From an uncultured Bacteroidota bacterium (GTDB lineage Bacteria; Bacteroidota; Bacteroidia; Bacteroidales; 4484-276): DNA of 64,000 bases. Below are positions 1 through 64,000 of this stretch, in pieces (position 1 is the stretch's first letter; every line of letters begins with the position of its first letter). Location: positions 1 to 64,000 of the forward strand of contig CAJATL010000192.1 of the NCBI GenBank assembly GCA_903944895.1, written 5' to 3'. Below the pieces are notes generated by a model. It did not search any database and was not told the DNA's origin. It saw only the letters and a list, made by a program, of their open reading frames with translations. The position numbers and the translations under genes are program-made.

Positions 1-3000
1 GCATCACTGAATACACCTAATCCGCCTGTCCATGCTACAACACTGTAGTTGTCAGCTGTTCCGTCTAACTGAATAGTTGTTTCTTCACATGTACTTGCAT
101 CCGGACCTGCGCTAACATTGGCAAGTTCTGGCTGTACGAAAATAACAACATCATCACTTACAACAAGTGTACAAGGTTCAAGAGCAATTACAGTGACTGT
201 TAGTGTTACATTACCTGTTACACCAACTGCCGGAGTATAAATAGGATCTTCGATCGTAGCATCACTGAATGATCCTGATGGAGCAGTCCATAATAATGAA
301 CTGTAATTAGTAGCTGTAGCATCTAACTGAATGCCTGTTACTTCACAAGTAGATGCATCAGCGCCAGCATTAACTGTTGGAGGAGCAAGAATTGTGAGTG
401 TCATACAATCAAAATAATCCTGAGCACAAGCGGTACCATCAAAAGCATACAGACATAATTGAACTGTGCCTGCCAAAACATCGGCAGCACCAGGAGTATA
501 AATTGCATCAAGAGCAAATTCATCTGGTGAGAAGGCTCCATCACCGGCTGTTGTCCATTCCCATGAATCAGCAAAATCTTCTGAACCATTTAATTGAACT
601 GTTTCACCAGCACAAATAGTTGCATCAGCACCAGCATCAGCAACAGGACGTCTGGTAATATAAATTGTCATAGCATCAACATCAGGATAACAGCATGGGC
701 TTGTTGGGAAAGCAACCATAAATAACTGAACATATCCTAATTCGATATCTCCGGCTCCAGGTGTGTAAATAGGATCTTCGATAATCTGGCTGCTGAAAGT
801 ACCATCACCTTCACCAAGTAAAGCATAATCCCAGAATACACCACTTGAATATGTAGTAGTACCATCTAACTGAACAGTTTCTCCTTCACAAATTGTCTGA
901 TCAGGACCAGCATTTGCTTGTGGGAAATATTGAACAGTGATTGTCATTTGGTCAGTGTCTTCAACCGTACAAGGATTACATGCAATTGCGTGTAATGTAA
1001 GTACAACACTTCCTGCAGCAACATCAGCAGCACTTAAAGTGTAAACTGCACCTGTAGCAAGACTTGGATTTACAAAGGTACCTGTTCCACCGGTCCATAA
1101 ACTTCCACAAGCATTGGTTACTTCACCAGCTAAGGTGTAATATCCATAGGTGAAAGGAGGTTGGCAAAGCATTTCACAGATAGTAGCATCTGAACCAGCA
1201 TCTGCTGATGGTAACAATGTAAAATACAGTGTTAATGATGAAGAAGCTACTTCACAATTTGATAAAGGTTGTACAGTCAGTGTTAAAATAACATTGCCTG
1301 CAAGAATATCACCAGCACTTGGAGTATAGGTTGCTCCTGCTAATGTTGCATCATCAAAAGCACCAGTTCCTGAAGTTGACCAGAGTAAAGTTCCACCGTT
1401 TGCAACGGTAGGATTTGCAGTGTATGTTGCATCTTCACAAATGGTAGCATCGGCACCTGCAAATACTTCAACCGGAGCCTGGAAGCAAAGTTCCATAAAG
1501 TCTTCAGTTGCAAGCGTACAAGGATTCAATGGAGATACTGCAACGCCTAAAGTAACACATCCCTGAGGATAATCAATTGAAGGGCTTGGGCAGTAAACTG
1601 GATATTCGGTTGTTTCATCATCAAAGAAACCACCACCATTGGTAGTAAACCATTGTAATGCTGAGTAATTTCCATAAACTACGTTTGATGCGTTAAAAGT
1701 GAAGCACAATTCGTAGCAAATTGTTGACGAAACAGGAATAATATCAACTGAAGGTAAACCTTGTAAAGTTAATGTCATACAATCCTGGAAGTCAGTAGCG
1801 CAAGGAGCAGTAGGATAAGCATTTAAACAAAGTTCTACCGAACCGTCAAGTCTATCCTGAACACCAGGTGTATAGATTGCGTTTACAGCAAAAGCATCAT
1901 TAAAAGCTCCATCTCCTGAAGTTTGCCACATCTGTCCGTTGTTGTAAGTAACAGATGCACTTGATAAGGTAAATGTTCCATCTTCACAGATAGTACCATC
2001 AACACCAGCATTTGCCAAAGGCAGAGGTTGAATGGTTAATGCCATTTCATCCATTGCTGGGAAATCAGGACTGCAATTCAGGCAAGGTGCACCAATTAAA
2101 GTCAGGTGAATAGTACCTGAAATAACATCCTGTGCACTTGGGGTATAAACCGGGTTAAGGATGGTTTCGTTACTGAAAGTACCTGTTCCATCATAAGTAA
2201 CCCACTGTAAGCCGCAAGTGTTTGCTGCAGTTGCATTAAGTTGTATCGAAGTAAGTTCGCAAATTGTTGCATCTGCACCGGCTGAAACCTCTGGTGCTGG
2301 ATCGAAACAAAGTTGCATTTTATCAAGTTTCCATAATTGACAAGGTTCACATGGATAACCAATCAGAACCAAAGTTACACATCCGGCTGCAAGGTCGCCA
2401 GGGCCGGGAGTATAAATTGGATCAAGTTTTGAACATGGGAAATCGAATGTACCGTCACCTAATGATACCCATACCGTCTGCAGGCAAGGATCAGGACAAA
2501 TGTATTCTGCTTCGCCCTGCATTGTATAGGTTTCGGTTTCGCAAATGGTAGCATCATCTCCTGCATTAACATAAGGAGCATGCATAACGGTTACATCAAC
2601 TGATGCAGTAACCTCATCAATACAAGGAGCAAGAGGAGCAACAGTTAAGGTAAGGGTTACAACAGTACCACCATCCAATACATTAGCAACGTAAGTAGCG
2701 TTTAAAGTATTGGCATTATTAAGATAGCCGAATCCATTGTGGGTCCATTGATATGGACCTACTGAATTATCAACAGTAGCATTTGTTGTGAACTGTTCAT
2801 TTGAACAAATTGTTCCATCATCACCAGGTTCAATTACAGGAAGCATCTGGAAGCAAAGAAGCATCATATCTTCAGCTGTAACAGTACAAGGATCAAGTGG
2901 TGAAGCTGCAATCCATAATTCAACACAATTTTGAGGATAATCAACAGTTGGACTTGGGCAATACTCAGGATTCATTAAAGTTTCATCATTAAAAAATCCA

Positions 3001-3960
3001 CCGCCATTGGTAGTATACCATTGAATAGCTTCATAATTAGTAGCTAAAGCGTCAGCTAAAGTATAGCATTCAAATTCGCAAATGGTTGCGTCAGGGCCAG
3101 CATAAGCAGTTGCAGCCAAGGTAACAGATAATTGATTTGTAGAAATTGCATCGTCACAAGCAACACCATGAACAGTTAATGTAAAATCAATAACTCCACC
3201 AGCAGCAAGGTCATTTGCACCAAAAGTGTAGGTAGGATTAGCAATAGTTGCATCGTCAAACGCACCATCACCAGTTGAAGTCCAAGCGATTACACCACCA
3301 TAATTAACATCAACAGTTACAACTGCATCAGCAAATGTATGACTTACAGCAACGTCTGCACAGTAACTCATAGGGTTACCTGCAAAAGCAGTTGGAGGAG
3401 CAACAAAACAAAGATCAATAAAATCTTCTGCAGATATAGTACATGGGTCAATTGAGGAAGCAGTAACACCTATTATAATACATTGCTGAGGCCAGTCAAC
3501 GGTAGGACTTGGGAAATAGGTAGGATGAAGAATAGTTTCATTATCAAAAAAACCACCTCCATTAACAGTAAACCATTGTAATGCATCATATTCAGCTGCA
3601 TCTACAAATTCGAAATAATATGAATCACCATAGCATACATAATCCAATAAAGGAATTATGTTAATACTAGGATCTTCCTGAATTGTAATATCCATAGCAT
3701 CAGTAACATTACCACATGCAGCAGTAATTGATGTTAAGGTTAGAGTAGCTGTACCAGCCAATAAATCAGCTGCACCAGGTGTGTAAACTGGATTCAGAAT
3801 GGTGGCATCACTAAAAACACCATCACCTAAAGTAGACCATTGCAAAAATAAATAATTTGCAGCAGTAGCATCAGCTAATGAATAGCCAGCTGCACCTGAA
3901 GCACAAAGAGCACCGTCAGCACCAGCAAAAACTGCCGGAGGGCCAACAACAGTAACAGTT
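1..3960 (-). repeat. About 15 tandem ~275-bp coding modules
   Basis: The motif AGADATICE or a variant recurs near 83, 331, 607, 888, 1171, 1431, 1705, 1982, 2252, 2539, 2800, 3074, 3350, 3620 and 3900, a spacing of 248-287 bp. Most modules are type A, with YTPG and L-x-L strand signatures. Three (starting near 3620, 3074 and 1705) are a distinct type B with NGGGFF, CPSPSxDYPQ and EDFMxLCF motifs. Most modules hold paired cysteines. The repeats have diverged at DNA level, so this is an old array and not a recent expansion. Confidence 0.85.
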
Positions 3961-4616
3961 GCAGTAGTACTCTTAGGTGTTGCATCAGTAGCAACTAAAG
4001 TAAAAGTAGTGGTAGCCGAAACAGGACCATAAACTAAAACCTGTCCTGTACCAATCGAAGTAGCTCCAATAAACCACTCCCAGGTAACAACATTGCCTTC
4101 AAGTTCTGCACCAGTTAAGGTAACATCACCGGCAGCACAAAGTGTGGTTGGAGCAGCACTTGCAGAAACGGCAAATGTTGGTCCTGCAAGACTTGTTACG
4201 TCAGAAAACCCAAACGTAGCAAAGAATTCTTCTCCCGGGTTAGCATAAGTTGCACCACTCCAGAAGTTATCGGCGCCATCATAAATGCGCCAGACAAACT
4301 CTTCACCATCAGCAAAGCCATCCTTTGCTGGTGTAGTTGGATCATCTCCAAATGCAGAAAGAGCAAGGTTAAAACCGGCAGTATATTCTACTGAACCACC
4401 GCAAACCATAACTCCACCATTGTTGAAGAAAACACCAATAAAGTCACCATCTTCAATTGGTAACGCATTAACAGTAGGGATAACAGTACTGGGCACACTG
4501 AGTACGTGTGTGAACAGCGTTTCTGTTTTTTCCCACCCTGGCGGGTCAGCGGTAACCAGAAATGGTACCAGCAAAAGCGCCATTAAGAACTTAAACTTGT
4601 AAACTTTTAAAAACAT
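1..4616 (-). CDS. Giant secreted repeat protein, C-terminus beyond window
   Basis: The minus-strand frame is open from the ATG at 4616 to the window edge, about 1,538 codons; I checked the frame at 83, 368, 635, 1199, 2009, 2279, 3926, 4259 and 4559. The N-terminus is a signal peptide (about 22 residues ending VTA). A domain of about 120 residues follows, with the motifs PIEDGDFIGVFF, VCGG and DGFADGEEFVW, of a kind often seen at the start of Bacteroidota surface proteins. After an Ig-like stretch come about 15 modules of roughly 92 residues carrying AGADATICE and GDGxFxDxxxxxPxYTPG motifs. A strong SD (AGGAGG, 4622-4627) sits 5 nt before the ATG. It is likely exported through T9SS or a gliding-type pathway and acts at the cell surface as an adhesin or matrix protein, but the sorting domain lies outside the window, so this is inference. 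Confidence 0.85.
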   Translation of the reverse strand, partial: MFLKVYKFKFLMALLLVPFLVTADPPGWEKTETLFTHVLSVPSTVIPTVNALPIEDGDFIGVFFNNGGVMVCGGSVEYTAGFNLALSAFGDDPTTPAKDGFADGEEFVWRIYDGADNFWSGATYANPGEEFFATFGFSDVTSLAGPTFAVSASAAPTTLCAAGDVTLTGAELEGNVVTWEWFIGATSIGTGQVLVYGPVSATTTFTLVATDATPKSTTATVTVVGPPAVFAGADGALCASGAAGYSLADATAANYLFLQWSTLGDGVFSDATILNPVYTPGAADLLAGTATLTLTSITAACGNVTDAMDITIQEDPSINIIPLLDYVCYGDSYYFEFVDAAEYDALQWFTVNGGGFFDNETILHPTYFPSPTVDWPQQCIIIGVTASSIDPCTISAEDFIDLCFVAPPTAFAGNPMSYCADVAVSHTFADAVVTVDVNYGGVIAWTSTGDGAFDDATIANPTYTFGANDLAAGGVIDFTLTVHGVACDDAISTNQLSVTLAATAYAGPDATICEFECYTLADALATNYEAIQWYTTNGGGFFNDETLMNPEYCPSPTVDYPQNCVELWIAASPLDPCTVTAEDMMLLCFQMLPVIEPGDDGTICSNEQFTTNATVDNSVGPYQWTHNGFGYLNNANTLNATYVANVLDGGTVVTLTLTVAPLAPCIDEVTASVDVTVMHAPYVNAGDDATICETETYTMQGEAEYICPDPCLQTVWVSLGDGTFDFPCSKLDPIYTPGPGDLAAGCVTLVLIGYPCEPCQLWKLDKMQLCFDPAPEVSAGADATICELTSIQLNATAANTCGLQWVTYDGTGTFSNETILNPVYTPSAQDVISGTIHLTLIGAPCLNCSPDFPAMDEMALTIQPLPLANAGVDGTICEDGTFTLSSASVTYNNGQMWQTSGDGAFNDAFAVNAIYTPGVQDRLDGSVELCLNAYPTAPCATDFQDCMTLTLQGLPSVDIIPVSSTICYELCFTFNASNVVYGNYSALQWFTTNGGGFFDDETTEYPVYCPSPSIDYPQGCVTLGVAVSPLNPCTLATEDFMELCFQAPVEVFAGADATICEDATYTANPTVANGGTLLWSTSGTGAFDDATLAGATYTPSAGDILAGNVILTLTVQPLSNCEVASSSLTLYFTLLPSADAGSDATICEMLCQPPFTYGYYTLAGEVTNACGSLWTGGTGTFVNPSLATGAVYTLSAADVAAGSVVLTLHAIACNPCTVEDTDQMTITVQYFPQANAGPDQTICEGETVQLDGTTTYSSGVFWDYALLGEGDGTFSSQIIEDPIYTPGAGDIELGYVQLFMVAFPTSPCCYPDVDAMTIYITRRPVADAGADATICAGETVQLNGSEDFADSWEWTTAGDGAFSPDEFALDAIYTPGAADVLAGTVQLCLYAFDGTACAQDYFDCMTLTILAPPTVNAGADASTCEVTGIQLDATATNYSSLLWTAPSGSFSDATIEDPIYTPAVGVTGNVTLTVTVIALEPCTLVVSDDVVIFVQPELANVSAGPDASTCEETTIQLDGTADNYSVVAWTGGLGVFSD

Positions 4617-4705
4617 GTAATCCTCCTTTTTTAAGGTTTGAATGAAAAAAAATGAATAATAGAAAATAATAATATTCCTTATTAAACTACGCAAAAATTG
4701 CGAAA

Positions 4706-4736
4706 CAAATATACAATAAATATCAAATAACCTAAA
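4706..4736 (-). promoter_or_regulatory. Candidate promoter of the giant repeat gene
   Basis: On the minus strand TATATTTG (4706-4713) matches the Bacteroidota -7 box TAnnTTTG. Nineteen bases upstream is TTTA (4733-4736), three of four matches to the -33 box TTTG. This predicts a leader of about 85 nt ending in the strong SD. Confidence 0.5.
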
Positions 4737-5378
4737 CCTCGCTAAAAAAATTTAAGTTTTTTTCAAATTCTACCTAATTCTTTGCCTAAATTGGTGTTAT
4801 TCAATAGCTTTTAGATTTAAAATAGTACAATCGAGCAAACAAAATTAATCTAAACGCATTAATTTCGTTCATAAAATCAATTAAACGTTCATTTTTTAGC
4901 ACTAAACAATCCTTTCATGACTCTTTTGAAATCAAAATGCATTCTGCATTTTGCTATCCTGTCCAGGTTGAATTCCCGCTTTATTGTAATGTCAATAACA
5001 AACAACGGTATCAAAAAAATATTTTACCCGTAGTAAACTTTATAATCAATTCCCCGAAAAACTGACTCAAAACAGGATCCCGTCCATTTTACTTTTCACC
5101 AAAAAAAAATAATACGTGTTTTAAGGCCATTATAGCGATGAATCAAACCATGGAAAGGTGTTGTGAACTAAAAAACAGATCTGCCGTCAGAAAGCAGCTA
5201 ATTGACCGAAAAAAAATCAATCTTGAAATACCTCTTAACATATTTTATGATTTAGTGATTTGTTGTTTGGCGTCACGCTTGAAGGAGAGAGGCTCAAAGC
5301 TCTGAGGAATCCTGAATTCCTTCTGTTTTGTTACCTGCTGATTTTTGATAATAAATCAGTCGGACTAGTGGCGAATCC

Positions 5379-5408
5379 AAAAAAAAAGCAGACTTTAAAA
5401 AGCCTGCT
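5379..5408 (-). terminator. Intrinsic terminator after rplT
   Basis: On the minus strand AGCAGGC pairs with GTCTGCT across an 8-nt loop (one G-U pair), followed by nine T residues. It ends the thrS-infC-rpmI-rplT transcript about 30 bp past the rplT stop. Confidence 0.85.
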
Positions 5409-5436
5409 CCTTTTTGAGTTCCTTAATAGGTTTTGT

Positions 5437-5784
5437 CTAATCTTTTACAGCGTAAACAATTGCCTTAAAAGCACCTGGATTATTCATTGCAAGATCAGCT
5501 AAAACTTTACGGTTAAGCTGAATATTATTCTTGTGCAATTTACCAATGAAAACCGAATATGATAAACCAAACTCGCGTACTCCTGCATTGATACGCTGAA
5601 TCCATAAACCTCTGAAATTTCTTTTTTTCGTCCTCCGGTCGCGATAAGCATACAACTGGCCTTTTTCATAGGCATTTTTAGCGACTGTCCAAACATTTTT
5701 TCTTCGCCCGAACTGACCTTTTACTAGTTTAAGGATTTTTTTGCGTCGGGCTCTTGATGCTACTGCATTTACTGATCTTGGCAT
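5437..5784 (-). CDS. rplT: 50S ribosomal protein L20
   Basis: The 115-residue product starts [16 protein letters not shown] and has the usual L20 layout: a long basic N-terminal helix (residues 1-60, with [14 protein letters not shown]) and a globular C-terminal half ([17 protein letters not shown]). It binds 23S rRNA early in large-subunit assembly. It is the last gene of thrS-infC-rpmI-rplT. In enterobacteria L20 represses rpmI-rplT; no matching pseudoknot was recognised here. There is no SD before the ATG, the norm for this organism. Length is normal for the family. Confidence 0.97.
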
Positions 5785-5861
5785 TTTTTTAATTTTTTTT
5801 ACGTTAGCGCTCCGCTTTTCGGAATCTTTTTATGCTAATCGCAAGTTAAACAATAAGTTAA

Positions 5862-6056
5862 TTACATGAGAAGCATTTCTTTTACACTTTTCAAATCTGC
5901 TGGGTCAACAATTGCTTTGTAACCAAGGTTACGTTTGCGCTTTTTTGACTTCTTGGTGAGAATGTGACTCTTGTAAGCGTGCTTCCGCTTGATTTTTCCA
6001 GTGCCGGTCAAGGTAAACCTCTTTTTTGCGCTGGATTTCGTCTTCATCTTAGGCAT
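5862..6056 (-). CDS. rpmI: 50S ribosomal protein L35
   Basis: This 64-residue very basic protein begins [14 protein letters not shown] and contains the [17 protein letters not shown] segment characteristic of L35. It is a component of the large ribosomal subunit. The gene lies between infC (49 bp upstream) and rplT (77 bp downstream), the standard order. No SD is visible; the start is the only ATG that gives the conserved N-terminus. Confidence 0.97.
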
Positions 6057-6105
6057 TACTAAAAATATTAAATTGATAATTGAATTTATTTAAATACAAT
6101 TCTTG

Positions 6106-6669
6106 TTATTTCTTTGGTGTAATAATCATGATCATACGCTTTCCTTCGAGAAGCGGCATTTTTTCGACCTTACCAAAGTCTTCAAGATCCTGGGCAAATT
6201 TCAGAAGGATAATTTCTCCCTGATCCTTGTAAATGATTGACCTTCCTTTAAAAAATACGTCAACTTTAACCTTTGCACCTTCCTGAAGGAACTTCTTGGC
6301 ATGATTGAGCTTAAAATTAAAATCATGGTCATCGGTGTTTGGTCCTAAACGGATTTCCTTAACAACCACTTTGGCAGTTTTAGCCTTAATTTCTTTTTGT
6401 TTCTTTTTAATCTCATAAAGAAACTTTTTGTAATCCACAACTTTACAAACCGGGGGACTTGCAGTAGGTGAAATTTCAACAAGGTCTAATCCCTGTCGTT
6501 CTGCAATTTCAATGGCCTCTTTAATGTTATAAATTCCCTGTTCAACATTATCGCCAACTACCCGGACTACCGGGGCATTAATCAACCGGTTAATTTTATG
6601 CGGGTTTTCAATCTGCCTGCGCATTGGTTTCCGACCCGCAAAACTTCTTTTAAATGGTGTTGCTATAAT
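6106..6669 (-). CDS. infC: Translation initiation factor IF-3, probable ATT/ATA start
   Basis: IF-3 binds the 30S subunit, proofreads start codons and keeps subunits apart. The N-domain ([31 protein letters not shown]), basic linker ([16 protein letters not shown]) and C-domain ([25 protein letters not shown]) are all present. The first ATG, at 6624, gives 172 residues. The frame continues upstream to ATA (6666) and ATT (6669), adding [13 protein letters not shown], and basic extensions of this kind occur in related IF-3 proteins. AGGAGG (6675-6680) lies 5 nt before ATT and 8 nt before ATA but 50 nt before the ATG, and an in-frame TAG at 6679-6681 limits further extension. I therefore extend the gene to 6669; the conservative start is 6624. 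In E. coli, infC uses AUU for autoregulation through IF-3. The thrS stop is 32 bp upstream. Confidence 0.9.
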
Positions 6670-6674
6670 TAAAT

Positions 6675-6680
6675 CCTCCT
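6675..6680 (-). promoter_or_regulatory. Strong SD of infC
   Basis: AGGAGG on the minus strand ends 5 nt before the in-frame ATT codon. It is one of few good SD sequences in the window and is the main evidence for the non-ATG start. Confidence 0.75.
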
Positions 6681-6701
6681 AATTTCGTGAATACAAAATA
6701 T

Positions 6702-8639
6702 TTATTTTTCAGTCAACGATTTGACTTCGTCATTTATCATCCTGGCAAATTCCTCAACAGAAATTACTCCTAAATCACCGTCACCCTGCTTACGTAATGA
6801 AACTGTTCCGTCATTTTCTTCTTTCTCACCAACGATCAGCATGTAAGGGATTCGCTGCATTTCTGCATCCCGGATTTTCTTTCCGGTTTTCTCGTTACGG
6901 CTATCAATTTGGGCGCGGACTTCAGAATTTTGCAGCAAAGATAAAACTTTTTCGGCATAACCCTGATATTTTTCACTGATTGGCAATATGATAGCTTGTT
7001 CAGGAGCCAGCCACAAGGGAAATTTACCAGCACAATGCTCTATTAAGACGGCTACAAACCGTTCCATGGAGCCAAAAGGAGCACGGTGAATCATCACCGG
7101 CCGGTGCTTTTCGTTGTCACTTCCAACATATTCCAGCTCAAAACGATCGGGCAAATTATAATCAACCTGGATGGTTCCAAGTTGCCATTTTCGTCCCAAA
7201 GCATCTTTTACCATGAAATCCATCTTAGGTCCATAAAAAGCTGCTTCACCTTCAACAATAACAGTTTCTAGTCCTGATTCTTCAGCAACCTCGAGGATAG
7301 CTCTTTCAGCTTTTTCCCAGTTTTCATCAGAGCCGATGTACTTTTCGCGGTTATTGGGATCACGCAATGAAATCTGAGTGATGAAATTATTAAAATCAAG
7401 CGCATTAAATATCTTCATCACAATTTTCATCACACCTTTAAATTCATCCTTTACCTGATCTGGCGTGCAAAAAATATGTGCGTCATCCTGTGTGAAGCCA
7501 CGAACTCGTGTCAGACCATGCAATTCGCCGCTTTGCTCGTAGCGATAAACGGTTCCAAATTCGGCATAACGGATTGGCAATTCTTTGTAAGAATGTGGTT
7601 TATTTTTGTAAATCTCACAGTGATGAGGGCAATTCATCGGTTTCAGGAAAAACTCCTCTCCTTCCATCGGTGTTTTTATTGGACGGAAAGATTCTTCGCC
7701 ATATTTTTGGAAATGTCCTGATGTTTTGTACAATTCAACATTTCCGATATGTGGGGTAATTACCGGCTGGTAGCCAGCTTCTTTCTGAACTTTCTTTAAA
7801 AAACGTTCCAGGCGCTCGCGCAATTCGGCACCTTTTGGCAGCCAAAGCGGCAACCCGGCACCAACTTTTTGTGAAAACGTAAATATTTCCAGATCTTTAC
7901 CAATCCTGCGATGATCGCGACGTTTGGCTTCTTCCAGAAAGACAAGATATTCTTCGAGTTCCTTATTTTTAGGAAAAGTAATTCCATAAATCCGGGTGAG
8001 TTGCTTACGCTTTTCGTTTCCCCTCCAGTATGCGCCAGCAATACTCAATAGTTTTATGGCTTTAATATGGCTGGTATCCGGCAAATGCGGCCCACGACAT
8101 AAATCAGTAAAACTACCTGACTCATAAAATGAGATGGTGCCATCTTCCAATTCGCTGATCAGTTCGAGTTTGTATTCGTCACCTTTTTTTGTAAAATAGG
8201 CCAAGGCCTCTTCTTTGGATACTTCCCTGCGTTTGTATTCCTGCTTTTGTTTGGCCAGTTCCTTCATTTTATCCTCGATTTTCACGAGGTCGGCATCGGT
8301 AATTACCCGATCGCCAGGGTCAACATCATAATAAAAGCCGCTTTCGATATTTGGCCCAATCCCAAATTTGACGCCAGGAAAAAGTGCTTCAATGGCTTCA
8401 GCCATTAAATGTGCTGATGAATGCCACATGGCAGCTTTACCTTCGACGTCATTCCAGGTAAGTAACTGAATTTTTGAGTCGGATACAATAGGCCTGGTAG
8501 CATCACAAACCTCTCCATTTACCTTAACAGCCAGAACATTCCGGGCAAGACCTTCACTAATGCTTAAAGCTATCCCGATACCGGTAATTCCGCTATCAAA
8601 TTGCTTTACACTGTTATCGGGCAATGTTATGTTTATCAT
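6702..8639 (-). CDS. thrS: Threonyl-tRNA synthetase
   Basis: This 645-residue class II synthetase charges tRNA-Thr. Domains in order are TGS (1-61), editing domain with H73-x3-H77 and the CRGPH motif (C181, H185), catalytic core (about 245-535) with MNCPHH (335-340; C337 a zinc ligand) and the motif 2 region around [18 protein letters not shown], and anticodon-binding domain (about 540-640). All expected residues are present and length is normal. It heads thrS-infC-rpmI-rplT. Two tRNA-Thr genes lie elsewhere in the window (35610 and 35949). A -7 like TACTTTTG lies 35 bp upstream of the ATG. No SD is visible. Confidence 0.98.
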
Positions 8640-8673
8640 AATACGATAATTATCTAAGTTTTATAATGGGTCG

Positions 8674-8681
8674 CAAAAGTA
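8674..8681 (-). promoter_or_regulatory. Possible -7 box of the thrS operon
   Basis: TACTTTTG on the minus strand fits TAnnTTTG and lies 34 bp before the thrS ATG. The -33 box at the right spacing is poor, so this rests on the -7 element alone. Confidence 0.45.
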
Positions 8682-8734
8682 ATAAATCTGATGACAACCA
8701 GAACCTAGGAGTAAGAAATTATGTTAAAAAAAAG

Positions 8735-8973
8735 GGGTAAGGCGTAAGGGGTAAGTCATAAGTCGGCAGTTGCCAGTTGGCAGTTGCCAGTTGCCAGTCG
8801 GCAGTCGGCAGTATTACAGCAGGCAGTTTGACGTTGGAAGTTGCCAGTTGCCAGTTGCCAGTTGCCAGTTGGAAGTTGGAAGTTGGAAGTTGCCAGTCGG
8901 CAGTAGGGAGCAGGAAGCAGGCAGTTGCCAGTCGGCAGTTGGAAGTTGCCAGTTGGAAGTTGGAAGTTGGAGG
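8735..8973. repeat. Degenerate 7-bp tandem array, about 34 units
   Basis: The plus strand is read as heptads ending in AG: GGGTAAG, GCGTAAG, TCATAAG, then TCGGCAG, TTGCCAG, TTGGCAG and TTGGAAG in mixed order. The phase is kept for most of the array, with interruptions around 8812-8840. It fills most of the gap between thrS and the PorE-like gene (8640-8997) and resembles the heptanucleotide arrays known between genes in cyanobacteria and other bacteria. Open frames through it are repeat artefacts. Confidence 0.9.
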
Positions 8974-8997
8974 TATGACCTGGGGTTTATCGGAATA

Positions 8998-10998
8998 TTA
9001 ATTTGATTTTTCGATTTCGAGGATTTTAATTTCGGTCCGGCGATTTTGTGCACGACCTTCCTCGGTTTCGTTACTTTGGATAGGATGCAAAAAACCATAG
9101 CCTTTGAAAACCAACCGCGAAGCCCTAATTTTTCCCTCAACCAGGTAATCCAAAACCGCCTTGGCCCTGTCTTCGGAAAGCTTTTGATTAAAATCCTCCG
9201 TTCCAACATTATCGGTATGGCCACTGATCTCGATCATTAATTCAGGATTATTTTCGAGAAATTCGATAAGTTTGCTCAATTCTGCCCTCGACTCATTTTT
9301 AATATCCGTTTTTCCTGTCTCGAAAAAAATGTTTCTCAAAACCATAATCTGACCTTCGCCGACCGGCTCTAAAAAGATATCTATAATATAAGGTGTAATC
9401 TGACTATTCAATCCTGTCAACGAAAAATTGAGCGAATGAAAAAGGTAGCCGCTTTTTGAGACATTGAGGGCATATTCCCTGTTTGTTGGAAGGCAAACCA
9501 AAAATTCGCCAGATGTGGCATCAGAAAACGAACGGACAACCTCTTTATTGGTCAGTAAATTGCTGAGCGAAAAATATGCTTCCAGCGGTTTTTTGGTTTT
9601 ATTATCGCAAACGATACCTTTAACATAGGTTGAAGGAATGGGACGGATGTTTTGAGGAATTTCAAATTCAAAAATATCGTAACCTCCTGAACCACTTAAC
9701 TGGTTTGACGAGATAAAAGCCTTGTCACCAGCGGCAGTTACAACAACATTCATTTCATCGGCGGGGGTATTTATCGGGTAGCCCAAATTTAATGGACTCA
9801 TCCAGTTTCCAGCCGAATCGAGACGTGAAACAAAAAGGTCGATGCCACCCATCCCAGGGTGGCGGTCGGATGAAAAATAGAGGGTCTGCCCGTCGGGATG
9901 AATAAATGGTGACATCTCTGAACCTTTGGTATTGATCACTTCACCTGGATTTTCAGGGATCGACCAATCGCCATTATCCTGCAAAGTACTTTTCCAGATA
10001 TCAGCTTTCCCAAATCCGCCTGCACGCGTACTTGTAAAATACAACGTTCGTCCATCAGACGAAAGTGAAGGCTGGGTTTCCCATTTAGCCGAATTTAAAA
10101 CAGGTCCCAGGTTAATGGGTTCCGAAATGCTATTTCCATTGAATCTGGCCGCATAAATATCGCAGCTCCCAAAACCATCTTCACGATGGCACCCTGCGAA
10201 AAGCAAAAAACGGCCATCCGGCGAAATTGTCAAAGCGCCTTCATCACCGGCAGTATTGATGGGAGGCCCCATTTTCAAAGCCCTGTTCCATTCATTCCCG
10301 ATGCTTTCGCGATTTGAAAAATAAAAATCCTCACCTCCACGATTTCCGTTACTGAGCGAATCGCGTCGTGTAAAATACAGCAGCAATTCATCCGAACTAA
10401 CCGAATTAATGAACTCATGATTTTTACTGTTGATCTTTTCGCCAGGATTTACCGGCTTAAATGGCACAGGATTTTTTACTGCACCGATTGCAAAAGTACA
10501 GCAAGCCAGCAGGAATCTGGCCTCTTCGGCGCGGGCCTCACCTAAATCGTGAAACGACAAAAATTTTTTAAAACGACGGCTCGCCAACTGGGAATTCTGT
10601 ATTTCGTAAAGCGATACAGCAGAAAAAAACCAGACTTCGGGATATTTATCAGGATTTATGGCGATAACTTTATCGTAAACTTCGTTTGCCCGGGGATAAT
10701 TTTTCTGTTCCCGATAAACATCCCCCAACAACAAATAGGCTTCGATGAACCTGGAATCAGCCAGGATGGCTTTATTCAACTCCTCGGCGGCAGCATCAAA
10801 TTCGAGCAAAGTAAATTTTTTGTTGCCCTCCTCATAAAATTTAATGGCACGCTTGGAAGTTGTCGAAAACTCCTGAGCCTGGCTGTTTGCGGATAAAAAG
10901 GAAAATCCTACCAAAAAAAATAATCCGGCAATTTTATGAAAATCAAAAAATCTAATCACACCAAAGTTTTTTAGGTTCAGATTTAGAACAGAAAGCAT
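8998..10998 (-). CDS. TPR/PD40/OmpA envelope protein, PorE-like
   Basis: The 666-residue product has a signal peptide (hydrophobic 23-37, cleavage near residue 42), tetratricopeptide repeats (about 45-150), a PD40-type beta-propeller (about 165-430; repeated motifs such as PDGRFLLFAG, SDGRTLYFTS and PDGQTLYFSS), a carboxypeptidase-regulatory-like domain (about 445-530) and an OmpA-like peptidoglycan-binding domain (about 545-660; SGHTDNVG, GRAQNRRTE). This order matches PorE, a periplasmic T9SS component that anchors the machine to peptidoglycan, and its many Bacteroidota paralogues. Because paralogues are common I do not assign porE. The secreted T9SS substrates here make a secretion-linked role plausible. 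No lipobox is seen. The start is the only ATG before the signal peptide. Confidence 0.85.
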   Translation of the reverse strand: MLSVLNLNLKNFGVIRFFDFHKIAGLFFLVGFSFLSANSQAQEFSTTSKRAIKFYEEGNKKFTLLEFDAAAEELNKAILADSRFIEAYLLLGDVYREQKNYPRANEVYDKVIAINPDKYPEVWFFSAVSLYEIQNSQLASRRFKKFLSFHDLGEARAEEARFLLACCTFAIGAVKNPVPFKPVNPGEKINSKNHEFINSVSSDELLLYFTRRDSLSNGNRGGEDFYFSNRESIGNEWNRALKMGPPINTAGDEGALTISPDGRFLLFAGCHREDGFGSCDIYAARFNGNSISEPINLGPVLNSAKWETQPSLSSDGRTLYFTSTRAGGFGKADIWKSTLQDNGDWSIPENPGEVINTKGSEMSPFIHPDGQTLYFSSDRHPGMGGIDLFVSRLDSAGNWMSPLNLGYPINTPADEMNVVVTAAGDKAFISSNQLSGSGGYDIFEFEIPQNIRPIPSTYVKGIVCDNKTKKPLEAYFSLSNLLTNKEVVRSFSDATSGEFLVCLPTNREYALNVSKSGYLFHSLNFSLTGLNSQITPYIIDIFLEPVGEGQIMVLRNIFFETGKTDIKNESRAELSKLIEFLENNPELMIEISGHTDNVGTEDFNQKLSEDRAKAVLDYLVEGKIRASRLVFKGYGFLHPIQSNETEEGRAQNRRTEIKILEIEKSN

Positions 10999-11104
10999 GC
11001 GGATAAATTGTAAAATCAGATTTTTTGAAAGAGAATATTTTTGGTTTTATCCAAAAAAGCAGCAAATAAAGGTTTTCAGTCAATGCTGAAATCGCGCTAC
11101 CGAA

Positions 11105-11755
11105 TTATGGAATATTAAGGTATTTGTGCGTTTGAAGGGAAATCTTCCATCTTGGATTTTTCATCACATAGTCGATGATGACCGGAGTTACAAAACTGGC
11201 CCGGCTCCACTCCGGCTGGAGATAAAGGATGCAGTTTGGATTTACAAAAGGAGCAAATTTCTCGGCCCAGGCAAGGTCGCTATCGTTGTAAATGATCACT
11301 TTAAGTTCGTTTGCAAGTTGCAGGATATTTCCAACGGGAGCACTGTTTTTCTTGGGTGACAGGCAAATCCAGTCCCATTTTCCGCTAAGCGGATAAGCTC
11401 CCGATGTTTCGAGATAGGTCTTTATTCCGGCATTTTTAAGCTCCGAACAAAGAAAATCCATGTTGTAAAGTAGTGGCTCGCCACCGGTTACAACCACCGC
11501 TTTGGCAGGCTGTGCAAGGGCATTTGCGACAATTTTTGCCGTTTCGGTGAGCGGATGCAAATCAGGATTCCACGATTCCTTAACATCGCACCAGCGACAG
11601 CCAACGTCGCAACCACCAACCCGGATAAAGTAAGCAGCCTCACCCGTGTTGAAACCCTCGCCCTGTATGGTGTAAAACTCCTCCATGAGCGGTAGAAGCT
11701 TTCCTTCGGCGAGTAATTTATCCTGTTTAGGATTATTTGTTTTTGGACTTATCAA
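11105..11755 (-). CDS. queE: 7-carboxy-7-deazaguanine synthase (radical SAM)
   Basis: QueE converts 6-carboxytetrahydropterin to 7-carboxy-7-deazaguanine, a step in making queuosine for tRNA. The 216-residue protein carries an N-terminal C-x3-C-x2-C cluster motif (C49, C53, C56; GCDVGCRWCD) that binds the 4Fe-4S cluster for radical SAM chemistry, preceded by EEFYTIQGEG and followed by VVTGGEPLL. Length is normal. Its ATG overlaps the stop of the upstream beta-propeller gene by 4 bp (ATGA), so the two are translationally coupled. No other queuosine gene is seen nearby. Confidence 0.93.
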   Translation of the reverse strand: MISPKTNNPKQDKLLAEGKLLPLMEEFYTIQGEGFNTGEAAYFIRVGGCDVGCRWCDVKESWNPDLHPLTETAKIVANALAQPAKAVVVTGGEPLLYNMDFLCSELKNAGIKTYLETSGAYPLSGKWDWICLSPKKNSAPVGNILQLANELKVIIYNDSDLAWAEKFAPFVNPNCILYLQPEWSRASFVTPVIIDYVMKNPRWKISLQTHKYLNIP

Positions 11756-12969
11756 TTTTTGATTTTTACTTTTCGAACCAATGATTGCCCACCACTAATT
11801 ATTTTGATGGCATAATTTCCTGATTTTAAATTACCCACAGGAATACTCACAGGAAAGGGTGAGCCGGAGTTTTCGACCGTAAACTTTTCGGAGTAAAGTT
11901 TTTTTCCATTGCGATCGCTTAAACCTACCACAAATTTCGGTGCAGGAACCTCAATGACGTCAAACATAATTTTGCCGGAAAATGTTTCCGGAATATCAGA
12001 GATTACGATTTTGGATAAATGATCCGCAACAACCGGCTGATCGGCCAGCAATTTTAATCCGGACGAACTTACCGAAAAAACCCCGGCATCGGCAATTGAT
12101 TTTTCGAAAGAATACACGATTTTATCCTCGTTCAGGTAAGCGATACCTTCGGTTTGAACAAAAATCAACTCAGGAAAATCAATTCTAAGTCTTTTTCCGC
12201 CAAAAAAATCGTTGCCTTCAAAATCCCAAAAAAGCCACATAAACGGCTGAAAATCCTTGTAACCGATTAAAGCAACTTCGTTTTGTGCAGGATTAACATC
12301 TGCCCCGGTGACTAATCCATCGGCATGAAAAGTGGTTCGTGGCCAAACTGAATGTTCGCCATCAGATTTTGGAAGCACATAAAGCCGCGAATTTCCGTCA
12401 ACCCAGTTTTTGGTAAAGAGGAACAAACTGTCGCCGAGGGAGAGAAAACTTTCACAATCAAAATCGTTTTTCCTGAAATTATTCTCAAAGCTTTTTTGAT
12501 CGGCAAATGAAAATCTGATTGTAGATGGAGCTACGCTTACTACTTTTTCGTTTAAAGGAATCGATGCTTTCGGGATTTTGTAAATAGAGAGATTTTTACG
12601 ATCGCCCCCGTTGTTCCCGAAATCGCCGATAAAAATAAAATCCTCATCCTGGGTAATATCCTCCCAATCAAAATTAATCACTCCATCCAGGAAAACTGTT
12701 TGTGTAATCTTTCCTGTGGCTGTGTCGATTTTATAGATTTCAGGTTTACCACCGCTGTCGTTGTGCGTCCAGAGCGAATTCCGCCAGAATATCAGACCGG
12801 AGGTCTCGCTCACAGCTTTAGGTAAAGTTGTGATAAATTCAGATGCAGATGCTTCAACGGTCCTGAATTTCGATCCATCGGATTGAAGAGAATCAGGTGA
12901 AAAGACCGAAACCGGAAATACCTGGAAAGCGACAAAAAACGAAAATAAAACCAACAATGATTTTTGCAT
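11752..12969 (-). CDS. Secreted beta-propeller protein with T9SS-like tail
   Basis: The 405-residue protein has a signal peptide (MQKSLLVLFSFFVAFQVFPV), a propeller-like body with repeated motifs (LWTHNDSGGKPEIYKID, DWEDITQDEDFIFIGDFGNN, FDCESFLSLGDSLFLFTKNW, VQTEGIAYL), and a C-terminal strand pattern ending NYAIKIISGGQSLVRKVKIKN-like, typical of type A T9SS sorting domains. The acidic DWED, DNG-like and ESF motifs recall esterase-like or phytase-like propellers, but no catalytic site can be named. It sits between folD (10 bp upstream) and queE (4-bp overlap), an odd position for an exported protein. Confidence 0.75.
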   Translation of the reverse strand: MQKSLLVLFSFFVAFQVFPVSVFSPDSLQSDGSKFRTVEASASEFITTLPKAVSETSGLIFWRNSLWTHNDSGGKPEIYKIDTATGKITQTVFLDGVINFDWEDITQDEDFIFIGDFGNNGGDRKNLSIYKIPKASIPLNEKVVSVAPSTIRFSFADQKSFENNFRKNDFDCESFLSLGDSLFLFTKNWVDGNSRLYVLPKSDGEHSVWPRTTFHADGLVTGADVNPAQNEVALIGYKDFQPFMWLFWDFEGNDFFGGKRLRIDFPELIFVQTEGIAYLNEDKIVYSFEKSIADAGVFSVSSSGLKLLADQPVVADHLSKIVISDIPETFSGKIMFDVIEVPAPKFVVGLSDRNGKKLYSEKFTVENSGSPFPVSIPVGNLKSGNYAIKIISGGQSLVRKVKIKN

Positions 12970-12979
12970 GTGTGGGCTT

Positions 12980-13867
12980 TTAGGAACTCAGGCGAACAAT
13001 TTGTTTGAAAGCTGTGAGTGTATTCTGCAGCAACGCAATCCGGGTCATTGGGCCAACACCGCCGGGAACGGGGGTGATAAAACTGGCAATTGTCGAAACT
13101 TCAGCAAAATTTACATCTCCAATTAAACGGAATCCTGCCTGAAGGCTGGCATCCGGAACCCTGTGAATACCAACATCAATAACTACAGCACCTGGTTTTA
13201 CCATGTCGGCGGTAACAAACTCAGGCATGCCGATGGCGGCAACCAAAATATCTGCCTGAAGCGTGATTTCCTTAATATTCTGAGTTTTCGAATGGCAAAG
13301 TGTAACGGTTGCATTTCCGTGTTTTGATTTCCGCGAAAGCATCACGCTAAGCGGTGTGCCGACAATATTGCTCCTGCCCAGGATTACACAATGTTTGCCC
13401 GATGTTTCGATATCGTATCTTTTCAAGAGTTCGATAATGCCGGCGGGAGTTGCCGGAAGAAATGCGGGATGCCCCAGCATCATTTTGCCAATATTGAGCG
13501 GATGGAAACCATCCACATCTTTTTTTGGATCAATGTGGCTGATGATTGTATCAACATTGATATGCTTTGGAAGCGGCAATTGAACGATCAATCCATGAAC
13601 ATCATCATCATCGTTAATAAAATCGACGGTTTTGAGCAGTTCTTCTTCCGACACATCGGTCGAAAACCTGTAAATTGATGAAGTGATTCCGACGGACTTG
13701 CAGTCTTTTTCCTTGTGCGAAACATAAGTGTCGCTTGCCGCATCGTCGCCAATTAGAATGGCTGCAAGGTGCGGGGCCACATCATAATCATCGATATACT
13801 TTGCCACCTCTACCCGGATTTCACCTTTTATGACTTCGGCAATTTGTTTTCCATCAATTATTTTCAT
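12980..13867 (-). CDS. folD: Methylenetetrahydrofolate dehydrogenase/cyclohydrolase
   Basis: FolD interconverts 5,10-methylene-, methenyl- and 10-formyl-tetrahydrofolate with NADP. The 295-residue protein has the catalytic motif TYVSHKEKDC (Y48, K52), the QLPLPKHI loop, the nucleotide-binding segment ILGRSNIVGTPLSVML and the family signature PGGVGPMTRIALLQNT near residue 270. All key residues are present and length is normal. It lies 99 bp after ffh and 10 bp before the propeller gene, so ffh-folD-propeller-queE is probably one transcript. Confidence 0.97.
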   Translation of the reverse strand: MKIIDGKQIAEVIKGEIRVEVAKYIDDYDVAPHLAAILIGDDAASDTYVSHKEKDCKSVGITSSIYRFSTDVSEEELLKTVDFINDDDDVHGLIVQLPLPKHINVDTIISHIDPKKDVDGFHPLNIGKMMLGHPAFLPATPAGIIELLKRYDIETSGKHCVILGRSNIVGTPLSVMLSRKSKHGNATVTLCHSKTQNIKEITLQADILVAAIGMPEFVTADMVKPGAVVIDVGIHRVPDASLQAGFRLIGDVNFAEVSTIASFITPVPGGVGPMTRIALLQNTLTAFKQIVRLSS

Positions 13868-13966
13868 GGTAATTTTATTAGCTAAACAACGGATAATTTA
13901 TATTGTTCGATTTTGCCGGATTATCCATAAAACAGCCGACAAAATCATTTTCTCCAACAAAGATGC

Positions 13967-15310
13967 TTATCCCTGAGGCATTCCTTTCATGCGCTGCATC
14001 ATCTTCATCATATTCTTGCCGCCGCCTTTGGCCATAACGCTCATCATTTTGCGGGTTTCATCAAATTGCTTGACGAGCCTGTTTACTTCCTGAATATCGG
14101 TTCCGCTGCCGAGTGCGATGCGTTTACGGCGGCTTCCATTTAAAATTTTAGGATCTTCACGCTCTTTGGGTGTCATCGACAGAATGATCGCTTCAACTTC
14201 TTTGAAGGCATCATCATCGATATCCAGATTTTTGATGGCTTTTCCCATTCCCGGGATCATTCCCATCAAATCTTTGATATTTCCCATTTTTTTGATTTGC
14301 TTGATCTGGGAGAGGAAGTCGTTGAAGTTGAACTGGTTTTTGGCAATTTTCTGCTGCAACTTCTGAGCTTCTACCGTATCAAACTGCTCCTGAGCCTTTT
14401 CGACCAGTGAAACAATATCGCCCATGCCGAGGATACGGTCGGCCATACGTTTTGGATAAAAAACATCCAAAGCCTCCATTTTTTCGCCTATTCCGACAAA
14501 TTTAATGGGTTTATCAACCACCGACCGGATGGTCAGCGCAGCTCCACCGCGGGTATCACCATCGAGTTTGGTAAGAACAACGCCGTCGTAATCGAGCCTG
14601 TCGTGAAAGGTTTTTGCGGTATTCACCGCATCCTGACCAGTCATCGAGTCTACCACGAAAAGTGTTTCGTGCGGATTTATCGTATCCTTGACGCTTTTAA
14701 TTTCGGACATCATCACCTCATCAATGGCCAAACGACCGGCGGTATCGACAATTACAACATTGTAATTTTTTTCGCGGGCATAAGCTATCGAGTTTTTGGC
14801 AATCTTAACCGGCTCCTTGCTTCCTTCTTCGGTGTAAACTTCAACACCAATCTGCTCGCCTAGCACCTGCAACTGGTTGATAGCAGCAGGGCGATACACG
14901 TCGCCGGCAACAAGCAAAGGATTTTTTCCTTTTTTCTTTTTAAGATAATTGGCAAGTTTTGCCGAAAAAGTAGTCTTACCCGAACCCTGTAAACCTGCTA
15001 TTAGGATGATTACCGGACTTCCTTTCATGGAAATGTCAACGTGCTCGCCACCCATCAGTTCGGCAAGATCGTCGTGAACAATTTTTACCATTAATTGGCC
15101 TGGAGAAACCGATGTAAGCACGTTTTGCCCCATCGCCTTTTCCTTTACCTGCTCGGTAAACTGCTTGGCAATTTTATAACTTACGTCGGCATCGAGCAAG
15201 GCTTTACGCACTTCCTTGAGTGTTTCGGCAACGTTAATTTCGGTAATATGGCCGTGGCCTTTCAGGATTTTGAACGAGCGTTCGAGTTTTTCGCTTAAAC
15301 TTTCAAACAT
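13967..15310 (-). CDS. ffh: Signal recognition particle protein Ffh
   Basis: Ffh is the GTPase that binds signal sequences and SRP RNA and delivers ribosomes to the membrane with FtsY. The 447-residue protein has the N domain (1-90), the G domain with P-loop GLQGSGKTT (106-114), DTAGR (near 190) and TKLDGDTRGG (near 248), and a methionine-rich M domain (about 300-447; GMIPGMGKAIK, MMKMMQRMKGMPQG). Length is normal. It is the first gene of its transcript; the divergent SusC gene starts 229 bp away. A TAACTTTG -7 box lies 26 bp upstream of the ATG. Confidence 0.98.
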   Translation of the reverse strand: MFESLSEKLERSFKILKGHGHITEINVAETLKEVRKALLDADVSYKIAKQFTEQVKEKAMGQNVLTSVSPGQLMVKIVHDDLAELMGGEHVDISMKGSPVIILIAGLQGSGKTTFSAKLANYLKKKKGKNPLLVAGDVYRPAAINQLQVLGEQIGVEVYTEEGSKEPVKIAKNSIAYAREKNYNVVIVDTAGRLAIDEVMMSEIKSVKDTINPHETLFVVDSMTGQDAVNTAKTFHDRLDYDGVVLTKLDGDTRGGAALTIRSVVDKPIKFVGIGEKMEALDVFYPKRMADRILGMGDIVSLVEKAQEQFDTVEAQKLQQKIAKNQFNFNDFLSQIKQIKKMGNIKDLMGMIPGMGKAIKNLDIDDDAFKEVEAIILSMTPKEREDPKILNGSRRKRIALGSGTDIQEVNRLVKQFDETRKMMSVMAKGGGKNMMKMMQRMKGMPQG

Positions 15311-15336
15311 AAACAGTTAAATTTTTTATAGGGCGG

Positions 15337-15344
15337 CAAAGTTA
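15337..15344 (-). promoter_or_regulatory. Possible -7 box of the ffh operon
   Basis: TAACTTTG on the minus strand fits TAnnTTTG. A TTTG lies 13 bp upstream of it, not the usual 19, so the -33 assignment is unsure. Confidence 0.45.
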
Positions 15345-15539
15345 AAAATATTTTAATCAAAATTTCGGTCAAATCCAAACGTAATTCGGCGGCAATAAAT
15401 ATGAACCGGTTGAATAGGATGCTTTTTTACATCATCAGCGCTGTTGTTTAACATTTTTTCATCCAAAATAATTTGATTACCGATTTTATTTTACTTTTAA
15501 ACGCTGATATTTTGTTCCAATCAAAACGGGCATTTGAAG

Positions 15540-18500
15540 ATGAAAAAACTTTTACTGACGATTTTTACAACCATTTTTTTTCTGGGCGTTATGGCTCAGG
15601 AATACACTGTTACCGGGAGAGTGACCTCCGCAGAAGACGGGCAAAGCCTTCCGAACGTTTCGATATATATTAAAGGTAAGCTTGCAACAGGCACCGTTGC
15701 CGATCTGGATGGAAACTACCGGATTTCCGGGGTGCTGCCCGCTGACTTCCTGGTTTTTAGTTACATGGGTTACGAAACCAAAGAAATTAAAGCCGGTGGC
15801 GAAAAAATCATCAATGTCGAACTGAAGCCCACTGCCCAGCAATTGGATGGCGTGGTAGTAACGGCTCTTGGCATCAAGCGCGAAAAACGTGAAATCGGCT
15901 ACACCACCGAGAGTTTCAAAGGTGAAGACATCGAACGGTCGAATGCGTCAAATGTGATAAACGCTTTAAGCGGAAAATCGGCCGGGGTACAGGTTACCGA
16001 GCCTGACGGCGTTGAAGGCGGGACTTCGAGAATTACCATCCGTGGAAACAACAATCTCGAAAGCAACAACCAACCGCTGATTGTTGTTGACGGAGTGCCC
16101 CTCGAAAATTCACCGGGACTCGACAATATCGGGCGCGGACAGGACTGGGGTTCGGCGATCAACAACATCAACCAGGCAGATATTGCCGATATCAACATCC
16201 TGAAAGGACCAACAGCATCGGCTTTGTATGGGTCGCGTGGCTCAAACGGCGTAGTTCTGATCACCACAAAACGCGGCAAAAAACAAAAAGGAATTGGCGT
16301 AACCTATAATTCGACCTATAAAATTATCACCCCTTACCGTTACCGTTCGGTTCAAAATGTTTATGGTGCCGGAGGGCCGCTTTCCCTTTCTGAACCTACT
16401 TTTCAACAAGACAGTACCGGAACCTATCTTTATCCGTCGTCCGTTCATACCGACAATGGCCCTTTCGGGAAACCCACCACCGAATTGTTTGGATATTACG
16501 GAACAGCCGCTTCATGGGGCCCAAAAATGGACGGCCAGATGGTAAAATGGTGGGATGGCGAAATGCGTCCATGGTCGCCGCAACCCGATAATCTTAAACT
16601 TTATTTTGATAACGGCAGCACTTTCACCAATAATATCGCATTTTCTGGAGGCAGCGAAATGGGCACAATCCGGGCATCACTCACCAGAACTGACCATAAA
16701 CCCATCATCCCAAACAGCAGTTACGACCAAACGACCATCAACATTGCCGCTAATATTAATGTCTCCTCAAAAGTAAAAGCAGATTTCTCGATCTCTTACA
16801 TGAATTATAACCGCCTCAACAGTCCGAATATTGGAGAGTCGTACAGTTCGTTCAGCAAAGGTTCGCTTTATTCATGGCCACGAAGCTGGAAAGGTCTGGA
16901 AGCCGAAAATTATGCAAATCCGGATGGCTCGCTCAACGAATGGGGCGGAAATTATCCGTTTCAATACATTTCGCCCAGCACATGGTGGGATATTTATAAA
17001 AACAACACCACCCTTGCCAGGGATAAACTTTTGGGCGCTTTTACACTGACTTACGAAATTACGCCCTGGCTTAGCGCGATGGGCCGGCTTGGTATCGATT
17101 TTACCTCCGACCAGTTCGAAACCCGGAATAGCCCAACCGATATTGCCGGTTTGATAAACGGATATTATCAGAATGAACTTTCGAGGGATAAAGTGGCCAA
17201 TAACGAATTCCTGATTACAGGCCATAAGGAAAAGATTTTTGATTCCAAACTCAACGCCAGCCTGTCGTTTGGCGGAACACACTGGCAAAGGCGGCAATAT
17301 CTTATCCGCGGGAAGTCGGGCACCTGGGTTGACCCCTGGCTTTATTCGATGGGAAATTACGAAGACCCCGAACAAATTACCTACACCGACCCGAATTATC
17401 GCCGCGAAGACCGCTACGAAAAAGACATTAATTCGCTGTACTCCTTCTTAAATCTGGGTTACGATAATTACCTGTTTTTGGAAATGACCGGACGAAACGA
17501 CTGGTCATCAACCTTACCAGAAAATAAAAACTCCTATTTCTATCCTTCGGTTTCGTTGAGCTTTATCCCCACCGAGGCGTTTAAAATGAATATTGGATGG
17601 CTCAACTTCTGGAAAATCAAAGGTTCCATTGCTGGCTCAGCTTCCGACACCGATCCTTACGAGCTGGATTTTGTGTACACCTCGGGGAGTTTTGGCGGCA
17701 GCCAGACCGCGTCGTTGCAGACAACCATTCCACCCATCGAACTTGCACCGCAAAACGCCAAATCCTACGAGGCAGGCACCACACTTGGTCTTTTTAACGA
17801 CAGGTTAAGTTTTGACTACACCTATTATTATATAAAATCCGACAACCAGATTCTTTCATCACCGGTACCTACCTCGTCGGGAGCATACAAAATCAAGATT
17901 AACAACGGCGTTCTCGAAAATAAAGGCTTCGAAATTATCTTAAACTATGTAATTATCAACAGGCCAGGTTTGGTTTTTGAAACCGGATTAAACTACAGCC
18001 ACAATCGAAATCTGGTCGTTAGCCTTGGCGAAGGCGCCGACCTGCTTGAGCTTGCTGACATCTGGGGGTTGAATGGCCCGGCCATAGCCGTAAGAGAAGG
18101 CGAAGATTATGGCACCATTATCGGCTACGATTATGTGTATCACGAAAACGGCCAGCCAATCCTGAGCGATGATGGCACCACCTATAAAATTACCGAAAAC
18201 CGCGTACCTATCGGCAATGCGTCACCCGACTTTCTGGGTGGCTGGACAACACGCCTCACCTGGAAAGGATTTTCGCTCACCACACTCGTTGATACAAAAT
18301 GGGGTGGCGATATTTATTGCGGCTCCCAGGTTACCGGGCTGCAAACCGGCCAAAGCCCCGAAACGCTCGTCGAGCGCGAAGGTGGTGGTCTGCCCTACAC
18401 CGACCCTGACGGCGTTACACGAAATATCGGCGTGATACTTCCCGGTGTTTACGAAGACGGAACGCCCAACGATAAAGTGGTTCATTATTACTTTAAATAC

Positions 18501-18803
18501 ATGCCCAATGCGGGAGGATGGGGAAAATTCCTTTCGACACCCGGAATTATGGAAAACTCCTGGGTAAAAATGCGTGAAATTTCGCTGAGCTATAAATTGC
18601 CCAATTCCGTTATCGAAAAGACAAAAATCTTCCAGGATTTAACGCTGACGGTGGTTGGAAGAGACCTTTTCTATTTTTATTCCTCGCTTCCCAACAAAAT
18701 TAACCCCGAAGGATTGATTGGTTCTGGAAATGCGCAAGGCCTCGAATGGGCTTCATACCCGGGCACAAGGTCGGTTTCGTTTGGAATTTCAGCATCATTT
18801 TAA
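15540..18803 (+). CDS. SusC/RagA-type TonB-dependent transporter
   Basis: This 1,087-residue outer-membrane protein is expected to import an oligomeric ligand with its SusD partner, driven by TonB. It has a signal peptide (MKKLLLTIFTTIFFLGVMA), a carboxypeptidase-regulatory-like domain (about 22-100; GRVTSAEDGQSLPNVSI), a TonB plug (about 110-235; VVVTALGIKREKREIGY, LSGKSAGVQVT, IVVDGVPLENS, GPTASALYGSRGSNGVV) and a beta-barrel ending in an aromatic-terminated strand (SVSFGISASF). I place the start at ATG 15540, because a TTG two codons upstream adds nothing to the signal peptide. It begins a four-gene plus-strand operon (SusD 27 bp downstream). Confidence 0.96.
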   Translation: MKKLLLTIFTTIFFLGVMAQEYTVTGRVTSAEDGQSLPNVSIYIKGKLATGTVADLDGNYRISGVLPADFLVFSYMGYETKEIKAGGEKIINVELKPTAQQLDGVVVTALGIKREKREIGYTTESFKGEDIERSNASNVINALSGKSAGVQVTEPDGVEGGTSRITIRGNNNLESNNQPLIVVDGVPLENSPGLDNIGRGQDWGSAINNINQADIADINILKGPTASALYGSRGSNGVVLITTKRGKKQKGIGVTYNSTYKIITPYRYRSVQNVYGAGGPLSLSEPTFQQDSTGTYLYPSSVHTDNGPFGKPTTELFGYYGTAASWGPKMDGQMVKWWDGEMRPWSPQPDNLKLYFDNGSTFTNNIAFSGGSEMGTIRASLTRTDHKPIIPNSSYDQTTINIAANINVSSKVKADFSISYMNYNRLNSPNIGESYSSFSKGSLYSWPRSWKGLEAENYANPDGSLNEWGGNYPFQYISPSTWWDIYKNNTTLARDKLLGAFTLTYEITPWLSAMGRLGIDFTSDQFETRNSPTDIAGLINGYYQNELSRDKVANNEFLITGHKEKIFDSKLNASLSFGGTHWQRRQYLIRGKSGTWVDPWLYSMGNYEDPEQITYTDPNYRREDRYEKDINSLYSFLNLGYDNYLFLEMTGRNDWSSTLPENKNSYFYPSVSLSFIPTEAFKMNIGWLNFWKIKGSIAGSASDTDPYELDFVYTSGSFGGSQTASLQTTIPPIELAPQNAKSYEAGTTLGLFNDRLSFDYTYYYIKSDNQILSSPVPTSSGAYKIKINNGVLENKGFEIILNYVIINRPGLVFETGLNYSHNRNLVVSLGEGADLLELADIWGLNGPAIAVREGEDYGTIIGYDYVYHENGQPILSDDGTTYKITENRVPIGNASPDFLGGWTTRLTWKGFSLTTLVDTKWGGDIYCGSQVTGLQTGQSPETLVEREGGGLPYTDPDGVTRNIGVILPGVYEDGTPNDKVVHYYFKYMPNAGGWGKFLSTPGIMENSWVKMREISLSYKLPNSVIEKTKIFQDLTLTVVGRDLFYFYSSLPNKINPEGLIGSGNAQGLEWASYPGTRSVSFGISASF

Positions 18804-18830
18804 ATCATCAAAAATCTAACAATTTCGAAG

Positions 18831-20408
18831 ATGAAAAATATCGCCATAAAAATCATAGTTCTCAGCTCCGTTTTATTTCTGACATCTTGTGAAAAGAATT
18901 TTGGAGATCTGAATAAAAATCCGTTCAATCCTACCGAAACCAGCATCGGACCGCTTTTTAACAAGGTGGTTCAATCGCTGCAACTGGGCTGGAATGAGCA
19001 GTTTTATGTTCACAATGAAGTTTTGTACAAACAAACCCAGTTGGCCGCCCTTACCAACGAAGCCTGGTCGAACCTGAGCATCGGCACCGAGGATATCTGG
19101 TCGAATTATTACATCACCCTGGCTCACATCCGCGACATCGAAAACAGGCTCGATGCAATGGAAAACCCCGATCAGCCCGATTCGTTGAACAATGTTCGGG
19201 GGATGGTTAAAATTTTGACCGCCTATAAAACTTTCAGGGTTACCGATCTTTTTGGTGATATTCCGTTTTTTGATGCAGGAAAAGGATTTCTGGGCACCGA
19301 ATTTCTTCGTCCAAAATTTGACAACCAGGAAGATATTTATTATTTTTTGCTCGCCGAACTGAAATGGGCTGCCGAAAATATGAGCGCCCTTCCTAATACT
19401 CCGGATGGTGGTAAATATTACAGCATCGGCGAATACGATAAGCTTTTCAATGGAAACATCTCAAAATGGATAAAATTTGCAAATTCACTGCGTTTGCGCC
19501 ATGCCATGCGGATTTCGGAAGTTTCGCCGGATAGCTGCGCCAAAATTATTACCGAAATTTTCGACAACAACCTGCCAATCATCAAAGAAGGCGAAGATGT
19601 TTTTATGATGCCGCAGGCGCTAAGCTGGGTTAAGGAAAGTACAAGCTGGTCCTTCCGGGAACACAAAAACCTGCGGATGGGTTCAAATATCTGGCACCAG
19701 ATGTCGGAAAACGACAGCACCGACGGCAGCGGTATCTTCGACCCACGGACTTTTATCTTTTTCGAGACCACCAACGACGATGAATGGGTGGCCTTTCCTC
19801 AGATTCCAGACGCCAACACTCCCGCTTCAGGCGGTGTGCCTTACGGTCTTCACCGCGACGACAATTACAGCATCAAAGGAGCCGACTGCATTTTTTCCCC
19901 TTTTAATTATTATCTTATCAGGGATCAAAATACGGTTCCTGAAATTTTGATGACTTCGGCAGAACTTCACTTTATCAAAGCTGAAGCCTTTTTCCGCGGA
20001 ATTGGACTTCCTCAAAGTGAAGACGATGCTGCTGCCGAATATTTTGAAGGCGTGATAGCTTCGATGGATTTTTGGGAAAATGTAATGCTGAGTTCAACAA
20101 TCTGGCAAAATGTAGCACCAGGTTATGAAGGCACCAACGGTTTTGACGTAGCAAACCTCATATTTTTCACCGAGGACAAACTCAAACTCATCATCACACA
20201 GCAATGGATCGATCACTTCAGGCAGCCGTGGGAAGCATTTTGCCTGACCCGTCGCACCGGGCTTACACCACGCGAAGGCGAACCGCTGAACTATTACAGG
20301 CTGCCTTATCCTCCGTCGGAGGCCGAGAATAATCCTGAAAACTGGTCGGCACAGGTGGCAAAAATGGGTGGCGATTTAACGACTGTAAAAATGTGGCTGA
20401 TGAATTAA
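18831..20408 (+). CDS. SusD-like substrate-binding lipoprotein
   Basis: The 525-residue protein starts with a lipoprotein signal ending LTSC (C20) followed by EKNFGDLNKNPFNPTE, typical of SusD/RagB proteins; the body motifs (TAYKTFRVTDLFGDIPFF, KWIKFANSLRLRHAMRI, DPRTFIFF, AELHFIKAEAFFRG) suggest the SusD-like group 2 branch. It is surface-exposed and forms a lid over the SusC channel to capture ligand. Twenty-seven bp separate it from SusC and 27 bp from the next gene. The adjacent PNGase F-like enzyme suggests a glycan or glycopeptide ligand. Confidence 0.94.
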   Translation: MKNIAIKIIVLSSVLFLTSCEKNFGDLNKNPFNPTETSIGPLFNKVVQSLQLGWNEQFYVHNEVLYKQTQLAALTNEAWSNLSIGTEDIWSNYYITLAHIRDIENRLDAMENPDQPDSLNNVRGMVKILTAYKTFRVTDLFGDIPFFDAGKGFLGTEFLRPKFDNQEDIYYFLLAELKWAAENMSALPNTPDGGKYYSIGEYDKLFNGNISKWIKFANSLRLRHAMRISEVSPDSCAKIITEIFDNNLPIIKEGEDVFMMPQALSWVKESTSWSFREHKNLRMGSNIWHQMSENDSTDGSGIFDPRTFIFFETTNDDEWVAFPQIPDANTPASGGVPYGLHRDDNYSIKGADCIFSPFNYYLIRDQNTVPEILMTSAELHFIKAEAFFRGIGLPQSEDDAAAEYFEGVIASMDFWENVMLSSTIWQNVAPGYEGTNGFDVANLIFFTEDKLKLIITQQWIDHFRQPWEAFCLTRRTGLTPREGEPLNYYRLPYPPSEAENNPENWSAQVAKMGGDLTTVKMWLMN

Positions 20409-20435
20409 TTGTCGCTTAAAAAAAACATCAAAATT

Positions 20436-21245
20436 ATGGAAAGAAAGTTCAAAAAAATATCCGGAACAGAGGCTCACAAAACCATTCGCTTTATTGGTGG
20501 GATTTTCTTCATTTCTATTATGGCTTTTATCATGAGTTGTTCTAAAACTGCAGATCCTGCAACCACCGACCCCGACGAAATTGATAACGGTGTGCCATGC
20601 CCCGAAATGCCAACCATCACTTATCATGGACAGGTTTATCACACCTTAATTATAGGTGAACAATGCTGGCTCAAGGAAAATCTCAACATTGGAGCGATGA
20701 TCAACACCCTCGATACCTTGCAGAATGATTCGATCGTCCAGAAATATGGTTATAAAAACGATACTGCAAATTGCAGTATTTACGGCGGTTTGTACACATG
20801 GCACGAAATCATGGAATATTCCGCCGACACGGGCAGCCGGGGAATTTGTCCCGAAGGCTGGCACATTCCTTCAGACGAAGATTGGAAAATTCTGGAAGAA
20901 ACCATGGATAACCATATTATCGATAGCGTTGCCGGATGGGACACCACAGGCTGGCGTGGTTCGGATGCCGGCGGGAATTTGAAAAATATGGGAACTAAAA
21001 AATGGTTCAACCCAAATACCGCTGGTATCGACAGCAAAGGTTTTAGAGCGCTTCCCGGTGGTTTCAGAAATTTTGAAGATGGCAGTTTTGACAAATTACA
21101 AAGCACGGCTTTCTTCTGGACTTCAACGGCAGCAAGCGATTCGGCTGCCTGGTACCGGATGTTTTCGTACACCCACGCCGATGTTTACAGGAGTTACAGC
21201 AAAACTACAAATGCTTTTTCGGTAAGATGCCTGAGGGATCAATAG
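20436..21245 (+). CDS. FISUMP-domain lipoprotein
   Basis: The 269-residue protein has a lipoprotein-type leader (FISIMAFIMSC) and one Fibrobacter succinogenes major-paralogous (FISUMP) domain covering about residues 55-269: motifs YHTLIIGEQCWLKENLN, IYGGLYTWHEIMEY, GICPEGWHIPSDEDW, GFRALPGGFRN and FFWTSTAA, ending SVRCLRD. The fold is common in cell-surface proteins of Bacteroidota and Fibrobacter and has no firmly known activity. Its place directly after SusD is where surface glycan-binding proteins are usually encoded, so a ligand-binding role is plausible but inferred. The start is ATG 20436; an upstream TTG adjoining the SusD stop is less likely. Confidence 0.88.
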   Translation: MERKFKKISGTEAHKTIRFIGGIFFISIMAFIMSCSKTADPATTDPDEIDNGVPCPEMPTITYHGQVYHTLIIGEQCWLKENLNIGAMINTLDTLQNDSIVQKYGYKNDTANCSIYGGLYTWHEIMEYSADTGSRGICPEGWHIPSDEDWKILEETMDNHIIDSVAGWDTTGWRGSDAGGNLKNMGTKKWFNPNTAGIDSKGFRALPGGFRNFEDGSFDKLQSTAFFWTSTAASDSAAWYRMFSYTHADVYRSYSKTTNAFSVRCLRDQ

Positions 21246-21287
21246 AAAAATAATTTTAAAATAATTTCTTAACTAAAACTAAATAAC

Positions 21288-23804
21288 ATGAAAAATTTTT
21301 ACACAAAATTCAGATGGCTGCTTCCGGTATTATTACTGATGCTGCCTTTTTTTATCAAAGCACAAACCAACCAGTACCTGCATTTCGACAAGGTTGACGA
21401 CTATTGCAAACTGGACAATGCCTCACAGTACATCGCAAACTCCACTGCCATTTCGATGACCGGATGGTTTTACTGCGATGCGTTGGCCTACGGCCAGGGT
21501 ATGATGGGTCTTCGCGGCACTGACGCAGGATTTTATTTAATTCAGCTAAACGGTGGTGTTGTCGAATGCCGGTTTATTACAGCAACAGGCTTTTTTGAGT
21601 TCGTTGCACCTGCAAACAGCACTGTGCCGCAGGTTTGGCAACATTGGGCGTGGATTTACGACGGAAGTACCGTAAAACTCTACATCGATGGCATCATGAA
21701 AGGGAGCGTGGCTGCAAACGGCTCCATTAATACCAGTACAGTTTCGTTTGGAATTGGCAAAAGTATTATCGGAAGTTTCAACTTTGTGTATGGAGGAAGA
21801 ATTGACGAAGTGACTTTGTGGAACAAAGCCTTGACCCAGAATGAAATCCTCGATATGATGGACAACGAACTCAACGGAAATGAAGCCGGCCTGCAGCTTT
21901 ACTACAAATTTAACCAGGGCGTCCCTGGTGGGAATAACACCTCCATTACCCAATTAATTTCCGAAACCGGCGGTGGTGCCCGCGATGCTGACTTATTCAA
22001 TTTTGCACTTGTTGGCGAAACTTCCAATTTTGGTGGCGACCTTAATCCGGGATTTCAGGCCATCACCTTCCCACCTATCCCAAACAAATTAACGTCCAGC
22101 CCACCTTTCGCACTTGAAGCATCTGCCAGCTCCGGATTGCCGGTTGTTTTTCAGATTGTTTCGGGACCTGCAACATTAAACGGAAATATGGTGACATTAA
22201 CCGGCGTACCAGGAGAAGTTACCGTTAAAGCCAGTCAGCCTGGAAACGGAACTTTCGACCCTGCCGAAGACCTTTTCAATACTTTTCAGGTAATCGATCC
22301 GCAGCAAAATGTTCCGGATATCGAAGCCCGAAATCCGCTGCCCGGCAACGTTTATGTGCCTGACCTCGATTTTATCCAGCTTGCAGCCATTTCGACAATT
22401 GAATATCCTGAACTTTTTTCGATTTCAAATTTGGTTTTCGTGGTAAATGGGCAAACCATCGAACCCGAATACTGGGGAGACGGACATTTTATTGCCTGGT
22501 GGTCGCCACCCGCTTACGGAAGTTACACCGTGAGTATCGTTTCGACGAATAATTTCGGAGCCGCAGCAACCGAAAACGTTAACATCAATGTTGTGGCGCA
22601 GGCAAGCGATATGCAAGTTTTGGCTGTTGATGATGTCTGGCTGAATGTGGATATAAATTCGGTGACCGTTGATGGAGAATTACCTTCATTTTGCGGGGCT
22701 TTCGATCAGATTACTGCTACTTTGGAGGTGAACTGCCCAAGCGGCGGATGTGGTGAATGGGACCGCGTTGCCAGCATTGACGCCAGAGGAAAAGACGGCA
22801 AATGGTTCGAGATTATCCGTTACATCACACCTTACGGCGTGGCCTGCTCGCACTCCATCGACCTGACTGATTACGCGTCAATTCTTCAGGGGAAAGTTTC
22901 TTTCCGCCTCAATTGCGCCACTTTGGATAATGGCTATCTTTACGATTTAACCTTCTTTTATAAGGCCGGAACTCCTGCTCACAAATACAGCTCGGTAAGC
23001 CGGCTCTGGAACGAAATCTATCCTTTTGGTGATCCTGCCAACCTGCAACCTGTCGAAAATATCGATTTTTCGTTTCCTTCAAATGCGGCCGCTGCAACCC
23101 TCAAACTGATTTCAACCGGTCATGGCTGGGGAGACAACAACACCGGAAATGCTGCCGAATTTCATCACGACATCCACCACGTTTGGGTAAATGGACAGGA
23201 AACTTTTACACAGGACAACTGGCAGGATTGCCAGCCCAATCCTGATGCATGCCAGCCACAAAACGGAACCTGGTTTTACGACCGCGCCGGCTGGTGCCCG
23301 GGAGCTATCGCCCATTGGTTCGATTTTAATATGAGCCCGTATCTCAGCAGTCAGAATGTTGAATTAGGTTATATTTTCGATGAAGATTACATTGATTTGT
23401 GCCATCCAAATAATCCGGATTGCGTTTCAGGCGTAACCTGCCCGGACTGCAATGATGGCTTTAATCCAAACCTTGTGGTCGCCAGTAACCTCGTGGTTTT
23501 TGCAGATAGTCCGGTTGAAAATGCCTTCATTGTTGGCGTTAATAACGGGCCGGTAAAATCGCCGACTACCTTTAATGTTGCACCAAATCCAACCAACGGT
23601 GTTGTTGAAGTTTCGGTAAAAGGCGCTGCCAACTCCGGTGATGCCATTTTACAGGTTTACAATCTCACCGGCAAAATGATGCAGCAAATCGAATGGAACG
23701 GACAAAGCACTTCGATCGACCTTTCATCGTACAATAAAGGCATGTATCTTTTTAAGATGCAGTCGGATAATAAGGTCGAAATTAAAAAAGTTGTTTTGAA
23801 GTAA
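21288..23804 (+). CDS. Secreted PNGase F-like amidase with LamG and T9SS tail
   Basis: The 838-residue protein has a signal peptide (cut after KAQ, residue 26), a LamG/concanavalin-like domain (about 27-215), Ig-like segments (about 250-440), a two-domain region resembling peptide-N-glycosidase F (about 440-740) and a T9SS type A sorting domain (about 762-838; VAPNPTNGVVEV, YNKGMYLFKM, KVVLK). PNGase F cleaves N-glycans from asparagine. Shared marks are CGEWDR (D492, matching catalytic D60), ITPY, GHGWGDN, AAEFHH (E624, matching E206) and DRAGWCPG. The residue matching E118 seems not to be Glu, so activity is uncertain. Last gene of the SusC-SusD operon (42 bp after FISUMP); a strong terminator follows. 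Confidence 0.88.
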   Translation: MKNFYTKFRWLLPVLLLMLPFFIKAQTNQYLHFDKVDDYCKLDNASQYIANSTAISMTGWFYCDALAYGQGMMGLRGTDAGFYLIQLNGGVVECRFITATGFFEFVAPANSTVPQVWQHWAWIYDGSTVKLYIDGIMKGSVAANGSINTSTVSFGIGKSIIGSFNFVYGGRIDEVTLWNKALTQNEILDMMDNELNGNEAGLQLYYKFNQGVPGGNNTSITQLISETGGGARDADLFNFALVGETSNFGGDLNPGFQAITFPPIPNKLTSSPPFALEASASSGLPVVFQIVSGPATLNGNMVTLTGVPGEVTVKASQPGNGTFDPAEDLFNTFQVIDPQQNVPDIEARNPLPGNVYVPDLDFIQLAAISTIEYPELFSISNLVFVVNGQTIEPEYWGDGHFIAWWSPPAYGSYTVSIVSTNNFGAAATENVNINVVAQASDMQVLAVDDVWLNVDINSVTVDGELPSFCGAFDQITATLEVNCPSGGCGEWDRVASIDARGKDGKWFEIIRYITPYGVACSHSIDLTDYASILQGKVSFRLNCATLDNGYLYDLTFFYKAGTPAHKYSSVSRLWNEIYPFGDPANLQPVENIDFSFPSNAAAATLKLISTGHGWGDNNTGNAAEFHHDIHHVWVNGQETFTQDNWQDCQPNPDACQPQNGTWFYDRAGWCPGAIAHWFDFNMSPYLSSQNVELGYIFDEDYIDLCHPNNPDCVSGVTCPDCNDGFNPNLVVASNLVVFADSPVENAFIVGVNNGPVKSPTTFNVAPNPTNGVVEVSVKGAANSGDAILQVYNLTGKMMQQIEWNGQSTSIDLSSYNKGMYLFKMQSDNKVEIKKVVLK

Positions 23805-23839
23805 AATAACGGATGTTTTCGTTTATCGAAGGTTCGATC

Positions 23840-23875
23840 AAAAAGCAGGTGGTCTTCGCCTGCTTTTTGTTTTTC
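23840..23875 (+). terminator. Intrinsic terminator of the SusCD-PNGase operon
   Basis: AAAAAGCAGG and CCTGCTTTTT form a 10-bp perfect stem around a 9-nt loop, followed by GTTTTT. It lies 36 bp after the PNGase-like stop. Confidence 0.88.
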
Positions 23876-23991
23876 AGATTTAAATAAAAAATAGCACTAC
23901 TAACCGGATAAAGTTATTAAATCATCCCGAAATCCTTGATTTCATTAATCCTCCAGATGGCGGATATTCTTAAATTGAGGGTGTACTTTTC

Positions 23992-24094
23992 TCTACAATA
24001 CTTTATCTCTGCCGGCTGGCGGGGAATTCGCCGTAGGCGATAAAGTATTGTAGAATAATGAAATACGATAGTTTTAATATTCCCCGTAGGGGAT
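23992..24094. repeat. REP-like palindromic pair with compensatory stems
   Basis: A 16-bp perfect inverted repeat (TCTACAATACTTTATC at 23992-24007, complement at 24039-24054) encloses a GC-rich centre. Within it CGCC-GTA-GGCG (24029-24039) is followed by ATAAA, and 43 bp on a second copy, TCCCC-GTA-GGGGA (24081-24093), is also followed by TAAA. The two units share ATTC before and ATAAA after, and differ in the stem by matched changes on both sides. The rest of the 375-bp gap (23805-24179) holds only the terminator; no gene is seen. Confidence 0.8.
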
Positions 24095-24179
24095 AAACAA
24101 TTTAGTCGGTCAGTTGTGATAAAAAATAGTACAATAATTTTAAAGAAGTTATTCCTCAATTGTTAAGCCTGATTTATCC

Positions 24180-26270
24180 ATGAAAAAACCATTTATTATT
24201 ACTTTCCTGATTTTTTGCTCCATTTTTACCTGGGGACAGGAATACACGCAGTTTTTTACGAAAGAAAAAACTGTGGTTGACACATTTTTTCAAAGTTATC
24301 TTATCGAAGATAAATATCGCTGGCTTGAAGACATCGATAGCCAGGAAACCAAAGACTGGATTGAGCAGCAAAATACTTCGGGTAAAAAATATTTATCAAA
24401 AGCTGTAAATAATGCAAATTCGCGTAGTTCGATTGACAGGTATGCCTTCTCGGAGCATCATCATCCCAAAAAAATGGGCGATTACTATTTTACTTATGCC
24501 TTTTACAACAACATCAGCGTTCGAGCACTCTTTTATCAAACATCACTCAACGATTATGCACAAATTTTGGTTGACCCTAATTTTATCTCTCAAAAAGACG
24601 AAATCAACCTGAGTGGATATGCCGTTTCGAAAAATTCGAAATTATTAGCTTACCAGTTCACCAGAAATGGAAGTGATTGGAATGAAATAAAAGTTGTTTC
24701 GCTCAAAACCGGTATTCATAAAGACGACCATCTTACAGGAATAAAATTTTCAGGAATTTCATGGCTGGGAGATGGGTTTTTCTATTCGACGGTTTCGCAA
24801 AACGGACAATTTGGAGAAACACGCGGCGAAAAGGTTTTTTTTCATAAAATCGGCGACGAACAGCAATTGGATAAGCTTATTTTTGAAAGAAAAAATAATC
24901 CATCAGCATCATTTGGGTACCTTACAACTTCTGATGAACGCTTTTTTATTCTTACAGAAAATGTAGGCAAGAAAGACCTGGTTAATTTCTTTTACATTGA
25001 TTATGAAGCCGAATCCCCGACCTTACAACCTTTGCTTACAAACCTGACGAAATATAATATTGAAATTATCGATAGCCACGAAGGCAAATTTATTGCCACC
25101 GAAACCAGTGTTTCCAATAATGGAAGTATTTTAGAGATTGATCCTGCAAACCCGCTTAAATGGCGGGCAATTGCTCACGAATTTTCAAAGTCGCTTTTAC
25201 TAAACGTTATTCCTTTTGATGACCGGATTGTTGCAGTTTATCAGGCTGACCAACACCCGATTATTTCGGTTCTGGATTATGCAGGCACAGTTCTGGATAA
25301 CCTCGAGCTACCGCTTGCCACTTCAGTGGGCGGATTCAGCGGAAATTCCTATGATGAAGAACTGCTTTTTGAATACACCTCCTACACCATCCCGCCAAAT
25401 GTTTTCAAATTTAATATCCGGACATTTAAACTTGAGGTCACCAAACAAACCACCGTTACGTTTGATTTTGAAAACATCGAGTACAAAGAAGTCGAATGTA
25501 TCACAAAAGATAGTGTGGTGATTCCCATGATTCTGGTGTACGAAAAGGGATTAAAATTAGATGGTACAAATCCCGCAATAATAAAAGCGTATGGCGGATT
25601 TAATGTTGTTTCGCCGCCTTCGTTTGATCCTGGAATTGTTTATTTTATCAAGCAAGGAGGGGTTTTTGCATTTGCCAATATCCGCGGTGGTGGTGAGAAA
25701 GGCGAAGAATGGGCATTTGAAGGGCGGGGAGAGAACAAACAAAATTCGTACGACGATTTTATTGCAGCATCCGAATTTCTGATAGAACACAAATACACAA
25801 ACAAAGGAAAACTTGCTTCAACGGGTGGTTCAAATGGAGGGCTTGTTGTTGCTGTTGCTGCCATTCAGCGGCCTGATTTATATAAAGTGGTAGTTCCTGT
25901 TGTGGCACCTTTTGACATGTTGAGGCTCGAAAAATTTACTGTGGGCCATTTTAATACCGGCGAATTTGGCACAGTGACAGACAGCATCAGTTTTACCAGG
26001 CTCCTCAGTTATTCTCCCTACCAAAACATCAAAGAAACTGTCAATTATCCGGCAATGTTAGTTATAACCTCCGAAAACGATGACCGTGTTCCACCATTTA
26101 ATTCGTACAAATTTGTTGCCCGCATGCAAAGCAGGAAGGCGCAGCAAAACCCAATTATTTTAAAAATTGAAGCGGATGCCGGCCACTACGGCGCAAGCAC
26201 CTTGAGCAAAAAAATGAAAAAAAAAATTGACGTTTATGGGTTTATTGTTAATGAACTAATGGGAAAATAG
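24180..26270 (+). CDS. Prolyl oligopeptidase family serine peptidase (S9A)
   Basis: The 696-residue enzyme has a signal peptide (MKKPFIITFLIFCSIFTWG), an N-terminal stretch typical of the family (DKYRWLEDIDSQETKDWI), a seven-blade propeller (about 75-420) and an alpha/beta-hydrolase domain. The catalytic triad is visible: S551 in TGGSNGGL, Asp at 634/635 in ENDDRVPP, H669 in ADAGHYG. It cleaves short peptides after proline, here probably in the periplasm. It follows the SusCD-PNGase operon behind a terminator and a 375-bp gap, so it is a separate unit, but with the amidase and fucosidase it suits glycoprotein use. Confidence 0.95.
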   Translation: MKKPFIITFLIFCSIFTWGQEYTQFFTKEKTVVDTFFQSYLIEDKYRWLEDIDSQETKDWIEQQNTSGKKYLSKAVNNANSRSSIDRYAFSEHHHPKKMGDYYFTYAFYNNISVRALFYQTSLNDYAQILVDPNFISQKDEINLSGYAVSKNSKLLAYQFTRNGSDWNEIKVVSLKTGIHKDDHLTGIKFSGISWLGDGFFYSTVSQNGQFGETRGEKVFFHKIGDEQQLDKLIFERKNNPSASFGYLTTSDERFFILTENVGKKDLVNFFYIDYEAESPTLQPLLTNLTKYNIEIIDSHEGKFIATETSVSNNGSILEIDPANPLKWRAIAHEFSKSLLLNVIPFDDRIVAVYQADQHPIISVLDYAGTVLDNLELPLATSVGGFSGNSYDEELLFEYTSYTIPPNVFKFNIRTFKLEVTKQTTVTFDFENIEYKEVECITKDSVVIPMILVYEKGLKLDGTNPAIIKAYGGFNVVSPPSFDPGIVYFIKQGGVFAFANIRGGGEKGEEWAFEGRGENKQNSYDDFIAASEFLIEHKYTNKGKLASTGGSNGGLVVAVAAIQRPDLYKVVVPVVAPFDMLRLEKFTVGHFNTGEFGTVTDSISFTRLLSYSPYQNIKETVNYPAMLVITSENDDRVPPFNSYKFVARMQSRKAQQNPIILKIEADAGHYGASTLSKKMKKKIDVYGFIVNELMGK

Positions 26271-26380
26271 CTTGCGATAAAAACCGATCATCTTTCACCC
26301 ACATTTGATTTTCAGATTTAAAGTAAATTTGGTTTCAAAATGACATCGAAAAATTTCTAATCACTGAATTTGAACAGACT

Positions 26381-27943
26381 ATGATGAAACACATTCTCAC
26401 AATCAGCCTTTTACTTCTTTTTGGAATTTATCTTCCGGCTCAGCATTTTCAACCGCAAAATCAGCAATTCGTCATGATTTTGCCCGGTGAGCCCGTTGAT
26501 TCGATCATCGCTAAAGCAGCGCACGTAACGCCTTCAAAAAAACAGTTGGCCTGGCAGGAAATCGAGTTTGCCTGTTTTATTCATTTTGGGGTGAACACAT
26601 TTACAAACCGCGAATGGGGGACAAAGGAGGATGTGCGCCACCTTTTCAATCCCACCCAACTTGATGCCCGGCAATGGGCAAAAACAATCAGCGAAGCCGG
26701 TGCAAAAGAGCTTATTCTGGTTACCAAACATCATGACGGATTTTGCCACTGGCCTACAAAATTTACGGATTACTCCGTTAAAAATTCACCCTGGAAAAAT
26801 GGTCAGGGCGATCTGGTTGCCGATGTTGCCGCAGCCTGCAAAGAATTCGGATTAAAATTCGGTGTTTACCTTTCGCCCTGGGACATCCATTCGCCAGTTT
26901 ATGGAAGCGAGGCTTACAACGAATTTTTCAAAAACCAGTTGCGCGAATTGCTCACCAATTACGGCGAAATTGCCGAAGTTTGGTTTGATGGCGCCTGTGG
27001 TGAAGGTCCAAACGGACAAAAACAAGTGTACGACTGGAACGGATATTATGAGGTGATTCACGAACTTCAGCCAGAGGCTGTAATCGCCATTATGGGCCCG
27101 GATGTGCGGTGGGTTGGGACCGAATCGGGCTATGGCCGGGAAACCGAATGGAGCGTAATTCCGGTTTCGGCGAATCAGTTGGCTGAGATTGCGGCATCAT
27201 CCCAGCAAAAAGATGTCGGCGGTGCATTTGTGCCAATAGACATGATGCAGGCAGATCTTGGCAGCCGCGAAAAAATAATCAATGCCGGTGCGCTGATGTG
27301 GTACCCTGCAGAAGTGGATGTTTCGATTCGTCCGGGTTGGTTTTATCACGAAAATGAAGATTCTTTGGTAAAATCACCCGAAAAACTGGTTGATATTTAT
27401 TTTAGTTCCGTTGGCCGGAATGCCGGTTTACTCCTCAACCTACCGCCCGATAAACGCGGATTGATCCATGAAAATGATGTGAAAAGTTTGCTTGGGATGA
27501 AAGCCATTTTGGATAAGACTTTTGATAAAAACCTGGCCAAAAATGCCCGCATTGTTGCAACAGAAAATCAGGACGGAAAGTCCCCGGAATTATTATTAGA
27601 CGGTGATTCCAGAACTTTTTGGACCACCAAACCCGGCACAAAAACCGCAATCTTGGAATTTACCTTGGATGATCAACAGGAATTTGATGTGTTGCTGCTT
27701 CAGGAAAATATCACGAACGGGCAACGGTTTGAAGAATTTTCGCTCGAAGTTTTTAAAGATGGAGAATGGATTGAACTGACCAGAGGAACCACGATTGGTT
27801 ACAAAAGACTTTTAAGATTTGAGACAACAACAGCTTCAAAAGTCAGATTAAAAATCATTTCTTCGCGCGATTGCCCGGAGCTTTCAGAATTCGGGTTGTT
27901 TAAATCATCAATCCCAGTGAGTAATTCAAACGAAACTTATTAA
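26381..27943 (+). CDS. Secreted GH29 alpha-L-fucosidase
   Basis: The 520-residue enzyme has a signal peptide (ISLLLLFGIYLPAQ), a GH29 catalytic barrel (about 50-390) and a C-terminal discoidin/F5-8 type C carbohydrate-binding module (about 395-512; LLLDGDSRTFWTT, KVRLKIISSRDCPELSEFGLF). Family marks are ACFIHFGVNTFTNREWG, TKHHDGFCHWPTKFTDYSV and EVWFDGACG, whose D203 is the expected nucleophile. The acid/base is not fixed in position in this family and I do not assign it. It removes terminal L-fucose, a common cap on N-glycans, fitting the PNGase F-like gene nearby. TAAATTTG (26324-26331) upstream could be its -7 box. Confidence 0.94.
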   Translation: MMKHILTISLLLLFGIYLPAQHFQPQNQQFVMILPGEPVDSIIAKAAHVTPSKKQLAWQEIEFACFIHFGVNTFTNREWGTKEDVRHLFNPTQLDARQWAKTISEAGAKELILVTKHHDGFCHWPTKFTDYSVKNSPWKNGQGDLVADVAAACKEFGLKFGVYLSPWDIHSPVYGSEAYNEFFKNQLRELLTNYGEIAEVWFDGACGEGPNGQKQVYDWNGYYEVIHELQPEAVIAIMGPDVRWVGTESGYGRETEWSVIPVSANQLAEIAASSQQKDVGGAFVPIDMMQADLGSREKIINAGALMWYPAEVDVSIRPGWFYHENEDSLVKSPEKLVDIYFSSVGRNAGLLLNLPPDKRGLIHENDVKSLLGMKAILDKTFDKNLAKNARIVATENQDGKSPELLLDGDSRTFWTTKPGTKTAILEFTLDDQQEFDVLLLQENITNGQRFEEFSLEVFKDGEWIELTRGTTIGYKRLLRFETTTASKVRLKIISSRDCPELSEFGLFKSSIPVSNSNETY

Positions 27944-27972
27944 TTTTATCAAATCATTCAATACCGTTTATT

Positions 27973-28584
27973 ATGAAAAAAATCGTAGCCATAGTGTTGT
28001 TGATCTTAACCTCAGTCCCGATATTTTCTCAGGAAGATTCGACAATGCGCAAAAATGAGGATATAGAAATTTTTGTCTTAGTCGAAAGTATGCCACAATT
28101 TGTCGGTGGAGAAGAAGCCTTGCAAAAGTATTTAATTACCAATGCCATCTACACAACATCAGCACTTAAAGACGGTTCATCAGGCACTGTTTATGTGACT
28201 TTTGTTATTGACGAAAATGGGAACATTGTCGAGCCAAGGATTTTGAGAGGGGTACATCATGATTTAGATAGTATTAGTTTAAGAATGATCAAAAATATGC
28301 CTCCCTGGATTCCGGCAAAACTAAGAGGAAAGCCTGTAAAATACCAGTTTAATCAGCCGGTTAAATTTACACTTAGCCAAAATCCTGGTTTAAAAACTCC
28401 CCAGCCATCGGATTACTGGGCTAAAAAAGGGAAAAAGTATTTTAATCAGAAATGCCTGGAAGAACATGATAAAAGTCAGGCCGAATGTGATTGCTGGTAC
28501 GAATTTATCCTTTGGAACTATAACAATTACCGGCTTGATGATCTTGATCTGAAAATGATATTTGAAAAACAGAAGTGCGAATAA
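27973..28584 (+). CDS. Exported TonB C-terminal-domain protein
   Basis: The 203-residue protein has a signal peptide ending FSQ (residue 20), a TonB-C domain (about 35-138; QFVGGEEALQKYL, GTVYVTFVIDENGNIVEPR, MPPWIPAKLRGKPV) and a tail of about 65 residues with four cysteines (KCLEE, ECDCWYEF, KQKCE). Normal TonB proteins have an N-terminal membrane anchor and a long Pro-rich linker; this one has neither, so it cannot span the periplasm as an energy transducer. It begins 29 bp after the fucosidase stop and may be co-transcribed. A sensor or regulatory role at outer-membrane transporters is possible but unproven. Confidence 0.85.
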   Translation: MKKIVAIVLLILTSVPIFSQEDSTMRKNEDIEIFVLVESMPQFVGGEEALQKYLITNAIYTTSALKDGSSGTVYVTFVIDENGNIVEPRILRGVHHDLDSISLRMIKNMPPWIPAKLRGKPVKYQFNQPVKFTLSQNPGLKTPQPSDYWAKKGKKYFNQKCLEEHDKSQAECDCWYEFILWNYNNYRLDDLDLKMIFEKQKCE

Positions 28585-29065
28585 TCATTATTAAAATCCC
28601 TTTTTAAAATTTCAATCAGCCTGAAAGGCTGTACCATCGTAACCTGGGGCACAGCCCCATTGCCATCAGGTAAAGCCCAAAATCTTATGATTTTCCATAA
28701 CCCAAACCTTTAGGTTTGGGATTATTGGAACCCCGCAACGCAAAGATGGCAGGGCGTTTACGCCCTTATTGCCCGTAGAGCGATCTTTGTCGATTGAAGG
28801 TCGTAAACGACCTGACACAAAAAACTCTCCATCTCATTTTACCCAGGGCTGAAGCCCTGGGCTAAGGATTCTTTTCCAAATCAAACAATGATATCATTTC
28901 TTAACTTGACGGCAATGGGGAATAGAAATCCAAAAAGACATCAGGCTGTAAGCCTGAAACAAAATATTGTGGATTTATTAAATGAGAAACAAAAAAGCCA
29001 ACGGGATTTATTCTATGACAACACAATTGTTACCGTTTATATAAATGAGTCAGGAAGTCTGAAAC
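28585..29065. other. Intergenic region holding a hairpin cluster
   Basis: The 481-bp gap between the convergent TonB-C gene and PKD-domain gene contains at least eight short palindromes (next entry) and, at its right end, a short open frame with a TonB-C-like phrase (VTVYINESGSLKP) that may be a gene remnant. No intact gene or standard terminator was seen. Confidence 0.6.
28617..28957. repeat. Cluster of eight short palindromic hairpins
   Basis: In order: CAGCC-tgaaa-GGCTG (28617-28631), TGGGGC-aca-GCCCCA (28645-28659), AAAATC-ttat-GATTTT (28679-28694), CCCAAACC-ttta-GGTTTGGG (28701-28720), AGGGCG-ttta-CGCCCT (28751-28766, nested in CAAAGAT...ATCTTTG, 28741-28789), AGGTCG-taaa-CGACCT (28798-28813), CCCAGGGC-tgaa-GCCCTGGG (28842-28861) and TCAGGCT-gta-AGCCTGA (28941-28957). 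Stems are 5-8 bp and perfect, with loops of 3-5 A/T-rich bases. Multi-hairpin intergenic elements of this look are frequent in environmental Bacteroidota; their function is not known to me. Confidence 0.85.
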
Positions 29066-30277
29066 CTACCTTTCAACCACAATCTTCCTTGTAATTACAT
29101 TCTCCGATGAAACCAAACTCAGGATAAAAGTTCCCGCACTAAGCTGGCTGACATCAATGGCTGCCAGGTTTCCTGAAACATTTGCAAAACCTACAATCCT
29201 GCCCGTTAAATCGGTCAACCTGATTTCCAAATCTTTTTCGGGCTGTTGTAAAAATGCAATATTTAAAATCGAAGACGCCGGATTGGGATAAACAAGCATA
29301 TTTTCGCTGATGAGTTGGTTTTCAATACCCAAACTACTGCACATCACCGGAAAAATGGCATGATCGATATCGAGCGCCCAACTGTTTTGCTCATCAGAAT
29401 AAGGGAACCAATCGCCGGTATTTTGCTGCTCCCAACCGTTGCCAACGGGCACCACACCATTTTCGTTGGTAAACAAAACAAGGGTATCTCCAACAATCTG
29501 AGGCAATTCTACCCCAAGAAAGAAAGGTCCGTTAACAATTACTGGCGGGTCAAAAACAATAACCGTCGATTGCGAAAAATCAACATGTTCAACGAGCTCT
29601 GATATATTTAACTCAACACTATCCAACACTGTTCCCGGAGCATTGAAAGAACCATCGTTATCCCAGACTTTAAACTTAATTCCAATATCATTTGTAAGCA
29701 GCCGCTTTGCAATCGCAAAATCAAAAATGCCGGCCACAAGCTGACTTCCTGCCTCGTAATCATAAAAATAACTTGCTTTGGCAATGTCTCCGTAACTGTT
29801 ATTCCCGGAAACATAGCCCGAATTTTCACCTATTATCGTGTAATAGGTGTAATCGCCGGTAAACGGGTAACTCACGGTATCACACAATCCTGACGAAAGC
29901 ACCGTGATGTAATCAGTCCTGGTTTTTATGTTGCTTCCCGAAGCATCCGAAACCGTAAGCTTAACGGTGTAAATTCCCGGTTGCTCGTAAATATGAAGCG
30001 GATGTTGCTGGGCGCTGGTGCCGCCATCTCCAAAATTCCAGTTCCACAAATTTGGCGCACCTGTCGAAATATCTTTAAACTGAACTTTTAATGGAGCTTG
30101 CCCGAATATGGTAAAGGCAATAAAACCGGCATTTGGGGTGAGCAATTCGTTGCTATTCCCGGCGGCATTCGCTTTTACGCTGGTATTATTTGTCATTAAA
30201 AGGTCGCCTGATCGTTGCGCTTGCGCGGAAATCAATAAAAAACTTAAGAAAACAAGAAGCAAATGTTTCAATTTCAT
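29066..30277 (-). CDS. Secreted PKD-domain protein with T9SS sorting tail
   Basis: The 403-residue protein has a signal peptide (LLLVFLSFLLISAQAQ), one PKD domain (about 52-127; VQFKDISTGAPNLWNWNFGDGG, YEQPGIYTVKLTVSD), a jelly-roll-like middle region (about 135-310) and a T9SS type A domain (about 325-403; LVYPNPASSILNI, LSAGTFILSL, TRKIVVER). It is probably exported to the surface by T9SS; no catalytic motif was recognised. It is divergently transcribed from the BNR gene at 30441. A TAATTTTG -7-like box lies at 30297-30304. Confidence 0.88.
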   Translation of the reverse strand: MKLKHLLLVFLSFLLISAQAQRSGDLLMTNNTSVKANAAGNSNELLTPNAGFIAFTIFGQAPLKVQFKDISTGAPNLWNWNFGDGGTSAQQHPLHIYEQPGIYTVKLTVSDASGSNIKTRTDYITVLSSGLCDTVSYPFTGDYTYYTIIGENSGYVSGNNSYGDIAKASYFYDYEAGSQLVAGIFDFAIAKRLLTNDIGIKFKVWDNDGSFNAPGTVLDSVELNISELVEHVDFSQSTVIVFDPPVIVNGPFFLGVELPQIVGDTLVLFTNENGVVPVGNGWEQQNTGDWFPYSDEQNSWALDIDHAIFPVMCSSLGIENQLISENMLVYPNPASSILNIAFLQQPEKDLEIRLTDLTGRIVGFANVSGNLAAIDVSQLSAGTFILSLVSSENVITRKIVVER

Positions 30278-30385
30278 GTTACCGGATTTTAGGCCGCAAA
30301 ATTAAAACATATTAATGACCAGCCGGGCCATTATTCAAATTTATTAAAAATAAGCGTTGGAATTTTTTATTATCAACCGGTTAAC

Positions 30386-30393
30386 TATTTTTG
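30386..30393 (+). promoter_or_regulatory. Possible -7 box of the BNR gene
   Basis: TATTTTTG fits TAnnTTTG, with TTTT 19 bp upstream in place of TTTG. It lies after the earliest in-frame ATG (30357), which supports the later start at 30441. Confidence 0.45.
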
Positions 30394-30440
30394 ACGCTTA
30401 CAAATTTGTTCGAATCTTAACATTCATAATCTTATTAATC

Positions 30441-33400
30441 ATGGAGCAAAAAACTTCAAAATGCATGACAAGCAAAACTAATGGAATCAGAAATCTGGGG
30501 TTGTTTATGATTTCGGTACTGATGATTTTCACATCTTTACATGCCGAAGGGAAAAAAGAAAAGAGTGACAAGGCTAAATCCGATACGCTCAAATCATCCG
30601 CTTTTTCAGGATTAAAATGGCGAAGCATCGGACCGGCCTTTACTTCGGGACGAATTGCCGATTTCGCCGTTAACCCGTTAAACCACAGCGAGTATTACGT
30701 AGCTGTGGCTTCAGGCCATGTTTGGAAAACCACAAACAACGGCACCACTTTCAAACCTGTATTCGATAATTACGGGGCTTACGCGATGGGTGTAATCGTT
30801 ATCGATCCTTCAAATCCAAATGTGGTTTGGCTTGGCACCGGCGAAAATAACCATCAGCGGGCCTTAGGTTATGGAAATGGCGTTTACAAATCAGAAGACG
30901 GTGGAAATTCCTGGACAAACATGGGATTAAAAGAATCGCGCCAGATCGGCAAAATCCTGATCCATCCAACAAATTCAAATATTGTTTATGTCGCTGCCGA
31001 AGGCTCAGTCTGGGGTCCAGGTGGCGATCGCGGACTTTACAAAACCACTGATGGTGGTAAAACCTGGAAAAAAGTTCTCGAAATCAGCGTAAATACAGGT
31101 GTAAACGACATGGTGATGGATCCCCGCGACCCGAACACGATTTATGCAACATCCGAACAAAGGCGGCGCAGGATTTTTACCAAAATCGGCGGAGGTCCCG
31201 AATCGGCAGTTTACAAAACCACCGATGGTGGCGAAACCTGGAATAAAATTATGAAAGGCCTTCCCGGTGTTGACATTGGCGGCATGGGACTCGCTATTTC
31301 ACCGGCCGATCCCGAAAAACTTTACCTGATCATGGAAGCAGCCGATGATAAAAGCGGCTTTTTCAGATCGACCAACCGTGGAGCTTCCTGGGAAAAAATG
31401 AGCGATTATTCAGCTTATGGTCAGTATTACAACGAAATTTACTGTGACCCTAAAAATCCCGATAAAATTTATTCGATGGAAACGGTTTCGCAGGTTTCGG
31501 TTGATGGCGGGAAAACTTGGAAATCCATTGGCAATAATGCCCGCCATGTGGATGATCATGCTTTCTGGATTGACCCGGAAGACACTGATCACTTTATGAT
31601 TGGAGGAGATGGTGGAGTTTATGAAACCTTTGACACCGGAAAAACCTACATTTTTAAAAGCAATTTACCGGTTACGCAGTTTTATCGCGTAAATGTTGAT
31701 GATACGTATCCTTTTTACTGGGTTTACGGTGGCACCCAGGATAACAACAGTTTTGGCGGACCTTCCCAAAATATTAAATCCAGCGGTGTTACCAGCGACG
31801 AATGGGTTGTCACCCTTGGCGGTGATGGCTTCTGGCAGGCCATCGAACCCGGAAATCCAAACATAGCTTACTCGGCGTATCAGTATGGAAATATTTACCG
31901 CTTCGATAAAAAATCAGGCGAAAGCATCGAAATCAAACCTCAGCCACGAAAAGGAGAACTTACCTACCGCTGGAACTGGGACGCACCTTTTATTTTAAGC
32001 CCGCATTCAAAAACCCGCCTTTATCTTGCTGCAAACAAGCTTTTCAGAAGTGATGACCGTGGCAATAGCTGGGAAGTTATCAGCGAAGACCTTACCAGGA
32101 ATGAAGATCGCAACCAGTTTAAAGTTATGGATAAATACTGGCCATCCGACGCTGTTGCAAAAGATGTTTCAACGTCACAATGGGGGACCATTGTTTCACT
32201 GGCTGAATCTCCTGTAAAAGAGGGATTAATTTATGTTGGTACAGATGATGGATTAATTCAGGTGAGCGGGGATGATGGCAAAAACTGGCAGAAAAATGCA
32301 AACTTCCCGGGTGTTCCTGAATTTACCTATGTCAGCGACATTTGCCCTTCAAGATTTGATGAAAACGTGGTCTATGCATCTTTTGATAACATCCAGAGCG
32401 ACGATTTCAAACCCTATCTTCTAAAAAGTTCTGATAAAGGAAATTCCTGGATGTCAATAGTTGGAAATCTTCCTGACAAGGAAACAATTCATACCATTAT
32501 TCAGGATCCGGTAAATGCTGATCTGCTTTTTGTAGGCACGGAATTCAGTGTTTTCTTCACCGTCGATGGTGGTAAAATCTGGACCAAGCTTAGCTCAGGA
32601 ATTCCGGATATTTCGGTAAGAGACCTCGTCATTCAGGAACGCGAAAACGACCTGGTGGCTGCAACTTTTGGCCGTGGTTTTTATATTATCGACGACTACT
32701 CTGCACTTCGGGCAGTCAACGCTTCGACACTTGACACCTCGAAAGCTATCATTTTTCCAATTCAGGACGCTTTAATGTATGTCCAGGATGGCGGACGATA
32801 CGGGCAGGGCTCAACAGTTTTTGCTGCACCAAACCCTGAATTTGGCGCTGCCTTCACTTACTATTTAAAGGAAGTCCCACAAACAAAAAAACAGGAACGG
32901 TTGAAAAAGGAAAAAGAACTATTCAAAAATGGCGATCCCATTCCGCAGCCCACCCGTGAACAACTTCTTGCCGAGGAAAATGAAATTGATCCGATATTAA
33001 TCTTTACAATAAGCGATCAAAATGGCGGCATTGTTAGAAAACTCTATGAAAAACCGTCTGAAGGCATCTGCCGGACAACATGGAATTTAAGATATCAGGG
33101 TAAAAATCCGGTGCGGCTTCAGAAAGACGAATTTGATCCAGGAAATTCAGGTAACGATGGAATGTATGCCTTACCAGGAATTTACAGTTTAGCGCTGGAA
33201 CTTGACCACAATGGTTCGATCATTCCGCTTGCCGGGCCGGTATCGTTTGTTGCAAAACCTCTCGAAAACACCACTCTTCCGGCAACTGATCGCCAGGAAC
33301 TTGTCAACTATCAGAATAAAGTCGCCGAATTAGCCAGAACAATGCAGGGCACCGGGAATTTCATTGAAGAATTGATGAAAACCACCGAACATATCAGGCA

Positions 33401-33767
33401 GGCTTTGCACAACACGCCAGGTGCACCTCAGGAATTGTCGCAAAAAGCACGAAAAATCAGTGAAGATCTTAAAGAAATCGAATTCATTTTTAATGGGACT
33501 CCTGCAAAAGCAAGTTCCGAAGAAGTACCACCTGAACAAGTTCCTCTAAATCAACGCATGAATTCGATTGCTTACTCTCACTGGGGTTCAACTTCAGCAC
33601 CAACACAAACCCAATTGAAGGATTACGATATTCTTATGGAAAAATTCCCGCCAGTCCTCGAAAAAATTAAGTTGATCAACACACAGATTAAGGAAATCGA
33701 AGCTGAAATGGAGAATTATGATGCACCGTGGACACCGGGAAGAATACCTGAACTGAAGAAAAATTAA
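30441..33767 (+). CDS. Exported BNR/sortilin-type beta-propeller protein
   Basis: The 1,108-residue protein (from ATG 30441) is rich in BNR/Asp-box repeats: SEDGGNSW, TTDGGKTW, TTDGGETW, STNRGASW, SVDGGKTW, SDDRGNSW, GDDGKNW, SSDKGNSW. These form one or two large propellers of the VPS10/sortilin type, followed by a C-terminal region of about 300 residues with coiled-coil-like helices (about 990-1100). The leader (NLGLFMISVLMIFTSLHAEG) is signal-like; a further in-frame ATG at 30465 is also possible. There is no T9SS tail, so it probably stays in the periplasm. Proteins of this type are widespread in Bacteroidota and often misnamed glycosyl hydrolases; no catalytic site is claimed. A long hairpin follows. 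Confidence 0.88.
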   Translation: MEQKTSKCMTSKTNGIRNLGLFMISVLMIFTSLHAEGKKEKSDKAKSDTLKSSAFSGLKWRSIGPAFTSGRIADFAVNPLNHSEYYVAVASGHVWKTTNNGTTFKPVFDNYGAYAMGVIVIDPSNPNVVWLGTGENNHQRALGYGNGVYKSEDGGNSWTNMGLKESRQIGKILIHPTNSNIVYVAAEGSVWGPGGDRGLYKTTDGGKTWKKVLEISVNTGVNDMVMDPRDPNTIYATSEQRRRRIFTKIGGGPESAVYKTTDGGETWNKIMKGLPGVDIGGMGLAISPADPEKLYLIMEAADDKSGFFRSTNRGASWEKMSDYSAYGQYYNEIYCDPKNPDKIYSMETVSQVSVDGGKTWKSIGNNARHVDDHAFWIDPEDTDHFMIGGDGGVYETFDTGKTYIFKSNLPVTQFYRVNVDDTYPFYWVYGGTQDNNSFGGPSQNIKSSGVTSDEWVVTLGGDGFWQAIEPGNPNIAYSAYQYGNIYRFDKKSGESIEIKPQPRKGELTYRWNWDAPFILSPHSKTRLYLAANKLFRSDDRGNSWEVISEDLTRNEDRNQFKVMDKYWPSDAVAKDVSTSQWGTIVSLAESPVKEGLIYVGTDDGLIQVSGDDGKNWQKNANFPGVPEFTYVSDICPSRFDENVVYASFDNIQSDDFKPYLLKSSDKGNSWMSIVGNLPDKETIHTIIQDPVNADLLFVGTEFSVFFTVDGGKIWTKLSSGIPDISVRDLVIQERENDLVAATFGRGFYIIDDYSALRAVNASTLDTSKAIIFPIQDALMYVQDGGRYGQGSTVFAAPNPEFGAAFTYYLKEVPQTKKQERLKKEKELFKNGDPIPQPTREQLLAEENEIDPILIFTISDQNGGIVRKLYEKPSEGICRTTWNLRYQGKNPVRLQKDEFDPGNSGNDGMYALPGIYSLALELDHNGSIIPLAGPVSFVAKPLENTTLPATDRQELVNYQNKVAELARTMQGTGNFIEELMKTTEHIRQALHNTPGAPQELSQKARKISEDLKEIEFIFNGTPAKASSEEVPPEQVPLNQRMNSIAYSHWGSTSAPTQTQLKDYDILMEKFPPVLEKIKLINTQIKEIEAEMENYDAPWTPGRIPELKKN

Positions 33768-33788
33768 GAAATATATTTTTTACTTGCC

Positions 33789-33829
33789 ATCATAAAGGGC
33801 TTTTTCGGCTTGAAAAAGCCCTTTATGAT
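33789..33829 (+). terminator. 18-bp perfect hairpin after the BNR gene
   Basis: ATCATAAAGGGCTTTTTC and its exact complement flank a 5-nt loop (GGCTT). It lies 22 bp after the stop and is a strong terminator candidate, though the U-run after the stem is missing, so a role in 3'-end protection is also possible. Confidence 0.7.
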
Positions 33830-33880
33830 TAACCTTCCGGCATAATAAACATATTTAAATAAAAGAAACTCATTAAATGA

Positions 33881-33911
33881 TTTGGCGAACAAAAAGATTA
33901 TTCTACCTTTG
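33881..33911 (+). promoter_or_regulatory. Promoter of rpsU
   Basis: TTTG (33881-33884), exactly 19 bp, then TACCTTTG (33904-33911): a full match to the Bacteroidota housekeeping sigma consensus. Predicted leader is about 55-60 nt. Confidence 0.85.
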
Positions 33912-33961
33912 CAGCCCAAAATTGAATTAAAATTATTTATCAATAGTAAAAGATTTAAAAT

Positions 33962-33967
33962 AAGGAG
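33962..33967 (+). promoter_or_regulatory. Shine-Dalgarno of rpsU
   Basis: AAGGAG lies 7 nt before the rpsU ATG. In Flavobacterium johnsoniae bS21 helps hide the anti-SD of 16S rRNA and rpsU is under SD-dependent feedback, so this site is probably regulatory. Confidence 0.75.
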
Positions 33968-33974
33968 TTAACCA

Positions 33975-34169
33975 ATGATCATTGTTCCCGTAAAAGAAGG
34001 CGAAAGCATCGACAGAGCATTAAAAAAATACAAAAGAAAATTCGAAAAAACCGGTGTTGTAAAAGAACTAAGGGAAAGACAAAAATACACCAAGCCATCA
34101 GTTACAAAGCGTGAAGCGAGGCTGAAGGCGATCTATATTCAACAATTAAGAGACCAAGAAGAGATCTGA
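33975..34169 (+). CDS. rpsU: 30S ribosomal protein S21
   Basis: This 64-residue basic protein (MIIVPVKEGESIDRALKKYK, then a helix rich in Arg/Lys to QEEI) is bS21, which sits on the 30S platform next to the 3' end of 16S rRNA. In Bacteroidota it takes part in sequestering the anti-SD sequence. It has its own consensus promoter and a rare good SD. The gene is followed by xerC (104 bp) and hpf, a common Bacteroidota order. Length is normal for the phylum. Confidence 0.96.
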   Translation: MIIVPVKEGESIDRALKKYKRKFEKTGVVKELRERQKYTKPSVTKREARLKAIYIQQLRDQEEI

Positions 34170-34213
34170 TATTCAATTTCTTACTAATTTTCTCTAATTT
34201 AAATAGGTGATTT

Positions 34214-34245
34214 GTTGTTTCGTGATAAAATTAGTTTTATCTTTG
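34214..34245 (+). promoter_or_regulatory. Promoter of xerC-hpf
   Basis: TATCTTTG (34238-34245) is a good -7 box, with GTTG (34214-34217) 20 bp upstream as a -33 element. The GTG start of xerC lies 28 bp further on. Confidence 0.65.
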
Positions 34246-34273
34246 AAACATTAGATCACTTATTTTTTTTATT

Positions 34274-35164
34274 GTGACGGATCGTTTCATCAACCACATC
34301 AAATACGCTCGAAGGCTATCAGCCAACACACTTAAGGCCTATCAAAACGACTTATCTCAGTTTTGTAGCTATCTGATCATTAATTATGATATTCAGGATG
34401 TTGCACAGGCAAATCATCAGAATATCAGGTCGTGGCTGGTTTATCTTATCGATAATTCGATTTCACCAAAAAGCATTAACAGGAAAATTACGACGCTGAA
34501 ATCGTTTTACAAATACCTGCTCAGAGAAAACGTTATTCAGGAGAATCCAATGTTAAAAGTGATTTCGCCAAAATCACCAAAGTTGTTACCTTCGTTTATC
34601 AAAGAAACCGACATGGATCAACTAAACGCAAGCATTGACTTTGGTACAGATTTTACAGGAATCAGGGATAAACTTATTCTCGAAACATTCTATTCAACTG
34701 GGATCAGGTTATCGGAACTGATCAATTTAAAAATCCAGGATGTTGAGTTATCCAACAGAACCATTAAAGTACTTGGCAAACGATCAAAAGAAAGGATTGT
34801 ACCAATTACTCCCTCACTATCATTGTCGATTAATCAATATCTCAAAATGCGCCGGTTAATCATTACTGAAAATGAGCTGGAGGATAGTCCAAACCTCTTT
34901 ATTACCAAAACCGGAAAACAAACATACCCGAAACTTGTTTATCGAATTGTTACTAAATATTTAGCCTATGTATCAAAAAACCCAAAGAAAAATCCCCATA
35001 CGTTGAGGCATAGTTTTGCCACCAGTATGCTAAATCATGGTGCCGACCTCAACGCTGTTAAAGAAATTTTAGGGCACTCAAGTTTAGCAGCAACACAAAT
35101 TTACACTCACAACACAATTGAAAAGTTAAAAAAAATCTACAAACAAGCTCATCCAAGAGCCTAA
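34274..35164 (+). CDS. xerC: Tyrosine recombinase XerC/XerD family
   Basis: The 296-residue protein has a SAM-like N-terminal core-binding domain (about 1-90) and a tyrosine recombinase catalytic domain with R145 (STGIRLSEL), H242-x2-R245 (HTLRHSFATSML), H268 (LGHSSLAATQIY) and nucleophile Y277. It is the size of chromosomal Xer enzymes that resolve dimers at dif during division. The start is GTG, since no ATG fits the conserved N-terminus. Its fixed place between rpsU and hpf, with no mobile-element signs, argues for the housekeeping enzyme and not a phage integrase. XerC against XerD cannot be told from sequence alone. Confidence 0.9.
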   Translation: MTDRFINHIKYARRLSANTLKAYQNDLSQFCSYLIINYDIQDVAQANHQNIRSWLVYLIDNSISPKSINRKITTLKSFYKYLLRENVIQENPMLKVISPKSPKLLPSFIKETDMDQLNASIDFGTDFTGIRDKLILETFYSTGIRLSELINLKIQDVELSNRTIKVLGKRSKERIVPITPSLSLSINQYLKMRRLIITENELEDSPNLFITKTGKQTYPKLVYRIVTKYLAYVSKNPKKNPHTLRHSFATSMLNHGADLNAVKEILGHSSLAATQIYTHNTIEKLKKIYKQAHPRA

Positions 35165-35168
35165 AATC

Positions 35169-35174
35169 AGGAGG
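35169..35174 (+). promoter_or_regulatory. Strong SD of hpf
   Basis: AGGAGG is followed by 7 nt and ATG. It starts 5 nt after the xerC stop, so hpf has efficient independent initiation in an otherwise SD-poor genome. Confidence 0.75.
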
Positions 35175-35181
35175 ACACATT

Positions 35182-35481
35182 ATGCAAATCGAGATTCGTT
35201 CAATTCATTTTAAAGCAGACAAGAAATTAGAAGACTTTATTAAGGAAAAACTTGAGAAACTTACACAGTTCTACGATGGAGTAATAGGCACTGAAGTTTC
35301 ACTCAAACTATCCAATACAGAGACTTCTGATAACAAAATCACCGAAATCCGAATGAATGTAAGAGGAAACGACCTCTATGCCAAGAAACAAAGTAAAACG
35401 TTTGAAGAATCTACAGATGAAGCTGTTGAAGCACTCCGGCGTCAACTTATCAAGTACAAGGAAAAAGTACGAAAAATCTAA
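35182..35481 (+). CDS. hpf: Ribosome hibernation-promoting factor, short form
   Basis: The 99-residue protein has the HPF/RaiA fold signature (MQIEIRSIHFKADKKLEDFI, LEKLTQFYDGVIGTEVSLKL, TFEESTDEAVEALRRQLIKYKEK). It binds the decoding region of the 30S and promotes dormant ribosomes in slow growth. The C-terminal dimerisation domain of long HPF is absent. It is 17 bp after xerC. Its strong SD could let it be made when bS21-deficient ribosomes expose the anti-SD; this is inference. Confidence 0.95.
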   Translation: MQIEIRSIHFKADKKLEDFIKEKLEKLTQFYDGVIGTEVSLKLSNTETSDNKITEIRMNVRGNDLYAKKQSKTFEESTDEAVEALRRQLIKYKEKVRKI

Positions 35482-35505
35482 TATTACTTAATTTTTAAAA
35501 AAAGT

Positions 35506-35536
35506 TTTGGTAATTAAAATAACTATTCTACTTTTG
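35506..35536 (+). promoter_or_regulatory. Promoter of the tRNA-tuf operon
   Basis: TTTG (35506-35509), 19 bp, TACTTTTG (35529-35536): full consensus. The hpf terminator begins immediately at 35537, so the start site falls inside the terminator stem. Confidence 0.8.
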
Positions 35537-35571
35537 CAGTCCTTTTCGAAAAAAAAAGGACTGTTTTTTTT
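35537..35571 (+). terminator. Intrinsic terminator of hpf, overlapping the tRNA start site
   Basis: CAGTCCTTTT pairs with AAAAGGACTG around a 6-7 nt loop, followed by nine T. It ends transcripts from hpf. A transcript starting near 35540-35543 would lack part of the left arm and so should escape termination. Confidence 0.85.
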
Positions 35572-35609
35572 GGATCACCAAAACAAGTTCATTAATTTAT
35601 TGATTTCAG

Positions 35610-35682
35610 GCCGATGTAGCTCAGTTGGTAGAGCAGCTGATTTGTAATCAGCCGGTCGGCGGTTCGAGTCCGTCCATCGGCT
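35610..35682 (+). tRNA. tRNA-Thr (TGT)
   Basis: The acceptor stem GCCGATG/CATCGGC, D-arm GCTCAGTTGGTAGAGC, anticodon loop TTTGTAA (anticodon TGT) and T-arm with GGTTCGAGTC form a complete cloverleaf. CCA is not encoded. First of four tRNAs in front of tuf. Confidence 0.96.
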
Positions 35683-35711
35683 CTTAACGTTTTAAAAAAT
35701 TCATTTAATCT

Positions 35712-35793
35712 GGGGGGATACCAGAGCGGTCAAATGGGGTAGACTGTAAATCTATTGGCTAAGCCTTCGGAGGTTCGAATCCTCCTCCCCCCA
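35712..35793 (+). tRNA. tRNA-Tyr (GTA)
   Basis: The acceptor stem is GGGGGGA/TCCCCCC and the anticodon loop CTGTAAA gives anticodon GTA. A long variable arm (TTGGCTAAGCCTTCGG), usual for bacterial tRNA-Tyr, and T-arm AGGTTCGAATCCT are present. CCA is not encoded. Confidence 0.96.
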
Positions 35794-35864
35794 CAAGTTC
35801 ATTTTTTTAGAACGTTTGTGAGCAGGATTTTTATTTAAAAATCTATTGAGTGATTTTACAAAAA

Positions 35865-35940
35865 GCGGAAGTAGCTCATTTGGTAGAGCGATAGCCTTCC
35901 AAGCTATAGGTGGCGGGTTCGAGCCCCGTCTTCCGCTCCA
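35865..35940 (+). tRNA. tRNA-Gly (TCC)
   Basis: The acceptor stem is GCGGAAG/CTTCCGC, the anticodon loop CTTCCAA (anticodon TCC), and the T-arm CGGGTTCGAGCCCCG. The bases after the discriminator (35938-35940) are CCA, the only encoded CCA among the five tRNAs here. Confidence 0.96.
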
Positions 35941-35948
35941 ACTAAGAT

Positions 35949-36020
35949 GCCAATGTAGCTCAGGGGTAGAGCACTTCCTTGGTAAGGAAGGGGTCAAGAG
36001 TTCAATTCTCTTCATTGGCT
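35949..36020 (+). tRNA. tRNA-Thr (GGT)
   Basis: The acceptor stem is GCCAATG/CATTGGC, the anticodon loop TTGGTAA (anticodon GGT), with a complete T-arm (AGAGTTCAATTCTCT). It complements the TGT isoacceptor 340 bp upstream. The tuf ATG is 56 bp downstream. Confidence 0.96.
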
Positions 36021-36075
36021 CAAAAAAATAAATAATAACCTTTATCGTAAACACCTATTCAAATAAAAATTAACA

Positions 36076-37263
36076 ATGGCAAAAGAAAAATTTAATCGTT
36101 CCAAACCACACGTAAACATTGGAACAATTGGACACGTTGATCACGGTAAAACAACTTTAACCGCTGCTATCACACTTAATTTGCAAGACAAAGGTCTTGC
36201 AGTATTCAAATCATTCGACTCAATCGATAATGCTCCTGAAGAAAAAGAAAGAGGTATTACGATTAACACAGCACATATCGAATATTCAACTGAAAACAGA
36301 CATTATGCTCACGTTGACTGTCCTGGTCACGCCGACTATGTTAAAAACATGGTAACTGGTGCAGCCCAGATGGACGGAGCTATAATCGTTGTTGCAGCAA
36401 CTGACGGACCAATGCCTCAGACCCGCGAGCACATCCTGCTTGCACGTCAGGTTGGTGTTCCTAAACTTGTAGTTTTCATGAACAAGGTTGACCTTGTTGA
36501 TGATGAAGAATTACTCGAACTTGTTGAAATGGAAATCCGTGACCTTCTGACTTTCTATAAGTTTGATGGTGAAAATACTCCGGTAATCCAGGGCTCAGCA
36601 CTTGGTGCTTTAAATAAAGAACCAAAATGGGTTGAAAAAGTTATGGACCTTATGGAGGCATGCGATACATGGATTCCATTACCTGAACGCGATGAAGAAA
36701 AACCATTCCTGATGCCTGTTGAAGATGTTTTCTCAATCACAGGACGTGGAACCGTTGCTACCGGTAGAATTGAAACCGGTATTATTCACACAGGCGACGC
36801 AGTTGACATCATTGGTATGGGTGCAGAAAAACTGAAATCGGTTGTAACTGGTGTTGAAATGTTCCGCAAGATACTTGATGAAGGCCGTGCCGGTGATAAT
36901 GCTGGTTTACTCCTTAGAGGTGTAGATAAAGAAGCTATCAGCAGAGGTATGGTAATTGCAAAACCAGGCTCAGTAACTCCTCACAAAAACTTCAAAGCTG
37001 AAGTTTATATTCTGAAAAAAGAAGAAGGTGGACGTCACACTCCATTCCACAACAAATATCGCCCACAATTTTACTTCAGAACAACTGACGTAACTGGTGA
37101 GATCTTCCTTCCAGAAGGAATTGAAATGGTAATGCCAGGCGATAACTTAACAATCGAAGTACATTTGCTTGCAGCAATTGCAATGAACAAGAACCTGCGT
37201 TTTGCTATCCGCGAAGGTGGACGTACAGTAGGCGCTGGTCAGGTAACTGAAATTCTTGACTAA
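36076..37263 (+). CDS. tuf: Elongation factor Tu
   Basis: EF-Tu is the GTPase that brings aminoacyl-tRNA to the ribosome. The 395-residue protein has P-loop GHVDHGKT (19-26), effector region [19 protein letters not shown] and GSALGAL, then beta-barrel domains 2 and 3 ending [14 protein letters not shown]. Length is normal. The gene follows four tRNAs and precedes tRNA-Trp-secE-nusG, a conserved bacterial order. No SD is visible before the ATG. Confidence 0.98.
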
Positions 37264-37296
37264 ATTTAATAGGTGTTTGGTTATAGATATGAAGGC

Positions 37297-37322
37297 GTCC
37301 CGGAGTTTGATACTTTCGGGAC
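37297..37322 (+). terminator. Weak hairpin after tuf
   Basis: GTCCCG and CGGGAC form a 6-bp stem around a 14-nt loop, followed by a T-rich run (TCCTTTATTCTTT). It may partly end the tuf transcript or mark processing before tRNA-Trp. Confidence 0.5.
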
Positions 37323-37348
37323 TCCTTTATTCTTTATACATAAAAAAT

Positions 37349-37421
37349 ACGGGTGTAGCTCAACTGGTAGAGTAGCGGTCTCCAAAACCGTTGGTTGTGG
37401 GTTCGATTCCTACCACCCGTG
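37349..37421 (+). tRNA. tRNA-Trp (CCA)
   Basis: The acceptor stem is ACGGGTG/CACCCGT with discriminator G. The anticodon loop CTCCAAA gives CCA, and the T-arm is TGGGTTCGATTCCTA. It lies between tuf and secE, its usual place in bacteria. Confidence 0.96.
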
Positions 37422-37442
37422 CAAAATATTAGACAATTACCA

Positions 37443-37640
37443 ATGGCAAAATTTAAAATAATCGAGTACGCCAAGGAAAGTTATGACGAGCTGTTACATA
37501 AAGTTTCCTGGCCATCATGGACAGATCTGCAGAGTAGTGCAATCGTGGTATCCATTGCTTCCCTGATAATCGCTTTAGTGGTTTATCTGATGGATATTTC
37601 GTTCAGTAGCCTTCTCAAAGGATTTTACTCTTGGTTCTAA
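37443..37640 (+). CDS. secE: Preprotein translocase subunit SecE
   Basis: The 65-residue protein has the conserved amphipathic helix (YAKESYDELLHKVSWPSW) and one membrane helix (SAIVVSIASLIIALVVYLM). It clamps SecY in the SecYEG channel. The start is ATG 37443; a longer frame from 37395 would begin inside tRNA-Trp and is rejected. Length matches one-helix SecE proteins. Confidence 0.95.
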   Translation: MAKFKIIEYAKESYDELLHKVSWPSWTDLQSSAIVVSIASLIIALVVYLMDISFSSLLKGFYSWF

Positions 37641-37700
37641 ATCATGTCTGATATTTGATTTGGATCATAACAATTCAACCAATTAAGGAACCAAAGCGGT

Positions 37701-38243
37701 ATGAGCGAACAGGTAAAGAAATGGTATGTAGTTAGGGCGATCTCCGGCAAGGAAAAGAAGGTAAAGGAATACATCGAAAGCGAGATTAAACGTCTTAACT
37801 TACAAGATTACATTTCACAGGTTCTGATTCCGACGGAGAAAGTTTATCAGGTAAGGAAAGGAAAAAAAATCAGCAAGGAAAGAAATTATTTTCCTGGCTA
37901 TGTCCTTATCGAAGCTACTCTGGTGGGAGAAATACCTCATATTGTGAAAAATGTTCCCGATGTGCTCGGCTTCCTGGGCACTAAAGGCGAGCCCGATCCT
38001 TTGCGGCAATCAGAAGTGAAGCGGATTTTAGGAAAAGTTGATGAACTGGCTGAGCAAGGTGAAGAGGTTAATGTTCCATTTATAGTAGGAGAAACCGTCA
38101 CAGTTACCGATGGACCTTTTAACAGTTTTAGCGGAGTAATCGAAGAGATTAACGAAGAGAAGAAAAAACTGAAGGTCATGGTAAAGATTTTTGGACGGAA
38201 GACCCCGCTGGAATTGGGATTTATGCAGGTTGAAAAGGAGTGA
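37701..38243 (+). CDS. nusG: Transcription antitermination factor NusG
   Basis: The 180-residue protein has the NGN domain ([38 protein letters not shown]) and a C-terminal KOW domain (about 125-180; [36 protein letters not shown]). It binds RNA polymerase and couples it to Rho or the ribosome. Standard position after secE (60 bp) and before rplK (56 bp). Confidence 0.97.
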
Positions 38244-38255
38244 TCAATTATTACA

Positions 38256-38277
38256 GTTCTGGATTGTTTTCCAGAAT
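38256..38277 (+). promoter_or_regulatory. Hairpin in the nusG-rplK gap
   Basis: TTCTGGA and TCCAGAA form a stem (7 bp plus a G-U pair) around a 6-nt loop, 23 bp before rplK. The rplK leader is where L1 represses its operon in other bacteria, but the L1-binding motif is not clearly present. Confidence 0.4.
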
Positions 38278-38299
38278 TAAATCTTAAGTAAAACTTAAA

Positions 38300-38746
38300 A
38301 TGGCAAAAGAAGTTAGCGGATTAATCAAACTGCAAATTAAAGGAGGAGCTGCAAATCCATCTCCACCAGTAGGGCCTGCATTAGGCTCGAAAGGTGTGAA
38401 TATCATGGAGTTTTGCAAGCAGTTTAATGGTCGTACACAGGAATTGGCTGGAAAAATCCTACCTGTGATCATTACTGTTTACAAAGACAAATCCTTTGAT
38501 TTCATTATAAAAGCACCGCCAGTTGCTATTCAGCTGTTAGAGGCAACCAAGCAAAAAAAAGGGTCTGCCGAGCCAAACCGTAAAAAAATAGCTGTCGTTA
38601 CCGAAGAACAGGTAAAGGAAATTGCTGAAAACAAGATGAAAGACTTGAATTGCTTTACCATCGAAAGTGCGATGAGCATGGTAGCTGGTACAGCAAGAAG
38701 CATGGGGATTACGGTTAAGGGAGACACTAAAATTGCTATTAATTAA
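38300..38746 (+). CDS. rplK: 50S ribosomal protein L11
   Basis: The 148-residue protein has the L11 N-terminal domain ([36 protein letters not shown]) and a C-terminal rRNA-binding domain ([19 protein letters not shown]). It forms the base of the L12 stalk at the GTPase centre. First of rplK-rplA-rplJ-rplL. Length is normal; no SD. Confidence 0.98.
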
Positions 38747-38792
38747 CAGCAGTTCGATTAGCATTTAATAATCTAAAAACAGGATTCGCAAA

Positions 38793-39488
38793 ATGGGAAC
38801 ACTGACTAGAAAACGAAAAGAAGCTTTAGCTAAATTCGATAAAAATGCTACCTATGCTCTGGCGGATGCGATACAAGTTGTAAAAAACATAACGCATACA
38901 AAATTTGATGCTTCTGTTGATCTGGATGTTCGCCTTGGGGTTGACCCAAGAAAAGCAAACCAGATGGTGAGGGGTTCAGTAACCCTTCCGCACGGAAGTG
39001 GAAAAACAGTAAGAGTATTGGTGCTTTGTACACCTGACAAGGAGGAAGAAGCAAAAGCTGCAGGAGCCGACTTCGTTGGCCTGGACGATTATATCACCCA
39101 GATCAAAGGAGGTTGGACAGATTTCGATGTTGTAATTACAACCCCAAGCGTTATGCCCAAAGTTGGTCCACTTGGTAGAATTTTAGGCCCCAGAGGCCTG
39201 ATGCCAAACCCAAAAACAGGCACCGTAACCATGGAAGTCGAAAAGGCCGTAAAAGAGGTAAAAGCTGGTAAAATCGACTTCAAAGTTGATAAAACAGGTA
39301 TTATCCATGCATCAGTTGCTAAAGTTTCGTTTGATAACCGAATGGTCCTTGACAATGCCAAGGAATTAATCCAGACCATTATCAAACTGAAACCATCATC
39401 AGCAAAGGGTACCTATGTAAAAAGCATCTTTATGTCGAGCACAATGAGTTTCGGCGTTCAGATCGATCCAAAATCAGTAAGTTTATAA
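38793..39488 (+). CDS. rplA: 50S ribosomal protein L1
   Basis: The 231-residue protein has the L1 signatures [55 protein letters not shown] and [20 protein letters not shown]. It forms the L1 stalk for exit-site tRNA release and represses its operon in other bacteria. It lies 46 bp after rplK and 25 bp before rplJ. Length is normal. Confidence 0.98.
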
Positions 39489-39513
39489 TATCAGGTTAAA
39501 AGGAGAGCACACA

Positions 39514-40041
39514 ATGACCAGAGCAGAAAAGACTAAAATTATCGAGTCACTTTCGCAGCAACTCAACGCGGCTTCTAATTTCTACCTGACAGACATTGCT
39601 GATCTTACGGTAGAGAGAACAAGCGAGTTGCGCAGACTTTGCTTCAGAAAAGAAGTACAACTTAAAGTTGTTAAGAACACATTGCTTCACAAAGCAATGG
39701 AAAGATCAAATAAGGACCTTGCAGGGCTTTACGAAACCCTTAATGGTTCAACTTCAATAATGTTTACCGAAACCGGAAACGTTCCTGCTAAATTAATTCA
39801 GGAATACAGGAAAAAATTCAAGAGTGAAAAACCGATCCTTAAAGGAGCTTATGTAGCAGAATCTACATACGTTGGCGAAGATCAACTTGAAGCTTTGGCA
39901 AACATTAAAACAAAGAACGAAGTTATTGGCGAAATCCTTGGCCTCCTTCAATCACCAGCTAAAAATGTTATTGGTGCATTGCAATCCGGCGGTCAGAAAC
40001 TTTCTGGTATTCTCAAAACATTATCAGAAAAAGAAGCCTAA
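39514..40041 (+). CDS. rplJ: 50S ribosomal protein L10
   Basis: The 175-residue protein has the N-terminal L10 domain (AEKTKIIESLSQQLNAASNFYLTD-type, LRRLCFRKEVQLKVVKNTLL) and the C-terminal helix that binds L12 dimers (GEILGLLQSPAKNVIGALQS). A good SD, AGGAG (39501-39505), lies 8 nt before the ATG. The gap to rplA is only 25 bp, so the long L10-binding leader of enterobacteria is missing. Confidence 0.97.
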   Translation: MTRAEKTKIIESLSQQLNAASNFYLTDIADLTVERTSELRRLCFRKEVQLKVVKNTLLHKAMERSNKDLAGLYETLNGSTSIMFTETGNVPAKLIQEYRKKFKSEKPILKGAYVAESTYVGEDQLEALANIKTKNEVIGEILGLLQSPAKNVIGALQSGGQKLSGILKTLSEKEA

Positions 40042-40111
40042 ACTTCACAACAAATCAAACAAATTAATTTTTTCTATTTTAGAATTTTAACTTTATAAAA
40101 CATATCATAAG

Positions 40112-40483
40112 ATGGCAGATTTAAAAGCTTTTGCAGAACAGTTAGTTAGTCTGACAGTAAAAGAAGTTAACGAACTTGCTAAGATTTTGAAAGACGATTA
40201 CGGTATCGAACCAGCAGCAGCAGCAGTAGTTGCAGGCCCTGCAGTAGCAGCCGAAGTTGTCGAGGAAGAACAGACAGCATTTGACGTTATCATTAAAGCA
40301 GCAGGCCAGTCGAAATTGGCAGTTGTAAAACTCGTTAAAGAATTAACCAGCCTTGGCCTCAAAGAAGCTAAAGAATTAGTTGATTCCGCACCTAAAGCTA
40401 TTAAAGAAGGTGTATCAAGAGACGAAGCTGAAGCACTGAAGAAACAACTCGAAGAAGTCGGTGCAGAGGTTGAGGTGAAATAG
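40112..40483 (+). CDS. rplL: 50S ribosomal protein L7/L12
   Basis: The 123-residue acidic protein has the dimerising N-terminal domain ([20 protein letters not shown]), an Ala/Val/Pro hinge ([16 protein letters not shown]) and the factor-binding C-terminal domain ([33 protein letters not shown]). It forms the mobile stalk that recruits translational GTPases. A long hairpin follows before rpoB. Length is normal. Confidence 0.98.
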
Positions 40484-40503
40484 CTATCACAGGCTCTAAT
40501 CTT

Positions 40504-40552
40504 AAGAAATATAGACTGCTATCGGCCATGCCGGATAGAGTCTATATTTCTT
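40504..40552 (+). promoter_or_regulatory. Long near-perfect hairpin between rplL and rpoB
   Basis: AAGAAATATAGACT pairs perfectly (14 bp) with AGTCTATATTTCTT. Inside, CTATC pairs with GATAG and GGC with GCC around a 3-nt loop, with single-base bulges, giving about 22 bp in all. No U-run follows. The position matches the rplL-rpoB processing and attenuation region of E. coli; an RNase III-type site or attenuator is likely. Confidence 0.75.
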
Positions 40553-40612
40553 GTATTATAGACTTTTGTATTCTTGATTTCATAATTATTTCACAATCAA
40601 AATCATACAACA

Positions 40613-43600
40613 TTGGCCAAGGAAATAAATGAAAGAATAAGTTTTTCGAAAACGAAAATTAAATCAACTTATCCTGACTTTCTAGACATTCAGATTAAAT
40701 CGTTTCAGGATTTTTTCCAATTGGAAACTAACCCCGAAAATCGCCAAAACGAAGGACTTTACAAAGTTTTTAGCGAGAATTTTCCAATTACGGATGCACG
40801 AAATAATTTCGTTCTCGAATTTTTGGATTATTTTATCGACCCTCCCAGGTACTCCATCGAAGAGTGCATCGAGCGAGGGCTTTCTTACAGTGTTCCTCTT
40901 AAAGCTAAATTAAAGCTTTATTGTACCGACCCGGAACACGAAGACTTCGAAACCATCATTCAGGACGTGTATCTTGGCCAGATTCCCTACATGACGCCGA
41001 AAGGAACATTCGTCATTAACGGAGCCGAGCGCGTAGTGGTTTCTCAACTCCACCGCTCACCCGGTGTTTTCTTCGGGACAAGTTTTCATGCCAACGGACA
41101 GCAACTGTTCTCGGCACGAATTATCCCGTTTAAAGGATCATGGATGGAGTTTACCACCGATATTAATAGTGTGATGTATGCGTACATCGACCGGAAAAAG
41201 AAATTACCGGTAACTACGCTGCTTCGTGCTATTGGTTTTGAAAGTGATAAAGATATTCTTGAGATTTTCAATTTAGCTCAGGAAATTAAGGCTACTAAAG
41301 CCAATCTTAAAAAACTTTTGGGCAGAAGGCTTGCTGCACGTGTTGTTCGCTCATGGATAGAGGATTTTGTTGATGAAGATACAGGTGAAGTCGTTTCAAT
41401 CGAACGTACCGAAGTAATCATCGATCGCGAAACAATCCTCGAGGCCGACCATATTGAGCAGATTTCCGATTCAGGCGTGGATACCATTCTGGTTCACAAA
41501 GATGAAACCGATGGAATTGATTATTCTATCATTTTCAACACGCTTCAAAAAGATACGACCAATACCGAAAAAGAAGCCGTCGAATTTATTTACCGCCAGT
41601 TAAGAAATGCCGAACCTCCTGATGAAGAAACAGCAAGAGGCATTATCGAAAAGCTTTTCTTTTCTGACAAACGTTACGACCTTGGCGATGTAGGCCGTTA
41701 CCGGATCAACAAAAAACTTGATCTGAATGTGCCCATGGAAACCAAGGTTCTCACCAAAGAAGATATTATTTCGATTATCAAATACCTGATCGAAATGGTA
41801 AATTCGAAACGTGAAATTGATGATATTGACCACTTGAGTAATCGCCGCGTTCGTACAGTCGGCGAACAATTATATGCTCAGTTTGGGGTTGGTCTTGCCC
41901 GTATGTCGCGCACTATCCGTGAAAGGATGAATGTTCGCGATAACGAGGTTTTCACACCAACCGATCTGATTAATGCAAAAACTTTATCCTCGGTAATTAA
42001 TTCCTTCTTTGGAACAAACCAGTTGTCCCAGTTTATGGATCAAACCAACCCCCTCTCGGAACTTACCCACAAACGCAGGGTATCCGCATTGGGACCAGGA
42101 GGTTTATCACGTGAACGTGCCGGCTTTGAGGTTCGCGACGTGCATTACACCCACTACGGTAGGTTGTGCACCATTGAAACTCCTGAAGGTCCTAATATTG
42201 GTTTGATTTCGTCGCTATGTGTTTTTGCTACCATTAATAAACTCGGATTTATCGAAACTCCCTACAAACGCGTAGTTGAAGGTAGAGTTATGCTCGAGGA
42301 AAATCCGATTTACCTGAGTGCCGAAGAAGAAGAAAATAAAATCATTGCTCAGGCAAATTCGCTACTCAATGCCGACGGCACATTTACCAATGATAAAGTA
42401 AAGGTAAGGTTTCAGGCTGATTATCCGATTGAAGAAAAAACAAGAGTCGACTTCATCGATATGGCGCCTAACCAGATTGCCTCCATTGCTGCATCATTAA
42501 TCCCGTTTCTCGAGCATGATGATGCAAACCGTGCTTTGATGGGGTCGAACATGATGCGTCAGGCGGTGCCGCTCCTTAACCCGGAAGCGCCGATTGTTGG
42601 AACTGGTATTGAAGGTCCGGTTGCAAAAGATTCGCGTGTTTTACTCGAATCAGAAGGCGACGGTATTGTTGAATACGTTGATGCCAACGAAATTATAATC
42701 CGTTACTCGCGGATGGAAGAAGAAAAACTTGTCAGCTTTGATGAGGACGTTAAAAGCTATTATCTTACAAAATTTGCCCGCACCAACCAAAATACTTCGG
42801 TAAATCTTCGGCCTATTGTTAAAAAAGGCCAAAAGGTTAAAAAAGGCCAGGTACTTTGCGAAGGATATGGAACACAAGGCGGTGAACTTGCTTTGGGTCG
42901 TAACCTGATGGTAGCTTTCATGCCGTGGAAAGGTTATAACTTTGAAGATGCTATTGTAATTTCTGAAAGAGTTGTTAAAGAAGATGTGTTTACCTCGGTA
43001 CACATCGAAGAATTTGCGCTCGAAGTGCGCGACACCAAACGCGGAGTAGAAGAGCTTACCAACGATATTCCTAATGTTTCAGCCGAAGCAACCAAGGATC
43101 TCGACGAAAATGGTTTGATCAGAATTGGTGCAGAAGTTAGCGAAGGTGATATCCTGATTGGAAAAATTACTCCAAAAGGAGAATCTGATCCAACACCTGA
43201 AGAAAAACTTCTGAGAGCAATTTTTGGCGACAAAGCCGGTGATGTTAAAGACGCATCACTTAAAGCACCTCCTTCGATGCGTGGCGTTGTAATCGATAAA
43301 AAACTTTTCTCACGTGTAATTAAAGACAAAAAGGCCAAGGTTAAAGAAAAAGATTTAATTACCGATCTGGAGAAAGATTATCATAAAGAAATAAATATTC
43401 TTAAAAACAAATTGGTTGATAAGCTGATGATTTTGGTCAGTGGTAAAGTATCACAAGGCGTTTATAATAATTTCAAGGAAGAACTATTACCAAAGAAAAC
43501 CAAGTTTACCCAGAAAATGCTCTTGGGACTTGAGTATTTAATGGTGAATCCCAACAAATGGACCACTGATAAAGAGAAAAATGAACTTATCTCGCAGTTG

Positions 43601-44419
43601 ATCAACAACTATGTGATTAAACACAAAGAGATTCTCGGAATTTTCAACCGCAAGAAATTTGTAGCCACCGTTGGAGATGATCTCCCCAATGGTATTGTTA
43701 AAATGGCGAAGGTTTTTGTTGCAAAAAAACGGAAGCTCAAAGTTGGGGATAAAATGGCCGGTCGCCACGGAAATAAAGGTATTGTTGCACGTATCGTCCG
43801 TGAGGAAGATATGCCGTTCCTCGAAGATGGAACACCTGTTGACATCGTGTTGAACCCACTTGGTGTACCTTCACGTATGAACCTTGGTCAGATTTACGAA
43901 ACCGTTTTAGGCTGGGCTGGAAAAAAACTTGGTTTGAAGTTTGCCACACCGATTTTCGACGGAGCTGAAGTTGATCAGATCAACGAATACCTTGTTAAAG
44001 CAGGCTTGCCAGAGAATGGAAAAGTGTATCTCTACGACGGCGGAACCGGTGAAAGATTCCACCAGACTGCAACTGTTGGCTATATCTACATTTTGAAGCT
44101 TCACCACATGGTTGACGACAAAATGCACGCCCGTTCAATCGGACCTTACTCTCTCATTACGCAACAACCACTTGGCGGTAAAGCCCAGTTCGGGGGTCAG
44201 CGTTTTGGGGAAATGGAAGTCTGGGCTCTCGAAGCATTTGGAGCAGCCAACATTTTACAGGAAATTCTTACCGTAAAATCTGACGATGTTATCGGACGCG
44301 CAAAAGCTTATGAAACCATCGTTAAGGGTGATAATATGCCAAAACCAGGCATACCGGAATCATTCAATGTTCTCATCCACGAATTACGTGGTCTTGGCCT
44401 TAACATAACATTTGATTAA
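40613..44419 (+). CDS. rpoB: RNA polymerase beta subunit
   Basis: The 1,268-residue beta subunit forms half of the RNA polymerase active-site cleft. Marks include the N-terminal [19 protein letters not shown]-type segment, the rifampicin region ([40 protein letters not shown]), [17 protein letters not shown] and the C-terminal [18 protein letters not shown]. The start is TTG, giving (M)[10 protein letters not shown], which aligns with known Bacteroidota N-termini; no in-frame ATG fits. It lies 129 bp after rplL and 63 bp before rpoC. Confidence 0.97.
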
Positions 44420-44482
44420 TGGAAAATAAAGGCTTCAGTTCTTCTTTTTATATTATTGAAAATAAATTAAACAAATCCCATA

Positions 44483-47400
44483 ATGGCTTTTAGAAAAGAA
44501 AATACTATTGTAAAGACTGAGTTCGATCAAATTACTATTAGCCTTGCGTCGCCCGAAACTATTCTCGAAAGGTCGTACGGTGAAGTTTTAAAGCCCGAAA
44601 CCATCAACTACAGGACCTATAAACCTGAAAGAGATGGCTTGTTTTGTGAAAGAATTTTCGGGCCGGTAAAAGATTGGGAATGTCATTGCGGTAAATACAA
44701 GCGTATCCGTTATAAAGGAATTGTTTGCGATAGGTGCGGTGTTGAAGTAACCGAGAAAAAAGTACGTCGCGAAAGAACCGGCCATATTCAATTGGTAGTT
44801 CCTGTTGCACATATCTGGTTTTTCAGGTCACTGCCCAATAAAATTGGTGCCTTGCTGGGATTACAAACCAAAAAGCTCGATAGTATTATTTACTACGAGC
44901 GCTATGTTGTAATTAACCCGGGTATTAAAGGTGCAGATGGTTTAAAATATCTCGATTTTCTTACAGAAGAAGAATATTTCGAGATTATGGAAACCATGGC
45001 TCCCGAAAATCAGTACCTCGACGACACCGATCCAAACAAGTTTATCGCAAAGATGGGTGCAGAAGCCCTGCACGACCTCCTTGCCCGATTAGACCTTGAC
45101 GAACATTCGTACGACCTGCGGCATAAAGCACATACCGAAACTTCACAACAACGTAAACAGGACGCTTTGAAACGTCTTCAGGTTGTTGAAGCATTCCGGG
45201 ATGCCAAAACCCGTATTGAAAATCGTCCGGAATGGATGATCGTAAAAGTTGTTCCGGTTATCCCACCCGAATTAAGACCGTTGGTTCCGCTTGATGGTGG
45301 CCGTTTTGCTACCTCCGACCTCAACGACCTTTACCGCAGGGTAATTATCCGCAACAATCGTTTAAAAAGACTTATCGAAATTAAAGCTCCTGATGTAATT
45401 ATGCGTAACGAAAAACGCATGCTCCAGGAAGCTGTTGACTCACTTTTTGATAATTCCAGAAAAGCAAATGCCGTTAAAACCGAATCAAACAGGGCTTTAA
45501 AATCCCTCAGCGACAGTTTAAAAGGCAAACAAGGACGTTTCCGTCAGAACCTGCTCGGTAAACGTGTTGACTACTCTGGCCGTTCGGTTATTGTTGTTGG
45601 TCCTGAGCTTAAACTTAGCGAGTGCGGATTACCTAAAGAAATGGCTTCGGAACTTTTCAAGCCTTTCATTATTCGCAAGATGCTCGAAAGAGGTATTGTT
45701 AAAACCGTTAAGTCAGCCAAGAAAATTGTTGACCGTAAAGACCCGGTAGTTTGGGATATCCTCGAAAGCATTTTAAAAGGTCACCCGGTTTTGTTAAACC
45801 GTGCTCCTACCCTTCACCGTTTGGGTATTCAATCGTTTCAGCCAAAACTTATCGAAGGAAAAGCCATTCAGTTGCACCCTCTCGTTTGTACGGCTTTTAA
45901 CGCCGACTTCGACGGTGACCAGATGGCTGTTCACGTTCCGCTTGGTAATGCTGCCATTCTCGAGGCTCAAATCCTTATGATGGCTTCGCATAATATTCTA
46001 AATCCTGCCAATGGCGCACCAATTGCCGTTCCTTCACAGGACATGGTACTTGGCCTTTATTATATTACCAAAGCCAGGAAAAATGTACCCGAACACGAAG
46101 TCAAAGGCGAAGGTTTCAGGTTTTATTCACCTGAAGAAGTGATTATCGCCTATAATGAAAAAAAGGTTGATCTTCATGCGATAATTTTTGTAAGGCTCGA
46201 AGTTGAAGAAGATGGCATAATCAAGAAAAAAATGATTGAAACCACCGTTGGAAGAATTCTTTTCAACCAGGTAGTGCCACCTCAATACAGCTACATCAAT
46301 CAATTGCTGACCAAAAAAGCGCTTCGTGATATTATCGGTGATGTTTTGAAGAAAACCGATACTGCAACTACTGCAAAATTCCTCGACGATATTAAAAACT
46401 TAGGTTTTACGATGGCGTTCAGAGGAGGCTTGTCCTTTAATCTAGGTGATGTAATTGTTCCCGTAATTAAAGAAAGTCTTATTGCAAAAGCCAACGAAGA
46501 AGTTGAAGAAGTTCTTGCCAACTATAACATGGGTTTCATCACCAACAACGAACGTTATAACCAGATTATCGACATCTGGACCCACACCAACTCGCATCTT
46601 ACCCATAGTTTGATGGATCAGCTATCAAAAGATAAACAGGGATTCAACCCGGTTTACATGATGCTCGATTCAGGTGCCCGTGGTAGTAAAGAACAAATTC
46701 GTCAGCTTTCAGGTATGCGTGGTTTGATGGCAAAACCTCAAAAATCCGGCGCTACCGGTGGTGAGATTATCGAAAATCCAATTTTATCGAACTTTAAAGA
46801 GGGTCTTTCGGTACTCGAATATTTTATCTCAACGCACGGTGCCCGTAAAGGTCTCGCCGATACAGCCCTTAAAACTGCTGATGCCGGTTACCTTACACGA
46901 CGTCTTGTTGACGTGTCACAGGATGTGATTATTTCGGAATGGGACTGCGGTACTTTGAGAGGTTTAACAACTTCGGCATTAAAGAAAAACGAAGAAACCG
47001 TCGAAACACTTTACGACAGGATTCTTGGCCGTACAACCGTTCATGATATTTATCATCCGCAAACCGGCGAATTAATTATTGGTGCCGGAGAAGAACTTAC
47101 CGAAGAAATTTCCAGACTCATCGAAGATTCACCCATCGAAGCAATCGACATTCGTTCGGTGTTAACCTGTGAATCGAGATATGGCGTTTGCGCCAAATGT
47201 TACGGGCGTAATCTGGCCACCGGAAAAATGGTTCAAAAAGGTGAAGCAGTAGGAGTAATCGCTGCCCAATCAATTGGTGAACCAGGAACACAGCTTACAC
47301 TGCGTACATTCCACGTGGGTGGTGTGGCCGGAGGCAATATTTCGTCACAATCCAAAATCGAAGCCAAATATGATGGCGTCATCCAAATTGATGAACTTCG

Positions 47401-48787
47401 TTCGGTGCCTTACGAAAGTCAGGACAAAAAATACGAAGTGGTCATCGGTCGTTCGGCTGAAATGAGGATTGTTGATAGAAAAACCGGAATCTTCCTTACT
47501 TCAAGTAACTTACCTTACGGATCCAATTTATTCTTCAAAGACGGCGATACCGTTAAAAAAGGAGATTTGATCTGTATCTGGGATCCTTACAACGCGGTAA
47601 TTATTTCGGAAGTTTCAGGACAGCTTGAGTTCAGCAACGTTTTGGAAAATAAAACGTTCCGCATCGAATCAGATGAGCAGACCGGTTACTACGAAAAAGT
47701 TGTTATCGAATCACGTCAAAAAATCAAAAACCCGCTTATCGGTGTTGCCGACAAAGACGGATTGATTTTAAGAGAATACGATTTACCTGTTGGAGCTCAC
47801 ATTTCGGTTGATGATAAACAAATTATCAAGGCTGGTGATGTTTTGGTGAAAATACCACGTGCTATCGGAAAATCCGGTGACATCACGGGAGGTTTACCAC
47901 GCGTTACCGAACTTTTTGAAGCAAGAAATCCATCGGATCCTGCTAAAGTTGCCGAAATCGATGGTGTAGTTTCTTTTGGTAAAAAACTGAAACGTGGGAA
48001 CAAAGAAATCGTTATCACCTCAAAAACCGGTGAAGAAAAACACTATCTTGTTCCAACCACAAAACAGATTCTTGCACAGGAAAACGACTTTGTTAAAGCA
48101 GGAACTCCACTCTCGGAAGGTGCACTTACTCCGGCTGATATCCTCGCGATCAAAGGCCCTATGAAGGTTCAGGAATATATCGTTAACGAAATCCAGGAAG
48201 TTTACCGCTTGCAGGGTGTAAAAATTAACGATAAACATTTCGAAGTTATCGTACGCCAGATGATGCGCAAAGTTGAAGTTGAAGATCAGGGCGACACAAA
48301 ATTCCTTGAGAATGAACTCGTCAACAAAATCGAATTCCAGGAAGAAAACGACTGGATTTATGGCAAAAAGGTTGTTATCGAACCAGGTGATTCATTGATT
48401 TTTAAAGCCGGACAAATTATTTCGGCAAGGAAATTAAGGGACGAAAACTCACAGTTGAAACGTAAAGACAAAAAACTTGTCGATGCAAGGGATGCGTCTC
48501 CGGCAACAGCACGTCAGGTGTTGCAGGGAATTACCAAAGCTTCATTGCAGACAAACAGCTTTATTTCGGCTGCTTCGTTCCAGGAAACCACCAAAGTTCT
48601 TACAAATGCTGCCATCAATGCAAAATCCGACAGGCTGCTTGGTCTGAAAGAAAATGTTATTGTAGGTCATAAGATTCCTGCCGGAACCGGTCTCAGAGAA
48701 TACGAAGATCTGATTGTTGGTTCAAGGGAAGAATACGATAGCCTGATTCATTCAAGAGAATCAAAAAGAAGTAAAGACAAAGAATAA
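44483..48787 (+). CDS. rpoC: RNA polymerase beta' subunit
   Basis: The 1,434-residue beta' subunit carries the catalytic magnesium site NADFDGDQ (D475, D477, D479), an N-terminal zinc ribbon (C67, C69, C82, C85), a second zinc site ([13 protein letters not shown]), the bridge-helix and trigger-loop region ([16 protein letters not shown]) and the C-terminal [20 protein letters not shown]-like segment. Length is typical for Bacteroidota. It ends at a strong terminator 18 bp past the stop. Confidence 0.98.
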
Positions 48788-48804
48788 AACAGATTTTTAA
48801 CACC

Positions 48805-48844
48805 ATGAAAACCAAAAGACAAATTCTTTTGGTTTTCATTTTTT
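48805..48844 (+). terminator. Intrinsic terminator after rpoC
   Basis: ATGAAAACCAAAAG and CTTTTGGTTTTCAT form a perfect 14-bp stem with a 7-nt loop, followed by six T. It closes the rplK-rpoC transcript. Confidence 0.88.
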
Positions 48845-48869
48845 ATAAATTATTAAAAACAAACTTAGT

Positions 48870-49178
48870 ATGGAACCTAATCAACAAAATAAAATTAACA
48901 TCGAACTCAGCGATGAAGTTGCTGAGGGAATCTATTCAAACCTCGCAATTATCACGCATTCCAGGTCTGAATTTGTAATTGATTTTGTAAAAATGCTCCC
49001 CGGAATTCCTAAAGCAAAAGTAAAATCAAGAATTATTCTCACCCCGCAACACACAAAACGCCTGCTCAAAGCATTACAGGAAAACATCAAGAAATTCGAA
49101 CAAATGCATGGCAATATTGTGGACACCGACATGGAGCAAATTCCATTTAGCCTTGGAGGCCCGACAGCACAGGCTTAA
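48870..49178 (+). CDS. DUF3467 family protein
   Basis: The 102-residue protein matches DUF3467 small proteins: IELSDEVAEGIYSNLAIITH, SRSEFVIDFVKMLPGIPKAKV, SRIILTPQHTKRLLKALQEN. There is no signal peptide or membrane segment, so it is cytoplasmic. It commonly lies just after rpoC in Bacteroidota, but its function is unknown. Here it is outside the rpoC terminator, so it needs its own promoter or read-through. An intrinsic terminator follows. Confidence 0.88.
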   Translation: MEPNQQNKINIELSDEVAEGIYSNLAIITHSRSEFVIDFVKMLPGIPKAKVKSRIILTPQHTKRLLKALQENIKKFEQMHGNIVDTDMEQIPFSLGGPTAQA

Positions 49179-49210
49179 TAAGCATTTAAGATAAATTTTT
49201 TAAGACCTTT

Positions 49211-49245
49211 GAAACGGCATCTGCATGATGCCGTTTTCGTTTTTA
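49211..49245 (+). terminator. Intrinsic terminator after the DUF3467 gene
   Basis: AAACGGCATC and GATGCCGTTT form a 10-bp stem with a 5-nt loop, followed by TCGTTTTT. Confidence 0.8.
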
Positions 49246-49313
49246 TGTAGCTGTTATTCAACTGACATGCTCTCGTAAAACATTGATTTAAAAGCATTTT
49301 CATTCATTTTAGC

Positions 49314-49391
49314 TTAACAATTGTTAACACAGGGTTTAACAAATATTAACGACGCCCAAATAATTAGAACAATAGCACCGAGTTATCTTTG
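49314..49391 (+). promoter_or_regulatory. Promoter/operator region of the moxR-bat operon
   Basis: TATCTTTG (49384-49391) fits the -7 box and lies 23 bp before the moxR ATG; the -33 is poor. Upstream a 14-bp perfect palindrome, TTAACAATTGTTAA (49314-49327), is followed by two further TTAAC copies (about 49335 and 49346). The arrangement suggests a regulator site. Confidence 0.5.
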
Positions 49392-49414
49392 TCACTTTCA
49401 AAAAAACGTACGAA

Positions 49415-50407
49415 ATGATCGAAACTAACATCAGAGAACTTAACGAAAAAATCCGGATCGAAAGCTCATTTATCGATATGATAAGCCTTGAAATGAACAA
49501 GGTTATTGTCGGGCAAAAACATATGATCGAACGCCTGTTGATAGGCCTGTTGGCAAACGGGCATATTTTGCTCGAAGGAGTTCCGGGTCTGGCAAAAACA
49601 TTGGCCATCAAATCGCTGGCAAGCGTTATTGATGCCAAATTCAGCCGGATACAATTTACCCCCGACCTTTTGCCTGCCGACCTTTTGGGAACGCTTATCT
49701 ACAGCCAGAAAACAGAAGAATTTATAGTAAGAAAAGGCCCCATTTTTGCCAACTTTATCCTCGCAGATGAAATCAACCGTTCACCCGCAAAAGTTCAGAG
49801 TGCTTTACTCGAAGCCATGCAGGAACGACAGGTAACGCTCGGTTTAAACACCTTTAAACTTGAAGAACCATTTCTGGTCTTAGCCACTCAAAACCCGATT
49901 GAACAGGAAGGAACATACCCGCTCCCGGAAGCCCAGGTTGACCGTTTCATGCTTAAAGTGGTAATTACTTATCCTGAAAAAGAAGAAGAAAAATTAATCA
50001 TGCGGCAAAACATCGAAGGCGACTTCCCAACAACCCGGAATGTTGTCTCAACAAAGGATATCATCCGTGCCCGCAATGTTGCCCGTGAGGTTTATCTCGA
50101 CGAGAAAATCGAGAATTATATTACCGATATCGTTTTCGCAACACGGTTCCCTCTTGAGTACAATTTAAAAAAATTCAACGGGTTAATTTCGTACGGAGCT
50201 TCTCCCCGCGCCTCGATCAACCTGGCACTTGCTGCAAAAGCATTTGCTTTTATCAAACGCCGCGGATACGTAATTCCCGAAGATATCAGAGCAGTTGCTC
50301 ATGATGTGATGCGCCACAGAATTGGATTAACCTATGAAGCCGAAGCTGAAAATATCACCACCGAAGATATCATCAACGAAATCTTAAATACGATCGAAGT
50401 ACCGTAG
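49415..50407 (+). CDS. MoxR-family AAA+ ATPase
   Basis: The 330-residue ATPase has Walker A GVPGLAKT (55-62), Walker B ILADE (D118, E119), a sensor 1 region (LATQNPIEQEGTYPLPEAQ) and the AAA lid (SYGASPRASINLALAAKAFA). MoxR proteins act as chaperones for von Willebrand factor A (VWA) partner proteins, several of which are encoded downstream. First gene of the Bat operon, 80 bp before the DUF58 gene. Cytoplasmic. Confidence 0.96.
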   Translation: MIETNIRELNEKIRIESSFIDMISLEMNKVIVGQKHMIERLLIGLLANGHILLEGVPGLAKTLAIKSLASVIDAKFSRIQFTPDLLPADLLGTLIYSQKTEEFIVRKGPIFANFILADEINRSPAKVQSALLEAMQERQVTLGLNTFKLEEPFLVLATQNPIEQEGTYPLPEAQVDRFMLKVVITYPEKEEEKLIMRQNIEGDFPTTRNVVSTKDIIRARNVAREVYLDEKIENYITDIVFATRFPLEYNLKKFNGLISYGASPRASINLALAAKAFAFIKRRGYVIPEDIRAVAHDVMRHRIGLTYEAEAENITTEDIINEILNTIEVP

Positions 50408-50487
50408 TGACAAGCTTTTTAAGTGTGTGATAACCATTAACTGGTAAATTTTATTTCCTTCAAAATTCGATTCGAAAAGTTGTTGAA

Positions 50488-51363
50488 ATGGACGCAGCGG
50501 AAATTTTTAAGAAAGTACGGAAAATCGAGATAAAGACCCGGGGCCTGTCAAACCAGATCTTCTCGGGGCAATATCACAGTATTTTTAAAGGTCGTGGTAT
50601 GGCATTCAGCGAAGTGCGCGAATACCAGTATGGCGACGACATAAGAAATATTGATTGGAACGTTACGGCCAGGTTTAACCATCCCTACATTAAAACGTTT
50701 GAAGAAGAGCGCGAACTCACTGTAATGCTGCTTATCGACGTTAGCGGATCGAACGAATTTGGCACAAAAAACGCCACCAAGGAAGAATATATCACCGAGA
50801 TTGCAGCCGTGCTGGCGTTCTCAGCAATCCAGAATAACGATAAAGTTGGTGTGATTTTCTTTAGTAATCAAATCGAAAAATTCATCCCACCCAAAAAAGG
50901 AACCTCGCACATCTTACGGATTATCCGCGAATTGGTCGATTTCAAAACTCAAAACCAGGGAACCAATGTTGGCGAATCACTTCGTTTTTTGACCAATGCC
51001 ATCAAAAAAAGATGTACAGCTTTTGTGCTTTCCGATTTTATGGATAAAAAATTTGATGAAGCCATCCAGATTGCCAACAATAAACACGATGTTATCGCCA
51101 TCAGAATTTACGATGCACGCGAAACCGTTTTGCCCGACATCGGACTTACCAAGTTCAAAGATGCCGAAACGGGTCAGAATATCTGGGTTGACACCTCAAA
51201 TCCCGCGACCCGGAAAATTTACGAAAACTGGTTTAATGAGAATGAAAATTATCTTAAAAAAGTTTTTATCAAAAGTGGTGTTGATGTCGCAAAAGTCAGA
51301 ACTGACGAAGATTACGTGAAACCTTTGGTAAACCTTTTTAAAAGAAGGGAAGCAAGATTATAA
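50488..51363 (+). CDS. DUF58 (VWA-like) protein of the Bat operon
   Basis: The 291-residue protein carries the DUF58 signature (IFKGRGMAFSEVREYQYGDD, IRNIDWNVTARF) leading into a VWA-like domain with a metal-ion-dependent adhesion (MIDAS) motif D84-V-S86-G-S88. It has no signal peptide and is probably cytoplasmic, working with MoxR. MoxR-DUF58 pairs head nearly all Bat operons. It lies 28 bp before the next gene. Confidence 0.94.
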   Translation: MDAAEIFKKVRKIEIKTRGLSNQIFSGQYHSIFKGRGMAFSEVREYQYGDDIRNIDWNVTARFNHPYIKTFEEERELTVMLLIDVSGSNEFGTKNATKEEYITEIAAVLAFSAIQNNDKVGVIFFSNQIEKFIPPKKGTSHILRIIRELVDFKTQNQGTNVGESLRFLTNAIKKRCTAFVLSDFMDKKFDEAIQIANNKHDVIAIRIYDARETVLPDIGLTKFKDAETGQNIWVDTSNPATRKIYENWFNENENYLKKVFIKSGVDVAKVRTDEDYVKPLVNLFKRREARL

Positions 51364-51391
51364 TTTCGAAATTTTGCCTGCTTAAAAATTA

Positions 51392-52387
51392 ATGATGAAA
51401 CAACTTAAAGTAATAGTTTTATTAATAGTTGCGCTTGTGTTTTTTCTAAAACACACCGAGGCGCAACAAGTAATTGCCGATGCCCGGCCCGACACCAATG
51501 TTATCAGGATTGGTGACCAGGTAAATTTAAGGCTTAGCTTGCAGTTACCTCAAAACTATAAGTTCGAATGGCCTTTTTTTGGGGACACCTTAAGTAAAGC
51601 CCTCGAAATTGTAAAAAAATCGAAAATTGATACCACCCGGCTCCAGAATGGTTTGTTAAATATTAATCAGGTACTTACCCTTCAGGTTTTCGACTCGGGA
51701 TATTATGTTATTCCTCCGGTACGATTTAATTATAGCGCCGCAGGAAGTTCTTCGCAGGATTTTGTTGAAACGGAGCCCCATTTATTGAATGTTTTTTCGG
51801 TTGCCGTCGATACAACCCAGGCCATCCGCGGCATTAAAGGACCTATCGAAGCTCCCTATACTTTTGCCGAATTGCTGCCCTGGATTTTGCTGATACTCGG
51901 CCTGGCCCTCGGAACCGGGCTTGTGCTTTATTTCCTGAACCAGCGAAAAAAGAACCGTCCTGTTTTTGCTCCACGACCTAAGGTAAAATTGCCTCCTCAT
52001 GAAATCGCGCTCAACGCACTCGAAGAACTGAAAAACGAAAAACTCTGGCAAAAAGGCCTGGTTAAAGATTATTACACACGCCTGACCGACATCCTGCGCG
52101 AATACATCGAAGTCAGGTTTAATATCCGGGCAATCGAGCTAACAACCTGGGAAATCCTTGAATCTTTTAGAAATTCAACCATCAGCAAAGCTGATAAAAA
52201 CCTGTTAAGGGATATTTTAGAACTTGCTGACCTGGTGAAATTTGCCAAAGCTTTGCCAATTCCTTCAGAAAACGACAAAAGCATGACTGATGCTGTTGGT
52301 TTTGTGAATAATACAACGATAAAAAAATCTCCCGACAGTGTTGAAAATCAACCGGAGAAAAAAGAAACTGAGTTAACGGTCGCATAA
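51392..52387 (+). CDS. Bat operon membrane protein with BatD-like ectodomain
   Basis: The 331-residue protein has a signal peptide (VIVLLIVALVFFLKHTEAQ), an Ig-like region (about 25-145; VNLRLSLQLPQNYKFEWPFF, FDSGYYVIPPVRFNY), one membrane helix (about 165-187; LLPWILLILGLALGTGLVLYFL) and a helical cytoplasmic tail (LVKDYYTRLTDILREYIEVRF). The tail resembles that of BatD and DUF4381-type proteins. Its place between DUF58 and BatA is conserved in Bacteroidota, but it has no agreed name. It lies 34 bp before batA. Confidence 0.8.
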   Translation: MMKQLKVIVLLIVALVFFLKHTEAQQVIADARPDTNVIRIGDQVNLRLSLQLPQNYKFEWPFFGDTLSKALEIVKKSKIDTTRLQNGLLNINQVLTLQVFDSGYYVIPPVRFNYSAAGSSSQDFVETEPHLLNVFSVAVDTTQAIRGIKGPIEAPYTFAELLPWILLILGLALGTGLVLYFLNQRKKNRPVFAPRPKVKLPPHEIALNALEELKNEKLWQKGLVKDYYTRLTDILREYIEVRFNIRAIELTTWEILESFRNSTISKADKNLLRDILELADLVKFAKALPIPSENDKSMTDAVGFVNNTTIKKSPDSVENQPEKKETELTVA

Positions 52388-52421
52388 AACATTGCCTTGT
52401 TAAAAATTAGAGATTAAAACT

Positions 52422-53417
52422 ATGCTGAAAAACATAGAATTTGCAAACCCCGATTACCTGTATCTGCTGCTCATTGTCCCGATTCTGGTGGCCTGGTACT
52501 GGTATAAAAACAACCACAGCAAGGCAGAGATAAAAATATCAACCACATTGCCTTTTGCCACAGTTACAAAATCGCCCCGGCAATATCTTTATCATCTACT
52601 TTTTGTTTTCAGAGTCATTATTATTTCATTGCTCATTTTTGCGCTTGCCCGCCCGCAATCAACTTCCAGCCGTCAGGATGTTACGGTTGAAGGCATCGAC
52701 ATTGTGATTGCCCTCGATATTTCGACCAGTATGCTTGCCGAAGATCTAAAGCCAAATCGTTTGGATGCGGCAAAGCAGGTAGCCCAGGATTTTATCAACG
52801 GACGTACCAACGACCGTTTTGCATTGGTTGTTTTTTCGGGTGAAACTTTTACGCAGGTGCCACTTACAACCGATCATTCAATTTTGACAAATATGTTTAA
52901 AGATGTCAAAAGCGGTATGATCGAAGATGGAACTGCCCTCGGGGATGGTTTGGCTACTGCGGTTACACGGCTTCGCGAAAGCAAGGCAATCAGCAAAGTA
53001 ATTATTTTACTCACCGACGGCGTAAATAATATGGGCGCCCTCGACCCCGCTTCAGCGGCAGAAATCGCAAAGATTTATGGTATCCGGATTTACACGATTG
53101 GAATTGGAAGTATCGGCATGGCGCCGTACCCGGTTCAAACACCTTTCGGAATTCAATATCAGAACATGGAAGTGAAAATTGATGAAGAGATTCTTAAACA
53201 AGTTGCTCAGATGACGGATGGAATCTATTTCAGAGCCACCAACAACAGCAAACTCAAAGCAATTTATGATGAAATTGATAAGCTTGAAAAATCTAAAATT
53301 GATGTAACCGAATTTCATAAAAAAACCGAAGAGTTCCCAATACTGGCGCTGATTGCGATTTTACTTTTTGCGCTCGAAATTTTACTGAAAAACACCATTT
53401 TTAAAACAACTCCATAA
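52422..53417 (+). CDS. batA: BatA: VWA membrane protein
   Basis: The 331-residue protein has two N-terminal membrane helices (about 11-28 and 56-76), a VWA domain (about 90-285) with complete MIDAS motif D99-I-S101-T-S103, and a C-terminal helix (ILALIAILLFALEILL). Bat proteins were linked to aerotolerance in Bacteroides fragilis; their molecular role is still open, perhaps envelope protein assembly driven by MoxR. The VWA domain faces the periplasm in this topology. It lies 21 bp before batB. Confidence 0.93.
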   Translation: MLKNIEFANPDYLYLLLIVPILVAWYWYKNNHSKAEIKISTTLPFATVTKSPRQYLYHLLFVFRVIIISLLIFALARPQSTSSRQDVTVEGIDIVIALDISTSMLAEDLKPNRLDAAKQVAQDFINGRTNDRFALVVFSGETFTQVPLTTDHSILTNMFKDVKSGMIEDGTALGDGLATAVTRLRESKAISKVIILLTDGVNNMGALDPASAAEIAKIYGIRIYTIGIGSIGMAPYPVQTPFGIQYQNMEVKIDEEILKQVAQMTDGIYFRATNNSKLKAIYDEIDKLEKSKIDVTEFHKKTEEFPILALIAILLFALEILLKNTIFKTTP

Positions 53418-53438
53418 TTTAACTTAGAGATTAAAAAT

Positions 53439-54491
53439 ATGCAAATGTTGAAATTTGCCGAACCTGCTTACTTTTATATGTTTTTGCTGATTCCGGTTTT
53501 CATTGCCGCGTTTCTGCTGATGCTTGCATGGAAAAAAAATGCCATGATCAGGTTTGGCGAATCCAGGTTGGTTAATTTGCTGATGCCCGACAAATCGAAA
53601 AGCAGAGCCATTGTAAAATTCATTTTGTTGACTGTAGCTTTTTCACTGATGATTATTGGCCTTGCAAATCCGCAGATTGGCTCCAAACTCGAAAAAATCG
53701 AACGCAAAGGTATCGACCTCGTTATTGCCGAAGACGTTTCGAACAGCATGCTCGCCCAGGACATCAAGCCCAGCCGGCTGATGCGGGCTAAACAAGCCAT
53801 CTCAAAATTGGTCGACGACCTGAGCAACGACAGGATAGGAATTGTTGTTTTTGCCGGAAACGCCTACACCCAGCTCCCGATAACCACCGATTATTCGGCA
53901 GCTAAACTGTTTTTATCAACCATCAACACCGACATTGTGCCTACACAGGGCACAGCAATTGCCGAGGCCATCGAGCTTTCGGTAAGCATGTTCGACAAGA
54001 ACGACCACGAAAAAGCAATCATCATCATTACCGATGGTGAAGATCATGAAGGTGATGCCGTTGCTGCCGCAAAAACTGCTGCCGAAAATGGAATCAGAAT
54101 TTACACCATCGGAATGGGTTTGCCTGATGGCGCCCCAATTCCGGAATACGACAAAAACGGCAACCAGATCGGTTTCCGCAAGGATTTGAGCAACAACACC
54201 GTAATTACCAAACTCAACGAAACCATGTTGCAGCAGATTGCCGCAGCCGGAAATGGCACCTACGTCAGAGCCAACAATTCACAGGCAGGCCTTGAAGCAA
54301 TTTACAGCGAAATCAACAAACTCGAAAAAACTGAATTCGACTCGAAAGTTTTTTCGGATTATGAAGACCGGTTTCAGTACTTTTTGCTTCCAGCTTTAAT
54401 ATTGCTGCTATTAGAGTTTTTTATCTTCGAAAGAAGAGGAAAAAGGTTCAGAAACGTAAACCTCTTCGGTGACAACACTTTGAAAATTTAA
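53439..54491 (+). CDS. batB: BatB: VWA membrane protein
   Basis: The 350-residue paralogue of BatA has the same layout: N-terminal helices (about 10-31 and 58-76), VWA domain with MIDAS D99-V-S101-N-S103 preceded by GIDLVIAED, and a C-terminal helix (FLLPALILLLLEFFIF). BatA and BatB share the phrase near SMLA-DIKPxR and are likely to form a complex. It lies 25 bp before batC. Confidence 0.93.
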   Translation: MQMLKFAEPAYFYMFLLIPVFIAAFLLMLAWKKNAMIRFGESRLVNLLMPDKSKSRAIVKFILLTVAFSLMIIGLANPQIGSKLEKIERKGIDLVIAEDVSNSMLAQDIKPSRLMRAKQAISKLVDDLSNDRIGIVVFAGNAYTQLPITTDYSAAKLFLSTINTDIVPTQGTAIAEAIELSVSMFDKNDHEKAIIIITDGEDHEGDAVAAAKTAAENGIRIYTIGMGLPDGAPIPEYDKNGNQIGFRKDLSNNTVITKLNETMLQQIAAAGNGTYVRANNSQAGLEAIYSEINKLEKTEFDSKVFSDYEDRFQYFLLPALILLLLEFFIFERRGKRFRNVNLFGDNTLKI

Positions 54492-54516
54492 TGTTTTGAG
54501 CCATAATTTTTTAAAT

Positions 54517-55266
54517 ATGAACATACGAATTATAGTCTTGCTTTTTATGGCCATGTGCGGAGCAACTTTTTTTGCTGATGCACAATCCGAGAATAAGTTT
54601 ATCCGCCGCGGTAATGATGCTTTTAAGGAAGGCGATTTTAAAAAAGCAGAAATTGATTACCGCAAAGCCCTCGAAAAAAACCAAAACTCCACCAAAGGCG
54701 AATTTAACCTTGGTGGGGCCATGTATGAACAAAAAAGCTTCGAAGAAGCCACGAAAACCTACGAGAAACTCGCATCTGGTAACCTGACACCACTTCAAAA
54801 GGCAGGCACTTACCATAATCTGGGCAATTCGCTTTTACAATCCCAGCAACTCGAACCAGCCATCGAAGCCTACAAAAATGCACTCCGGAATAATCCCAAC
54901 GACGAGGATACTAAATACAACCTCGAATATGCCCGGAGAATGTTAAAACAGCAGCAACAACAGCAAAACAAAGATCAGAATCAGGATCAAAATAAAGATC
55001 AGAATAAAGATCAAAAACAGGATCAGAAACAAGACCAGAAGCAAGATCAGAAGCAGGATCAGAAACAGGATCAACAACAAAGTCAAAATCAGCAAAATAA
55101 AAACGACCAGCAGCAACCCCAGCAGGCACAAGCAAAGCAAATTTCGAAAGAAGATGCTGAGCGAATGTTGCAGGCACTAAAAGATAATGAGAAAAAAACC
55201 CTGGAAAAACTCAGGTTGGAAAAACTTAAAAATGCTAAAAAAGTTAAATCGGAAAAAGACTGGTAA
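54517..55266 (+). CDS. batC: BatC: TPR protein with Gln/Asp/Lys-rich tract
   Basis: From ATG 54517 the product is 249 residues: signal peptide (RIIVLLFMAMCGATFFADAQ), tetratricopeptide repeats (about 25-145; FKEGDFKKAEIDYRKALEKN, YHNLGNSLLQSQQLEPAIEA, YKNALRNNPNDEDTKYNLEY) and then about 60 residues made almost only of Q, D, K and N, built from DQK/DQN repeats encoded by 54952-55135. An earlier TTG at 54496 would spoil the signal peptide. A protein-protein scaffold in the periplasm is likely. Confidence 0.9.
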   Translation: MNIRIIVLLFMAMCGATFFADAQSENKFIRRGNDAFKEGDFKKAEIDYRKALEKNQNSTKGEFNLGGAMYEQKSFEEATKTYEKLASGNLTPLQKAGTYHNLGNSLLQSQQLEPAIEAYKNALRNNPNDEDTKYNLEYARRMLKQQQQQQNKDQNQDQNKDQNKDQKQDQKQDQKQDQKQDQKQDQQQSQNQQNKNDQQQPQQAQAKQISKEDAERMLQALKDNEKKTLEKLRLEKLKNAKKVKSEKDW

Positions 55267-55331
55267 TCCAATTTTCGAAAAAGGATACAATGAGAAAGCC
55301 ATTAATAAGTTTTAATATCGAAAATTTGAGG

Positions 55332-57167
55332 ATGAAAAAAATATTTATTGCATTATTTCAGATACTTCTGTGGTGCACCACTGCAGCAATGGCCCAGGAT
55401 GTTCAATTCACTGCCCTGGCAAAAACTGCTGTTCTGGTGGGCGAAAACTTCCAGCTTCAATACAAAATAAACGCCGAGGGCACAGGCTTTCAGGGGCCGG
55501 CGTTAAGTGATTTCCAGGTGGTGAGCGGGCCGGGAACTTCAACGAGTTCGAGTGTTCAGATCATCAACGGACAAGTTTCACGCGATGTGAGTTATGTTTT
55601 TACCTACATCCTCCGGGGAGTAAAAGAAGGAACTTTCACCATTCCTGCCGCAACCATCAGTTACCAGGGAAAACAATATGCTTCAAACAGCCTTACGATA
55701 AAAGTTTTAAAAGGCAATGCCAGCTCATCATCATCAGGAAGCGGACAATCCGCTCAAAGCAGCAACGAAAATGATGTTTTTATCAAAGCTTACATCAGCA
55801 ACAACACCCCGGTGCAGGGTGAACAGGTCATCATTACCTATAAAATCTTTACAACCATTCCCATTTCAAATATTGATGCCTCCAAGATTTCATCCTTTCC
55901 CGGATTTTGGGCAACCGATTTACTGTCGAAGCAGGAAGCAGGCCCACAATCCCGCGAAATGGTTAATGGAAAAGAATATGTAACCGCCGAAATAAAAAAA
56001 TTCGCCCTTGTTCCTCAGCGAAATGGCGTAATAACTATTGATGCCGGTGAGATAAATTGTGTAGCTCAGATCAGAACACAGGCTCAAAAGAGAAATTCTG
56101 ATCCATTTTTCGACAGCTTTTTTAACGATCCGTTTTTCAACAGCAGGTACCAGAATGTGGAAAAGAAATTAATGTCGAATCCACTAAAAATTGATGTAAA
56201 GCCTTTGCCAGGGAATGATAAGCCTGATTTTTTCAGCGGTGCTGTCGGTAGTTTTCAGTTCGATTCGCAAATCGACCGGACCGAAGTTAAAGCAAATGAA
56301 GCCATCACCTTAAAATACACACTCAAAGGCAAAGGAAATATCGAACTTATCGACCCGCCAATGGTTAATTTCCCGACCGATTTTGAAGTTTATGATCCTG
56401 AAGTTAAGAATTCAATCAAGTCGGATGCAAATGGTGTTTCGGGTGTGAGAGCTTTTGAATACCTTATTATACCGCGTAATCCGGGTAATTACACCATAAA
56501 ATCCGTCCAGTTTGCTTATTTTGATATTTCGAAACGGGAGTATGTCAGCACTACAACACCTGAATACAAGATTAATGTTTCGAAAGGTGATGGATCGTCG
56601 TCCAGTGCGGTTTACAGCGGTTCAACGAGTCAGGAAGACATCAAATACATTGGAAAAGATATCAGGCACATCAAACTTTCACCTTATGATCTTCGTCCGT
56701 CAGGGTCGTTTTTCTTCAAATCGGGCACCTATTATTTTTTGCTTGCCTTGCCTTTAATCCTCTTCATTTTGGTTTTGATTATCTGGCATAAAAACGTCGA
56801 ACGGCGGAGTAACGTTGCGCTGATGAAAAACAGAAGAGCCACAAAAGTTTCAAGGAAAAGGTTGCAGGCAGCTTTTACGTATCTGAAAGAATCCAAAGAA
56901 AACGAATTTTATATCGAGATTTCAAAGGCTTTGTGGGGATATCTGAGCGATAAATTTACAATTCCACGAGCCGAGTTATCCGTCGAAAATGTAAAAGAAC
57001 GTTTGATGAAGAAATCGGTAAGTGAAGAAATCATCAACCAGTTTATCGAAACACTTAACAACACTGAGTTTGCAAGGTTTGCGCCAGGCAACAAATCTCA
57101 GAATATGGAAAATATCTATAATGAAGCCTTAAGTTTGATCATCAAAATTGAGCGCGAGCTCAAATAA
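55332..57167 (+). CDS. batD: BatD: periplasmic BatD-family membrane protein
   Basis: The 611-residue product (from ATG 55332) has a signal peptide (IFIALFQILLWCTTAAMAQ), repeated Ig-like BatD domains (about 20-440; VLVGENFQLQYKINAEGTGF, DVFIKAYISNNTPVQGEQV, VKANEAITLKYTLKGKGNIE), a membrane helix (near 475-495; YFLLALPLILFILVLIIW) and a cytoplasmic helical tail. An in-frame ATG at 55290 gives a poorer leader. It lies 14 bp before batE. Confidence 0.92.
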   Translation: MKKIFIALFQILLWCTTAAMAQDVQFTALAKTAVLVGENFQLQYKINAEGTGFQGPALSDFQVVSGPGTSTSSSVQIINGQVSRDVSYVFTYILRGVKEGTFTIPAATISYQGKQYASNSLTIKVLKGNASSSSSGSGQSAQSSNENDVFIKAYISNNTPVQGEQVIITYKIFTTIPISNIDASKISSFPGFWATDLLSKQEAGPQSREMVNGKEYVTAEIKKFALVPQRNGVITIDAGEINCVAQIRTQAQKRNSDPFFDSFFNDPFFNSRYQNVEKKLMSNPLKIDVKPLPGNDKPDFFSGAVGSFQFDSQIDRTEVKANEAITLKYTLKGKGNIELIDPPMVNFPTDFEVYDPEVKNSIKSDANGVSGVRAFEYLIIPRNPGNYTIKSVQFAYFDISKREYVSTTTPEYKINVSKGDGSSSSAVYSGSTSQEDIKYIGKDIRHIKLSPYDLRPSGSFFFKSGTYYFLLALPLILFILVLIIWHKNVERRSNVALMKNRRATKVSRKRLQAAFTYLKESKENEFYIEISKALWGYLSDKFTIPRAELSVENVKERLMKKSVSEEIINQFIETLNNTEFARFAPGNKSQNMENIYNEALSLIIKIERELK

Positions 57168-57181
57168 ATCTTGTGAGGAAA

Positions 57182-57934
57182 ATGAAAAATATCATCTTAA
57201 TTTTATTCTTGTTTGCCTCAGTTGTCGTCTCAGCCAACGATAATCAGGCACTCATCGATGAAGCCAATAAAAAGTACAATGAAGCGTCATATCAGGAGGC
57301 CGCCGATCTTTACACCAAAGTGCTGATGAATGGCTTTGAATCTTCAAAATTGTACTATAATCTTGGCAATTCATACTTCAAACTTAAAGATATGGCATCA
57401 GCCATTTTGTATTATGAAAAAGCCAAAAAGCTTAGCCCTGGTAATGAAGATGTGCTTTTTAACCTTAAAATAGCCAATAACAACATCGTCGACAAAATCG
57501 AGATTGTACCTGAACTCTTCTATATTCGCTGGTGGAATTCGCTTACTCATTTTTTTACGGTTGACCAATGGGGCGTAGTAAGCCTGATTTCATTTTTTCT
57601 TGCCCTAGCTTTTGCGTTAACTTTTCTTTTGGTCGGGATAGTCTGGATTAAAAAGTCATCATTTTGGCTGGGAATATTATTTATGGTTCTTGCTATTTCG
57701 TCTTATTCATTGGCTAACGAACGGTTTAGCCTGTTTAAGAAAGATCATGAAGCCATCGTTTTCACACCCACCGTAACTGTTAAGAGTTCGCCAAGCGATA
57801 AAAGTATTGATCTTTTTGTGATCCATTCAGGGACAAAAGTTCAGATTACCGATAATGTGGGAGACTGGTTTGAGATCAAAATTGCCAACGGAAGCGTAGG
57901 CTGGATATTAAAAAATGAGATTAAAAAGATTTAA
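57182..57934 (+). CDS. batE: BatE: TPR plus SH3-like protein
   Basis: From ATG 57182 (a GTG lies three codons upstream) the 250-residue product has a signal peptide (MKNIILILFLFASVVVSA), TPRs (about 22-105; YNEASYQEAADLYTKVLMN, YYNLGNSYFKLKDMASAILY), two membrane helices (about 135-160 and 163-180) and a C-terminal SH3-like domain (about 195-250; VTVKSSPSDKSIDLFVIHSG, GDWFEIKIANGSVGWI). The SH3-like part may touch peptidoglycan. Last gene of the operon; a two-way terminator follows. Confidence 0.92.
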   Translation: MKNIILILFLFASVVVSANDNQALIDEANKKYNEASYQEAADLYTKVLMNGFESSKLYYNLGNSYFKLKDMASAILYYEKAKKLSPGNEDVLFNLKIANNNIVDKIEIVPELFYIRWWNSLTHFFTVDQWGVVSLISFFLALAFALTFLLVGIVWIKKSSFWLGILFMVLAISSYSLANERFSLFKKDHEAIVFTPTVTVKSSPSDKSIDLFVIHSGTKVQITDNVGDWFEIKIANGSVGWILKNEIKKI

Positions 57935-57967
57935 AAAAAAATCCTGCTCAATGGCAGGATTTTTTTT
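57933..57967. terminator. Bidirectional terminator between batE and the C1-like gene
   Basis: ATCCTGC and GCAGGAT form the stem around TCAATG, with nine A before and about eight T after, so it works on both strands. The two convergent genes end at 57934 and 57969. Confidence 0.9.
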
Positions 57968-57968
57968 G

Positions 57969-59108
57969 TTAAAGACCAAGTTTAACCTTTAGATCGGCAG
58001 GTAAACTGTTTTTATTGAGTAGTAAAAACACGGTATTTAATTTGACGTAGGCTTCCGAAAGATTTAATTCACCATCACCACTTGTGCAGGTGTTTTTGGC
58101 AACCAGATAATCGGCACCCTTTTTATCCTTACTTAAACCATAAACCAGCATGTAGCTCAATTCCTTACTCAGTAAAGTCTGGAATTTCTCCTGACGCATT
58201 GTTGGAGTAACGATGGCTTCGGCAACTGGCTCCATCACCAATTTGTCGGTTTCATTTGCTTTTACACCAGGCATTTTTGATGCGGGCACGATAGCAACAT
58301 TTTCGGCAGCAAAGACTGATTTCTCAACAAAATCACCACCCCAGGCTACAGTAAAACCATTTCCGATGGCATTTATCATGATCGTGACCAAATCTTCGGG
58401 AGCAACATTATAGGCCTTTTGATCGGACCAATTGTTATTGACCGGCAAAACAAACGGCTTAAACATTTCCTGACGGCTGTCGGAAGAAATCAAAACGTAA
58501 TCGCCAGGTTTTATTCCTGATTTTTCGGCATAACTTTTAGGTGTAAATTCCTGGTCGTTATCTTTGAAATTTATCCGTGCCTCACCAATGTAGCTAACAA
58601 GGGCGCCATCATAAGTATTTTTCCAGCGTTCACTAAACACACCTTTTTCTTTATCCAAAACCATCCGCAAAGTTCCGCGCAAAATGGCATCCATTTCACC
58701 AGCGTCTTCACCAAACGGATCCTTTTCAGATTTCATAAAACCAGCTTCCGGCACCATACCAAACTGGGCAGCAGCAAGAAAAACATCACTGGCAATACCA
58801 TCTCCGCCAACCCTGATTTTACCACCATTTTTAAGAAAAACATCGGCTTTTTGCAAATAGGCATTGTGAACGAAGTCCATTTCGGATAAATCAACGTCTT
58901 TCTGACCGATTTTTAATAGCTCCGCTTCCAAAAGTGCTGTGCCAGCATTGCTCCAGCAAGCAACCGGCCGGGGCAAATCTTTTGATGGGGAGGTTGTTAA
59001 TTTTTTTGTGGATTTAAGACCATAATAAGTTTCCTGTGCTTGAAGGCCCACAAATGAAAACAGCAGGAAAATAACTGATAACATTAAGGAAGAATGAATT
59101 TTTCGCAT
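57969..59108 (-). CDS. C1-family (aminopeptidase C-like) protein, probably inactive
   Basis: The 379-residue secreted protein (signal peptide LMLSVIFLLFSFVGLQAQ) aligns by motif with aminopeptidase C/bleomycin hydrolase (peptidase C1B): ACWSNAGTALLEAELLKIG, DLSEMDFVHNAYLQKADVF, KPGDYVLISSDS, FVLPVNNNWSDQKAYNVAPE, GFTVAWGGDFVE, KGADYLVAKN. Catalytic Cys51 and Asn339 are kept. The oxyanion Gln expected in an NQGxxGTCW motif is replaced (DLPRPVACW), and the His expected in DHxM near 318 is absent (LSYM). The following NSWG reads NTCT. It is therefore probably a pseudo-peptidase. A TATTTTTG -7-like box lies at 59162-59169. Confidence 0.82.
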   Translation of the reverse strand: MRKIHSSLMLSVIFLLFSFVGLQAQETYYGLKSTKKLTTSPSKDLPRPVACWSNAGTALLEAELLKIGQKDVDLSEMDFVHNAYLQKADVFLKNGGKIRVGGDGIASDVFLAAAQFGMVPEAGFMKSEKDPFGEDAGEMDAILRGTLRMVLDKEKGVFSERWKNTYDGALVSYIGEARINFKDNDQEFTPKSYAEKSGIKPGDYVLISSDSRQEMFKPFVLPVNNNWSDQKAYNVAPEDLVTIMINAIGNGFTVAWGGDFVEKSVFAAENVAIVPASKMPGVKANETDKLVMEPVAEAIVTPTMRQEKFQTLLSKELSYMLVYGLSKDKKGADYLVAKNTCTSGDGELNLSEAYVKLNTVFLLLNKNSLPADLKVKLGL

Positions 59109-59644
59109 ATTCGTTGAATTTAGGTTAGTTACTTATTAATTTTAAAACAAATTGAAGAAGGCAAAAATAATATTTTCGGTTAAGGATACTATCAAATACT
59201 ATGCTGATCAATTGGATTGCTGAAATATTTATTGAAGCAGCCTCCATTTTTTTTGCTTGAATAACGAATTTTTAACCGAAAGCGATATTTTAAGCAGACA
59301 ATTATTTAAAATGGATTTGAATTGCTATTAATAAGCGTTTGATTGGATTATTTTTTTCAACTTTGTTCATTCAAAATTTGGTCGTTTTTATGGGTATTTC
59401 AGGGGTTTTCAGGGGTAAAAACCGGCACACCGTTAACTGATTTTGAGCGGCCGTAAACTGATTGAAAATTGAAAGACATTGATTACAAGCTATTTTTGTT
59501 TGTTTTAACACGCAAAAATTCATTATTATAAAATGACTGTATTTAAAGCAGATTAGCTTACATTTTTGAAAAAATTTGTACCTTGCGCCGCTTTTAAAAA
59601 TTGAAATTACAATACTAACTTTATATTAATCTAACGAAAATGAT
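59109..59644. other. Intergenic region, 536 bp, divergent promoters
   Basis: This gap separates the divergent C1-like and BNR genes. It contains a candidate -7 box for the minus gene (59162-59169), two imperfect direct repeats CCGTTAACTGATT (59430-59442) and CCGTAAACTGATT (59451-59463) spaced 21 bp, a tandem TTCAGGGG pair near 59400-59415, and TACCTTGC (59579-59586), a partial -7 box for the plus gene. No small gene was recognised. Confidence 0.55.
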
Positions 59645-62600
59645 ATGAAAAGTAAACTTTTACCATTTAGCTTTTTAGCCTTGATTCTTGGGTTTACTAC
59701 TTTTATCCTGGCCAGTGGGTGGATTTCAAACGATCAACCTGTCATTCCAAAAAACCAGGATATTAATGGAAATAAAGCAGCCAGTGAATATCTGAATAAG
59801 ATGATTTCCAATCAGATAACTGGCAAAATTAACCCGAACGATGTGCTTTCGGCAAGAAAACAGGCGCTGCAAATGCAGTTCAAGTCAGGAAATGAACTCG
59901 GGCTAAATTGGCAAGAAATGGGGCCTGATAATACTCCCGGCCGGGTTAGGGCAGTAGTTTTTGATAATACCGATCCTGGTGGGCAAACGTTGATTGCTGC
60001 TGGTGTTACAGGCGGATTATGGAAAACAACCAATCTGGGTGCCACCTGGAACAAGATTGATCAGATTTCTCCAAATATTTATGTTACATGCATGGTGCAA
60101 AGCAGTGAAGGCACAATTTATGCCGGCACCGGTGAAGCATTCTGTACCGAAACCGACACCTATTATGGCGGACTGGTCGGACAGGGAATGTTTAAATCGA
60201 CAGATCAGAATAATTTTGAACTTATTCCAGGAACAACTCCGGTTGTAACGCAACTCAACGATACCGTTGATTGGGCCTATATCAATAATATAGCTCTCGA
60301 CCCATCTTCTGAGCGGGTTTACGCAGCCACCAACACAGGGCTTTGGTATTCAGACAACGGAAATACAAACTGGCTGAAAGTAGCAGAAAGTAATTTCGAC
60401 TCAACGATTTTTAATGTCTCACTTGCTATCGATTCGATTGTTCATTGCGATACCTACGAGATTGTCGGAGATAAAGTAATTTTCAGCAATCCTGTGTACA
60501 ATGCTCCTGACACTACCAGTTATTTAAAAGAAACCGTTGGAACAACCAGGACTGTAGTTCCAATAGGAAAAGTTCCTTGTGCCAGCGTTTCAGTTGCTTC
60601 TGACGGTACTGTTGCAGCAACTTTTGCCAACATGGTTTACACTGCACCAGGCGGCACAAATCTTGTCTTTACCAACCAGTCAAAGAATCCTGTTAACCCA
60701 AAAGAAGTAAGCAAGGAAAACAGGGAATATGCTACAACTCTTTTTGTTTATGACACACTGAATCCTACCGTTCCTTATTCAAGAACACTAAATTTTTCTG
60801 TTGTAACTGAGTATGGTTTTACTCCTAAAAGTGGCTCAAGCCCACTTTCAAATAGCCCGGGACGTACAGAAATTGCTTTCGCCCCAAGTGATCCAAATGT
60901 TCTGTACGTAGTTGGAACAGGTCAGTTTGGGTATCTTGACAATATTTATCTTTCTGAAAATAAAGGTGAAACCTGGGAAATAATTTTGCCGGGTGGTTCA
61001 TCACTGGAGATATTCAACGGAACAGGTTGTTACAATAATACGATTGCTGTTTTTCCAGACGATGCTCACAAAATTCTTGTTGGCGGCATTGATATGTGGT
61101 ACGGACAAAAATTCGGGAATACCGGCGGATATTATAACTGGGGTTCAGGTGCAGTATCTTCAAGTTTTTTTGACGAAGCATCAACATATTATTTGCCAAC
61201 CGGTCATCACAGGTACGTATTTAGCCCAACATCATCATCAAAACTTGCCATTGCAACCGACCGCGGCGTGTCGTTAGGTACCGTTACGTCAACAGGCGTA
61301 AATTTCCAGCGGATAAACAGAAACCTTTCCATTACGCAATGCTACACTGTTGGAGTTTCAGGGAACAGAAAAGAATTTTTGTGTGGCGCTCAGGGAAATG
61401 GAACTCAATACATCAGCGGAAACGGAAATACTCCGCAATATGCCGAACAAATTAATGGTGGTAACGGCGGTTCCTGTGCCATTTCGGTGATTAACCCTGA
61501 TGCTTTCATTTACAGTCAGGGTGCAGGCGTTATTTTACGATCAGAAGATAAGGGCGCTACGACATCGTTTAACTTTACTGCTCCCGGAAGTAACATATTC
61601 TTAACCCCATTTGTATTATGGGAAGATTTTGAATGTGAAAACTCGCGTGATTCGATTATGTTTTATGCTGATAAAGATTATTTACAAGGCGACATGATTG
61701 TTGGAAGAAGCGACAACTATACCTATCCGTTTAACCACATGCTCGATCAGAACCTGGCCGACGGTGATTCGATTACCATTAAAGATGTTGTTCAGTCTAA
61801 ATTTTTTCACGCCATTGCAAACGCAGTTTATGTGACCAAAGATGTGATAAAATTTGGTAAAGAACCTGACTTCTGGAAAATTGCCAACACCCCAGGTTTC
61901 CCAACCAGTATTGCAGTTTCTAAAGATGCAAACTTCGTTTTTGTAGGAACAGATAACGGTAAACTCTATCGTATTTCGAACATCGCACTTGCTTATGATT
62001 CACTCAGAGCAGATGTTGGAAGTACTGCCTGTATTATCGCTACCAACGAATTAGCAATTCCGGATTTTGCCAACAGATTTATCACATCGGTATCAGTTGA
62101 TCAACGAAATCCCGAGCATGTAATCGTTACTTTAGGTAATTATGGCAATGAATCCTATGTTTTCAGAAGCACGAATGCCCTTGATTCGGCAAGTGTTGTT
62201 ACATTTACCGACATAACTTCCAACTTGCCAAAAATGCCTGTTTTCTCGTCGATCATCGAACAAATGCGATCAAATGTTGCCATTATTGGAACCGAATACG
62301 GTATTTACACCACCAGTAATCTTGGTGATCCAAATCCAGTTTGGGTTAAGGATCAAACCGGGGTTGGGATGATTCCTGTTTATCAGATAAAACAACAGAC
62401 CATTTACAAACCCAGTTTTACAGTTGCTAATCCTGATCCCAACATACCACCTTTAGTTTTTCCCGAAGTGACAAATTACGGAGATATTTATATGGCCACT
62501 TTTGGTAGAGGCGTTTTCAGCGATAAAACTTTCCATACGGTTGGAATTAACGAAACTGTAAATAGCAAAAACACCATTGCCGGCACAATTTCAATTTTCC

Positions 62601-62833
62601 CTAATCCTGTTAAATCAGAGGCAAGCCTGACATTTGAAACTTCTTATCCAAAAAATATCCTTATCAGCATTTACGACTTATCAGGAAAAGTTGTTAAAAC
62701 AGTTTCCAGCTATTGTCCGGTTGCAGGTAAACAGGAAGTAAAAATTAACTGTTCCGACTTAAAAGCTGGTACTTACGTTGCTAAAGTTAGTGCAGATAAA
62801 GATAGTGGTAGTTTAAAATTCATCGTAAGATAA
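59645..62833 (+). CDS. T9SS-secreted BNR beta-propeller protein
   Basis: The 1,062-residue protein has a hydrophobic leader (LLPFSFLALILGFTTFILAS), a region resembling sortilin-type propellers with Asp-box motifs (TTNLGATWNK, YSDNGNTNWLK, SENKGETWE) and GLWKTTN/GRVRAVVFD phrases, and a T9SS type A sorting domain (about 985-1062; SIFPNPVKSEASLTF, SIYDLSGKVVKTV, LKAGTYVAKV, LKFIVR). It is probably released or attached at the surface. It resembles the BNR protein at 30441 in repeat type but, unlike it, has the export tail. A fibronectin-like gene follows 35 bp downstream. Confidence 0.88.
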   Translation: MKSKLLPFSFLALILGFTTFILASGWISNDQPVIPKNQDINGNKAASEYLNKMISNQITGKINPNDVLSARKQALQMQFKSGNELGLNWQEMGPDNTPGRVRAVVFDNTDPGGQTLIAAGVTGGLWKTTNLGATWNKIDQISPNIYVTCMVQSSEGTIYAGTGEAFCTETDTYYGGLVGQGMFKSTDQNNFELIPGTTPVVTQLNDTVDWAYINNIALDPSSERVYAATNTGLWYSDNGNTNWLKVAESNFDSTIFNVSLAIDSIVHCDTYEIVGDKVIFSNPVYNAPDTTSYLKETVGTTRTVVPIGKVPCASVSVASDGTVAATFANMVYTAPGGTNLVFTNQSKNPVNPKEVSKENREYATTLFVYDTLNPTVPYSRTLNFSVVTEYGFTPKSGSSPLSNSPGRTEIAFAPSDPNVLYVVGTGQFGYLDNIYLSENKGETWEIILPGGSSLEIFNGTGCYNNTIAVFPDDAHKILVGGIDMWYGQKFGNTGGYYNWGSGAVSSSFFDEASTYYLPTGHHRYVFSPTSSSKLAIATDRGVSLGTVTSTGVNFQRINRNLSITQCYTVGVSGNRKEFLCGAQGNGTQYISGNGNTPQYAEQINGGNGGSCAISVINPDAFIYSQGAGVILRSEDKGATTSFNFTAPGSNIFLTPFVLWEDFECENSRDSIMFYADKDYLQGDMIVGRSDNYTYPFNHMLDQNLADGDSITIKDVVQSKFFHAIANAVYVTKDVIKFGKEPDFWKIANTPGFPTSIAVSKDANFVFVGTDNGKLYRISNIALAYDSLRADVGSTACIIATNELAIPDFANRFITSVSVDQRNPEHVIVTLGNYGNESYVFRSTNALDSASVVTFTDITSNLPKMPVFSSIIEQMRSNVAIIGTEYGIYTTSNLGDPNPVWVKDQTGVGMIPVYQIKQQTIYKPSFTVANPDPNIPPLVFPEVTNYGDIYMATFGRGVFSDKTFHTVGINETVNSKNTIAGTISIFPNPVKSEASLTFETSYPKNILISIYDLSGKVVKTVSSYCPVAGKQEVKINCSDLKAGTYVAKVSADKDSGSLKFIVR

Positions 62834-62868
62834 TTATTTGAAATTGATAATCATAAAAAGTTGATAAC

Positions 62869-64000
62869 ATGAAAAGATATTTATTTACCATAATACTGGC
62901 TTTCATCGCTTCCTTCATTTTTGCACAGGTGCGGATCGATACTCCGGCATTGGTTGCCCCTGCCGACGCTAAAACCAACCAGATGCCAGACGTGATGTTA
63001 GACTGGAATGCTGTAACCGCAGCCGTTAGTTACAGGGTACAACTCAGTGAGGATGCTTCATTTTCAAATATCGTGGTTGACTCGGTAACTGACCTGACCT
63101 CCATAAAAAACAGTAAACTTAACTTTAATTTCCAGTATTACTGGAGGGTTAAAGCATTAGATCTTAACCTTAATGAATCATTCTGGACTCCGGTCTGGTC
63201 GTTTACTACGTTTCAAAAACTGGAACCCGACAAGCCAAACAATAATGCAACAGCCCAGATTCCTGATGTTCAGTTAAAATGGAAAACCAAAGTAGGAACC
63301 TCCAATGTAAGTGGAGTCGAACATTTTGATATTCAGATTGATGTTAATGCCAATTTCACCTCACCTAATGCAAAAACATTCCTGGTTTCGGGAAGCACTT
63401 TTGCTGTTACCATGTCACAGTTAAATTTTGGTACGCTTTATTACTGGCATGCACGGGCAAGACATTCTAATGACACATCTGCCTGGAGCGATTCACGAAC
63501 ATTTACTACACTGGATAATTTTTCGTTAAAAAAACCGGATAACAACAGCGTAGGTAATGATTTGAATGTACAAATGAGATGGGATGATGTATCAGGCGTA
63601 AAAAAATACGATTATCAAATCGACATTCACCCCGATTTTTCTACGGCTACCACTTATGTAACCGATACCTTCAGAGTTACTCCTGAAGATCTTAAGTACG
63701 GCGTTACTTATTACTGGCGCTCCCGTGCCCGGCATGACAACGATACAACTTTATGGACTGCAACCTGGAATTATACTACCGCTGCTTCGGTAGCACTGGC
63801 ATTACCAGAAAATAATGCTGACAGCGTTTCGATAAAGCCACAATTAACCTGGTCACAAATTAAAGGATCGACCAGTTATCAGGTTCAATATGATGTAACG
63901 ATGGATTTTATCGAACCTGAAAATTATTTCCAAACGGCCAGTGACGATGAAAGCCCATTATTTAATGTATTGTACAAACTTGATGCTAATCAGGTTTATT
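62869..64000 (+). CDS. Secreted fibronectin-III-like repeat protein, C-terminus beyond window
   Basis: The frame is open from ATG 62869 to the right edge (377 codons). It has a signal peptide (YLFTIILAFIASFIFAQ) and about four repeats of roughly 90-95 residues built on W-x-x-V...Y...Q-[IL]...F...YYWR-[AV]-[KR]-A...W-[ST] motifs (for example YYWRVKALDLNLNESFW, YYWHARARHSNDTSAWSD, YYWRSRARHDNDTTLWT), typical of FN3-like domains in Bacteroidota surface proteins. It lies 35 bp after the BNR gene and is likely co-transcribed. A T9SS tail would be expected beyond the window. Confidence 0.85.
   Translation, partial: MKRYLFTIILAFIASFIFAQVRIDTPALVAPADAKTNQMPDVMLDWNAVTAAVSYRVQLSEDASFSNIVVDSVTDLTSIKNSKLNFNFQYYWRVKALDLNLNESFWTPVWSFTTFQKLEPDKPNNNATAQIPDVQLKWKTKVGTSNVSGVEHFDIQIDVNANFTSPNAKTFLVSGSTFAVTMSQLNFGTLYYWHARARHSNDTSAWSDSRTFTTLDNFSLKKPDNNSVGNDLNVQMRWDDVSGVKKYDYQIDIHPDFSTATTYVTDTFRVTPEDLKYGVTYYWRSRARHDNDTTLWTATWNYTTAASVALALPENNADSVSIKPQLTWSQIKGSTSYQVQYDVTMDFIEPENYFQTASDDESPLFNVLYKLDANQVY

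What the first reader, a model, noticed from the sequence alone, without database searches (positions are those of the whole stretch)
15540..27943. Possible N-glycoprotein utilisation locus
SusC, SusD, a FISUMP lipoprotein and a T9SS-exported PNGase F-like protein form one tight operon. A secreted prolyl oligopeptidase and a GH29 fucosidase follow. Together they could bind glycoprotein, release N-glycans, remove fucose and cut the peptide. There are no other glycosidases or regulator here, so it is unlike classic glycan loci.
Basis: partly seen in the sequence, partly recalled or inferred. Interest (0 to 1): 0.65.

Follow-up and report, generated by a model that had tools for sequence, protein, structure and literature searches.

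The report
Conserved surface N-glycan release-and-import operon

Summary
The genes described are real, at the stated place. The evidence redraws the unit.

(1) The core is SusC–SusD–(FISUMP)–PNGase F-like, 15540-23804. It ends at a strong terminator-like hairpin (23839-23869) that is identical in a congener.

(2) It is conserved across the phylum. In the 80 best of 355 relatives of the enzyme (50-91% identity; Bacteroidales, Saprospiraceae, Chitinophagales, Flavobacteriales), an orthologous SusD lies beside the enzyme in 67. A hairpin plus T-run follows the enzyme stop in 40/87 cases, against 0/61 after SusC and 3/67 after SusD.

(3) The prolyl oligopeptidase and GH29 fucosidase lie beyond the terminator. 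The peptidase is missing in the congener; GH29 lies directly downstream only in this genus.

(4) The enzyme keeps the PNGase active site: W-D-R, H, E and R, with D, E and R invariant in 90/90. The residue that blocks core α1,3-fucose in PNGase F is not conserved (Ala here). The model's best solved matches are PNGases.

(5) Some relatives have a LacI-type regulator, and 9-10 of about 70 have a matching palindromic operator upstream. Neither is found beside this copy.

Most likely it is a minimal deglycosylate-and-import operon for N-glycans. What the transporter carries is unproven; peptide import remains a live rival.

The parts
15540..18803 (+). SusC/RagA-family TonB-dependent outer-membrane transporter (1087 aa)
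   Evidence: TIGR04056 559 bits; orthologues at 54-92% with a clear step down to 32-36% full-length paralogues in the family; best solved relative BT2264, 401 bits by profile
18831..20408 (+). SusD-like outer-membrane lipoprotein (525 aa)
   Evidence: PF12771 and PF12741; lipobox LTSC by eye; orthologue beside the enzyme in 67 of 80 loci
20436..21245 (+). FISUMP-domain lipoprotein, likely surface accessory protein; optional part of the operon (mechanical ORF starts at TTG 20409)
   Evidence: PF09603/TIGR02145; lipobox IMSC by eye; present between SusD and the enzyme in G003, G004, G008, G009, G011 but in only 3 of 80 named loci
21288..23804 (+). PNGase F-like protein (838 aa): LamG module, Ig-like part, PNGase catalytic domain (about 440-745), T9SS sorting domain
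   Evidence: PF13385, PF09113, PF18962; PNGase F by phmmer 6e-24; model matches 1pgs, TM 0.83 by target length; W491-D492-R493, H612, E624, R666
23839..23869 (+). Intrinsic-terminator-like hairpin that ends the operon
   Evidence: 14 pairs then TTTTT; identical in congener L047; same position favoured in relatives, 40/87 vs 0/61 and 3/67
24180..26270 (+). S9A prolyl oligopeptidase; neighbour, not part of the conserved operon
   Evidence: PF02897 + PF00326, best PDB 3iuj; absent at this place in congener G003; next to the enzyme only in L101 of 80 loci
26381..27943 (+). GH29 alpha-L-fucosidase, subfamily-B-like; genus-level neighbour outside the terminator
   Evidence: PF01120; best PDB 4zrx and 3mo4/3ues alpha-1,3/4-fucosidases; directly downstream only in L047 of 80 loci

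Best explanation
A self-contained 'release and import' operon. SusD and, in this family, a FISUMP lipoprotein sit on the cell surface over the SusC channel. The PNGase F-like protein is exported by the type IX system, is perhaps held near its targets by its LamG module, and cuts the GlcNAc-Asn bond of N-glycoproteins. The freed N-glycan is taken up whole through SusC/SusD by TonB energy, and dispersed enzymes such as GH92 mannosidases trim it in the periplasm. Shown: gene content, operon limits by terminator pattern, conservation of the SusC-SusD-enzyme unit across the phylum, PNGase fold and active-site residues, T9SS domain. Inferred: amidase activity, surface location, glycan as cargo, order of steps.
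For: SusD orthologue beside the enzyme in 67 of 80 loci with nothing else recurring in more than 8; reverse test 5 of 6 clear SusD orthologues in other orders; terminators after the enzyme; distance matrices correlate, PNGase-SusC r 0.60, SusC-SusD 0.92; active-site residues and fold match the shared features of tested PNGases (PMC12381499); LacI-type regulators, usually sugar-responsive (own knowledge), and a matching operator in part of the family; all 9 order-sample genomes with a full-length enzyme have GH92 vs 76 of 110 others, p 0.043, uncorrected for relatedness; own genome has 8 GH92 matches.
Against: No activity data. SusC is nearest in sequence to a peptide importer. No glycosidase travels with the operon. 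The window copy has no nearby LacI gene or operator. In G001 LacI-SusC-SusD-FISUMP exists without the enzyme, and one clade has the enzyme without SusCD.
Confidence: 0.5

Rival explanations
1. The transporter imports peptides. The PNGase strips N-glycans so that proteins can be cut up, and SusC/SusD takes in the deglycosylated or still glycosylated peptides.
For: SusC scores twice as high against peptide importer BT2264 (401 bits) as against any other solved SusC. BT2263-64 and RagAB carry peptides (PMC7782687). A prolyl oligopeptidase lies nearby here and in L101.
Against: An enzyme-free SusC paralogue is just as BT2264-like. SusD is least like BT2263 among its hits and nearest glucan- and chitin-type SusD-like proteins. 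Peptidases are not conserved neighbours. LacI-type regulation in part of the family suggests a sugar signal.
Confidence: 0.25
2. The PNGase-like protein is not an N-glycanase but uses the same fold and residues on another amide-linked or glycan substrate, for example a bacterial or algal surface polymer.
For: Only about 25% identity to PNGase F over the domain. The Glu118 position is variable and no residue aligns with Trp120. It occurs in free-living Bacteroidota whose natural substrates are unknown.
Against: The residue pattern shared by diverse tested PNGases is kept; PNGases tested from non-mammal sources did release N-glycans (PMC12381499).
Confidence: 0.17
3. One reading: all six genes form one functional N-glycoprotein locus with deglycosylation, defucosylation and peptide cutting.
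For: All genes lie on one strand. PNGase and GH29 do associate elsewhere, including a fusion protein in G006.
Against: Terminator and a dispersed repeat between the enzyme and POP; POP missing in the congener; GH29 directly follows only in this genus; the GH29 is of the Lewis-type subfamily.
Confidence: 0.08

Closest known systems
Group 2 PNGase genes of gut Bacteroides, including the B. sartorii PNGase whose only neighbours are a susC/D pair (PMC9522356)
   Same: PNGase F-superfamily enzyme next to a SusC/D pair; position of PNGase F Glu118 not acidic (Gly there, Ala here), which in group 2 fits acceptance of core alpha-1,3-fucose
   Different: Group 2 has an N-terminal bowl-like domain and a type I signal sequence and is often orphan or in richer loci; this one has LamG and T9SS domains and a fixed operon across the phylum. 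Relationship of the SusC/D pairs could not be tested.
PNGaseDo of Draconibacterium orientale and PNGaseL of Flavobacterium akiainvivens (PMC12381499)
   Same: T9SS-exported PNGase F-superfamily enzymes of environmental Bacteroidota; PNGaseDo also has three extra beta-sheet modules
   Different: The paper calls most of its six genes orphans and names no SusCD; whether PNGaseDo belongs to this family could not be tested as its sequence was not at hand
PNGase F of Elizabethkingia meningoseptica (1pgs/1pnf)
   Same: Fold, Trp59-Asp60-Arg61, Glu206 and Arg248 equivalents
   Different: His for Trp191, Ala for Glu118, extra LamG, Ig-like and T9SS domains
Peptide importers BT2263-64 and RagAB (PMC7782687)
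   Same: SusC is closest to BT2264 among solved SusC structures
   Different: SusD only distantly similar to BT2263; an enzyme-free paralogue is equally close

Membership tests
PNGase F superfamily | Two eight-stranded beta-sheet catalytic module | tested here: met
   AlphaFold model, top PDB matches are PNGases, 1pgs TM 0.83 by target length; active-site loops 615-667 modelled poorly
PNGase F superfamily | Aromatic-Asp-positive motif, His (or Trp) and Glu around the first GlcNAc | tested here: met
   W491-D492-R493, H612, E624; D and E invariant in 90 of 90; features as in PMC12381499
PNGase F superfamily | Release of N-glycans from glycoprotein or glycopeptide | not testable with these tools
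   needs a bench assay
Type I PNGase (PNGase F-like specificity) | Glu or Asp at PNGase F position 118 | tested here: not met
   Ala544 by alignment; G 27, E 16, A 13, S 9 in the family; alignment is uncertain in this loop
Type II / group 2 PNGase | N-terminal bowl-like domain | tested here: not met
   the N-terminus is a LamG domain followed by an Ig-like part
Type II / group 2 PNGase | Gly at PNGase F position 118 | tested here: not met
   Ala in the window protein, Gly in 27 of 90 relatives
Polysaccharide utilisation locus | SusC/SusD pair | tested here: met
Polysaccharide utilisation locus | Co-regulated glycoside hydrolases next to SusCD | tested here: not met
   only an amidase is conserved; GH29 lies beyond the terminator and is not conserved
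Polysaccharide utilisation locus | Linked sensor-regulator | tested here: not met
   none beside the window copy; LacI-type in some relatives
BT2263-64/RagAB peptide importers | Peptide as cargo, or clear clade membership of SusC and SusD | tested here: inconclusive
   SusC nearest BT2264, SusD not near BT2263, paralogue control equally close; no tree with characterised pairs was possible
GH29 subfamily B alpha-1,3/4-fucosidase (neighbour gene) | Closest solved relatives and the catalytic Asp/Glu of that subfamily | tested here: met
   4zrx 498 bits, 3mo4/3ues 434 bits against about 98 bits or less for the classical alpha-L-fucosidase entries; VWFDG and RETEW align with the relatives' motifs; the roles of the two residues are from own knowledge

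The most novel reading that the evidence does not exclude
A phylum-wide minimal importer module in which one T9SS-exported LamG-PNGase frees N-glycans, including core alpha-1,3-fucosylated plant, algal or invertebrate types, and a dedicated SusCD lineage imports them whole, under a LacI-type regulator in part of the family. It would be a compact route for environmental Bacteroidota to harvest glycoprotein glycans.
Probability: 0.42. Interest if true: 0.65.

Novelty: new variant of a known kind. Interest (0 to 1): 0.5.

Why it matters
N-glycan use by Bacteroidota is known mainly from gut species with enzyme-rich loci or orphan PNGases. A recurrent three-gene unit in aquatic and sediment lineages gives a compact, testable model for glycoprotein harvesting, a source of PNGases that may accept core α1,3-fucose, and a case where the cargo of one SusCD class (glycan or peptide) can be settled.

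Tried and rejected
SusC and SusD against solved structures to assign the cargo: inconclusive, as the paralogue control gave the same answer. Neighbours of the nearest SusC paralogues: another SusD-like_2, a second TonB-dependent receptor and proteins of unknown function, no cargo hint. FISUMP fold: model too poor to use, mean pLDDT 44.7. LacI operator near this window's SusC: none at 2 or fewer mismatches; the AACCGGTT at about 15404 is not conserved in relatives. Literature: no paper found that describes this operon; only openly licensed papers were searchable. Recurrent extra genes: genes between SusD and enzyme in L119 and L126 gave no shared family.

Full report
OBSERVATION. The ORFs are intact and correctly named. 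SusC 15540-18803, SusD 18831-20408, FISUMP lipoprotein 20436-21245 and PNGase F-like protein 21288-23804 follow each other with gaps of 27, about 27 and 42 bp. Then come a 375-bp gap, a prolyl oligopeptidase (24180-26270), a GH29 fucosidase (26381-27943) and a small TonB-domain protein (27973-28584).

OPERON LIMITS. A 14-pair hairpin with TTTTT follows the PNGase stop (23839-23869) and is identical in the congener L047. Over the related loci such hairpins lie within 200 bp of the enzyme stop in 40 of 87, of the SusD stop in 3 of 67 and of the SusC stop in 0 of 61; shuffled sequence gives fewer than one in each set. A dispersed repeat lies between the terminator and POP (23993-24053). The transcription unit is therefore most likely SusC-SusD-FISUMP-PNGase.

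CONSERVATION. Ten of twelve genomes of the family have PF09113 proteins. Nine relatives show SusC-SusD-PNGase in synteny; five of these (G003, G004, G008, G009, G011) have FISUMP between, as here. In the congener G003 the POP is missing and GH29 follows the enzyme directly. A scan of named genomes found 355 relatives; the best 80 (50-91% identity) span Bacteroidales, Saprospiraceae, Chitinophagales and Flavobacteriales. SusD orthologues sit beside the enzyme in 67 of 80. No other neighbour family occurs in more than 8 loci; that one is a LacI-family regulator. GH29 is directly downstream only in L047, POP only in L101. In the reverse test, five of six clear SusD orthologues outside the order have the enzyme next door. 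Full-length relatives occur in about 9 of 119 genomes of the order, so the spread is patchy. The enzyme tree puts most SusCD-less copies in one clade of eight, mainly Flavobacteriaceae (the 'o' flags of WIN, L047, L068 and L077 there only reflect the FISUMP gene in between). Distance matrices of the three proteins correlate; part of that is shared organism history. SusC orthologues (54% identity or more) are clearly set off from the nearest full-length paralogues in the family (32-36%).

ENZYME. The 838-residue protein has LamG, Ig-like, PNGase and T9SS sorting parts. phmmer finds PNGase F (6e-24). The AlphaFold model (mean pLDDT 81.8, active-site loops poor) has PNGases as its top PDB matches, including PNGF-II, the plant/insect-active 7zgn and a zebrafish lysosomal PNGase. 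PMC12381499 describes the shared active site as aromatic-Asp-positive/aromatic, His (Trp in PNGase F) and Glu. Here these are W491-D492-R493, H612 and E624, with D492, E624 and R666 invariant in 90 of 90. Glu118, which excludes core α1,3-fucose in PNGase F (PMC9522356), aligns with Ala544 and is variable in the family. Core-fucose tolerance is a prediction, not a result.

REGULATION. LacI-type genes precede SusC in L049, L050, L054, L055, L061, L082, L101 and L190, and one lies divergent to an enzyme pair in L099. The palindrome CTAAAYNNRTTTAG lies within 350 bp of the first operon gene at one or no mismatch in 9 of 69 loci (10 with L084), against 0.2% of AT-rich background segments. Four of these helped define the motif. 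The independent ones include rearranged operons where the enzyme comes first (L114, L121, L124). The window copy has neither regulator nor operator.

TRANSPORTER. Solved-structure scores do not fix the cargo. SusC is nearest BT2264, a peptide importer (PMC7782687), but so is an enzyme-free paralogue, while SusD is nearest glucan- and chitin-type SusD-like proteins and farthest from BT2263.

NEIGHBOURS. GH29 is subfamily-B-like and POP an ordinary S9A enzyme. PNGase and GH29 do associate elsewhere: G006 has a PNGase-GH29 fusion beside a second GH29. The genome has eight GH92 matches. In the order sample all nine genomes with a full-length enzyme have GH92, against 76 of 110 others (p 0.043, not corrected for relatedness).

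VERDICT. A minimal deglycosylate-and-import operon, a new variant of the SusCD plus PNGase arrangements noted in gut Bacteroides (PMC9522356, B. sartorii). Activity and cargo are inferred, not shown.

Noticed in passing
L022:7278-11954 (G006:C27): A fusion protein with an N-terminal PNGase F domain and a C-terminal GH29 alpha-fucosidase, beside a second GH29 and an MFS transporter.
   Followed up: partly
L190:2857-9931 (G001:C58, same stretch as L173): LacI regulator-SusC-SusD-FISUMP orthologues without a PNGase gene; a GH109-like oxidoreductase follows instead. The genome is only about 64% complete.
   Followed up: partly
window 23993-24053: A 61-bp imperfect palindrome between the terminator and POP with similar copies at more than 20 places in the genome, like a small dispersed repeat element.
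   Followed up: partly
window 8725-8988: A run of 14-nt-spaced repeats built on AGTTGCC/AGTTGGA next to the threonyl-tRNA synthetase gene.
   Followed up: no
window 1-3500: Diverged long repeats (about 270-550 bp spacing) on what looks like a long coding region running off the window start.
   Followed up: no
G000:C356 (L021:7034-10501): A second, 1155-aa PNGase F-domain protein with LamG and T9SS domains elsewhere in the genome, next to a Tex-like gene and with no SusCD.
   Followed up: partly
L064, L067, L082, L099, L100, L108, L114, L121: Tandem duplications of the PNGase gene within or beside the operon, some highly diverged at about 40% identity to the window protein.
   Followed up: no
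upstream of the operon in L050, L061, L082, L083, L084, L101, L114, L121, L124, L190: Candidate LacI-type operator CTAAAYNNRTTTAG, found also where no LacI gene is adjacent.
   Followed up: yes
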